This document shows, in pieces, positions 1 to 37,876 of a DNA stretch of 37,876 bases. The notes below the pieces were generated by a model, which saw nothing but the letters and a program-made list of their open reading frames with translations, had not been told where the DNA came from and searched no databases. Where the stretch lies: contig JAFVAL010000044.1 in NCBI GenBank assembly GCA_017480565.1, positions 1 through 37,876 on the forward strand, read 5' to 3'. Numbering within the stretch: position 1 is the first letter of the stretch; every line of letters begins with the position of its first letter. The stretch comes from Lachnospiraceae bacterium (GTDB lineage Bacteria; Bacillota; Clostridia; Lachnospirales; Lachnospiraceae). Position numbers and translations under genes: made by a program.

Positions 1-1
1 A

Positions 2-640
2 GAGCTTGCCTACGGACTTTCCGGACTTGAGCCGGTCAAGGAAGGCGAGATCATCTTCAAAGGCGTTGACATCGCACATTTACCGATCCGTAAGCGCAGC
101 ACCAGTGGTCTCTCCCACATTCCGGAGGATCGTCATAAACATGGTCTGGTTCTGGATTATTCTCTGGAGAACAACCTGGTATTACAGCGCTACTTTGAGC
201 CGGAGTTTACAACCGGCACCGGTTTCCTGCGTCAGGATAACATCCGTGCCTATGCAGAGCGCCTGATCGAGGAATACGATATTCGTTCCGGTCAGGGTCC
301 GATCACTACCGCACGTGCTATGTCCGGCGGTAACCAGCAGAAGGCAATCATCGGCCGTGAGATCGACAAAAATCCGGATCTTCTGATCGCGGTTCAGCCG
401 ACCAGAGGCCTGGATGTCGGTGCGATTGAATCCGTTCACAAACAGCTTGTTGCGCTGCGCGATGCAGGCAAGGCAGTGCTGTTGATTTCCCTGGAGCTTG
501 ACGAAGTCATGGATGTCTCCGACCGTATCCTCGTGATGTATGAGGGCGAACTGGTCGGACAGTTGGATCCGAAGAAGACCACCGTCGAGGAACTCGGTCT
601 TTACATGGCCGGTGCCAAGAGAGATGAGGTGAAAGCATGA
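2..640 (+). CDS. Nucleoside/simple-sugar ABC transporter ATP-binding protein (C-terminal part, 5' truncated by window)
   Basis: This is the second nucleotide-binding half of a duplicated sugar/nucleoside-type ABC ATPase (RbsA/NupO/YufO class). The open frame runs in from the left edge with no start codon. Visible are the ABC signature SGGNQQK, the following Walker B/D-loop segment LLIAVQPTRGLDVGA and the switch region ELDEVMDVSDRILVMYEG. Walker B carries Gln where the catalytic Glu normally sits (QPTRGLD), as is common in nucleoside-class members. It should energise the two permeases that follow. Its stop overlaps the first permease start (ATGA at 637-640), indicating translational coupling. 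The substrate is inferred from the downstream pyrimidine phosphorylase and uridine kinase; a BmpA-type lipoprotein gene would be expected just outside the window. Confidence 0.93.
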   Translation, partial: ELAYGLSGLEPVKEGEIIFKGVDIAHLPIRKRSTSGLSHIPEDRHKHGLVLDYSLENNLVLQRYFEPEFTTGTGFLRQDNIRAYAERLIEEYDIRSGQGPITTARAMSGGNQQKAIIGREIDKNPDLLIAVQPTRGLDVGAIESVHKQLVALRDAGKAVLLISLELDEVMDVSDRILVMYEGELVGQLDPKKTTVEELGLYMAGAKRDEVKA

Positions 641-1776
641 AGAAGAAAAACATTTTACAAAGTGAAGGTGTCCAGTCTCTCTTAGCTTCGCTCATTTGTA
701 TCGTACTGGGCCTTTTACTTGGCTACATTGTCCTGCTCTTTATCAATCCGGCAGGCGCGGGCACCGCGATCATGGCGGTCATCAAGAACTTCATGAACTA
801 TTCGAAGGCCGCCCTGCAGGCAAAGAACTTCGGTAACACACTGGTCAAGACCGCACCGCTTTTAATGTGTGCGCTCTCCGTCCTGTTCTGTTACAAGGTT
901 GGCCTGTTTAACATTGGAGCAGCCGGACAGTATGTCATCGGTACCTGCATCAGCATTTATGCCGCGCTGGCATGGCATCTTCCTTGGTGGCTTTGCCTGC
1001 TGCTTGCGCTTTGCGCAGGTTTCGTCTACGGCGCAGTTGTTGGTCTGTTAAAGGCTTACTGCAACGTGAACGAAGTTATTTCCGGCATCATGCTTAACTG
1101 GATTGGTCTCTATCTGACCAACATGATCCTGACCGGTGTCAAGGAGTCTACGAGCCCTTACACGCTGCACATTCGTACTTATTCGAAGGGATCCATCCTG
1201 CCGACGCTTGGCCTTGACAAGCTCTTTAGCAACAACGAGTATGTATCGATCGCGATTCCTCTTGCGATCCTGATCACGATTGCCATCAAGATCATTCTTG
1301 ACAAGACTCGTTTTGGTTTCGAGCTGAAGGCAACCGGCTTCAACAAGAATGCTGCAAAGTATGCCGGCATGGCTGAGAAGAGCAACATCATCGTAACGCT
1401 TGCGATCGGCGGTGCTCTGGCAGCGCTCGGCGGCGCATTCCTTTACCTGACCGACTATGAGCTTTGGGAGTGCACCAGTTCCGCAGTGCCCGGCATGGGC
1501 TTTAACGGTATCGCGGCAGCCTTCCTTGGTGGCTTAAATCCGATCGGAACGATCTTCTCCTCGTATTTCATTCAGCACATCACTACCGGTGGTGCTTACG
1601 TGGATAAGACGCACTATTCCTCTCAGATCTCTGATCTGATTTCTGCTCTGATCATTTATCTGTGCGGTTTCGTAGGCTTCATGAAGCTTGTGATGAAGCG
1701 CAGAATCGCTGTCGCTGAGGAGAGATCCAAAGTCACAGGCGAAGTGATCGAGAACAAGAAAGGAGGTAAAAAATAA
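637..1776 (+). CDS. Nucleoside ABC transporter permease (NupP/YufP-like)
   Basis: This is a 379-residue integral membrane permease of the branched-chain/ribose/nucleoside (BPD_transp_2) family. An N-terminal membrane segment (about residues 15-35) is followed by many hydrophobic helices. A conserved cytoplasmic loop, GFELKATGFNKNAAKYAGM, contacts the ATPase in this family, and the GGALAALGGAFLYL segment is typical. The C-terminus is basic (RSKVTGEVIENKKGGKK). It overlaps the ATPase stop by 4 nt and the next permease start by 1 nt, so three translationally coupled genes form one transporter. Pairing of a long and a short permease is the usual arrangement for nucleoside importers of the BmpA-Nup type. 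The nucleoside substrate is inferred from context. Confidence 0.93.
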   Translation: MKKKNILQSEGVQSLLASLICIVLGLLLGYIVLLFINPAGAGTAIMAVIKNFMNYSKAALQAKNFGNTLVKTAPLLMCALSVLFCYKVGLFNIGAAGQYVIGTCISIYAALAWHLPWWLCLLLALCAGFVYGAVVGLLKAYCNVNEVISGIMLNWIGLYLTNMILTGVKESTSPYTLHIRTYSKGSILPTLGLDKLFSNNEYVSIAIPLAILITIAIKIILDKTRFGFELKATGFNKNAAKYAGMAEKSNIIVTLAIGGALAALGGAFLYLTDYELWECTSSAVPGMGFNGIAAAFLGGLNPIGTIFSSYFIQHITTGGAYVDKTHYSSQISDLISALIIYLCGFVGFMKLVMKRRIAVAEERSKVTGEVIENKKGGKK

Positions 1777-2717
1777 TGTTATTATTACTTCAGTATACGT
1801 TGATTTTCGCCTCCGTTTTACTTTTGGTTGCACTGGGTGGCTGCTATTCTGAGCACTCCGGTGTCATCAACTTAGGTCTGGAAGGTATCATGGTCATCGG
1901 TGCCCTCGGCGGCGCTCTGGTCATGCGTTTCCTGCCGACCGGCATGAATGGATTTCTGGTCGTCATTTTGACCCTGCTTGGCGCGATTGTCTTCGGTGTT
2001 GCGTATTCCGCACTCCTTGCTGTCGCCTGCATTAATTTTAAGGCAGATCAGACCATCGTCGGTACCGCATTAAACATCCTTGGTACCGCACTGGCAACCG
2101 TTCTTGTCAAAGCAATCAACATGTCGATCAACCCTGACGACGTCTCTTCTACTATCCAGTACGTGGAAGCAAAGAAAAGCTTTGTCACCTACATCGGTTC
2201 CTTCCAATTCAACTGGTTTATGCTGATCGCAGTCATCGTGCTGATCATCGCTTATGTTGTGCTTTATAAGACCAAGTTCGGTCTTCGTCTGATGGCTTGC
2301 GGCGAGCATCCTCAGGCAGCCGCTTCCGTCGGTATCAACGTTTACAAGATGCGTTGGGCTGGCGTCCTGATCTCTGGTGTCTTCGGTTCCCTCGGCGGTA
2401 TCAGCTACATCCTGGCTGGTGTTTCCGAATGGAAGTTTGAAAATGGTGTCGCAGGCTTCGGTTTCCTGGCTCTGGCAGTTATGATCTTCGGTCAGTGGAA
2501 GCCTACCAGAATTGCACTGGCAGCCCTCTTATTTGGTCTGTTCCGTGCACTCTCCAACGTCTACATCGGTATCGCATTCCTGGCGAATTTGAACATCCCC
2601 AGCACGGTCTACAACATGCTGCCGTATGTCATTTGTCTGCTTGTACTTGCACTGACCTCCAAGAATTCGAAAGCACCGAAGGCGGAAGGTATCCCTTACG
2701 ATCCGGGTCAGAGATAA
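1776..2717 (+). CDS. Nucleoside ABC transporter permease (NupQ/YufQ-like)
   Basis: This is the 313-residue second permease subunit of the same importer. The N-terminus contains the family hallmark SEHSGVINLGLEGIMVIGAL (about residues 26-45), and the coupling loop GLRLMACGEHPQAAASVGIN is near residues 168-188. Eight to ten hydrophobic segments are apparent. Translation is coupled to the upstream permease: its ATG shares the last A of the TAA stop, and AGGAGG lies inside the upstream gene's final codons. A Rho-independent terminator follows after about 20 nt, so the transporter operon can end before the catabolic genes. The C-terminal tail is short and polar. Confidence 0.93.
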   Translation: MLLLLQYTLIFASVLLLVALGGCYSEHSGVINLGLEGIMVIGALGGALVMRFLPTGMNGFLVVILTLLGAIVFGVAYSALLAVACINFKADQTIVGTALNILGTALATVLVKAINMSINPDDVSSTIQYVEAKKSFVTYIGSFQFNWFMLIAVIVLIIAYVVLYKTKFGLRLMACGEHPQAAASVGINVYKMRWAGVLISGVFGSLGGISYILAGVSEWKFENGVAGFGFLALAVMIFGQWKPTRIALAALLFGLFRALSNVYIGIAFLANLNIPSTVYNMLPYVICLLVLALTSKNSKAPKAEGIPYDPGQR

Positions 2718-2735
2718 TTTCATGCTACAAAGAGA

Positions 2736-2766
2736 AAAAGGAAGTATTTCGGTACTTCCTTTTTCC
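2736..2766 (+). terminator. Rho-independent terminator after the nucleoside transporter genes
   Basis: The inverted repeat GGAAGTA (2740-2746) / TACTTCC (2753-2759) with a TTTCGG loop is preceded by an A-run and followed by a T-run. It lies between the permease stop and the pyrimidine-nucleoside phosphorylase start, only about 20 nt upstream of that start. It could act as a partial terminator that lowers expression of the enzymes relative to the transporter. Confidence 0.8.
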
Positions 2767-2786
2767 TCCTAACGGGGTATTTAATC

Positions 2787-4088
2787 ATGAGAATGTATGA
2801 TATCATTGAAAAAAAGAGAAATGGACACGCCCTCTCCGAGGAAGAGATCCGTTTCTTTATTCAGGGTTATACCGCGGGTGAGATCCCGGACTATCAGGCA
2901 TCTGCCCTCTGTATGGCCATTTACTTCCAGGGAATGACCGATGAGGAGACTTCGATTTTGACCGATGCGATGGCGCATTCCGGCGATACCGTGGATCTGT
3001 CCCGCTTTGGCACGCTCTCTGCAGACAAGCACTCGACCGGCGGTGTTGGCGATAAGACCTCTCTGATCGTGGTTCCGACTGTTGCCGCGCTTGGCGCAAA
3101 GGTTGCAAAGATGAGCGGCCGTGGCCTCGGTCACACCGGTGGTACCGTGGACAAGCTCGAATCCATCCCCGGCTATCAGACCGCGATGGACGGTGAAAGC
3201 TTCCTCGCACAGGTGGAGAAGGTTGGTCTTGCGGTAGTCGGTCAGTCTGGCAACTTAACGCCTGCGGATAAGAAGCTTTATGCGCTCCGCGACGTAACCG
3301 CGACCGTCGATTCTATCCCGCTCATCACTTCGAGCATCATGTCCAAAAAGCTTGCTGCCGGTTCCCACAACATCGTTTTAGATGTCAAGGTTGGTTCCGG
3401 TGCGTTTATGAAGACGCCTGAGATGGCCAAAGAACTGGCAGAGAAGATGGTCACCATCGGAAAGCTCTGCGGCCGTAACATTGCAGCCGTCCTTTCCAAC
3501 ATGGATGTACCGCTCGGCCACAACATTGGAAATGCACTCGAAGTCAAAGAGGCGATCGCTGTGTTAAAGGGTGAGAGCCGCGGCGATTTAAGAGAAGTCT
3601 GCGTAGCACTCGCATCGAACCTGATCTCGATGGTACTCTCCCTTCCTCTTGAGGAAGCAGAGAAGCGCGTGAACCAGGTGCTTGATGACGGAACCGCTTA
3701 CGAGAAGTTCTGCGAATGGATCGAGGCACAGGGCGGCGATGTCCGTTATGTCAGAGACCTCTCCCTCTTCCCGGAAGCACCGATCATCTACGAGGTGAAA
3801 TCTCCTGTGACAGGCTATCTGGAGGCGATGGATGCCGAGGTCATCGGTTTGACCAGTGTCATGCTCGGTGCCGGCCGTGAAACCAAGGAAGCTGACATTG
3901 ACTACAGTGCAGGCATCGTGCTTGGCAAGAAGGTTGGCGAAGCCGTAAAGGAAGGCGAAACCCTTTGTACCTTCTATACCGCACGCGCAGATGCGATCGA
4001 AGCAGCAAAGGAGCGTTTCCTCTCAAGCCTGACCTTCGGCGAGGAAAAACCTGCCGAGGCCCCGCTCATTTATGAGGTAGTCAGATAA
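2787..4088 (+). CDS. pdp: Pyrimidine-nucleoside phosphorylase
   Basis: This enzyme splits uridine or thymidine/deoxyuridine with phosphate, giving the base and (deoxy)ribose-1-phosphate, in cytoplasmic nucleoside salvage. Its 433 residues match the family length. The N-terminal helical domain (MRMYDIIEKKRNG...) is followed by the phosphate-binding DKHSTGGVGDKTSL and the thymidine/pyrimidine phosphorylase signature SGRGLGHTGGTVDKLESI. The C-terminal alpha/beta domain runs from about residue 345. It follows the nucleoside importer and overlaps the uridine kinase start by 1 nt, consistent with a dedicated uptake-and-salvage operon. The sequence cannot decide between a dual-specific Pdp (Bacillus type) and a thymidine phosphorylase (DeoA). 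Pdp is preferred because a uridine kinase is adjacent and because Pdp is the usual Gram-positive form. Confidence 0.93.
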   Translation: MRMYDIIEKKRNGHALSEEEIRFFIQGYTAGEIPDYQASALCMAIYFQGMTDEETSILTDAMAHSGDTVDLSRFGTLSADKHSTGGVGDKTSLIVVPTVAALGAKVAKMSGRGLGHTGGTVDKLESIPGYQTAMDGESFLAQVEKVGLAVVGQSGNLTPADKKLYALRDVTATVDSIPLITSSIMSKKLAAGSHNIVLDVKVGSGAFMKTPEMAKELAEKMVTIGKLCGRNIAAVLSNMDVPLGHNIGNALEVKEAIAVLKGESRGDLREVCVALASNLISMVLSLPLEEAEKRVNQVLDDGTAYEKFCEWIEAQGGDVRYVRDLSLFPEAPIIYEVKSPVTGYLEAMDAEVIGLTSVMLGAGRETKEADIDYSAGIVLGKKVGEAVKEGETLCTFYTARADAIEAAKERFLSSLTFGEEKPAEAPLIYEVVR

Positions 4089-4702
4089 TGGAAGATATGT
4101 TAATCATCGGGATTGCCGGCGGTTCCGGCTCCGGCAAAAGCACCATCTCTGAGCTTCTGAAAAAGAAGTTCGGCGATGACGTTACTATTATTAACCACGA
4201 CAATTATTACAAGGCCCAACACGAGAAGACCTACGAAGAGCGCACGAAGCAGAATTACGATGCCCCAGAAGCCTTCGATACCGATCTGTTTGCGGAGCAT
4301 TTAAGCCTCCTAAAGCAGGGCTTTGCGGTGGATTGTCCGGTCTATGACTATACGATCCACGACCGCAGTGATGAAGTCATCACAATCCATCCTTCCAAGG
4401 TACTGATCATCGATGGTATCTTAGTCCTTGCAGAGCCAAAGCTCAGAGAATTCATGGACATCAAGATCTTTGTCGATACCGATGCGGACATCCGCATTTT
4501 ACGAAGGATTCAGCGCGATGTATTCTCCCGCGGCAGGACACTGGAGTCGGTCATCAACCAGTACATTTCCACCGTCAAACCGATGCATGAAATGTATGTG
4601 GAACCCAGCAAGAAATATGCAGACGTCATCATCCCGGTTGGCGGTCACAACATGGTCGCCATGGATATGATCGAAAACCGCGTCAGAGCACACCTCTTCT
4701 AA
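4088..4702 (+). CDS. udk: Uridine kinase
   Basis: This enzyme phosphorylates uridine/cytidine to UMP/CMP in pyrimidine salvage. Its 204 residues match the family. A P-loop GIAGGSGSGKSTI lies near residues 7-19. The nucleoside-binding region NHDNYYKAQ follows, then the CPVYDYTIHDRSDE segment and IDGILVL. The lid region is RRIQRDVFSRGRTLESVINQY, typical of Udk. The ATG overlaps the phosphorylase stop (TAATG), so the genes are translationally coupled. Together with the importer and phosphorylase, imported uridine can be either degraded to uracil or rescued to UMP. The final codons form one arm of a small hairpin that extends past the stop. Confidence 0.95.
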   Translation: MEDMLIIGIAGGSGSGKSTISELLKKKFGDDVTIINHDNYYKAQHEKTYEERTKQNYDAPEAFDTDLFAEHLSLLKQGFAVDCPVYDYTIHDRSDEVITIHPSKVLIIDGILVLAEPKLREFMDIKIFVDTDADIRILRRIQRDVFSRGRTLESVINQYISTVKPMHEMYVEPSKKYADVIIPVGGHNMVAMDMIENRVRAHLF

Positions 4703-4740
4703 GGTGTGCCTGACCATCTGATTGGGAGCAAATGTGCTCC
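4688..4740 (+). other. Two small hairpins between uridine kinase and the cupin gene
   Basis: Hairpin one pairs GCACACCT (4688-4695) with AGGTGTGC (4702-4709) across the udk stop codon. Hairpin two pairs GGAGCA (4725-4730) with TGCTCC (4735-4740) and ends about ten bases before the next gene's ribosome binding site. Neither is followed by a T-run, so I read them as mRNA-processing, stability or translation elements rather than terminators. The function is inferred only. Confidence 0.45.
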
Positions 4741-4757
4741 GGAATAAGGAAAAACGT

Positions 4758-5441
4758 ATGAAAAGATCCATCATCAACACCAACATTGAGTGGGCCATTG
4801 AGACCTGCAAAAAGATGCACTGCGCACTTCCGGATTTCGCTTACTGGACCCCGGAAGAGTGGAAAGAGCGCGAAGGCACAACCGAATATCTGTGGAAAGT
4901 CGCCATGGGCTGGGATGTCACCGACTATAACTCCGGTGATTTCGACAAAGTCGGTGCGGTTCTCTTTACCCTGCGTAACGGTGAGCTTGCGCATCCCGAG
5001 ACCGGCAGAGTTTATTGTGAGAAATACATCATCATGAAGCCTGGTCAGATGCTCTCCCGCCACTTCCATTATTTTAAGACCGAAGATATCATCAACCGCG
5101 CAGGCGGTGTGCTTCGCGTCTATTGCTGGAACAGTCTGCCGAAGGAGCAAAACTATGAGGTCGACTATGAGAGCGACGTCCATCTGATGTGTGACGGTCA
5201 GCCTGTCACAATCAAAGCCGGCGGCTACGTGGATGTGACCCCGGGTAACTCCATCACCCTGACTCCTTATGTCTACCATGCCTTTGAGGCGGTGGAATCC
5301 GAGGGCGAACTGGTGGTCGGAGAAGTCTCTCGCGTCAACGACGATGCCAACGACAACTACTTCAATCCTCCGGTGGAATTTCCGAAGATTGAAGAGGATG
5401 AGCCGGTGCGTCATCTGCTCTGCGGAGGCTACCAGCAGTAA
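4758..5441 (+). CDS. D-lyxose ketol-isomerase-like cupin protein
   Basis: This 227-residue single-domain cupin resembles D-lyxose/D-mannose isomerases, which interconvert D-lyxose with D-xylulose and D-mannose with D-fructose using a divalent metal. The metal-site region is visible: EKYIIMKPGQMLSRHFHYFKTEDI (about residues 90-115) supplies the two His and Glu, and TPYVYHAFEA near residue 175 supplies the distal His. I chose the ATG at 4758, preceded by AATAAGGA, rather than an upstream in-frame start at 4722 that would overlap the hairpin. It follows uridine kinase in the same direction. Its link to nucleoside salvage is not obvious; it could isomerise a pentose or ketose released elsewhere. 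The family is assigned with good confidence, the substrate with less. Confidence 0.8.
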   Translation: MKRSIINTNIEWAIETCKKMHCALPDFAYWTPEEWKEREGTTEYLWKVAMGWDVTDYNSGDFDKVGAVLFTLRNGELAHPETGRVYCEKYIIMKPGQMLSRHFHYFKTEDIINRAGGVLRVYCWNSLPKEQNYEVDYESDVHLMCDGQPVTIKAGGYVDVTPGNSITLTPYVYHAFEAVESEGELVVGEVSRVNDDANDNYFNPPVEFPKIEEDEPVRHLLCGGYQQ

Positions 5442-5475
5442 TTTATTTTCTAGAGTATTGGGGAATTAGTAGACT

Positions 5476-6155
5476 ATGCCAAAAGTACGTACTGTCACGA
5501 CCATTCGTGAACAAGTCTACCAGATTCTGCGTGACGAGATCTGCCGCGGTGAATACCGGCAGGTTACCGTCTGCAGGAGCTGGAGTTGACGGAACACTTA
5601 AATGTGAGCCGCAGTCCGGTCAGAGAAGCCCTTCGTCAGCTCGTCTCCGACGGTCTGCTCATCGAAGTGCCCAACAAAGGTGTCTACGTCAAGGAATTTA
5701 ATGTCAAAGATATCGAAGAGATCTTCGATATGCGTGTCATGCTGGAGGGGTACGGGATTGCCCACAGCAAGAAAGGAATGACCTCCACGCGCCTGGAGCG
5801 TCTGTTTGAGATTCTTAAAAACCTGGAGGCCTCCTACGAGAAGGGGGATCTGGAGACCTACACCAGATATGACGAACAGCTGCACGAACGCATTGTGCGT
5901 CTCGGTGACAACAGTCTGGTCAATGACACCTACGAACGTGTCCGCTCGATGAATCAGCAGTTTCGCGTTCTGTCCTTAACCAGTGAACGCCGGTTTTCAG
6001 AATCATTGGAGGAACATCGCACCATCGTACAATCCCTTGCGATCGGGGATGTGAAAACCGCAGACCTGATCAATCGCAGGCACCTAGAACTTGCCTGCAA
6101 CACCGTAAAAGAATATCTTCTGAAAAAAGAAGAAGAGAAGGAGAAAGAGGAGTGA
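5476..6155 (+). pseudogene. GntR-family (FadR/FCD) transcriptional regulator with apparent -1 frameshift
   Basis: The ATG at 5476 opens a typical GntR winged-helix start (MPKVRTVTTIREQVYQILRD), but the frame ends at a TGA near 5587. The remaining HTH (GYRLQELELTEHLNVSRSPV) and the whole FCD ligand-binding domain lie in the next frame, to 6155. The expected turn 'EYR-P-GYRLQ' is encoded by GAATACCGG CA GGTTAC around 5551-5565, one base short, so a single-base loss at about 5559-5561 explains everything. The FCD domain keeps the Asp/His metal-binding pattern (YDEQLHERI, EEHRTIVQSL, RRHLELA). A TTG at 5586 could start a truncated protein lacking the first HTH helix. The gene lies 34 nt after the cupin and convergent to the gntP operon. 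It could be a real lesion or a sequencing error. Confidence 0.82.
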
Positions 6156-6176
6156 CCGGAGTCACTCCTCTTTCCT
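6144..6176. terminator. Bidirectional terminator between gntR and gntP
   Basis: The perfect inverted repeat GAGGAGTGAC (6147-6156) / GTCACTCCTC (6161-6170) with a CGGA loop is flanked by AAA and TTT, so it can terminate in both directions. It contains the stop codon of the GntR gene and lies 20 nt beyond the gntP stop on the opposite strand. Confidence 0.85.
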
Positions 6177-6195
6177 TTCGGTATTCTTCTATGCT

Positions 6196-7626
6196 TTAGT
6201 GAATGAACAGCGAAAGAATGATAAAGATGATGGAACCGAAGGCAGGTACCAGGATGGAGCCTACCGACCAGGTCTTAAGCGAAGTCTTAATATCCATACC
6301 AGAGAAGCTGGTGACTACGTGGAAGTAAGAGTCGTTTAAGTAGGACGGGCACATCGTGGTCAAGCAAAGAGCCAGCGCTGCCAGATAAGGGTTCACATTT
6401 AAGCCAGCTGCGACCATCGGTGCAACGATTGCAGAACCGGTGATCATAGCGGTGGTACCGGAGCCCTGAGGGAATCTCATGATGACACCGATGATGATCG
6501 GGACTAAGATGCCAGGGATACCGGTTGCAACGAGCCAATCAGCCATCATGCCTGCAGCACCGATGGTGTTGATAACTGCACCAAGTGCGCCGCCTGCTGC
6601 GGTGATGAATACGATCGGGCCAGCGTCCTTACAAGCCTCACCCATGAGGTTGACGCAGGTCTTCTTGTCAAATTCCTTGCAGAGCCAGAAAGCACCGATG
6701 CAAAGGGAAATGAACAGAGCCATGACAGGGTTTCCAAGGAACTGAATGATTGCCTTAAATGTGGTGTCTTTCAGTGCAGGAATCTGTCCTACGATGGTAT
6801 TTGCAAAGATCAGAACGATCGGGCAAAGCAGGGTGAAGAAGGAAAGTCCGGCGGAAGGAAGCTTTTCAGCGGAAAGCAGGTCTTCGAAGTCTTTGTTCTC
6901 AAGCTCCTGCCCAGCTTCTTTCTTCGCGTTGATACGATCCAGAACCTTCAGCTGTTCTGCGGTGTATTTGCTGCGGTCGATGTCTTCATCCTTCACTACC
7001 AGATCCGGATACTTCTTTCCATAGTATCTGAACAGATAAACAGAGAAGATGAAGAGCGGGATGGAGATCAGCAGACCGTAGATGATGTACATACCAAGGT
7101 CAAGCGGAAGTCCATTGTCATTGAAGGTTGCTACGACTGCCAGCGGGCCAGGGGTCGGGGGAACCATGAAGTGGGTGATGTAAAGACCCATACCAAGGAT
7201 ACCGCCAAGCCATACCATGCTCTTCTTGGTCAGACGAGAGAACTCTTTTGCAAGAGAAGAAAGGATAACGAAACCGGAATCACAGAAAACCGGGATCGAA
7301 ACCACAAATCCGGTTAAGCCCAGAACCACGTCGCAGTTCTTAACGCCGACCAGCTTTAAAATGGTCAGAGCCATACGCTTTGCAGCACCGGACTTCTCCA
7401 GGAAGATACCCATAATGCAGCCGAAGCCGATTACAATACCGATACTCTTCATGGTGTTACCAAAACCGGTGGTAACAGTGTTGATGACATCAGTGATAGG
7501 CATTGCCAGCAGTGCAATTAAGATTGCAGAGATGATCAATGACGGAAATGCATGCATTCTTGTGAAAATAATCAGAACAAGCATAACAACAATACCGATT
7601 GCCATCGCTAATACAGGGTTTAGCAT
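6196..7626 (-). CDS. GntP-family gluconate/hydroxy-acid permease
   Basis: This is a 476-residue secondary transporter of the GntP family (gluconate, and in other members 2-keto-3-deoxygluconate, idonate, glycerate or related acids). It is almost entirely hydrophobic with about 12 membrane segments. Family motifs include GCIMGIFLEKSGAAKRMA, VCD-type loop PVFCDSGFVILSSLAKE and the helix-loop HFMVPPTPGPLAVVATF. A hydrophilic loop near residues 215-255 (VKDEDIDRSKYTAEQL...) separates the two halves. The start ATG is preceded by AAAGGAGG. It is the last gene of the larA-uxaA operon, 77 nt after the dehydratase large subunit, so it most likely imports the acid that these enzymes process. The exact substrate is unknown. 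Confidence 0.92.
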   Translation of the reverse strand: MLNPVLAMAIGIVVMLVLIIFTRMHAFPSLIISAILIALLAMPITDVINTVTTGFGNTMKSIGIVIGFGCIMGIFLEKSGAAKRMALTILKLVGVKNCDVVLGLTGFVVSIPVFCDSGFVILSSLAKEFSRLTKKSMVWLGGILGMGLYITHFMVPPTPGPLAVVATFNDNGLPLDLGMYIIYGLLISIPLFIFSVYLFRYYGKKYPDLVVKDEDIDRSKYTAEQLKVLDRINAKKEAGQELENKDFEDLLSAEKLPSAGLSFFTLLCPIVLIFANTIVGQIPALKDTTFKAIIQFLGNPVMALFISLCIGAFWLCKEFDKKTCVNLMGEACKDAGPIVFITAAGGALGAVINTIGAAGMMADWLVATGIPGILVPIIIGVIMRFPQGSGTTAMITGSAIVAPMVAAGLNVNPYLAALALCLTTMCPSYLNDSYFHVVTSFSGMDIKTSLKTWSVGSILVPAFGSIIFIILSLFIH

Positions 7627-7655
7627 TTTTTTGTCCTCCTTTTATTGTTTATCAC

Positions 7656-7677
7656 TACATCCCCTCCACTGGAGATG
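7656..7677 (-). other. Small stem-loop in the uxaA-gntP intergenic space
   Basis: On the minus strand ACATCTCC pairs with GGGGATGT (one U-G pair) around an AGTGGA loop. It is not followed by a T-run. It may be a processing or stability element that adjusts permease expression relative to the enzymes; this is inference. Confidence 0.35.
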
Positions 7678-7703
7678 TTAGCTTTGATTTTGTGAACCTA
7701 TCC

Positions 7704-8882
7704 TTAGATGACAGGTCCTAAGCAGAAGATATCCATTGAGCCATAGTAGCCCAATGCCTCGTTGTTGGTCATACGGCCGTTTAACACCTCTAAGAGCAGT
7801 GCAAATGCTTCCTCTCCGACTTCTTCGATGCTCTTCTTGCCTTCGATGATCACGCCGGCATTCAGATCCATATCGTGCTGCATCCGCTCATAGGTATTCG
7901 GGTTGCCGCAGATCTTGATGACCGGCATGGACGGGAAGCCCTGCGGCGCGCCGCGTCCGGTTGAGAACATCATGACCTGTGCGCCCGTGGCAGCCATACC
8001 GGTTAAGATCTCAGGCTCACGTCCCGGGGTATCTTTAATCCAGAGGCCTTTATTGCCGTAGCCCTGGTCACAGTAGTCAAGCACGCCCTGAATTGGACGA
8101 TGTCCGGATTTTACGATCGCACCGAGGCTCTTCTCTTCGATGGAAGAAAGGCCGCCCGCGATATTGCCGGGTGTCGGCTGTCCGCCTCTCATATCCTCTC
8201 CAATCGCCATCGCTCGTTTTTCCATCTCATCCACGATCTGGTAAATCTTCTGGCCAACCGGTCCATTTTCCCCGCCGACCGCTCTTCTTGCTAAAATGTG
8301 TTCGCCGCCTAAGAACTCTGTCGTCTCGCCAAAGATGACCGTCGCACCGAGGTCTACCAGCTTATCCGCCACATAGCCGATCACGCAGTTGCTTGCCATG
8401 CCGGACGTCGTATCCGAAGCACCGCACTTGATTGCCATGGTCAGTTCCGAGATGTCCACGGTCTCCCGCTGCTGTCCGGAGATCTCCTTGACCATTCTCT
8501 GCGCCGCGTCGATGCCTGCCTGGATCGCTCTGGAGGTTCCGCCCAGCTCTTGGATGCGGATGATCTCGCAAGGTTTCCCAGTGGCACGGATCTCTTCCAC
8601 GATTCTCTCGTGATCCGTTCCCTCACAGCCAAGGCTTACAATCAGCGCTGCCCCGACGTTCGGGCTCTGTCCTAAGTTCGAAAGCGTATCGGTCACTCTC
8701 TTTAAATCTAATGGCAACTGGCAGCATCCCTGATGATGGAAATAGCCGATCGTGCCCTGCACCTGTCTGCAGATCGCCTGGCCGACATCATTTGCACAGA
8801 TCACGCTAGGAATGACTGCGACCAGGTTTCTCGCACCGACTCTGCCGTCGGGACGTCTATATCCTTGAAATGTATATCCCAT
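7704..8882 (-). CDS. UxaA-family hydrolyase, large (catalytic C-terminal) subunit
   Basis: This is the large half of an altronate/galactarate dehydratase-type enzyme (UxaA/GarD family; SuyB of (R)-sulfolactate sulfo-lyase is a split homologue). It has 392 residues from the ATG at 8882; an ATG at 8888 is also possible, but GAGG lies only 1 nt before it and 7 nt before 8882. Family landmarks are GYRRPDGRVGARN at the N-terminus, HHQGCCQLPLD, SLGCEG, the KCGASDTTSGMASN active-site stretch, GGLSSIEEKSLG, and the FSTGRGAPQGFPSMPVIKI segment. It starts just beyond the stop of the SAF-domain small subunit, so the two form a split enzyme. Beta-elimination of a 2-hydroxy acid is expected. Altronate, another aldonate, or sulfolactate are all possible substrates. 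Confidence 0.88.
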   Translation of the reverse strand: MGYTFQGYRRPDGRVGARNLVAVIPSVICANDVGQAICRQVQGTIGYFHHQGCCQLPLDLKRVTDTLSNLGQSPNVGAALIVSLGCEGTDHERIVEEIRATGKPCEIIRIQELGGTSRAIQAGIDAAQRMVKEISGQQRETVDISELTMAIKCGASDTTSGMASNCVIGYVADKLVDLGATVIFGETTEFLGGEHILARRAVGGENGPVGQKIYQIVDEMEKRAMAIGEDMRGGQPTPGNIAGGLSSIEEKSLGAIVKSGHRPIQGVLDYCDQGYGNKGLWIKDTPGREPEILTGMAATGAQVMMFSTGRGAPQGFPSMPVIKICGNPNTYERMQHDMDLNAGVIIEGKKSIEEVGEEAFALLLEVLNGRMTNNEALGYYGSMDIFCLGPVI

Positions 8883-8891
8883 AGTCATTCC

Positions 8892-9194
8892 TCACTTTCC
8901 CAGATCGCCTCTGCCGCGCAGCGCTTTCATGTTGTGCACATGGACATAGTCACCGCGCTTGATATCTACGTCTGCCTCTCCGATGGACTCACCGTACTTC
9001 ATGATGTGCGCCCCCTTCGGGATGTCCACCACGGCGATTTTGTGCCCGTAAGGCACATCGCTGTGTACGATCACGGGATCCAAATGTCCTCTTTTATCAC
9101 GAATCTCGATCTCGTCGCCTGCTTTCACCTCATTTGCAAAAACGGTTGCCACGTTATCCAGATCGTCTACACGCAATGCAAGTTTCACATCCAT
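8892..9194 (-). CDS. UxaA-family hydrolyase, small (SAF-domain) subunit
   Basis: This 100-residue SAF-domain protein corresponds to the N-terminal domain of full-length UxaA, or to SuyA in split enzymes. Visible features are MDVKLALRVDDLDNVATVF, the beta-rich core VIVHSDVPYGHKIAVVDI, and the GESIGEADVDIKRGDYVHVHNM end, whose HVHN is usual for the family. I chose the ATG at 9194 because AAGGAGGAG lies just upstream; a longer frame reading back towards 9287 overlaps the LarA gene and looks noncoding. It is 34 nt after the LarA gene and just before the large subunit, in one operon. Its role is to complete the active site of the dehydratase. Confidence 0.88.
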   Translation of the reverse strand: MDVKLALRVDDLDNVATVFANEVKAGDEIEIRDKRGHLDPVIVHSDVPYGHKIAVVDIPKGAHIMKYGESIGEADVDIKRGDYVHVHNMKALRGRGDLGK

Positions 9195-9228
9195 TGGAAT
9201 CACTCCTCCTTCTTGTGAAATGTATTCG

Positions 9229-10509
9229 TTAGTCTTCTTTGACTGCGAGTACCGCGACACCGTCCGGGATGACGACAACCTTCGCATCCTTACCCATCAT
9301 CTCATAAGCCATTGCGAGGGCTTCATCCGGGCTTGATGCCGGGATCATGTTGGCCTTTCTTACCAGCTCATGATCCAGATAGGTCGTCACCAAGATCACC
9401 TTATGCTTCTTTAAGATTCTGGAATAGATCTGTGCACACCACTGCTCGGAGATGCTCTCTTTCGGAGGAATCTTGGAGAGGAATGCATCGATCTCATCCA
9501 CGGTACCCTTGACGATCAACTTTTCGAAATTGCTGCCGCCCATACCGTCGCAGCACGAACAGCACATGATGATCACGCCGCCGTCCTTGCAGCAAGCCTC
9601 TGCGGTCGCTACAGCCTTCGGGCTCTGATATAAGTTCTGATCCAGCGGATAACCGCCGTTGGACGTCACAACGATATCGCCGGTGATGCCTGGGCACTGT
9701 GCCAGGGAACGGACAAAGGCGACGCCTTTTTCATGGGCTTCTTCCAAATCACCCGCAAACGCAGCGATGACCTTCTTCTCAGAATTGAGCGCCACGTTCA
9801 TAATAAACTGCAGGTTGACCGCTCTCGCCGCATACACCATGTCTTCATGGATGGGATTGTGCTCCAGCACACCTGTCGTGGAATACGGGCTTGCAATTGC
9901 TTTATACGAATGGTTCTCATTGACCGTTGCCGCATTGCAGATACCCGGTAAAATGCTCTTCCTGCCGCCGGAGAATCCCGCAAAGAAATGTGGCTCAATG
10001 AAGCCCTCTGCGATCAGCAGATCACAGTGAAGAGCAACCTTGTTGACCCACAGCTCTGCACCGGACGGAAGTCCGCAGACAAATTCAAAATCATCTTTCT
10101 CAAATGCCTTGTTGACGACGATCTTCTCGTGATCCACGATCTCATCACCGAACATTCTTCTCTGTTCTTCTTCGGTCGTCGGACGATGTAAACCGGTTGC
10201 AATCAGGATCGTAATATCCGCATCGGGATTGCCTTCTCTGATCTCCTTTAGCAGAATTGGCAGGGTCAGTTTGCTGGGAACGGCTCTGGTATGGTCACTG
10301 GTGACCAGGACAACCTTGTTCTTTCCCTTCGCAAGTTCACGCAGTCTCGGCGATCCGATCGGATTTGCTAACGCCTCTTCGACCAGTTCCTTTTCTGTCC
10401 CTTTTGCCTGATATTCATCGGTGCCGGAATAAATCACCGCCTTACAGTTTTCTTCTTCTACATGAAGATCCATGGTAGAGGTATAATACGGAATTTTGAT
10501 CGTTTTCAT
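9229..10509 (-). CDS. LarA-superfamily nickel-pincer-dependent hydroxy-acid racemase/epimerase
   Basis: This 426-residue homologue of lactate racemase LarA carries the key residues of the L. plantarum enzyme at identical numbers: Arg75 (SDHTRAVP), His108 (ATGLHRPT), His174 and Lys184 (EPHFFAGFSGGRKSILPG), His200 (NENH), and Tyr294, Gln295 and Lys298 (YQSPK). Lys184 is the covalent attachment site for the nickel-pincer nucleotide (NPN), and the two other His act as acid/base. The cofactor-making genes larB, larC and larE are not in the window. A striking MCCSCCDGMGG lies near residue 315. It is the first gene of an operon with a split UxaA dehydratase and GntP permease, so it likely inverts C2 of an imported sugar or hydroxy acid rather than lactate. 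The substrate is inference. Confidence 0.88.
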   Translation of the reverse strand: MKTIKIPYYTSTMDLHVEEENCKAVIYSGTDEYQAKGTEKELVEEALANPIGSPRLRELAKGKNKVVLVTSDHTRAVPSKLTLPILLKEIREGNPDADITILIATGLHRPTTEEEQRRMFGDEIVDHEKIVVNKAFEKDDFEFVCGLPSGAELWVNKVALHCDLLIAEGFIEPHFFAGFSGGRKSILPGICNAATVNENHSYKAIASPYSTTGVLEHNPIHEDMVYAARAVNLQFIMNVALNSEKKVIAAFAGDLEEAHEKGVAFVRSLAQCPGITGDIVVTSNGGYPLDQNLYQSPKAVATAEACCKDGGVIIMCCSCCDGMGGSNFEKLIVKGTVDEIDAFLSKIPPKESISEQWCAQIYSRILKKHKVILVTTYLDHELVRKANMIPASSPDEALAMAYEMMGKDAKVVVIPDGVAVLAVKED

Positions 10510-10567
10510 CGGCCTCAGTTCCTTTCTGATGTAAATATGATATTTTTAAAATCGTTCCTCATGTCTT

Positions 10568-10577
10568 ATGTATACAT
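10568..10577. promoter_or_regulatory. Palindromic operator ATGTATACAT over the larA promoter
   Basis: This perfect 10-bp palindrome overlaps the downstream edge of the -10 box and the predicted transcription start of the larA operon. TGTATACA-type palindromes are typical operators of FCD-class GntR repressors, and such a regulator is encoded (damaged) at 5476-6155. Repression by steric block is inferred. Confidence 0.75.
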
Positions 10578-10604
10578 TCTACTTCCATGCTTTGGCTCTG
10601 TCAA
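10576..10604 (-). promoter_or_regulatory. Sigma-A-type promoter of the larA-uxaA-gntP operon
   Basis: On the minus strand TTGACA (10604-10599), a 17-nt spacer and TAGAAT (10581-10576) give a near-consensus promoter about 67 nt upstream of the LarA start codon. The palindromic operator sits immediately downstream. Confidence 0.85.
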
Positions 10605-10683
10605 CCGGAAATTTATGAAAATTCCTATGTTTTCCCCATTTCTCAGTACAAATAAGGCATACATTAAAACCTATTTATGCACT

Positions 10684-10693
10684 ATGTATACAT
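10684..10693. promoter_or_regulatory. Second identical palindrome ATGTATACAT upstream of larA
   Basis: This is a second exact copy of the 10-bp palindrome, with starts 116 bp from the first and upstream of the -35 box. Two identical sites around eleven helical turns apart are compatible with DNA looping by a dimer-of-dimers regulator; that mechanism is inferred. Confidence 0.65.
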
Positions 10694-10710
10694 TTAAATG
10701 TTTGTGTAAT

Positions 10711-10739
10711 AAAAGAGGGAAGAACTTTACTCTTCCCTC
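10711..10739 (-). terminator. Terminator of the GH25 lipoprotein gene
   Basis: GAGGGAAGA (minus strand, from 10739) pairs with TCTTCCCTC (ending 10715) around a 7-nt loop, and TTTTATT follows. The GH25 stop codon lies in the loop. Confidence 0.85.
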
Positions 10740-11668
10740 AAAAATCTAAGATTGACATCTACATTTCCGGCAATCCCAGGGATCTTCCCGCTCTCCGAAC
10801 ACTGCCAGATCTCAAACGCATACGGTGTCTGCGGCTGCGGTTCATAATCCGCATACCAGAAAGGGATATCAGAGAGTGCTTCCATATCATAAAGAAACAT
10901 CTCACTGTACACATTCGAATAAATCATCGCTTCGTACCCAGCGCGCTGGATCCGGTCGCAGAATGCTCTGGCATTGGCCGTCATCTGTGCTGCGCTGATC
11001 CCATCCGTGCGAGCCACGTCTCCTAACACACGCTCCTCATCAAAAACGATCGGAAGCTCCAGCGAGGTATCGCCAAGAAGCGCGATGACAAACTCTGCTT
11101 CCTCCACGGCTTCTTCTTCTGAGATCGCCTGGGAATAAATGTAGACGCCCACAGCAAGTCCTGCCGCCTGCGCTTTCCTTACATTCTCCATACCAAAGCG
11201 GTCTTCCTTTAACGTTCCGCTCTCTCCGTAGCCGCGGTAAGCGATCCGGATGATCGCAAATTTCACGCCTGCAGCTGCCACACTCTCCCAATCGATCTCC
11301 CCCTGATGATGCGAGACATCGATTCCAAGCTCACTTACATACGTCCCGTCCTCGTAGGAAGGAATGTCTCCCGTGGAGAGTTTTGTCCAGTCGTAGGCTT
11401 GCATCGGCGCATTTTCCTGCACTTCAGCTTCGTACCAGGCATCCGACTGTGCGTCATAGAAAGAAAGCACCCGCGGGATCTTCTCAGGCTCCCTCTCCTC
11501 TTCTGTCACGCTTTCGCCTGCCGTCAGCTCACTTACTACGCTTTTACTGGTTTGAATCTCGCTTGTCGTGACCTCACCAGGCGACGTCTGTTTGGCTGCA
11601 CATCCCGTCAAGCAAAATCCAAGAACAAGCACGCAGACCGTGATCCACCATCTTTTCTTATCCCACAT
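10727..11668 (-). CDS. GH25-family (lysozyme-like) lipoprotein
   Basis: This 313-residue secreted, lipid-anchored muramidase-type protein starts at the ATG at 11668 (MWDKKRWW). The signal peptide has the lipobox FCLTGC, followed by a Ser/Thr/Glu-rich linker of about 45 residues. A short segment (LSFYDAQSDAWYEAEV...) precedes the GH25 fold. GH25 landmarks are GIDVSHHQGEIDW, FAIIRIAYRGYGESG, AVGVYIYSQAISEEEA and the catalytic DxE-type LPIVFDEE. The end, FEIWQCSESGKIPGIAGNVDVNLRF, is typical of the fold. The start overlaps the nitroreductase stop by 11 nt, implying coupling, though no functional link is obvious. It probably cleaves the glycan strands of peptidoglycan at the cell surface. Confidence 0.88.
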   Translation of the reverse strand: MWDKKRWWITVCVLVLGFCLTGCAAKQTSPGEVTTSEIQTSKSVVSELTAGESVTEEEREPEKIPRVLSFYDAQSDAWYEAEVQENAPMQAYDWTKLSTGDIPSYEDGTYVSELGIDVSHHQGEIDWESVAAAGVKFAIIRIAYRGYGESGTLKEDRFGMENVRKAQAAGLAVGVYIYSQAISEEEAVEEAEFVIALLGDTSLELPIVFDEERVLGDVARTDGISAAQMTANARAFCDRIQRAGYEAMIYSNVYSEMFLYDMEALSDIPFWYADYEPQPQTPYAFEIWQCSESGKIPGIAGNVDVNLRFLREE

Positions 11669-12251
11669 AATCCACACGAAGCGGTGCTTTTGCAAATGGC
11701 TTGCGGTTTGGAAGTCCATCCTCCCGGTCCGCATATCCCACCGCCAAAGAACCGGTGATCGTCTCCTCCTTCGTAATCCCAAACTGCTCCAGATAGTCTC
11801 GCAGGCGCGCATCCTCCTCCAGCCAGTGCATCTGGTTGATCCAACAACTGCCGAGATCGAGCTCATTTGCCGCAAGCATCATGTTTTCCAGCGCACAGGC
11901 ACTGTCCGCCATGGCATTCGGATGGCTCTTCTGATCTGCGACCACGATCAGCACCGGCGCATGATAATAAAACTCGTAGAGCCCTTTGCGCGACAGATTG
12001 ATCGAGTTTTTCTTCGACTGGTAGGTATTCTCATCGTAAGTCATCTCGGCAAAGCACTCCGTCGCGATCTCTGCGAGGTGGTTAAGCACCTTCGCATCCC
12101 GGATCACCACCAGGTGACAGCCACGAAAGTTCCCGCCACTCGGCGCCTGCCCTGCGGCTGTGACAATCGCATCTAGCTTCTCCTGCTCCACGGATCGATT
12201 TGCAAAACGTCTGGTGCTACATCTGGTAGCAATTGCTTCTAACGTATTCAT
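11658..12251 (-). CDS. Nitroreductase-family flavoprotein
   Basis: This is a 197-residue FMN-dependent nitroreductase-fold oxidoreductase. The N-terminus TLEAIATRCSTRRFANRSV carries the family's flavin-phosphate-binding Arg/Ser pattern, QAPSGGNFRGCHLVVI is the second FMN region, and the GSCWINQMHWL segment lies in the middle. The C-terminal SLAVGYADREDGLPNRKPF ends with the usual GYP-like motif replaced by GYA. The ATG at 12251 is preceded by GAAGGAG. It is divergent from the DUF2974 gene, with about 135 nt between their starts, and cotranscribed with the GH25 gene. The natural substrate cannot be told. Confidence 0.9.
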   Translation of the reverse strand: MNTLEAIATRCSTRRFANRSVEQEKLDAIVTAAGQAPSGGNFRGCHLVVIRDAKVLNHLAEIATECFAEMTYDENTYQSKKNSINLSRKGLYEFYYHAPVLIVVADQKSHPNAMADSACALENMMLAANELDLGSCWINQMHWLEEDARLRDYLEQFGITKEETITGSLAVGYADREDGLPNRKPFAKAPLRVDYVG

Positions 12252-12387
12252 CTTTTTCTCCTTCGCTTCTCATACTATAGATGTCTTAACTATACCCAAC
12301 TAGCCTTCGTGCGTCAATCGCCACTTGCGGCCTCACGAAAAAGGGTGTACGATAGCATCATAAAATCATCGATTGGGGGTAATGATT

Positions 12388-13491
12388 ATGAGTGATCGAA
12401 CCGGAGGCGTTAAGCTCGTCGACTACATCCGCTGGATGGGCGGATTTGACTTTAATACTTATGCTTTTCGCGAGGCAGACGCACTCGTATTATGCGTCAT
12501 CTCTTACTTTGATCTGAACCCTGTTTTTGCAGGAAGAAAGACCGCCTACGTGCGTGAATGTATCCCGATGATTGATGCGGGCGAGGCTAAAATCTGCATC
12601 ACCGGCGGTGACATGGGCAACACTGAGATCTTCGAAGCTGCTGCAAAGTCCAAGCGTTTCGGCTCGCTTTCCATGACCGATTACGAGGATATCATCGATC
12701 AGGAGCAGTCGCTGCAGTTTTCCGCGGTCACCTTCCACGACGAGGACCGCTTCTCCTTCCTTGCCTTCCGCGGTACCGACAGTACGCTCACGGGCTGGAA
12801 GGAAGACTTTATGATCTCATTTACGCAGACGCTGGCACAGAAGATGTCTGTCGATTATGCAGAGCGTGTCTTTGCAAATGATGCCGCAAAGGATCTTTAC
12901 ATCGGCGGCCACTCCAAAGGCGGCAACCAGGCTCTCTACGCGGCTTGCATGTTATCAGACGACCTCTGGGCACGTATCACGCGGGTCTTCTTGCTCGACG
13001 GTCCAGGCTTCTGTCCGGAAGTTTTGGATGTCTCTCTCATCAAGAAGATCGATCCAAAGGCAATTAAAATCATCCCGGAGCACGATATCATAGGCAAATT
13101 ATTTGAACCAAAAATCACCAACACGATCATCGTGGAGAGTTATCGCATCGGTTTTATGCAGCACTCTCTCGCCTCTTGGCTCATCGCCTACGGCGATCTG
13201 GCAGCCCTGCCTGTCAATGATCCGGCATCCGTCTTGATCAGCGATACCATCACAAGCTGGGTCTCCGATATCCCACAGGAAGATCGTCCGAAATTTGTCG
13301 AAGAACTCTTCGACGCGCTCGGTGCCGGTGGCAAGAATTCTCTTGATGATATGGGTCCCGAGGATCTCTGGAACGCCCTGGTCAGCTTCCGCGAGACAAG
13401 TGATATGACCAAGAACACGCTCAAAGATCTGCCGCACTATCTGTGGCAGGAAGTCAAAAATCTGATTGGTCTTTCGGAGTCGGAACCCTGA
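12388..13491 (+). CDS. DUF2974-family lipase-like alpha/beta hydrolase
   Basis: This 367-residue cytoplasmic protein has the features of the Mbeg1-like/DUF2974 hydrolases found in Firmicutes. It begins with VDYIRWMGGFDFNTYAFREADALVLC, followed by SFLAFRGTDSTLTGWKEDF, which resembles the lipase oxyanion region. The nucleophile elbow is YIGGHSKGGNQALYAA, with Ser in GHSKG; a candidate catalytic Asp/His pair lies in the second half (IIPEHDIIGKLF, MQHSLASW). I chose the ATG at 12388, 8 nt after GGGGG, over in-frame starts at 12373 and 12382. Its 3' end overlaps the convergent DNA glycosylase gene by 38 bp. The substrate is unknown; lipid or ester hydrolysis is the family expectation. Confidence 0.82.
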   Translation: MSDRTGGVKLVDYIRWMGGFDFNTYAFREADALVLCVISYFDLNPVFAGRKTAYVRECIPMIDAGEAKICITGGDMGNTEIFEAAAKSKRFGSLSMTDYEDIIDQEQSLQFSAVTFHDEDRFSFLAFRGTDSTLTGWKEDFMISFTQTLAQKMSVDYAERVFANDAAKDLYIGGHSKGGNQALYAACMLSDDLWARITRVFLLDGPGFCPEVLDVSLIKKIDPKAIKIIPEHDIIGKLFEPKITNTIIVESYRIGFMQHSLASWLIAYGDLAALPVNDPASVLISDTITSWVSDIPQEDRPKFVEELFDALGAGGKNSLDDMGPEDLWNALVSFRETSDMTKNTLKDLPHYLWQEVKNLIGLSESEP

Positions 13492-13972
13492 TCACTCGCC
13501 AGGCATCCACAAGCTTCGGCAAAGTCCACGCCGCATTCGCCGGACTGGTAGAAGGCAGACACACTGCCTCTCTGCCGGTCCGTTCTTTTGTGTAACGCAG
13601 ATACATCTTCTCTGCCGTCTTCCCGTTGACATAGATCTCGCGGATCGGCGCGGCATCAAGGATCACTGACAGGTCATTCGCCACCACATTCTTGATGCTC
13701 GCATCGGACGATCCGACGATATCACACGAATGAATCACATCCCAGGCAGCGATATGGTGTCTGTGTAAGAACGCACTTCTCTCCTCCACCGTCTCCGGAA
13801 ATGCATCCTCAAAGATCTCAGAAACCACCCGCCAGAACCGATTCTGCGGATGTCCATAGAAAAAAGCCATCTCCCTGGACTTTACGGAAGGAAAACTTCC
13901 CAGAATCAGGATCTGGGACTCTGCATCGTAAAGTGGAGGGATCGGATGAACGATATGTTGATATTCAGACAT
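13454..13972 (-). CDS. Hypoxanthine (deoxyinosine) DNA glycosylase, UDG family 6
   Basis: This 172-residue uracil-DNA-glycosylase-superfamily protein resembles the HDG subfamily, which removes deaminated adenine from DNA. Motif 1 is ILILGSFPSVKSREMAFFYGHPQNRFW, where GSFPS replaces the GxDPY of classical UDGs and the HPQNRFW block is characteristic. Motif 2 near the C-terminus is LPSTSPANAAW. The ATG at 13972 has AAGGAG about 11 nt upstream, overlapping the stop of the HTH-Uma2 gene, so the two are probably one transcript. It converges on the DUF2974 gene with a 38-bp tail-to-tail overlap, leaving no room for a terminator. Confidence 0.82.
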   Translation of the reverse strand: MSEYQHIVHPIPPLYDAESQILILGSFPSVKSREMAFFYGHPQNRFWRVVSEIFEDAFPETVEERSAFLHRHHIAAWDVIHSCDIVGSSDASIKNVVANDLSVILDAAPIREIYVNGKTAEKMYLRYTKERTGREAVCLPSTSPANAAWTLPKLVDAWRVIRVPTPKDQSDF

Positions 13973-13987
13973 ACACTAAGTTTCTCC

Positions 13988-14785
13988 TTAGAGCTTCGAT
14001 AGATCGATCATTAGCTCCCCACCATAGATGACAACTGGTATCGGAACGTCAAATCCATAAACCCTGGGAATCTCTTCCGACAAGTAAACGACCACTTTCC
14101 TTGCATCCGTATCAATCACCCAGTACTCCTTCACACCGCCTTCCAGATACTTCGTCACTTTCTTTCGAACATCCCGGACCCTGGTTGAAGGAGACAACAC
14201 TTCCAGGCAGAAATCAGGTCCTCCATCGATAAACTTCTCCTTGATCTGATCCGGATTACAAACAACCAGAAAGTCGGGCACGAACACATCCATCTTCCCG
14301 TTCCCGTTGATCATGTGCACGTCCACCGGTGCGAAAAACGGCTGGCACTTACCGCCACAGGCTCGAATAAATGAATCAAATTGTCGGAAGACCTCTCTGA
14401 CCGCAATCTGATGTCTTATGGTTGGGCTCTCCATCTTGATCAGGACACCGTCAATCAATTCTGCACGTTCTCCGTCCTTTAAGTTCTCCAGATCCTTCAG
14501 TGTAGCAGGTCCCTGTACGGTTCGGTATTCCGGCCCAGGTTCGCGCACAACAAGTACATGCGGTTCTTCACTGAAATTATAATAGATCTTCTCAAACGGA
14601 TCCTTTGAAAGCGTCACACCATCAAACAAACGATACAGCTTATCCATCGTATCCTGTCTCGGATGCTTCGTCTCTCCGGAGAAGATCTTCTGCACCGTGC
14701 GGTAAGGAATATCCGTCCGCTTTGCAATCTCCTCACAGCTGAAACCATGTTCCTTCTTCGCTATCTTCATCTCATCAAGCGTCAT
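13988..14785 (-). CDS. HTH (XRE)-Uma2 fusion protein (PD-(D/E)XK nuclease fold)
   Basis: This 265-residue protein has an N-terminal XRE-type helix-turn-helix (about residues 1-50; FSCEEIAKRTDIPYRTVQKI and FSGETKHPRQDTMDKLYRLF). A linker follows, then a Uma2/DUF820 domain from about residue 90. Nuclease-fold landmarks are ELIDGVLIKMESPT, the Asp in VFVPDFLVV, the FCLEVLSPSTR core strand and KVTKYLEGGVKEYWVID. Uma2 proteins alone are about 190 residues, so the HTH is an added DNA-binding module. The start is preceded by GAAAGGAGT. Its promoter overlaps four ATGGGTA repeats, suggesting that the HTH domain regulates its own gene. It precedes the DNA glycosylase gene. Actual nuclease activity is not established. 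Confidence 0.85.
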   Translation of the reverse strand: MTLDEMKIAKKEHGFSCEEIAKRTDIPYRTVQKIFSGETKHPRQDTMDKLYRLFDGVTLSKDPFEKIYYNFSEEPHVLVVREPGPEYRTVQGPATLKDLENLKDGERAELIDGVLIKMESPTIRHQIAVREVFRQFDSFIRACGGKCQPFFAPVDVHMINGNGKMDVFVPDFLVVCNPDQIKEKFIDGGPDFCLEVLSPSTRVRDVRKKVTKYLEGGVKEYWVIDTDARKVVVYLSEEIPRVYGFDVPIPVVIYGGELMIDLSKL

Positions 14786-14801
14786 ATACTTACTCCTTTC
14801 T

Positions 14802-14839
14802 TACCCATTTACCCATTTATTTACCCATATAATACCCAT
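14802..14839. repeat. Four ATGGGTA repeats upstream of the HTH-Uma2 gene
   Basis: TACCCAT occurs on the plus strand at 14802-14808, 14810-14816, 14822-14828 and 14833-14839 (start spacings 8, 12 and 11 nt). On the coding strand these are ATGGGTA copies that flank and overlap the -10 box and extend to the ribosome binding site. They look like binding sites for the gene's own XRE-type HTH. Confidence 0.8.
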
Positions 14840-14857
14840 TTTTATCCTTCTTGTCAA
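14829..14857 (-). promoter_or_regulatory. Promoter of the HTH-Uma2 / DNA glycosylase transcript
   Basis: On the minus strand TTGACA (14857-14852), a 17-nt spacer and TATTAT (14834-14829) form a near-consensus sigma-A promoter 44 nt upstream of the start codon. Confidence 0.82.
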
Positions 14858-14996
14858 GAGGCTTTCCACATGATATACTGGGCTTGTAAAATAACTGTAT
14901 TTAACCTGTATATAATTCATTAATTTATATATTTTTAGCTTCATTTGTATAGAATACGACGAGTGTTCTTTTCGTTAAAAATGAGGTTATATCAAA

Positions 14997-16232
14997 ACGC
15001 AAAACAATGAAATCTACACCGTACTCGTCGCCGATGACGAGGAGGAACTGCGCGAAGCCGTCTGCCAGCTGATCCCTTGGGAGGAAATCGGCTTTCAGCT
15101 CGTCGGCAGTGCGGGAAATGGTCTCGATGCCCTGCAGATGGTCGAGCAGCTGCAGCCGGACTTCTTGCTCACAGATATCCGCATGCCATTCATTTCAGGC
15201 ACAGAGCTGGCAAAGCAAGTGCGCGAGGTGCAGCCTTTGATTCAGGTCGCCTTTTTATCCGGCTATGATGATTTTACCTACGCCAAGGAGGCAATCGACC
15301 ACGATGTCATCGCGTATCTCTTAAAGCCAATCAGCATGAAAGAATTGACCTCTGCGCTCCGGGAGATTCACGCGAAGATCTCTGCCAGATTCCGTGATGT
15401 GTATACCGGTGAGGATAAGCGCGCAAGCCTGCATGTGGCAACGGCTGCCTTGCTTTTAGACATCTACGACGATGCCAAGGAAGAGCGGCGCGTGCGGGAA
15501 TTGTTTGATCAGCTGCATTTTCCGGTCTCGGAAGAGACCCGCTATATCGTGCTTGTCACAGCCTTCCAGGAGAGCCTCAGCCCGACCCTCTCCGATCTCG
15601 CCACGATCAACAAGATCATCCGCCGGGAGTTTACCTGCATCAGTGTGCCCTCCGGCCCACGTATCTACACGTTGGTTGCTGGTGATGGAGAAATGATCCA
15701 GCACATGGAAGTATTTCTCGGTGAGCTCTATCAGGCCTCCAGACGCTTCCTCTCTTCGGACGTTGTCTTAAGCGTCAGCCGGCCTTTTTCCGATCTCTCA
15801 CAGGCCGCAAAAGCCACGCAGGACGCGGTTTCTTTGCAGAAGCACGCCGAAGAAGGCGGCCTTTTCCTGGTACGTGACCGCCAGGACGGTGTCGGCCTGC
15901 TCTGCGACCGCACTTTGGAATTGATCGAAGAAAATTATCAGAATGAAGAGCTCAGTCTCGGCAGTGTCAGCGAGCTTTTGCACGTCAGTCCGAACTACCT
16001 CAGTGCGAACATGAAAAAATACTGCGGGGACACGTTCATCAACCTCTTGATCAAAAAGCGCATGGAAGTTGCCAGGGATCTTCTTTTATCTTCCTCCCGC
16101 AAGATCACGGAGATCTCGGAGCTTTGCGGCTACACCGACCAGCACTATTTCAGTTTCTGTTTTAAGAAGTATTACGGTATCTCCCCCGCGGCGATGCGTC
16201 GCGGCCAATCCGGAAAGGAGGGCGGATCTTGA
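14997..16232 (+). CDS. YesN-type response regulator (receiver + AraC HTH), apparent ACG start
   Basis: This is a response regulator of about 411 residues. The receiver domain begins EIYTVLVADDEEELREA with the acidic pocket DD, phosphoacceptor Asp60 in LLTDIRMP, and Lys in AYLLKPIS. A middle region of unclear fold follows (about 130-300), then a C-terminal AraC-type double HTH (LSLGSVSELLHVSPNYLSANM ... ITEISELCGYTDQHYFSFCFKK). The receiver frame is open back to a TGA at 14982 but contains no ATG, GTG or TTG before an internal ATG at 15138, which would delete the acidic pocket. An ACG at 14997 sits 9 nt after GAGGT, exactly where a start is expected. The gene overlaps the kinase start. It probably controls the sugar transporter downstream. 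Confidence 0.85.
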   Translation, partial: TQNNEIYTVLVADDEEELREAVCQLIPWEEIGFQLVGSAGNGLDALQMVEQLQPDFLLTDIRMPFISGTELAKQVREVQPLIQVAFLSGYDDFTYAKEAIDHDVIAYLLKPISMKELTSALREIHAKISARFRDVYTGEDKRASLHVATAALLLDIYDDAKEERRVRELFDQLHFPVSEETRYIVLVTAFQESLSPTLSDLATINKIIRREFTCISVPSGPRIYTLVAGDGEMIQHMEVFLGELYQASRRFLSSDVVLSVSRPFSDLSQAAKATQDAVSLQKHAEEGGLFLVRDRQDGVGLLCDRTLELIEENYQNEELSLGSVSELLHVSPNYLSANMKKYCGDTFINLLIKKRMEVARDLLLSSSRKITEISELCGYTDQHYFSFCFKKYYGISPAAMRRGQSGKEGGS

Positions 16233-17944
16233 AGCGAAAAAGCCCTCGGATGAACCTGCTGCTTCTCGTCTCGATGATCAGCACGGTTCTGATTCTGCTC
16301 CTTCTTACCATGTTTTTGGTGCTGCGCGCCTACCGCACGTCCCTCGTGGCAAATGTACGCACTTCGGGCAGCCGAACCGTCGGACAGCTCACCCGCATCA
16401 TGGAAGACTACCTGTCGGATATCCGCGAGAACATGGATGCCATTTCGGACGTTGTCTCCCATGACATCGTAAACCGCGAAGAATACTTTGATGTCTTCTT
16501 GCAGATCCGGCCCGAAGTCATCGCGGTGACAACTTACGATGCGGAAGGCAATCTTTTGCACTGTTATAGCGCGGATCACGTCATCAACGAGTCATTTGCG
16601 GCACATACCAATCTCTCCTTCGATGCCTCGAAAATCAATCTGTATGAGGAGGAATACATCTCCGCACCGCACGTAGTCACCTTGTTTGAAGGATATTATC
16701 CGTGGGTGGTCACGGTGATCCGTCCGATTCACACGGTGATCGGAGAGGCATGGATTGCCCTGGATATCAGCTGTACGAACCTGTCCAATGACATTGACGA
16801 TGTCGGTATCGGAGACCGTGGTTACTGCTTCCTGATGGATATGGATGGCAACATCGTCTATCATCCGCAGCAGCAGCTGATCTATTCGGATTTAAAAGAA
16901 GAAAATGTCGCACTGATTTCTTCCCTGGACGACGGAGTTATCGAGGAAGGTACCAGCATTTATTTCGTACAGACACTCAAGGAATCAACCTGGCGCATCA
17001 TCGGCGTGAGCTATGTTCAGGATGTCATTTCCAACAGTGTCATTAACATGGCGCGTGCCCTGTTGGTTTCCGCCATCGGTATTTTGCTGGCTTCCCTGCT
17101 GTTAAGTGCCATGGTGACCAATGCACTGACGAGACCGATGCGCGATCTGATTCAGGCCATGGAGGCCTTTGAAAAAGATGCGGATCACTTCTCCTACCAG
17201 CCCGTCAAAGGCACCAGGGAGATCGAGGAAGTCTCCCAGTCTTTCGGGCACATGGTCGGCAAGATTCAGCAGCTCGTGGAGACGGAGCGCAATGAAGAGA
17301 TTACGCTCAGAAAGACGGAGCTTCGTGCGCTTCAGGCGCAGATTAACCCGCACTTCCTTTATAATACGCTCGACTCCATTTCCTGGATGTGTGAGCAAGG
17401 AAAGAACGCGGAAGCCGTTGAGATGGTCAATGCGCTCGCCAGACTTTTCCGCATCAGTATCAGCCGTGGTCATGAGCTGATCCCTCTGGCGGATGAACTC
17501 AAGCACGCCGAAAGCTATCTGCAGATTCAATCGGTGCGTTACCGCGGGCAATTTACTTACCGGTTTGAAGTGGAGGAAAGCCTGCTATCGTATCTCTGCA
17601 ACAAGATCACGCTTCAGCCCATCATTGAAAATGCGATCTATCACGGCATCAACGGGCTGGTGGAGGAAGGCGAGATCATCGTAAAGGCCGCGGAAGCCGG
17701 GGACGATATCCTGCTTTCCGTGGAAGATAACGGTATGGGCATGACCGAAGAACAGATCGATTCGATCATGAAAAAGGCACATTCTGACAAGTCCGGCATC
17801 GGCATTAAAAATGTCAACGACCGCTTAAAGATTTATTTTGGAGACCGCTACGGCATCACGATCGACAGCGTCCCGGACGAGGGCACGCGCGTACATATTT
17901 TAATGCCGAAGGTCACAGAGGAGGCTGCGTATGAAAATGTCTAA
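16229..17944 (+). CDS. YesM-type sensor histidine kinase
   Basis: This 571-residue membrane kinase starts at a TTG at 16229, overlapping the regulator stop (TTGA) after AAAGGAGGG. The first membrane helix spans about residues 8-31. An extracellular sensor domain of about 240 residues of the Cache type follows (GDRGYCFLMDMDGNIVYHPQ is the usual Cache segment). The second helix is near 275-297, then a HAMP domain (NALTRPMRDLIQAMEAF). The phosphoacceptor His is in ALQAQINPHFLYNTLDSI, and the ATPase N and G boxes are IIENAIYHG and VEDNGMGM, with GIGIKNVNDRLK near the end. It is the partner of the preceding regulator. The adjacent sugar-binding lipoprotein may present ligand to its extracellular domain. 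Confidence 0.93.
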   Translation: MKRKSPRMNLLLLVSMISTVLILLLLTMFLVLRAYRTSLVANVRTSGSRTVGQLTRIMEDYLSDIRENMDAISDVVSHDIVNREEYFDVFLQIRPEVIAVTTYDAEGNLLHCYSADHVINESFAAHTNLSFDASKINLYEEEYISAPHVVTLFEGYYPWVVTVIRPIHTVIGEAWIALDISCTNLSNDIDDVGIGDRGYCFLMDMDGNIVYHPQQQLIYSDLKEENVALISSLDDGVIEEGTSIYFVQTLKESTWRIIGVSYVQDVISNSVINMARALLVSAIGILLASLLLSAMVTNALTRPMRDLIQAMEAFEKDADHFSYQPVKGTREIEEVSQSFGHMVGKIQQLVETERNEEITLRKTELRALQAQINPHFLYNTLDSISWMCEQGKNAEAVEMVNALARLFRISISRGHELIPLADELKHAESYLQIQSVRYRGQFTYRFEVEESLLSYLCNKITLQPIIENAIYHGINGLVEEGEIIVKAAEAGDDILLSVEDNGMGMTEEQIDSIMKKAHSDKSGIGIKNVNDRLKIYFGDRYGITIDSVPDEGTRVHILMPKVTEEAAYENV

Positions 17945-18902
17945 ACCATTCCGCATCTGTCTTGTGCTCCTTCTTTGCCTTACGCTCACCGGCTGCCAGG
18001 CAGCGCGGGTCAGCCCTTCCCGCCAGTACAATGTCTGGTTCATCGCAAAATCCACTTCCACGGGTTTTTGGCGCTCCGCCTTTTCCGGGGCAAATGTCGC
18101 CAAATCCGAATACAACCTGCAGCTGACCATCTGCGGGCCGGACACGGAGGAGGATTACGAGGCACAAAACGCTTTCATTTACGATGCAATCGCGGATCAT
18201 GCGGACGCGATTGTCTTTTCTTCCATCAGCTACACCGAAAATGCAGCCGCTATCGACGCGGCGGCGGATGCTGGCATCAAAGTTGTGGTCATTGACTCCA
18301 ATGTCAATTCCAAGAAAGTGTCTGCCAGGATCGGCACCGACAATGTAGCAGCCGGCAAAAAAGCCGCCTCTGTCGCCATAGACGCCGGCTATGACTCTCT
18401 CGTCATTGGCATCGTCAACTTTGATCTGACAAGCCGCAACGGCCAAGAGCGAGAGGAAGGCTTCCGCACGGCCATCAAGGAATCAGGCATTGGCGCAGAG
18501 ATCTATACGATCAATGTTGTCACCGATATCGAAGTCGCAAAGGAAGAGACAAAGCAGCTGCTCCTTGCTCATCCGGAGATCAACGTCATCGTGGGGTTAA
18601 ATGAACCGCTCGCCGTCGGTGCCGCAGAGGCCGTGGCAGAACTTGGTCTCGGCGATTCTGTCACCATGATCGGTATGGACACCAACGTGCGCTGCATCGA
18701 TCTGATGCGCACCGGAAATGTTTCCGCCCTCATCGCACAAAACCCTTACGCGATGGGCTATATGGGCGTCGAGGCCTGTTATGAGCTTTTGGAAGGCGCG
18801 TCCTATGACCCGGATGTCTGGATCGATACACCGACCATCCTGGTGCTGGAAGAGACCATGTTCTCGCCCGAGAGCCAGCGTGCGCTGTTCTCATTCGAGT
18901 AA
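17931..18902 (+). CDS. Sugar-binding lipoprotein, probable ligand-presenting component of the sensor system
   Basis: This 323-residue periplasmic-binding-protein-fold lipoprotein (Peripla_BP_4/ribose-galactose class) has a signal peptide with the lipobox LTLTGC near residue 20. The mature domain starts YNVWFIAKSTSTGFWRSAF and keeps family motifs such as DAIVFSSIS, AAADAGIKVVVIDSNV, GTDNVAAGKKAA and VIVGLNEPLAVGAAEAV. Its start overlaps the kinase stop by 14 nt, whereas a transcription terminator separates it from mglB, so it belongs with the kinase and regulator rather than with the transporter. In Firmicutes such kinase-linked binding proteins act as sensing accessories. That role is inferred here. 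Confidence 0.88.
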   Translation: MKMSKPFRICLVLLLCLTLTGCQAARVSPSRQYNVWFIAKSTSTGFWRSAFSGANVAKSEYNLQLTICGPDTEEDYEAQNAFIYDAIADHADAIVFSSISYTENAAAIDAAADAGIKVVVIDSNVNSKKVSARIGTDNVAAGKKAASVAIDAGYDSLVIGIVNFDLTSRNGQEREEGFRTAIKESGIGAEIYTINVVTDIEVAKEETKQLLLAHPEINVIVGLNEPLAVGAAEAVAELGLGDSVTMIGMDTNVRCIDLMRTGNVSALIAQNPYAMGYMGVEACYELLEGASYDPDVWIDTPTILVLEETMFSPESQRALFSFE

Positions 18903-18943
18903 TTTTTTTAAGCAAAAATGTGATCGTAAGAAATCATACCTTT

Positions 18944-18983
18944 CCCGTAAGATATTCCATTGTTTTACGGGATCTTTTTTTCT
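18944..18983 (+). terminator. Terminator between the sensor genes and mglB
   Basis: CCCGTAA (18944-18950) pairs with TTACGGG (18965-18971), followed by ATCTTTTTTTCT. It separates the sensor operon from the transporter operon. Confidence 0.82.
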
Positions 18984-18992
18984 ATCCTAAAT

Positions 18993-19019
18993 TTGACAAG
19001 TTGATTCGGGCTAACCCGA
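18993..19019 (+). promoter_or_regulatory. Putative mgl control region: TTGACA box and TCGGG-CTAA-CCCGA inverted repeat
   Basis: A TTGACA hexamer lies at 18993-18998 but has no good -10 box at the proper distance. It is followed by an inverted repeat, TCGGG (19006-19010) / CCCGA (19015-19019), about 10 nt before the TAGGAGG ribosome binding site of mglB. A weak activator-dependent promoter or an RNA hairpin are both possible. Confidence 0.4.
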
Positions 19020-19043
19020 CATTCATTTTAGGAGGAAAAAGAA

Positions 19044-20240
19044 ATGAAAAACTTTAGAAGAGTTCTTGCTCTCGTCTTAGTTGCTCTGATGGTATTCTCC
19101 CTTGCAGCATGCGGCTCCAAAGATAGTGGCAGCACCCCTGCAGAGACAACCACAGCAAAGCCGGCTGAGACCACCACAAAGGCACCGGAAAACACCGATA
19201 CCAACGATGCAGCTGCACTGAAGGTCGCTGTTTTCTACTATGCTTTCTCTGACACCTACATTTCCACCGTTCGTACCGCTCTGGATGCTGAGCTTACCGC
19301 AAAGGGCATCGAGTTTAAGAACTTCGATGGAAATAACAACCAGACCACCCAGAACGAGCAGATCGACACCGCTCTGACCGATGGCTACAATGTCCTGGTT
19401 GTCAACATGGTAACCTCTGGTTCTTCTGACGTTGCAAATGAGATCATTTCCAAGGCAAATGGTCTTCCGGTCATCTTCTTTAACCGTGCAATCGAAGGCG
19501 AAGGCGATGAGGGCACTGTTCTTAACGCAAACGCAAACATTTCCTTCGTAGGAACCGACGCTCCGGAAGCTGGACATCTGCAGGGCCAGATGATCGGCAA
19601 CTACCTCGTAGAGAACTTTGATACCGTTGACTTAAACGGCGACGGCAAGATCTCCTACGCAATGTTCAAGGGCGACGAGGCAAACGTTGAGGCAATCGCT
19701 CGTACCCAGTACGGTGTTGAGGATGCGAACCTGGTTCTGACCGCAAACAACCTTCCTGAGCTTGAGTACTTCGATGCAAATAACTCTGCGAAGTATCAGG
19801 TTGACCTTCAGGGTACCTGGTCTGCACAGGCTGCTCTTGACTACATGAACACCAACCTTTCTCAGTACAACGTTGCAAACAACAACATGATCGAGCTGAT
19901 CATCTGCAACAACGACAACATGGCTGAGGGCTCCATCTCCGCTCTGGAAGCAGCTGGCTTCAACACCGGTGATGCAAGCGCAACGACCATCCCTGTCTTT
20001 GGTGTTGACGCAACCGACGCTGCAAAGGATCTGATCAAGGCTGGCAAGATGACCGGTACTGTGAAGCAGGATGCAGAAGGCATGGCAGCTGCAGTCGCAG
20101 CAGTCGTAGAGGCTGTTGGCGCAGGCACCTCCCAGACCGATGCAATCTCTGCAGTGGCAGCTTCTGCTGATATGTTCAGCGTTGCTGACGGCATTGCAAA
20201 CAAGCTCTTTGTTGCATACGCAGCTTACACTGGTGAATGA
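19044..20240 (+). CDS. mglB: Galactose/glucose ABC transporter substrate-binding lipoprotein
   Basis: This 398-residue lipoprotein has a signal peptide with the lipobox SLAACG near residue 23 and a Thr/Pro/Glu-rich linker (residues 25-55). The binding-protein domain begins LKVAVFYYAFSDTYISTVRTAL. An EF-hand-like calcium loop, DLNGDGKISY, lies between the sugar-binding segments at the position known from E. coli MglB. Other landmarks are DGYNVLVVNMVTSGSS, FVGTDAPEAGHLQGQ, ICNNDNMAEGSISALEAAGF and PVFGVDATDAAKDLI. The start is preceded by TAGGAGG. It is the first gene of a transporter operon. The ligand is inferred as galactose and/or glucose from similarity and from the neighbouring beta-galactosidases. 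Confidence 0.9.
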   Translation: MKNFRRVLALVLVALMVFSLAACGSKDSGSTPAETTTAKPAETTTKAPENTDTNDAAALKVAVFYYAFSDTYISTVRTALDAELTAKGIEFKNFDGNNNQTTQNEQIDTALTDGYNVLVVNMVTSGSSDVANEIISKANGLPVIFFNRAIEGEGDEGTVLNANANISFVGTDAPEAGHLQGQMIGNYLVENFDTVDLNGDGKISYAMFKGDEANVEAIARTQYGVEDANLVLTANNLPELEYFDANNSAKYQVDLQGTWSAQAALDYMNTNLSQYNVANNNMIELIICNNDNMAEGSISALEAAGFNTGDASATTIPVFGVDATDAAKDLIKAGKMTGTVKQDAEGMAAAVAAVVEAVGAGTSQTDAISAVAASADMFSVADGIANKLFVAYAAYTGE

Positions 20241-20266
20241 TCCTCGTTCTTCGATCGAGTCTTTTC

Positions 20267-20297
20267 AAAGGACAGCCTTCGGGCTGTCCTTCTTTTC
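20267..20297 (+). terminator. Attenuating terminator between mglB and mglA
   Basis: AAGGACAGCC (20268-20277) pairs perfectly with GGCTGTCCTT (20282-20291) around a TTCG tetraloop, followed by a T-rich tail. An intra-operon hairpin after the binding-protein gene usually keeps binding protein in excess over ATPase and permease. Confidence 0.88.
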
Positions 20298-20363
20298 CAA
20301 GTAAAGCCTAATGGCAATCAAATGAACTAACCCAAAAGTAAGATAGAGAGGGGAAATCACAGT

Positions 20364-21863
20364 ATGGGAAATGATGTCCTCCTTCGCATGAAAGACATTA
20401 CGAAACAGTTTCCGGGCGTTAAAGCGCTCGATCACGTTTCTCTGGAAGTGGAAGCAGGCACGGTTCATGCCCTCATGGGTGAAAATGGAGCCGGCAAATC
20501 TACTTTGATGAAGTGTCTGTTCGGCATTTATTCTAAGGACAGCGGAGAAATCTATCTGGAAGGAAATCCGGTAGATTTTAAAAGCAGTAAAGAAGCGCTG
20601 ATGAATGGTGTCGCTATGGTGCACCAGGAGCTCAATCAGGCGCTTAAGCGCTCGGTCATGGATAACCTCTGGCTCGGCAGATATCCGACGCTCGGAGGCA
20701 TCATGGTCAATGAAAAGAAAATGTTTGAGGATACTCTGGCGATCTTTGAAGAGCTGGAGATCAATGTGGACCCGCACCGCATCATGAGCACGATGCCGGT
20801 TTCACAAAGACAGATGGTAGAGATTGCCAAAGCAGTCTCCTACAATTCGAAAATTATCGTATTCGATGAGCCAACCTCTTCCTTAACCGAAGAGGAAGTC
20901 GAACATTTATTTAAAATCATCAACATGCTGCGCGACCGCGGCATCGGTATCATCTACATTTCGCATAAGATGGCGGAGATCAAGCGAATCTCCGATACGA
21001 TCACCGTCATGCGCGATGGTACCCACGTCGCCACCAGACCTGCGGCAGAGCTGGAAACCAACGATATCATCCGCCTGATGGTAGGCCGTGAGCTGACCAA
21101 TCAGTTCCCGCCAAAGACCAACAAGCCGGGCGAAGTCGTCTTAAAAGTGGAACATTTAACCGCACAGTACTCCCTGCTTACCGATGTCTCGTTCGAGGCA
21201 AGAAAAGGTGAAATCCTTGGGCTGGCCGGCCTTGACGGCAGCGGAAGAACCGAGACGCTCGAGAACATTTTCGGAAATGCGACCCGCAAAGAGGGAACCA
21301 TTTTCTTAGATGGCAAGCAGTGCTTAAACCGCAACCCGAGAGAGTCCATCCGAAACGGCTTCTCTCTCCTAACGGAAGAGCGCCGCGCCACCGGTATCTT
21401 CGGGATCCTAAACATCCGCGAAAATACGGTCATCTCGAGTTTAAAGAAGCATCGTCGTTTCCTCGGGTATCTGAGCATGAAATCCATGCGCGAAGATACG
21501 CAGTGGTCCATCGATTCGATGCGCACAAAGACACCGTCGCAGGAAACCAAAATCCGCTCGCTCTCCGGCGGCAACCAACAGAAGGTTATCATTGGCCGCT
21601 GGCTGCTTACTGATCCCGAGGTTCTGCTCCTGGATGAGCCGACCCGCGGCATTGATGTCGGCGCAAAGTATGAGATTTATCAGTTGATTTTGGACCTGGC
21701 AAACCGAGGCAAGACCATCCTGGTCGTCTCTTCCGAGATGCCCGAGCTTTTAGGCATCTGCGACCGCATCCTTGTCATGTCCGGCGGACGTCTTGCCGGT
21801 GAAGTGGATGCGCAGAATACCACACAGGAAGAGATCATGACCTTGGCAGCGAAATACGTATAA
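20364..21863 (+). CDS. mglA: Galactose/simple-sugar ABC transporter ATP-binding protein
   Basis: This 499-residue tandem ABC ATPase has the length of MglA/RbsA proteins. Domain one has Walker [11 protein letters not shown], signature region [14 protein letters not shown] and Walker [12 protein letters not shown]. Domain two has the usual degenerate Walker A ([19 protein letters not shown]), a perfect signature [14 protein letters not shown], and Walker [17 protein letters not shown]. It starts at 20364 after AGAGAGGGG. It lies downstream of the mglB attenuator and 14 nt before the permease, with which it forms the energised importer. Confidence 0.93.
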
Positions 21864-21877
21864 GGGAGGCTTTCATT

Positions 21878-22960
21878 ATGGCAAATCCGATTCAAAGACT
21901 GCGCCAGACAAGCGCAGACTATAAAACGCTGGATGCAAAAGACAGACGGCGCTTCTGGGTGGATGGCATTTTAAATAACGCCCTCTACATCCTGATGTTT
22001 ATCTTTATCATTTACACGGCAGTGAAGAATCCGAACTTCGTCAGTGCCGGTTCGATCGTCAATATCATCTCCCTGGCAGCTGCTTCCCTTCCGATGGCGC
22101 TTGGTATCGCGGGCTGTATCGTCTTAACCGGTACGGACCTTTCCGGCGGACGTGTCGTCGGCTTAACCGCAGCCATCGCGGGCGCGTTTTTGCAGTCCCA
22201 GGAGATCTCGCGTAAGATGTTTGCAAGCCTTCCGGCCATCACCCCTGGCTGGATCCTTGTGGTCATTTTGACCGTTCTTTGTGTCGGCGCGATCATTGGT
22301 CTCGTCAACGGTTTCTTTGTGGCGAAATTCAGCCTGCATCCGTTCATCGTGACCCTGGCAACCCAGTTAATCACCTACGGTCTGATCCTGATCTTCTTTA
22401 TGATGAACAACAACAACGGACAGCCGGTTTCCGGACTTTCCCAGCAGTACAAGGATATCGTCTCTTCTTCCTTCCTGCGCTTCGGAAGCGTTTCCATTCC
22501 GTGGTACGTGCTTTACGCTGTTTTATTGGTCATCCTGATGTGGTTTATCTGGAATAAGACGACCTTCGGAAAAAATATGTTCGCGGTCGGCTCTAACCAG
22601 GATGCAGCCCGTGTTTCCGGTGTCAACGTCTTCTGGACCACCGTTTTGGTTCACACCTTAGCAGGTGCGATGTATGGCTTCACTGGCTTTATCGAGGGTG
22701 CCCGTATCAGTTCGATCACCCAGGCAACAGGCTTAAACTACGAGTGCGACGCGATCGCAGCCTGCGTCATCGGCGGTGTCTCTTTCGTCGGTGGTACCGG
22801 TTCCATCAGCGGCATCGTTCTGGGCGTGTTCGTCCTGCGTATCATCTTCGTTGCCCTCTCGATGTTGGGCATCGACCCGTCCTTACAGTACATCATCAAG
22901 GGCGGCATTATCTTAGTCGCATGTGCACTAGATATGAGAAAGTATCTAGTGAAGAAATAA
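21878..22960 (+). CDS. mglC: Galactose/simple-sugar ABC transporter permease
   Basis: This 360-residue permease of the BPD_transp_2 family has about ten membrane segments. A soluble N-terminus of about 35 residues precedes the first helix (GILNNALYILMFIFIIYTAV). Family landmarks are GCIVLTGTDLSGGRVVGLTAA, the cytoplasmic coupling loop TTFGKNMFAVGSNQDAARVSGVN, and ACVIGGVSFVGGTGSISG. The ribosome binding site is AAGGGAGG. It is the last gene of the mgl operon, followed by a strong terminator. An 8-bp inverted repeat (ACTAGATA/TATCTAGT) lies in its last codons. Confidence 0.93.
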   Translation: MANPIQRLRQTSADYKTLDAKDRRRFWVDGILNNALYILMFIFIIYTAVKNPNFVSAGSIVNIISLAAASLPMALGIAGCIVLTGTDLSGGRVVGLTAAIAGAFLQSQEISRKMFASLPAITPGWILVVILTVLCVGAIIGLVNGFFVAKFSLHPFIVTLATQLITYGLILIFFMMNNNNGQPVSGLSQQYKDIVSSSFLRFGSVSIPWYVLYAVLLVILMWFIWNKTTFGKNMFAVGSNQDAARVSGVNVFWTTVLVHTLAGAMYGFTGFIEGARISSITQATGLNYECDAIAACVIGGVSFVGGTGSISGIVLGVFVLRIIFVALSMLGIDPSLQYIIKGGIILVACALDMRKYLVKK

Positions 22961-22976
22961 TAGGGGTTAGTTTAAG

Positions 22977-23016
22977 GAACAGGGGCAGCCGACCGGCTGC
23001 CCCTGTTCTGATTTTC
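22977..23016. terminator. Strong terminator between mglC and the convergent beta-galactosidase operon
   Basis: GAACAGGGGCAGCC (22977-22990) pairs perfectly with GGCTGCCCCTGTTC (22995-23008) around GACC. The tail is T-rich on the plus side; it probably also stops the opposing transcript. Confidence 0.88.
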
Positions 23017-23025
23017 AAGATTCAT

Positions 23026-25449
23026 TTATCTCACTTTGATGGTTGCCTCTGCGGATGCAAGGCCCTCTGCCGTGACTTTAAGCGTCACTTCACCAGCTTC
23101 TGTTCCAGCCCGAAGCACCGCCATCGCACGTCCCTGATATGCCGGTACCGATCCGCTCACATACGACTCTTCCGTCTTTGCTCTCGCAGATCCAAACGCC
23201 TGCAGGACGGCTGCACCTTCTGCGCTTGCATTTACGACACGTTCCTCGAATGGCAGTACATCTCCGTTCTCGTTTACGATCTCCACGGCCACATAGCACA
23301 GTGACATGCCATCCGCAGAAATCACCTCTTTTTCCGGTGTCAGACGGATCGCAGCCGCAGATTTTCCAGATTGCAGCTGATCCCTGGAGACTTCCTTGCC
23401 ATCTACGTAGCTGACTGCAACTAAGTCGCCTGCCAGATACTGCGTCTCAAAGGTCGCAATGTACTCCTTCGGCAAGGTACGTCCAAGAGAAACCCCATTT
23501 TGCAGAAGTTCCACCTCCTGCGCACGGCTGTAGACATCAACCGTCAGCGGTGCACCTTCTTCGACGTCCCAACTGTAGCTGTGCGCACAGCCGGTCCAAG
23601 CATACCTGCCCAACAGCTCTATCTGTCCGTGATGTTTCGGATCCCGCACGGCAAGATAAGTCTCATCGCTTCCCCAGACGATGCGTCGGTAGGTCATCTC
23701 CGGCTTTTCATTTCCCAAAAGATCAAAGCCACCGGCTCCTGCACATCTCCACGGGTACTCTGCGTAGTGAAGCATCCTTGCATCCTGAGCCACATGTTCC
23801 GGATCGGTGTAAATAATCTTGCCGATTCCGGCTTCCCCGATGTAATCCATACTTGTCCAGACAAAGTCACCGATCAAGTACGGATACTGCTCCACCGCTT
23901 CCCAGTACTCTTTCATCTCGCGAGGCTTCGATTCGGTACTGCAAATGACGCGGTTTGGGAAGAGTTCCCCTGCTTCCGCAAAATGATACGCCAGATAATT
24001 GTATCCGACCACATCCCACGGCGCGGCAAATGCTTCCGTTCTGTCATTCCAGATCGCCTTGCCGAACTTGCTGTCGATATTGACCGCACCGCCTGCTGCA
24101 AGGGCTTCTCTGTCTTCCATCATGGACTTCCAGAACGCAGCCGTATCGTCGTCATCAAGGCCGCTAAAGAACGAGCAAAGCGCACCACAGATCGGTCTCG
24201 TCGCGTCCACTTCTCTGGCTGCCTTTGCAAGCATCGCAGACGTCTCATAGCCGCCCGATACGCCGCCCTGTTCTCTCAGCTCATTTCCGATCGACCACAT
24301 CACAATGCTCGGATGGTTGCGGTCTCTGCGAAGGAAGGCTTTTAGTTCCTTCACTCCTTCCTCTTCAAAATGCTCGGAGAAATCATGCAGATTCTTAGAC
24401 ATCTTCCAGGTATCAAACGCTTCTTCGATCACGACCAGTCCCAGACGGTCACAGGCCAACAAAAACTGTGGTGAAACCGGATTGTGTGCGCAACGAATCG
24501 CGTTAAATCCGTTATCCTTGTGCAGTTTCAGCTTCCGGTATTCTGCATCGTAGAGGCTGACCGCACCGATGATTCCGTTGTCGTGATGCAAACAGCCGCC
24601 CTTTAAGTTCACGGTTCTGCCATTTAGCTGGAAGCCATGCTTTGCGTCCACGGAAATGGTTCGCACGCCGAAGATAGTTTCGTCTCCATCCAGTGCTTCT
24701 CCATTTTCTCCGATCAAGGTTACCTGCACCTCATAGAGGTTCGGATCGTCGATATCCCAACGCCTCACATCCTCGATACAGATCTGGGTTCGGCAGCTTC
24801 CGGTTTCCCCTGCAGGCACGAAGATACGAATCCTTCCTGCTGCAGTTGTCTCCTTCACGGCAAAGTCTACCCAGCCGCAGAAGTCCTCGGCTGTCTCATT
24901 GACCACCTCGGCTTCACAGGTCACAAAGGCATCTTCGCCCACAAAATGATCCGTATGCAGATACACCCCATCTGCCGCGAGATGTGTCTTCGGAGAGGTC
25001 AGTAAGTACACATCCCGGTAGATGCCGCCGCCGGAATACCAGCGGCCGTTCGGTTCGTTATCGTTGCTGACAACCACCGCCAGACGGTTTCGTGCACCAA
25101 ACTTCACTTGCTTGGTTACATCCACTGCAAACGGTGTATATCCATAGTGGTGTCTGCCCATCACGTGACCATTTAAAATCACGGTCGTCTGGCCATAGAC
25201 ACCGTCAAAGTAAACTTCAACCTTCTGTCCTCGAAGTTCCTCCGGGATCGTCAGTATCTTTGTGTAAGTATAGGTGCCACCGTCGAAAAAGCCCGTATCG
25301 GCACCATTTTTGCTCTTTGCATTCGGCGTCCCCTCAATCATGAAATCATGGGGAAGGTTGACCGGACGGGTTTTTACCGGCATCATCGGGACACTAGGCG
25401 GCTGCCCCACCTGAATCGTCCAGTCGAGGTTGATATTTTGTCGTTTCAT
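23026..25449 (-). CDS. GH2 beta-galactosidase (with C-terminal Ig-like domains)
   Basis: This 807-residue glycoside hydrolase family 2 enzyme has no signal peptide, so it is cytoplasmic. Order: sugar-binding jelly-roll domain (about 1-165, with GRWYSGGGIYRDVYLL), Ig-like domain, then the TIM barrel from about 265 (GCLHHDNG, FNAIRCAHNPVSPQ). The acid/base Glu is in MWSIGNE and the nucleophile Glu in CSTESKPREM. C-terminal beta-rich segments include a DUF4982-like part and a final invasin-like domain (ISADGMSLCYVAVEIVNENG...). It is the last gene of an operon with GH1, another GH2 and a GPH transporter. Lactose or other beta-galactosides are the probable substrates; exact linkage preference is unknown. 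Confidence 0.92.
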   Translation of the reverse strand: MKRQNINLDWTIQVGQPPSVPMMPVKTRPVNLPHDFMIEGTPNAKSKNGADTGFFDGGTYTYTKILTIPEELRGQKVEVYFDGVYGQTTVILNGHVMGRHHYGYTPFAVDVTKQVKFGARNRLAVVVSNDNEPNGRWYSGGGIYRDVYLLTSPKTHLAADGVYLHTDHFVGEDAFVTCEAEVVNETAEDFCGWVDFAVKETTAAGRIRIFVPAGETGSCRTQICIEDVRRWDIDDPNLYEVQVTLIGENGEALDGDETIFGVRTISVDAKHGFQLNGRTVNLKGGCLHHDNGIIGAVSLYDAEYRKLKLHKDNGFNAIRCAHNPVSPQFLLACDRLGLVVIEEAFDTWKMSKNLHDFSEHFEEEGVKELKAFLRRDRNHPSIVMWSIGNELREQGGVSGGYETSAMLAKAAREVDATRPICGALCSFFSGLDDDDTAAFWKSMMEDREALAAGGAVNIDSKFGKAIWNDRTEAFAAPWDVVGYNYLAYHFAEAGELFPNRVICSTESKPREMKEYWEAVEQYPYLIGDFVWTSMDYIGEAGIGKIIYTDPEHVAQDARMLHYAEYPWRCAGAGGFDLLGNEKPEMTYRRIVWGSDETYLAVRDPKHHGQIELLGRYAWTGCAHSYSWDVEEGAPLTVDVYSRAQEVELLQNGVSLGRTLPKEYIATFETQYLAGDLVAVSYVDGKEVSRDQLQSGKSAAAIRLTPEKEVISADGMSLCYVAVEIVNENGDVLPFEERVVNASAEGAAVLQAFGSARAKTEESYVSGSVPAYQGRAMAVLRAGTEAGEVTLKVTAEGLASAEATIKVR

Positions 25450-25467
25450 CTGGCTTTCCTATCTCAC

Positions 25468-26742
25468 TTATTTGGCGTAGCTTCCAAGGAACGTAAGGCT
25501 TTCTTTCGGGTATCTCTTCTGTGTACTGCGATCCACGGCAATCAGACCAAAGGTCATCGAATACCCCTTCTGCCACTCGAAATTATCGAGCAGGCTCCAA
25601 TAGCAATAACCGAGCACCGGGATGCCATCTGCGATGCAGCTCTCAACTCCTGCCAGTGCTTCCTTGATAAAAGCAACTCTGCGGGTATCATCAGTCGCAG
25701 CGACACCATTTTCTGTTACGATGATCGGAATCGGCAGTTCCTTGTGCACCTTGCGGATCACATGTCCCAACGCCTGCGGATAAAACTCATAGTCCATCTG
25801 TGTGACTTCCGCACCGTCCGGCACCGGAAGACTTCCCTCCGGACCCATCAGGGTTCTGGTGTAGTTCTGCACACCAAAGAAATCATCGTCCTTCAGATAC
25901 GGAAGGTAATGTAAGAATTCCTCCGTCCACTCGCGCAGCGCTTCTGCTTCTCCGCCTTCCTGCGCCTGGATATCATGTAAAGACAAGGTGAGTCCAACCT
26001 GGATCTCAGGCTTCACGGACTTGATCGCACGTCTTGCTGCCTGATGCGCACGCATCACGATCTGGTCACCGTTCTCGGTACGAGGCGATACAAAAACCTG
26101 CGGCTGCGGTGTTCCAAAGACCTTCACATTCTCTTCCGCCGCCTTTTTCATACGCTCCATAAGAGGATTTTCAAGATTGATGCCCACCTGCACCTGGCCT
26201 TCCAGGCTCTGCTTTTTCTGCATTGCCATCATCATGCGCTTGGAGATCGCTGCGATCTGGATGCCCATATTGGCTTCGTTAATGGTGCAAATGTAATGGA
26301 TCTCATCGCCCAGCTGCTCCGTAATATATTTTGCATAATTTGCAAACTTAGCCACGGTCTCCTCAGCTTCCCAGCCGCCCTGCTCGATCAGCCACTTCGG
26401 GCTGCTAAAATGATGCAGCGTGACAATCGGCTCAATTCCGTTTTCCTTGCAGGTACGGATCACATCGCGGTAATGCGCGACCTCATTTTCATCGAACACA
26501 CCGGGGGTAGGCTCAATTCTCGCCCACTCAATCGAAAACCGGTAGGCGTTTAAGCCTGCGTCTGCCAACAGTTTAATGTCCTCTTTGTAACGGTGATAGT
26601 GATCGACCGACTCGCCGCTTGGCTCATTGAAGCTTGTAAACTCCATCTGTTCCTGTGCCCAGCAGTCACTGTTCGTATTATTTCCTTCGACCTGATGTGC
26701 AGCGGTAGCTGCGCCGAACATAAAACCTTTTGGAAAACTCAT
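25468..26742 (-). CDS. GH1 beta-glucosidase/beta-galactosidase
   Basis: This 424-residue cytoplasmic family 1 glycosidase is slightly short for the family. The N-terminus FPKGFMFGAATAAHQVEGNN is the GH1 signature. The acid/base region is ICTINEAN (Glu near residue 156), where the common NEP is NEA. The nucleophile is in PIIVTENGVAATDD, and LDNFEWQKGYSMTFGL closes the active site. There is no phospho-sugar-binding signature that I can identify with certainty, and the operon has a GPH permease and no PTS, so a non-phosphorylated beta-glucoside or beta-galactoside is expected. It lies 18 nt before the large GH2 gene. Confidence 0.9.
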   Translation of the reverse strand: MSFPKGFMFGAATAAHQVEGNNTNSDCWAQEQMEFTSFNEPSGESVDHYHRYKEDIKLLADAGLNAYRFSIEWARIEPTPGVFDENEVAHYRDVIRTCKENGIEPIVTLHHFSSPKWLIEQGGWEAEETVAKFANYAKYITEQLGDEIHYICTINEANMGIQIAAISKRMMMAMQKKQSLEGQVQVGINLENPLMERMKKAAEENVKVFGTPQPQVFVSPRTENGDQIVMRAHQAARRAIKSVKPEIQVGLTLSLHDIQAQEGGEAEALREWTEEFLHYLPYLKDDDFFGVQNYTRTLMGPEGSLPVPDGAEVTQMDYEFYPQALGHVIRKVHKELPIPIIVTENGVAATDDTRRVAFIKEALAGVESCIADGIPVLGYCYWSLLDNFEWQKGYSMTFGLIAVDRSTQKRYPKESLTFLGSYAK

Positions 26743-26756
26743 CGTAAAACCCTCCC

Positions 26757-28946
26757 TCAGTCTTCTTTCTTCACCTGGTTCAGTGCAAAATTAAACTTGT
26801 GGACAAATTCCGGTGTCGCAAGCTTACCCAACTGCTTGATGGTCGCTTCCACACTCATCTTATCCATCATTGCCTGCATCTCCGGCGGCATCTCTACGTT
26901 CTTTGCGACGTCTCCGTAAGCTGCAACGAGCTTTGCCTGCAGGGGAGCCATCAGCTCCTGCAACACCGCTGCGGTCTTTGGATTGGCCTTGATCGCACCC
27001 ATGCTGTCCTTGATCGAGTAATAGCCCTCCCTTACGATCTCATCGTCCCGGTCGAACCAGTTGGTGATGAACGCACCGTCTTTGATATAGTCCTTGTTGA
27101 CTTCTGCCACTTTGCGGATCTTGATCGCATCTGTCAGATCACCACTCACCGCTGTGATCTCATGTTCCCCCGTGATCGGCACTTGGAACTTGAAAATCTT
27201 ATCGCCAGCGCATGTTCCCACTTCCTTGCCATCCACAAACAAGGTCACCTGCGGCTGATTCGAATACACCTTAATCTCGGTGGTCTCTTCCGCACGGTCG
27301 ACATAATGTCTGCCGCACACATGCACGAACGGATCGTCGCTTAAGTAGGCTTTGTAAATGTAATAGGCATCCTTTTTATACTTCCGGTCGAAGGTCACGA
27401 GGCCCTTCTGGTTCTGGCCGGGCTTTCCACCCTCATCTCTGCCGTCCGCGCCGAAATCAAAGCCGTTCCAGCAGTGCATTGCCCAGATATAAGGCCGCTC
27501 CGACCACATTTTTAACAGATGCTCATGATACAGTGCCTGGTAGCCTTCGCTCCAGTCACCCTTCTCCGGCTTCGCATTCTGGTAACGAGGATTCGCATCC
27601 GCACCAAACTCAGACAGGCCGATCACCGCATCCGGATACTTCGCATGGAAGTTGTCAAAGAATTCATCGTTCTGCTCTAAATCGCCCAGATACCAACCAT
27701 AATATAAGTTGTAGCTGCGGATGTCAGGCAGCATCACGAACGGATCGTCCGGACTTAACATAAAGACATGCGCCATCGTGGTCGGTCTTGTCGGATCCAG
27801 ACGGTGGCAGAGGTCATTTAACACATTGTGATTGTCAATCATATCCGGCGTTGTGCCTCCGGTCGAGGTGATCTCGTTGGATAGCCCCCAGCAGATGATG
27901 GACGGATGATGATTGCTCTGCACAATGAGTTCACGCATCTGGGAGATCGTATTTTCCCTTGCCTCCGGCATATGCTCGGAAATGTACGGAATCTCCGCCC
28001 ACGCAATCAGACCAGCCTTGTCGCACAGATCATAGAAATACTGATCATGCTGATAATGCGCGAGACGCACGGTGTTCGCACCCATTTCTAACAGAATCTG
28101 AATATCCTCTTCATGCTCCGCCTTCGTCAGTGCATTTCCAAGGCCCTCCCGGTCCTGATGTCTTGCTGCACCGCACAAACGCATCGGCTCGTTGTTCAGA
28201 TAAAAGCCCTTCTCTGCATCAAAATCGATCTTGCGAAGACCGAAGTTTAAGCTCACTTCATCTCCACCGGGAAGCGTCGTTTTCGCTTCGTAGAGATACG
28301 GATCCTTCTTGCCATTCCAAAGGTGCGGCGTATCGATGGTAAACACAGCCTTTGCAGCGCCGTCAACGGTCGGTACAGTCTGTGTCTTACCTGCCACCGT
28401 AAATGTCACGTCGCAAGAGCCATTCTGCCATGCCTCCACGGTCACGGTTGCTTTTGTCAAATCATCGGAAAGCTCCGGTGTCACCTTGACGCCAGGCCCA
28501 CCGTAATAATCCAGAGCAAAGTGCTCGTTTGGCACAAACAGAAGCTTTACATCACGGTAAATGCCGCCGTAGAAGGTAAAGTCTGCCTTCTGTGGATAAA
28601 CCGTGCGGTTTTTGCCGTTGTCCACAGTGACAACGAGTTCATTTTCCTCTTTCAGATGCTCTGTCAGATTCACGCGAAATGTGGAATATCCGCCTTCGTG
28701 TCTGAAAAGCTTTTCTCCGTTTAAGAAGACTTCTGCCGTCATCGCTGCTGCACCAAACTCGACCCAGACCTCTCCGTCAAAGACCGGCTTTGCAAATGTC
28801 TTTTTATAGGTGCAGGTCCCGCGGTAATAATCATTACCGCCATCCTGGCCATCCTTCGCATTCCAGGTATGCGGGAGTGTCACGGTCTCTGTCTGATTTT
28901 CTTTTGTAAATCTCCATCCATCGTTCCATAACACTTCTCTTCTCAT
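26757..28946 (-). CDS. GH2 beta-galactosidase-like hydrolase with a C-terminal helical extension
   Basis: This 729-residue cytoplasmic GH2 enzyme differs from the one downstream in the operon. The jelly-roll domain begins MRREVLWNDGWRFTKENQTE, and the barrel begins near residue 245 (LCGAARHQDREGLG). The acid/base Glu is in CWGLSNEIT and the nucleophile Glu in VIGLSEFGADANP. After a small Ig-like domain the protein continues for about 110 residues (from roughly 615) in a mostly helical, Met/Lys-rich tail (PKTAAVLQELMAPLQAKL, MPPEMQAMMDKMSVEATIKQ, FNFALNQVKK) that is not part of the GH2 core. The start ATG follows GAAGGGATG. It follows the transporter gene after an attenuating hairpin. Beta-galactosidase is favoured, but GH2 also holds beta-glucuronidases and others. 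Confidence 0.88.
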   Translation of the reverse strand: MRREVLWNDGWRFTKENQTETVTLPHTWNAKDGQDGGNDYYRGTCTYKKTFAKPVFDGEVWVEFGAAAMTAEVFLNGEKLFRHEGGYSTFRVNLTEHLKEENELVVTVDNGKNRTVYPQKADFTFYGGIYRDVKLLFVPNEHFALDYYGGPGVKVTPELSDDLTKATVTVEAWQNGSCDVTFTVAGKTQTVPTVDGAAKAVFTIDTPHLWNGKKDPYLYEAKTTLPGGDEVSLNFGLRKIDFDAEKGFYLNNEPMRLCGAARHQDREGLGNALTKAEHEEDIQILLEMGANTVRLAHYQHDQYFYDLCDKAGLIAWAEIPYISEHMPEARENTISQMRELIVQSNHHPSIICWGLSNEITSTGGTTPDMIDNHNVLNDLCHRLDPTRPTTMAHVFMLSPDDPFVMLPDIRSYNLYYGWYLGDLEQNDEFFDNFHAKYPDAVIGLSEFGADANPRYQNAKPEKGDWSEGYQALYHEHLLKMWSERPYIWAMHCWNGFDFGADGRDEGGKPGQNQKGLVTFDRKYKKDAYYIYKAYLSDDPFVHVCGRHYVDRAEETTEIKVYSNQPQVTLFVDGKEVGTCAGDKIFKFQVPITGEHEITAVSGDLTDAIKIRKVAEVNKDYIKDGAFITNWFDRDDEIVREGYYSIKDSMGAIKANPKTAAVLQELMAPLQAKLVAAYGDVAKNVEMPPEMQAMMDKMSVEATIKQLGKLATPEFVHKFNFALNQVKKED

Positions 28947-28964
28947 CTTATTTCATCCCTTCTT

Positions 28965-28993
28965 TGAAAAAAGCCCGTGCAGATACACGGGCT
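28965..28993 (-). terminator. Attenuating terminator between the GPH transporter and the first GH2 gene
   Basis: On the minus strand AGCCCGTG pairs with CACGGGCT around TATCTG (28993-28972), followed by TTTTTTC. It lies between the transporter stop and the GH2 start in the same direction, so it probably gives partial readthrough. Confidence 0.82.
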
Positions 28994-29018
28994 GATTCAT
29001 TTTTCACAATTTTATTGA

Positions 29019-30503
29019 TTATTCTGCAGTAGCCTGCTCTCTCTCTTTGATGGTCTTCTGGACTTCAACCATCTTCTCGCGGGAAAGTTCACTCTTCTTC
29101 ATCGCAAGAACCGTGCAGATCCAGCCAAGGATCGGGAAGCCGATCAAGAGAACAACCGTCATAACCTTAAGCGGTGTGGTGAGCGGATCACCGAGCTGCG
29201 GAGCCGTCGTGGTGTAGCCGATCATTGCGATCATACCAGTTGCGATCGTCGCACCCAGGGAGGAAACCAGCTTATCTACGAAGCTATAAGTTGCAGAAAC
29301 AGATGCCGGCAGGAACTTACCGGAACGATACAGCTCATAGTCAACGATGTCCATACGCAGCGCATTTGTTGCTGTGGAGACAATCATCTTAGCGGCATTA
29401 TTTCCAAAGACGAAGATAAAGAAGATGATGGTCGGAACGATCGCTCTCGTTACCTTCGTGGTATCCGTAAAGAGTAAGAATACTGCATAAAGTACATTCA
29501 TGATCAGGCAAACCCAAGTCCAGTCAACCATGACCTTCTTGTTGCCGTACTTACCGGCAAGTCTTGCACCAACAATTGCGAAGACGATGCCCGGGAGCAT
29601 TGCCACGATCGTGATGATCGAGGAAATGGAGTAGTTCTGGATCATGATACCGTAGAGCATAACGGTAACGACAGAGACAGAACCGATGGTCTGTGCCAGC
29701 TTATCAGAAACCGCTGCGATCATGTAACGCTGCAGTTCTTTGTTATCCTTAATCAGTGCCCACATATCCTTCAGGGAAGGCTTCTCATCGGTCTTGCCAT
29801 CCTGGGAAATACCTTCGAAGTTCTCAGCCTTATCATACGGTGCAATACCGATGCAGGAAAGCAGATAGAATACCAGAGAAAGTACCACGCAAAGGATGTT
29901 GAACGTTGCAAGGAACGGTCCGTTGACCTGGTTGTCAAATCTCGGAAGCAAAGCCGCCTGGCTGATGCCCATGAGCACCATCGGAGCCAGATAAGAATAA
30001 ATCGTGGAGAACACACTGATGGTAGGACGCTGCTTCGGGTCATCCGTCATGATGTTACCGGTCATAGAAGTTGCGACACCAACCAGGGTATATCCGATGA
30101 TGTAAATCATGTAGCAGACGATGAAGAAAATGAGTCCGCCTACACCAGATAAATGTCCGGCACCGAAGTTACACATCGCAGAGGTTGCCAGTGCCATGAC
30201 TGCCCAACCGATGAGCATGAAGATACGAATCTTACCATGCTTCGGATTGAAACGCTCGATGATAAACGCACAGATCGGGTCTGTCACGCCGTCGAAGATT
30301 CTGGAAGCCGTGATGACGACACCTGTCACCGCAACCAAGATACCATAGTTAACGTTACCAATGTAGGTTGCATAGGTCATCAGCATGTAGAAACACATCT
30401 GACCTGCACCGGTCAACTGAGACAAAGCGATCTGCCACATTTTGGCTCTCTTGTACTGCACGCCGTCCTGCTAAGCAACCGTAACTTTTTCTTTCTTACT
30501 CAT
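29019..30503 (-). CDS. GPH-family (MFS-type) sugar:cation symporter with in-frame amber codon near the start
   Basis: This is a 12-helix glycoside-pentoside-hexuronide transporter. The best ribosome binding site (GGAGAGG) precedes an ATG at 30503, which reads MSKKEKVTVA and then a TAG (30473-30471) before QDGVQYKRAKMWQIALSQL in the same frame. A GTG at 30461, with a weak AGGA before it, could start a 480-residue protein that still covers all helices. Family motifs are DGVTDPICAFIIERFNPKHGKIR (loop 2-3) and YELYRSGKFLPASVSATYSF. It heads the beta-galactosidase operon and is divergent from an AraC regulator, so it probably imports the oligosaccharide the GH2/GH1 enzymes hydrolyse. The stop may be a point mutation, a sequencing error or a natural leader peptide arrangement. 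Confidence 0.88.
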
Positions 30504-30556
30504 TGTAAAACCTCTCCTTAAATTGTTTGGAATTGCTTCCGTTTCTTGTTGATTTT

Positions 30557-30617
30557 ATACTAGCAGGATTTTGCCATTTATGTTAGAATGATTTTGCAAG
30601 TATTAGAACGATTTTAT
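30557..30617. promoter_or_regulatory. Three direct repeats in the shared GPH-operon/araC control region
   Basis: The related 14-mers TAGCAGGATTTTGC (30561-30574), TAGAATGATTTTGC (30584-30597) and TAGAACGATTTTAT (30604-30617) start 23 and 20 bp apart, about two helical turns. A minus-strand -10-like TAGTAT (30562-30557) has no good -35 box, and the middle repeat covers that position, as expected for an activated promoter. These are good candidate sites for the divergent AraC-type regulator. Confidence 0.7.
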
Positions 30618-30636
30618 CTTATTAGGGAAATTAGCG

Positions 30637-30763
30637 TGAAAAATGCATTGATATGCATTTTTCATCACTGTCTATTTGTGCCGGAGCGTCACAAATAGAC
30701 TTGATGGCAGATGAGAAATTGCATTCGCAATTTCTCATCGCCCCGTCGCGTTAGACGCTCCGG
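30637..30763 (+). promoter_or_regulatory. Highly structured leader/palindrome cluster upstream of the AraC regulator
   Basis: Three perfect hairpins follow each other. H1 is TGAAAAATGCAT/ATGCATTTTTCA (30637-30664). H2 is GTCTATTTGTG/CACAAATAGAC (30670-30700), extendable by CATCA/TGATG. H3 is GATGAGAAATTGC/GCAATTTCTCATC (30710-30739), extended by GGC/GCC. The H2 loop plus one base, CCGGAGCGTC (30681-30690), is exactly complementary to GACGCTCCGG (30754-30763), directly before the ribosome binding site (GAGG, 30767-30770), giving a possible pseudoknot. H1 and H3 arms are also cross-complementary with few mismatches. A cis-regulatory RNA or a dispersed palindromic repeat element are both possible. 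Confidence 0.75.
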
Positions 30764-30776
30764 AATGAGGATTAAT

Positions 30777-31976
30777 ATGGATTTTCGTCTTTTTTCGTCG
30801 GTATTAAACAATTTGCTCAATGTTTCTGTTCTCGTGACCTCCAAAGAGAACCCTGATCTAGCTTCTTTTTCAGAGAAGTACTGTTACCACCCGGTGCTTC
30901 AGCCAGCCTTCACCTTAGAGACTCTGACACAGTACGCCTCGCAGATGCAGGAGAAAACCATTTATGATCTGCGTGACGATCTCGGTATCTGTATCCAGTT
31001 TTTTCTGATTGAAGAATCCCTTGTCATTGTCGGCCCCTTTGTGAGAAATGAATTTCCTGAAGCGAAAGTACAGTCCCTTTTGATCTCCCACAGTATCCCT
31101 GCTTCTTACAGCGCTTCCGTGAGGCTCTATTATAGCTCTTTCCCTCTGCTCTCCGCAACGCACACCAGGGATACCATCTTAGGCTGCATCCGCGCTTTTG
31201 TGGGGCAAAGTGAGAACTACTACTATCAGCACCTGCGCAAGCTGGAGCCTAACGGCTCCCTTCCCCACGCACCCAGGGAAGAATCTTTGGATTACCTTTC
31301 CATCTATCATCGCTATGATCTGGAAAACAGATTCCTCCGCACCATCGAAACCGGGGATACAGAAAATGTTCTGATTGCTCAATACGCCATGAGCGCTGAT
31401 GGCATGAACCAGAACCGATATGTCAATGCCGTATATCAAGACCCCGTTGTCGGCATTTCGATGATTCGCGCACTGGCGCGAAAAGCCGCGGAGCGCGGCG
31501 GTGCCTCTTTAATCGACATCCACGAGATCACGCAGCGAAATGTCCAGCGAACCCTTGCTGCCAAAAATGTCCAGGAGCGTGTCCGTTATCTCGATCAGAT
31601 GCTCGTGGAACTTTCTGAAGCCGTGCGCATCAGCAAGCAGCACATGAGCAATTACTCTGCACCGATTCGCCGCGTCGCAGAGTACATTGGGTTGAACTTC
31701 AGCCAGGAGATCTCCCTCGATCAGCTTGCGGACTTGATTGGATACGCACCTACGTATCTGTCGAAGACATTTACGAAAGAAGTCGGAATGACCATCACCA
31801 GGTATATTGCGATGCTCCGCTGCCAGAAGGCTGCCCAGATGCTGCGTGACGAAGACTTGACCGTGCAGGAAATCAGCCATTACGTTGGGTACATGGATAA
31901 TAATTATTTCGTAAAGGTGTTTAAAAAGCAGTATGGGATGACACCCACGGAGTATCGGAAGGAAAAGGAACCCTGA
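30777..31976 (+). CDS. AraC-family transcriptional regulator of the beta-galactoside operon
   Basis: This is a 399-residue protein from the ATG at 30777 (MDFRLFSSVLNN), 6 nt after GAGG; an in-frame start further upstream would read through the structured leader. The first 280 residues form a sensor region without a family I can name with certainty, somewhat like the N-terminal regions of YesN-like AraC proteins lacking a receiver. The C-terminal 100 residues are a double AraC HTH (ISLDQLADLIGYAPTYLSKTF ... LTVQEISHYVGYMDNNYFVKVF), ending KKQYGMTPTEYRKEK. It is divergent from the GPH-GH2-GH1-GH2 operon and is its likely activator through the direct repeats between them. Confidence 0.9.
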   Translation: MDFRLFSSVLNNLLNVSVLVTSKENPDLASFSEKYCYHPVLQPAFTLETLTQYASQMQEKTIYDLRDDLGICIQFFLIEESLVIVGPFVRNEFPEAKVQSLLISHSIPASYSASVRLYYSSFPLLSATHTRDTILGCIRAFVGQSENYYYQHLRKLEPNGSLPHAPREESLDYLSIYHRYDLENRFLRTIETGDTENVLIAQYAMSADGMNQNRYVNAVYQDPVVGISMIRALARKAAERGGASLIDIHEITQRNVQRTLAAKNVQERVRYLDQMLVELSEAVRISKQHMSNYSAPIRRVAEYIGLNFSQEISLDQLADLIGYAPTYLSKTFTKEVGMTITRYIAMLRCQKAAQMLRDEDLTVQEISHYVGYMDNNYFVKVFKKQYGMTPTEYRKEKEP

Positions 31977-32003
31977 AGAACCAGTCTAAAGAAAGGAGTC
32001 CTT

Positions 32004-32504
32004 ATGATCACTTACCTTAACCACTATGCCTCCCCGTTGGGCCAGGTCACTCTTGCAAGCGACGGGCAGTCCCTGATCGGTCTATGGTTTGACGGACAGG
32101 CACATTTTGGCTCGACGATCACGAAAGGGGCGGTCGAACAAGATCTTCTTGTCTTTGCACAAACCTGCAAGTGGCTCGATCTTTATTTTGCGGGAGAAGC
32201 GCCCGATTTTACACCACCTTTGCGTTTTCTAGGCACACCGTTTCAGAAGGAAGTTTGGAATCTACTGCTTACGATCCCTTACGGTCAGACCACCACTTAT
32301 GGAGCGCTAGCTTTGGCTCTTGCCAGGAAGCAAGGCCGCATGAGCCAATCCGCCCAGGCAGTTGGCGGCGCTGTCGCACGAAATCCGATCTCTTTAATCG
32401 TTCCTTGCCACCGTGTCGTTGGGGCAAATGGCTCCCTCACCGGCTACGCTGGCGGGCTCGAGAAAAAGAAATGGCTGCTCGCTCTCGAACAGCCAAAAGA
32501 ATGA
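32004..32504 (+). CDS. ogt: Methylated-DNA--[protein]-cysteine S-methyltransferase
   Basis: This 166-residue suicide repair protein moves the O6-alkyl group of guanine to its own cysteine. The acceptor Cys is in the classical LIVPCHRVVG. The DNA-binding HTH region is FQKEVWNLLLTIPYGQTTTYG and the Asn hinge lies just before in VGGAVARNPIS. The N-terminal domain begins ITYLNHYASPLGQVTLAS. The length and lack of an AdaA-like domain point to an Ogt-type enzyme. The start follows AAAGGAG. It lies 27 nt after the AraC gene in the same direction and could be read through from it, but no functional link is apparent. Confidence 0.93.
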   Translation: MITYLNHYASPLGQVTLASDGQSLIGLWFDGQAHFGSTITKGAVEQDLLVFAQTCKWLDLYFAGEAPDFTPPLRFLGTPFQKEVWNLLLTIPYGQTTTYGALALALARKQGRMSQSAQAVGGAVARNPISLIVPCHRVVGANGSLTGYAGGLEKKKWLLALEQPKE

Positions 32505-32507
32505 TAA

Positions 32508-33086
32508 TTACATTTCGCCGATTTCCTCGTACCACTCTGCAAGAAATGTTTCCATGAATGCATGCCGCCTCTGCGCAATCGCTCTGGCGGCATCTGTATT
32601 TAACAGATCTTTTAACAAAAGCAACTTGTCGTAGAAGTGTTGAATCGAACTTTCCATGGATCTGCCATGTTCTCCGCCAAACGCAAATGTCCGGCCGATC
32701 CCCACGGCACCGATCGCATCCAGCCGGTCTGCATCCTGGACAATCATGCCTGCAAGCGAATCCGGCTTTTTGTGCGTGTGAAAAGAGACGCCCTCAATCA
32801 CCGTGCAAATCTGCTCTGTCATCTCTTCAGAGATCTCATTTTCGCGTAAAAAAGCACGCGCATTGGCAAGATTCTCGGTCGCAAACAGCTTATAATCGTC
32901 CACGTCATGTAAAAGCGCGGCAAGCGCGATCACCAGCGTATCCTTTGCACCCTCCGCCTCCGCCAGAAGACAGGCATTCCGGTAAACTCTCAGGGTATGA
33001 GCTGCGTCATGCCCACCGGAATTTGTCTCAAACAGCTTCGTGATATAGTCTATCGCATTTTGAATGATCTGCTCGTTCGTCATCAT
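32508..33086 (-). CDS. HD-domain phosphohydrolase
   Basis: This 192-residue HD-superfamily metal-dependent phosphohydrolase is similar to the YedJ-type cytosolic proteins. The metal ligands are visible: His in SGGHDAAHTLRV, His-Asp in ALAALLHDVDDYK, and a later Asp in IVQDADRLDAIGAVGIGRTF. A C-terminal helical part carries FYDKLLLLKDLLNTDAARAIA. The gene converges on the MGMT gene with 3 nt between the stops. The start follows GGAGAG; an ATG one codon later (33083) has better spacing. The substrate is unknown; nucleotides are the family's common substrates. Confidence 0.87.
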   Translation of the reverse strand: MMTNEQIIQNAIDYITKLFETNSGGHDAAHTLRVYRNACLLAEAEGAKDTLVIALAALLHDVDDYKLFATENLANARAFLRENEISEEMTEQICTVIEGVSFHTHKKPDSLAGMIVQDADRLDAIGAVGIGRTFAFGGEHGRSMESSIQHFYDKLLLLKDLLNTDAARAIAQRRHAFMETFLAEWYEEIGEM

Positions 33087-33113
33087 TTCTCTCCATTAAA
33101 ACCACAGGTAGCC

Positions 33114-33176
33114 TTACAAAAACCCTTCCACAATCTCGGCTGCATGACGCACGCAGTCATCACACTCACAGACCAC
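33114..33176 (-). CDS. Possible 20-residue Cys-rich microprotein
   Basis: A GTG at 33176 lies 8 nt after a perfect AGGAGG (33190-33185) and opens a 20-codon frame ending TAA. The peptide has C-x-C-x2-C-x2-H within CECDDCVRH, a compact metal-ligand-like cluster, and an acidic, hydrophobic end (AAEIVEGFL). It sits between the ADP-ribosylglycohydrolase and HD genes in their direction, so it would be cotranscribed. I know of no named family. It could instead be the tail of a decayed gene; the frame is closed by a TAG at 33191-33189 just upstream. Confidence 0.4.
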   Translation of the reverse strand: MVCECDDCVRHAAEIVEGFL

Positions 33177-33209
33177 GATCCCGGCCTCCTATTTCTCTAT
33201 ACATTCCAT

Positions 33210-34403
33210 TCATTCTCTCATCACAACTTCTAACGCCTGATCGGTCCAAAACCGAATCCGGTCCACCATCTCAAGTTTTTCAATCGCAAATGGTCTCTCT
33301 TCCTCTTTGCACTGCGCCTCGATCTCTTTCATCCCGAGAAACGCGCCCAGAATGTTGCCGGTAATCGCACCGGTCGAATCACTGTCACCGCTGTGATTGA
33401 CTGCGATGCGAAGTGCTTGGTGGAAATCGTACGGATACCTTGCCGCACAGTAAAGCGCAATCGCCAGCGCTTCTTCTCCGACCCAGCCACCGCCGATCGC
33501 ATGGATGTTTCTCACATCCATGTTCATGATCTCTACGCGCTTCTGTGCCTCAAGCAAGCCCTCAAGCTCCTTTTCATTGGTCTCTTCCGCTAGACGCCAG
33601 GCCTTCTCGACAATCTCATCAAAGTAATCCAAAGAAGGTGTCCCGGCAAATGTCTCATCGATCACGTCAAGTGCCTTTTGCATCGATACCATCAAGTCCA
33701 CACTGCCCTCTTCCGAGTCACCGACGTCTTTGCGGTATGTAAGCCGGTTCACCAGTTCTGCCAGATAGGCAGCCGGCAGATAACCCAGAGGATTCCCGTG
33801 CGTGATCGCTGCGGCCTGTCCCGCCGTATGCGCGGGCCCGTCTTTGCTGATCCAATGCCCCGGACGAAGCATCAGTCCGATCGGCGCGACTCTCATCACG
33901 CCACCGCAGCCTTTACTCTGATTGCCCGGATGCTCCATCGAATAGATCTCATTGGAATACGGCGGATTCGGAGACCCGACATTTTGCGCAGCAAGTGCAG
34001 ACATACAAGTATTGCCCGGGGCTCTCCATTCATCCAGTCCCTTCTCCTGCCGGAACAACTCTGTGAAGCTGTTATGCGTCTCTCTTGTACCCTCCTGCGT
34101 CGCCAGCCAGTCCTGGTAGGCGAGAGAAATGTACCACTCCGGTTTCGCACTGACCCCTTTATACTCCGCGCGCAAAATTCCCTGCCGCAGACCGTCCATC
34201 GTAAAAAGCGTCATCTGCGTATCATCCGAGAACTCTGCAAATCCTTTATGGCGAATCACCAGATCCTGAATGCCCCGCTCTCCGTAATGAGAGACAATCG
34301 AATCATACGACTGAAACTCCACCGGATAGCCCAGCGCATCTCCCAAAGCACCACCGATGATACAGCCGTGAAAAACATCTCGAAGTCGTTCTTTCTCTGT
34401 CAT
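33210..34403 (-). CDS. ADP-ribosylglycohydrolase family protein
   Basis: This 397-residue member of the DraG/ARH family removes ADP-ribose from proteins or small molecules with two Mg ions. I set the start at 34403 (MTEKERLRDVFHG) because AAGGAG lies 9 nt upstream; the frame extends further upstream to 34880 without protein-like sequence and overlapping the divergent gene. Metal-site motifs are IIGGALGDALGYPVEF at the N-terminus, FSDDTQMTLF, and NHSGDSDSTGAITGNILGA near the C-terminus. The middle has GNQSKGCGGVMRVAPIG. No ADP-ribosyltransferase partner is visible nearby, so a toxin-antitoxin role is unsupported. Confidence 0.9.
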   Translation of the reverse strand: MTEKERLRDVFHGCIIGGALGDALGYPVEFQSYDSIVSHYGERGIQDLVIRHKGFAEFSDDTQMTLFTMDGLRQGILRAEYKGVSAKPEWYISLAYQDWLATQEGTRETHNSFTELFRQEKGLDEWRAPGNTCMSALAAQNVGSPNPPYSNEIYSMEHPGNQSKGCGGVMRVAPIGLMLRPGHWISKDGPAHTAGQAAAITHGNPLGYLPAAYLAELVNRLTYRKDVGDSEEGSVDLMVSMQKALDVIDETFAGTPSLDYFDEIVEKAWRLAEETNEKELEGLLEAQKRVEIMNMDVRNIHAIGGGWVGEEALAIALYCAARYPYDFHQALRIAVNHSGDSDSTGAITGNILGAFLGMKEIEAQCKEEERPFAIEKLEMVDRIRFWTDQALEVVMRE

Positions 34404-34581
34404 AGACGTAATCTCCTTTGAAAAGTTAGCCTTTTCAAAAAGTTTACCATGAATCTTTAAGCGCCTCAATCGTTTTTTCCATGCGAAATATTCGGAACGT
34501 AAGATTCCTGCACACATTTTCCAAATAATCTGGTATGATAGAGGTAATCGGAACAAATGTTCCACGCAAGTAGGAGGATGT

Positions 34582-35442
34582 ATGATGTCTATAACACCTA
34601 GAAATATATTAGAGCAAATGAAATCGTCGCAAGCGCTTAAGACAACGACACTCAATAACGCCCGCGAGCTTGGCGGATATGTGATGAAAGACGGCCGCAC
34701 GGTGCGCCGCGGAAAGCTCCTGCGGACCGTCTTGTTAAAAGATGCTTCACAGGAAGATCTTGCGGTTTTGCAAGATGAATATGATCTCAGGCTCATTTTA
34801 GATATGCGCGAGGCAGATGAGATCAAGCGCGATCCGGATCCTGCGCTTTCAGGCGTAACATGGGTGCAGACACCGATCATTGATTACTCCGGCATGGCAG
34901 ATCTGGCTGCAAAGCTGCAGGGACACCAAGAGTTTTTGCATCCCACCTCTACCGAGGATCAGATTCGCGGAATTGCCTTTTTTATCACGGAATTTGGCGC
35001 AGACCTAGCTTATGCGCATTATCTGGAATCCTCCTACGGGCAAGAGGGACTTAAACGCTTTTTCAAAGAGCTCCTGGCCTGCCCGGAAGGTGCTGTACTC
35101 TGGCACTGTTACACCGGCAAGGACCGCACCGGGATCGCTGCAGGGTTGATCCTTGAGATTCTCGGCGCGGACTGGGAGACCATTTTAGCAGACTATGAGC
35201 TCAGCGGATTATACTTTGAGGATCGCATCCAATGGGCCTATCACCTTGCATTAGACCTCGGTTATGACAAAGCGCTGGCCGAGAAAATCGCCGCGCTCAT
35301 GACCGGCGTTCACGCAGATTTCCTGACGAGAGCCTGGAATTATATGTACGAATCCTGGGGCTCACCGCTTGGCTATCTAAAAGGAGCGATCGGTCTTTCT
35401 GAGGAAGACATTTCCACCTTAAAAGAACGCTACCTGGAATAA
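34582..35442 (+). CDS. Tyrosine/dual-specificity protein phosphatase-like protein (Y_phosphatase3)
   Basis: This 286-residue cytoplasmic phosphatase of the LipA/PtpB class has N-terminal NARELGGYVMKDGRTVRRGKLLR, where ARELGGY and RxGxLxR are typical. The general-acid region is near LDMREADEIKRDPDP. The P-loop is VLWHCYTGKDRTGIAAGL, with the catalytic Cys and Arg of HCxxGKDRTG. ATG codons at 34582 and 34585 are both possible; 34585 has better spacing from AGGAGG. It is divergent from the ADP-ribosylglycohydrolase. Such enzymes act on phosphotyrosine or phosphoinositide-like substrates; which one applies here is unknown. Confidence 0.88.
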   Translation: MMSITPRNILEQMKSSQALKTTTLNNARELGGYVMKDGRTVRRGKLLRTVLLKDASQEDLAVLQDEYDLRLILDMREADEIKRDPDPALSGVTWVQTPIIDYSGMADLAAKLQGHQEFLHPTSTEDQIRGIAFFITEFGADLAYAHYLESSYGQEGLKRFFKELLACPEGAVLWHCYTGKDRTGIAAGLILEILGADWETILADYELSGLYFEDRIQWAYHLALDLGYDKALAEKIAALMTGVHADFLTRAWNYMYESWGSPLGYLKGAIGLSEEDISTLKERYLE

Positions 35443-35452
35443 TCCCTTCACA

Positions 35453-35481
35453 TTGACATACCGTCACCGTAGGTTTATTAT
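35453..35481 (+). promoter_or_regulatory. Promoter of the PNPOx-like gene
   Basis: TTGACA (35453-35458), a 17-nt spacer and TATTAT (35476-35481) form a near-consensus sigma-A promoter 48 nt upstream of the start codon. The spacer contains two CACCGT/CCGTCA-like repeats of unclear meaning. Confidence 0.8.
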
Positions 35482-35529
35482 AATAAATGAAAATAACATT
35501 TCGTACATCAACCACAAGGAGGTATCACC

Positions 35530-35931
35530 ATGGAAGGAATCGAAAAAGTTTGTCAGTTTCTCGATGAGGCACAGACGTATTATCTGGCAACCGTAGAAGG
35601 CGATCAGCCGAGAGTTCGCCCCTTCGGCACCGCTCTGCTTTTTGAAGGCAAGCTCTACATCCAGACCGGCAAGATCAAACCTGTCTCCAAGCAGATTGCA
35701 GCAAACCCGAAGGTAGAGATCTGCGCATTTAAAGGCGGCACATGGCTTCGTCTGGCAGGCGAATTGGTCAATGACGACCGCTACGAGGCGAAGGCAGCAA
35801 TGCTTGATAAAATGCCTTCCTTAAAGGCAATGTACAGTGCAGACGACGACAACACGCAGGTTCTTTATTTTAAAAATGCAACCGCAACGTTCAGTTCCTT
35901 CACCGCTGCACCGGAAGTCATCACCTTCTAA
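35530..35931 (+). CDS. Pyridoxamine 5'-phosphate oxidase-family (split-barrel FMN-binding) protein
   Basis: This 133-residue split-barrel flavin-binding protein begins EGIEKVCQFLDEAQTYYLATVEGDQPRVRPFGTALLFEGKLYIQTG, the family's characteristic strand pattern, followed by KPVSKQIAANPKVEICAF. It is a short family member, not the canonical PdxH. A strong AAGGAGG site lies 7 nt before the ATG. It is monocistronic, with its own promoter and a long terminator. Possible roles are flavin reduction or stress-related oxidoreduction. Confidence 0.9.
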   Translation: MEGIEKVCQFLDEAQTYYLATVEGDQPRVRPFGTALLFEGKLYIQTGKIKPVSKQIAANPKVEICAFKGGTWLRLAGELVNDDRYEAKAAMLDKMPSLKAMYSADDDNTQVLYFKNATATFSSFTAAPEVITF

Positions 35932-35949
35932 TTGACCTTAGAATCACTT

Positions 35950-35996
35950 GTGCTCCCAGAAGTCGCAGACTGCGATCTGGGAGCACTTTTCTTTTC
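35950..35996 (+). terminator. Terminator of the PNPOx-like gene
   Basis: GTGCTCCCAGA (35950-35960) pairs perfectly with TCTGGGAGCAC (35976-35986), enclosing a smaller TCGCA/TGCGA hairpin, followed by TTTTCTTTTC. Confidence 0.9.
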
Positions 35997-36010
35997 TCAT
36001 CAAATTCATT

Positions 36011-36667
36011 TTAAGTAAGAGGCATGATTGCATTCTTCATGAACTCCACTGCACCTTCCTCACCAAGAAGCATGCTAAGCGTTTTGCTGGATGGATTTCC
36101 CTCCACAATCATTCGCTCACGGAAGGTCTCCAGTTTCTCTTTATACGCAAGATCCACTTCTGCATCTTCCACAGATGACAGATATGCTTTCACCGAAGCG
36201 ACTGCCATCTCTATCAGCTCCGTATGCTCACCGGTCTTAATAAGGGAATATGGCTCTCGCTCCTTGATATACCAGTTCTCCTTCTCCTGGTAATCCGGCA
36301 AATGTTGATATATCTCGTAAACTTCCTTCAACCTTTCATCAAAAAGACTTTCCATGTCGCAACCATAATACTCGACAAACACGCATTGTTTTTTCTTCAT
36401 GCTCATTGCATCGATCAAAAGATACGGCAGCTTCACGCATGTAGTTGGCATAAATGACAGTGTAAAAAGTTCCATCCCCATCTTCGTTGTGGTATGCATC
36501 ATAAACAGGTGCCCGAATCCGTCTAGCTCATATTGCTCGACCCCAAAATGCATCAGTGGAATCAGCTTGGGATACTTCATATGTGTATACTGATCCTCCG
36601 GTAACTTCTTTAAAGAAATGAGTTCCGGAAGCAACCTCATAATTTGTTCTTTTAATTGTTTGATCAT
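36011..36667 (-). CDS. Hypothetical protein
   Basis: I do not recognise this 218-residue soluble protein. The ATG at 36667 is preferred, with AAGGAG 11 nt upstream; a GTG at 36679 has no spacing. It starts MIKQLKEQIMRLLPELISLK. A central segment is rich in Met/Thr (FMMHTTTKMGMELFTLSFMPTT), followed by KLPYLLIDAMSMKKKQCVFVEYYGCDME and a mostly helical, acidic C-terminal half with SSVEDAEVDLAYKEKLETF. There is no signal peptide or membrane helix. It precedes nothing obvious in function; the VOC gene is 22 nt upstream in the same direction, so the two may share a transcript. Confidence 0.7.
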   Translation of the reverse strand: MIKQLKEQIMRLLPELISLKKLPEDQYTHMKYPKLIPLMHFGVEQYELDGFGHLFMMHTTTKMGMELFTLSFMPTTCVKLPYLLIDAMSMKKKQCVFVEYYGCDMESLFDERLKEVYEIYQHLPDYQEKENWYIKEREPYSLIKTGEHTELIEMAVASVKAYLSSVEDAEVDLAYKEKLETFRERMIVEGNPSSKTLSMLLGEEGAVEFMKNAIMPLT

Positions 36668-36689
36668 CTTCTTTTCCACTCCTTAACTA

Positions 36690-37073
36690 TTAAACCGTAA
36701 TCTCGATCTGATTTCCCTCTACCGCAATGATGCAGCTCTCGTAATACCCGTCGCCCGTAATTCTTGGGCCGCTTACAACCTCAAAACCATTTCTTTTAAG
36801 CCTGGCAGTCAGTTCATCGACCCGCTCTTTACTTCCAGCGCTAAATGCAATATGCGCATAGCCAGTCCGATTCAGTTCTTTATTCTGATCCACCATATCT
36901 GGCTTATTCATAATCTCTAGCCTTGCACCATCACCAAAACGGATAAAATATGAGCGAAAACCGGTCTTCACATTGTGATAACCTTCATTCGCATGACCAT
37001 TTAAATACGTAACGAAGAAGTCCCTCGCCTCTTCCAGATGATTCACATACATAGCAATGTGCTCAATTCTCAT
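36690..37073 (-). CDS. VOC-family (glyoxalase/bleomycin-resistance fold) protein
   Basis: This 127-residue vicinal-oxygen-chelate protein starts at the ATG at 37073 ([24 protein letters not shown]), the typical first beta-alpha-beta unit with the metal-ligand His. The second unit has [35 protein letters not shown], and [16 protein letters not shown] closes with the C-terminal Glu ligand. An upstream in-frame extension to 37118 looks like noncoding or an older gene end. It is the likely first gene of a pair with the hypothetical protein. The substrate is unknown. Confidence 0.88.
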
Positions 37074-37143
37074 AACGCCACCATTCACTGGATTACCTTC
37101 CAGGATAATCACTCTCATTTCCTAGTCAACATATCCTCGATAA

Positions 37144-37551
37144 TCAAATCTCCAAACAATACAAACAGTTTTCTTGCAGATCAGCCAGAAACATCGGTAA
37201 ATTTGTATCCTTTAACTTTTGACTGATCTCTCTTTTGTTATGTTTCCCTGCCCATGTTTTACAGATATAGATTGATTTTGCGCCTGAAAGGGATGCAAGA
37301 TCCTGGACTAAAGTACAAAGGTCTACGATCATTTGATCGTATGGATCATGTTTGCCAACTGGACTATCACAATCACAGATCCAATCAGTAATTCGATAAT
37401 CATCCTGAACAAAATCAAAGCTGGCTTTCACTGCGTTTTTCACATCATGTTTTGTACCTAAGGCAATTTTATAATCATATTTGCGCGAAACATTTTCGTA
37501 TTCAACCTTAGATACATCCCCATAAAGCGACCCATAAAGATAGTAACACAC
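37144..37551 (-). CDS. Hypothetical protein
   Basis: I do not recognise this 135-residue soluble protein. It starts at a GTG with GGAGG 8 nt upstream. The N-terminal half has YDYKIALGTKHDVKNAVKASFDFV, then DWICDCDSPVGKHDPYDQMIVDLCTLVQDLASLSGAKSIYICKTWAGK. The CDCDSPVGKHD segment and several other Cys/Asp might form a metal or catalytic site, but nothing identifies it. It lies next to the group II intron end and upstream of the VOC gene in the same direction, 70 nt away. Confidence 0.65.
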   Translation of the reverse strand: MCYYLYGSLYGDVSKVEYENVSRKYDYKIALGTKHDVKNAVKASFDFVQDDYRITDWICDCDSPVGKHDPYDQMIVDLCTLVQDLASLSGAKSIYICKTWAGKHNKREISQKLKDTNLPMFLADLQENCLYCLEI

Positions 37552-37694
37552 TCTACATTCCTCCAGACTTTATAAGACGTGAATTATTTCCATTTTGGAA
37601 ATAGTTGCCTTCTTGCGTATCTTAAGCTCTCTTCCTCATCATACATCAACTATGGCACAGAACCCTCCTTTTTACAACCGTTTTCTCGTGCAAA

Positions 37695-37876
37695 ATCGAG
37701 TAGGAGGAAGTTTCTCTGATCGAGAAACTTCCGATCTCTCACACCACCGTACGTACCGTTCGGTATACGGCGGTTCAATCAACTTAACAAGAAACACACC
37801 TCGCGGTGTAGTAGTCTAACATGGAGATTAGCCCGAAGTCGGCTAATCTCTTGTTGCTTATAGCCTTATGAACCCA
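37695..37876 (-). mobile_element. Group II intron, 3' end (domains V and VI), continuing beyond the window
   Basis: Reading the minus strand, after the reverse-transcriptase stop comes a domain V-like hairpin (37776-37743). ACCGCCGTA pairs with TACGGTGGT including a C-G, G-U, C-G catalytic-triad-like step, with an upper TACC/GGTA stem, a GAAC loop and the diagnostic 2-nt CG bulge on the 3' side. Domain VI follows: GGAAGTTTCTC/GAGAAACTTCC (37732-37706), closed by ATCG/CGAT, with an unpaired A seven bases before a 3' end at CTCGAT, a good branch point. The 5' part lies outside the window. Confidence 0.8.
37784..37876 (-). CDS. Group II intron reverse transcriptase/maturase, C-terminal end (partial)
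   Basis: An open frame enters from the right edge and encodes 30 residues to a TAA (HKAISNKRLADFGLISMLDYY... SC). It lies immediately upstream of domain V on the minus strand, where the intron-encoded protein of bacterial group II introns ends. The final LISMLDYY-type stretch resembles the tails of such proteins, but no catalytic motif is inside the window, so identity rests on position. Confidence 0.6.
   Translation of the reverse strand, partial: WVHKAISNKRLADFGLISMLDYYTARCVSC

What the first reader, a model, noticed from the sequence alone, without database searches (positions are those of the whole stretch)
30637..30776. Pseudoknot-capable triple-hairpin leader directly before an AraC regulator start
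The 130 nt before the ribosome binding site hold three perfect hairpins (12, 11 and 13 bp). The loop of the middle one, CCGGAGCGTC, is exactly complementary over 10 bases to GACGCTCCGG placed 3 nt before the GAGG site. The arms of hairpins 1 and 3 are also mutually complementary, offering an alternative fold that encloses hairpin 2. Seen directly: all pairings. Inferred: a translation-controlling or attenuating leader for the regulator of the beta-galactoside operon. The main alternative is a mobile palindromic repeat (REP/MITE-like) that landed in this intergenic space.
Basis: partly seen in the sequence, partly recalled or inferred. Interest (0 to 1): 0.78.

Follow-up and report, generated by a model that had tools for sequence, protein, structure and literature searches.

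The report
Mobile structured element in ribosome-binding sites
The folded sequence in front of this regulator gene is one copy of a family of small mobile elements of gut bacteria that sit right before the start codons of unrelated genes and can bring the gene a new ribosome-binding site.

Summary
In detail: three perfect hairpins and an exact loop-to-tail pairing before the AraC start. It is not an AraC-specific leader. The host genome holds twelve places with E of 4e-11 or better, before unrelated genes. A covariance model finds the element in 47 of 299 genomes of the family, own included; in a class-wide draw 3 of 391 match, all of that family. It is a conserved RNA fold: 38 of 48 pairs show changes on both sides, including 6 of 9 in the loop-tail pseudoknot. 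Of 97 copies, 90 precede a reading frame, 69 with the start codon exactly 13 nt after the tail (random positions 1.3%). Two congeners gave seven empty sites among 13 queried: insertion lies 3-4 nt before the start codon, and in four sites the element brings its own Shine-Dalgarno (SD). So it is a mobile, structured element of the translation-initiation site. The mobiliser is unknown; three transposase or RT families are each missing from several high-copy genomes. A switch in which the tail pairs with the H2 loop or the SD is proposed, not shown. No Rfam match; not found in the papers searched.

The parts
30633..30773 (+). The mobile element (141 nt); ends drawn by analogy with filled/empty pairs of other copies, since no empty site of this copy was found or searched for
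30637..30664 (+). Hairpin H1, 12 bp
   Evidence: helix 1: 12 of 12 pairs with changes on both sides
30670..30700 (+). Hairpin H2, 11 bp, 9-nt loop
   Evidence: helix 2: 8 of 11 pairs with changes on both sides
30681..30690 (+). H2 loop strand of the pseudoknot, CCGGAGCGTC (SD-like GGAG inside)
   Evidence: helix 3: 6 of 9 pairs with changes on both sides
30706..30742 (+). H3 with its extension GGC/GCC (30706-30708 with 30740-30742); H3 proper 30710-30739, 13 bp
   Evidence: helices 4-6
30754..30763 (+). Tail GACGCTCCGG: partner of the H2 loop; its CTCC could instead pair with an SD
30764..30773 (+). 3' end of the element with the SD used by araC, AATGAGGATT
   Evidence: element-borne SD in four empty/filled pairs of relatives
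30624..30632 (+). Probable remnant of the older SD upstream of the element (AGGGAAATT); inferred by analogy
30636..30698 (+). Possible 20-codon upstream reading frame (GTG AAA AAT ... TAG) created by the insertion; coding not shown
30777..31976 (+). AraC-family regulator behind the element
   Evidence: HTH_18 E 1.9e-22, HTH_AraC E 7.5e-20

Best explanation
This is one copy of a family of about 140-nt non-autonomous mobile elements, very likely of Lachnospiraceae, that insert in sense orientation at the translation-initiation site of genes, 3-4 nt before the start codon in the sites examined. Shown: it is dispersed; filled and empty sites exist in close relatives; its 3' end can supply a new SD; its sequence keeps a three-hairpin fold with a pseudoknot between the H2 loop and the tail. 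Inferred: the tail holds an anti-SD stretch (CTCC or CTCA), its pairing with the H2 loop keeps it off the SD so that the host gene is translated, and opening of H2, for example by ribosomes entering from the old SD left upstream, would let the tail cover the SD. The element would be tolerated, or in places used, as a translational switch. The enzyme that moves it is unknown.
For: Dispersal. Position: 90 of 97 copies before a reading frame, 69 at exactly 13 nt, against 1.3% of 4800 random positions; in loci found by the H2 hairpin alone 62 of 75 have SD, start and ORF within 170 nt, against 912 of 4740 random positions. Mobility: seven empty sites and one remnant among 13 queried. Fold: covariation 0.439 against 0.139 in shuffles and at most 0.046 in slid controls, 38 of 48 pairs changed on both sides; loop-tail fit 7.58 against 6.53 nt, 0 of 2000 permutations. 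Element slower to change than its flanks in six orthologous pairs, 12 of 858 against 103 of 2400 sites. Unrelated genes. Switch: loop, tail and SD types go together.
Against: The regulatory part is weak: nested folding gives SD openness 0.33 with the element, 0.39 with shuffled bodies, 0.57 without it (pseudoknots not modelled), and within genomes the tail-SD fit is only marginal (152 of 5000 permutations as high). The window copy's own tail-SD hairpin is weak (-2.3 kcal/mol). The empty sites come from a single pair of congeners. Some copies have the same SD on both sides (L266, L273), which the simple no-duplication reading does not explain. No expression data.
Confidence: 0.75

Rival explanations
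1. Purely selfish repeat: the fold serves mobility (hairpins of a single-stranded DNA or RNA intermediate), the SD at the 3' end only makes insertions survivable, and the host gene is not regulated.
For: No coherent set of target genes; recent movement between congeners; conserved hairpins would fit a structured intermediate. The switch has only weak support.
Against: The pseudoknot pairs tail and loop beside the SD with strong covariation, and G-U cells outnumber A-C cells 126 to 63, which favours folding of the sense strand but does not separate RNA from sense-strand DNA.
Confidence: 0.4
2. Cis-regulatory RNA of a true regulon (riboswitch-like, sensing one signal), spread vertically and by duplication of leaders.
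For: Conserved complex fold with a pseudoknot always near the SD; slow change in orthologous copies.
Against: Targets are unrelated and differ between congeners; empty sites show precise presence/absence at orthologous genes; eight copies in one genome are 89-100% alike.
Confidence: 0.08
3. Mobilisation by a known family: IS200/IS605 (Y1) transposase, group II-type reverse transcriptase, or IS110 with a bridge-RNA-like transcript.
For: Layout (target kept on the left, similar motif at the right end, subterminal hairpins) recalls IS200/IS605, and a structured transcript recalls IS110 bridge RNAs (both from memory). Same SD on both sides of some copies would fit target-primed reverse transcription.
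Against: In 18 high-copy genomes against 16 without the element: Y1 matched in 7 (two only as short fragments, one of them below cut-off) against 11, RVT_1 in 10 against 12 (p 0.10 and 0.30, in the wrong direction). IS110 is over the cut-off in 9 of the 18, not in G000, G043, G062, G095, G099, G108, G183, G219, G299. G108 and G219 have no match to any of the three. Draft genomes may miss copies, and the mover may have been lost.
Confidence: 0.2

Closest known systems
BOX, RUP and SPRITE repeats of Streptococcus pneumoniae (PMC3049150, passages seen)
   Same: [quoted passage not shown] expressed reading frames reported in BOX
   Different: BOX and RUP have terminal inverted repeats that pair with each other; no insertion at a fixed distance before start codons and no supplied SD in the passages seen; no family resemblance was tested by sequence
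ERIC, Correia/NEMIS, CIR and other small bacterial repeats (PMC2229807, passages seen)
   Same: About 100-200 bp, intergenic, folded transcripts, reading frames in some
   Different: Mostly MITE-like with terminal repeats and duplications; the terms for ribosome binding and start codon do not occur in that text
Mobile attenuators (PMC2965389, abstract and passages seen)
   Same: Mobile-element-derived leaders upstream of different, unrelated genes
   Different: They are transcription terminators left by insertion sequences; the window copy has no terminator-like site and lies at the SD
Pseudoknot riboswitches that act at the SD, such as SAM-II and preQ1-II (recalled, no call)
   Same: Pseudoknot next to the SD as a means to control translation
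   Different: Those serve particular gene families and sense a ligand; this one is mobile and stands before unrelated genes
IS200/IS605-derived palindromic elements and REP/RAYT systems (recalled; REP paper PMC2817692 seen only as a listing)
   Same: Folded subterminal structures, strand-specific insertion, non-autonomous
   Different: Y1 transposase is not matched in 11 of 18 high-copy genomes; insertion at start codons is not part of what I recall of them

Membership tests
Bacterial small interspersed repeat (broad kind) | Short, non-coding, many similar copies per genome at different sites | tested here: met
MITE | Terminal inverted repeats | tested here: not met
   No inverted repeat joins the two ends of the window copy; ends of other copies compared by eye
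MITE | Target site duplication | tested here: inconclusive
   Flanks of a copy more alike than permuted flanks of the same genome, yet four empty sites show an SD brought by the element and no duplication of the native SD; two sites resemble a duplication, one cannot tell
Mobile attenuator | Intrinsic terminator | tested here: not met
   0 terminator-like sites in window 30480-30800; other copies not scanned
Riboswitch or protein-binding leader of a regulon | Functionally related target genes | tested here: not met
   Ten Pfam-typed targets fall in unrelated families; others by eye
Riboswitch or protein-binding leader of a regulon | Conserved fold with compensatory changes | tested here: met
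Riboswitch or protein-binding leader of a regulon | Ligand or protein binding that changes expression | not testable with these tools
   Needs experiments
Known Rfam family | Match at the family's gathering score | tested here: not met
   No match to the element in the window or in nine loci with relatives of it; lax search gave only unrelated families, lowest E 0.21
IS200/IS605-mobilised element | Y1 transposase in genomes where it is abundant | tested here: not met
   Absent from 11 of 18 high-copy genomes; past presence cannot be excluded
IS110-mobilised element | IS110 transposase in genomes where it is abundant | tested here: not met
   Not over the cut-off in 9 of 18 high-copy genomes
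Retroelement (RVT_1) | Reverse transcriptase in genomes where it is abundant | tested here: not met
   No match in 8 of 18 high-copy genomes
Element moved by a tyrosine or serine recombinase | Recombinase specific for start-codon sites | not tested

The most novel reading that the evidence does not exclude
A new class of mobile element whose integration recognises translation-initiation sites and whose transcript is a translational switch: the tail pairs either with an SD-mimicking loop (host gene on) or with the SD the element has brought (off). Each insertion installs the same riboregulator, plus a short upstream reading frame on the old SD, before one more unrelated gene. It would be moved by an enzyme family not yet linked to such repeats.
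Probability: 0.3. Interest if true: 0.92.

Novelty: new variant of a known kind. Interest (0 to 1): 0.78.

Why it matters
Small bacterial repeats are mostly treated as intergenic debris. This family is found at ribosome-binding sites, can hand the gene a new SD, and keeps an RNA pseudoknot under strong covariation across many genera of one bacterial family. If the fold tunes translation, insertions rewire expression gene by gene, and folded leaders in these bacteria cannot be read as gene-specific riboswitches. The empty/filled pairs make both mobility and regulation directly testable.

Tried and rejected
Rejected: an AraC-specific leader. The alternative H1-H3 pairing is weak. A conserved leader peptide is not supported: the upstream frame stops at different places and has no fixed frame to the gene (frames 28, 33 and 22 of 83). 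My idea that the fold keeps the SD open was not supported by nested folding; no pseudoknot-aware calculation was done. A plain target duplication, suggested, was corrected by the empty sites; both results are told. Tail-SD covariation is strong over all copies (0 of 5000) but mostly lineage-bound (152 of 5000 within genomes). IS200/IS605, RVT_1 and IS110 as movers were not supported. No plasmid match, no exact match of one 23-nt H2 version in viral contigs, three 'phage' records from faeces at 73-74%; two of them were fetched and not analysed. Paper searches listed no description of this element that I recognised from titles and abstract starts.

Rows dropped: one search was given 94 loci picked from the listed hits, without L032, L033, L040, L073 and L075-L078; three of the 97 copies are second hits in a locus. 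One search used 78 of 97 copies (genomes with four or more). One search used 165 of 181. One search used 96 of 97. One search used 78 of 84 further copies: 67 with an ORF start within 60 nt, 39 at 13 nt, with a rougher tail finder. One search left out 7 matches near contig ends. One search used 94 of 97. One search aligned eight pairs; two were not orthologous on both sides and are not in the count. The 18 high-copy genomes are 17 of the 18 with ten listed copies (G152 left out) plus G299; the 16 negatives are a pick from 252. L281 was printed but not put into. Of 13 joined sites: 7 empty, 1 remnant (L274), 2 filled in both genomes (L275, L283), 1 with only the downstream flank found in the other genome (L261), 2 without a match in the other genome (L264, L284).

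Full report
What was checked. The hairpins and the loop-tail complementarity are in the sequence as described, and the region folds far better than shuffles (z -7.96, 0 of 200). Only the complementarity claimed between H1 and H3 arms is weak. Rfam has no match to the element at the gathering score in the window (its one match there is a group II intron at the far end), the lax search of the stretch gave only unrelated families, lowest E 0.21, and nine loci with relatives of the element gave one match, a SAM riboswitch beside it.

It is dispersed. The 134-nt stretch has eight near-full copies in the window's own genome (89-100% identity, itself included), one partial copy and short matches. A covariance model from ten own-genome copies finds twelve places there with E of 4e-11 or better. 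In 299 genomes of the family, 47 match at E <= 0.01, the own genome included, and 18 of them show ten copies, the most that were scored per genome. In a draw of 391 genomes of the class, 3 match at E <= 1e-5, all of the same family.

It sits at start codons. Of 97 copies in 94 chosen loci, 90 are followed within 60 nt by a start codon with a reading frame, 69 of them exactly 13 nt after the paired tail. At 4800 random positions of related DNA the same rule gives 1.3% at exactly 13 nt. In the further copies, 67 of 78 have such a start, 39 at 13 nt, with a rougher tail finder. Because the model contains the SD and ATG columns, I also took places found by the H2 hairpin alone: 62 of 75 have an SD, a start codon and an ORF within 170 nt, against 912 of 4740 random positions. 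The genes are unrelated. By Pfam: AraC regulator, dihydroorotate dehydrogenase electron-transfer subunit, response regulator, TetR, GatC, cytidylate kinase, desulfoferrodoxin, Flp1-like pilin, PspC, germination protease. By eye only: LysR, GatB, MetK and others. The copy before the metK-like gene lies between a SAM riboswitch and the gene (L072).

It moves. Two congeners, about 95% identical in shared loci, have 23 and 16 listed matches, some of them overlaps or fragments. Flanks of 13 copies were joined at the RBS and searched in both genomes. Seven sites are empty in the other genome and one keeps only the last part of the tail. In the clearest case the empty site reads AAGAGGTGTACTGATATG and the filled one AAGAGGTGTACT|AGTGTGAAA ... 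CGGAATGGAGATT|GATATG: the old SD stays upstream, the element adds AATGGAGATT, and the junction is three nucleotides before the ATG. Three further sites agree (L262, L272, L282). In L266 and L273 the 3' SD resembles the native one, and L260 cannot tell. The distance from native SD to junction varies (about 1-6 nt) while that to the ATG is nearly constant (3-4 nt); I read this by eye from seven sites of one genome pair. The direction (gain or exact loss) is inferred. Over 78 copies in genomes with four or more, the two flanks of a copy resemble each other more than permuted flanks of the same genome (mean longest common substring 6.55 against 5.73, 0 of 5000), so a share of copies carries a duplicated or homogenised SD. 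I cannot decide between target duplication, similarity-guided targeting and later conversion. Tandem copies occur (L058, L124, L137; L212).

It is a conserved fold. On 97 aligned copies, 96.6% of cells of H1, H2, H3, its extension and the loop-tail helix are standard pairs, and 38 of 48 pairs have changes on both sides. The covariation score is 0.439 against 0.139 in shuffles (0 of 500) and at most 0.046 in slid controls. The alignment was fitted to H1-H3 but not to the loop-tail helix, which has 6 of 9 pairs changed on both sides. A test of loop and tail without that alignment's columns gives 7.58 against 6.53 nt, 0 of 2000. Relatedness of the sequences is not removed by these shuffles. G-U cells exceed A-C cells (126 to 63), which favours the sense strand. 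Six orthologous copies of the congeners differ at 12 of 858 sites against 103 of 2400 in flanks (p 3e-5), by constraint or by conversion.

How it may work. The tail's CTCC or CTCA can pair with the SD that follows (-4.9 and -3.9 kcal/mol for two consensus tails; -2.3 for the window copy) or with the H2 loop, which carries the same SD-like letters (-19.8 kcal/mol for the 10-bp duplex before loop costs). Loop, tail and SD types go together, GCTCC with GGAG and GCTCA with TGAG. I propose that the pseudoknot keeps the tail off the SD. Insertions also put a start-like codon behind the old SD (83 of 97), so ribosomes could enter H1 and H2, open the pseudoknot and free the tail. These steps are inferred. 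Against them: nested folding gives SD openness 0.33 with the element, 0.39 with shuffled bodies and 0.57 without it, and within genomes the tail-SD fit is marginal (152 of 5000).

Who moves it. In 18 high-copy genomes against 16 without the element, Y1 transposase is matched in 7 against 11 and RVT_1 in 10 against 12; IS110 is over the cut-off in 9 against 6. G108 and G219 have no match to any of the three. Tyrosine and serine recombinases and other transposases were not tested.

Novelty. No terminal inverted repeats were seen. In one review of prokaryotic MITEs the terms for SD, ribosome binding and start codon do not occur (term search only); in passages of two other papers on small repeats nothing like insertion at the RBS is described. 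'Mobile attenuators' (PMC2965389, passages) are the closest idea but are terminators. Nine paper searches listed no description of this family; most subscription journals are not held. I file it as a new variant of the small interspersed repeats and leave the bolder reading open.

Noticed in passing
window 30471-30473 (minus strand): The transporter gene divergent from araC has an in-frame TAG at codon 11 if read from its ATG at 30503; a GTG start at 30461 lies downstream. Truncated start, mutation or sequence error.
   Followed up: partly
window 30554-30574, 30577-30597 and 30610-30626: Direct repeats (81% and 76%) between the divergent transporter and araC, spaced like half-sites of an AraC operator (recalled).
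   Followed up: no
window 37695-37775 (minus strand): Group II intron match over the gathering score near the end of the contig.
   Followed up: no
L072 1327-1648: SAM riboswitch (1327-1441) followed by the element (1501-1648) and a gene that by sequence looks like metK: two structured leaders in a row.
   Followed up: partly
L270 and L279: Congeners carry different versions of the element before the same gene, with upstream flanks that do not align.
   Followed up: no
L336 3001-3149 and L337 1179-1327: Unverified, unannotated 'Bacteriophage sp.' contigs from human faeces carry the element at 73-74%; they may be bacterial DNA.
   Followed up: no
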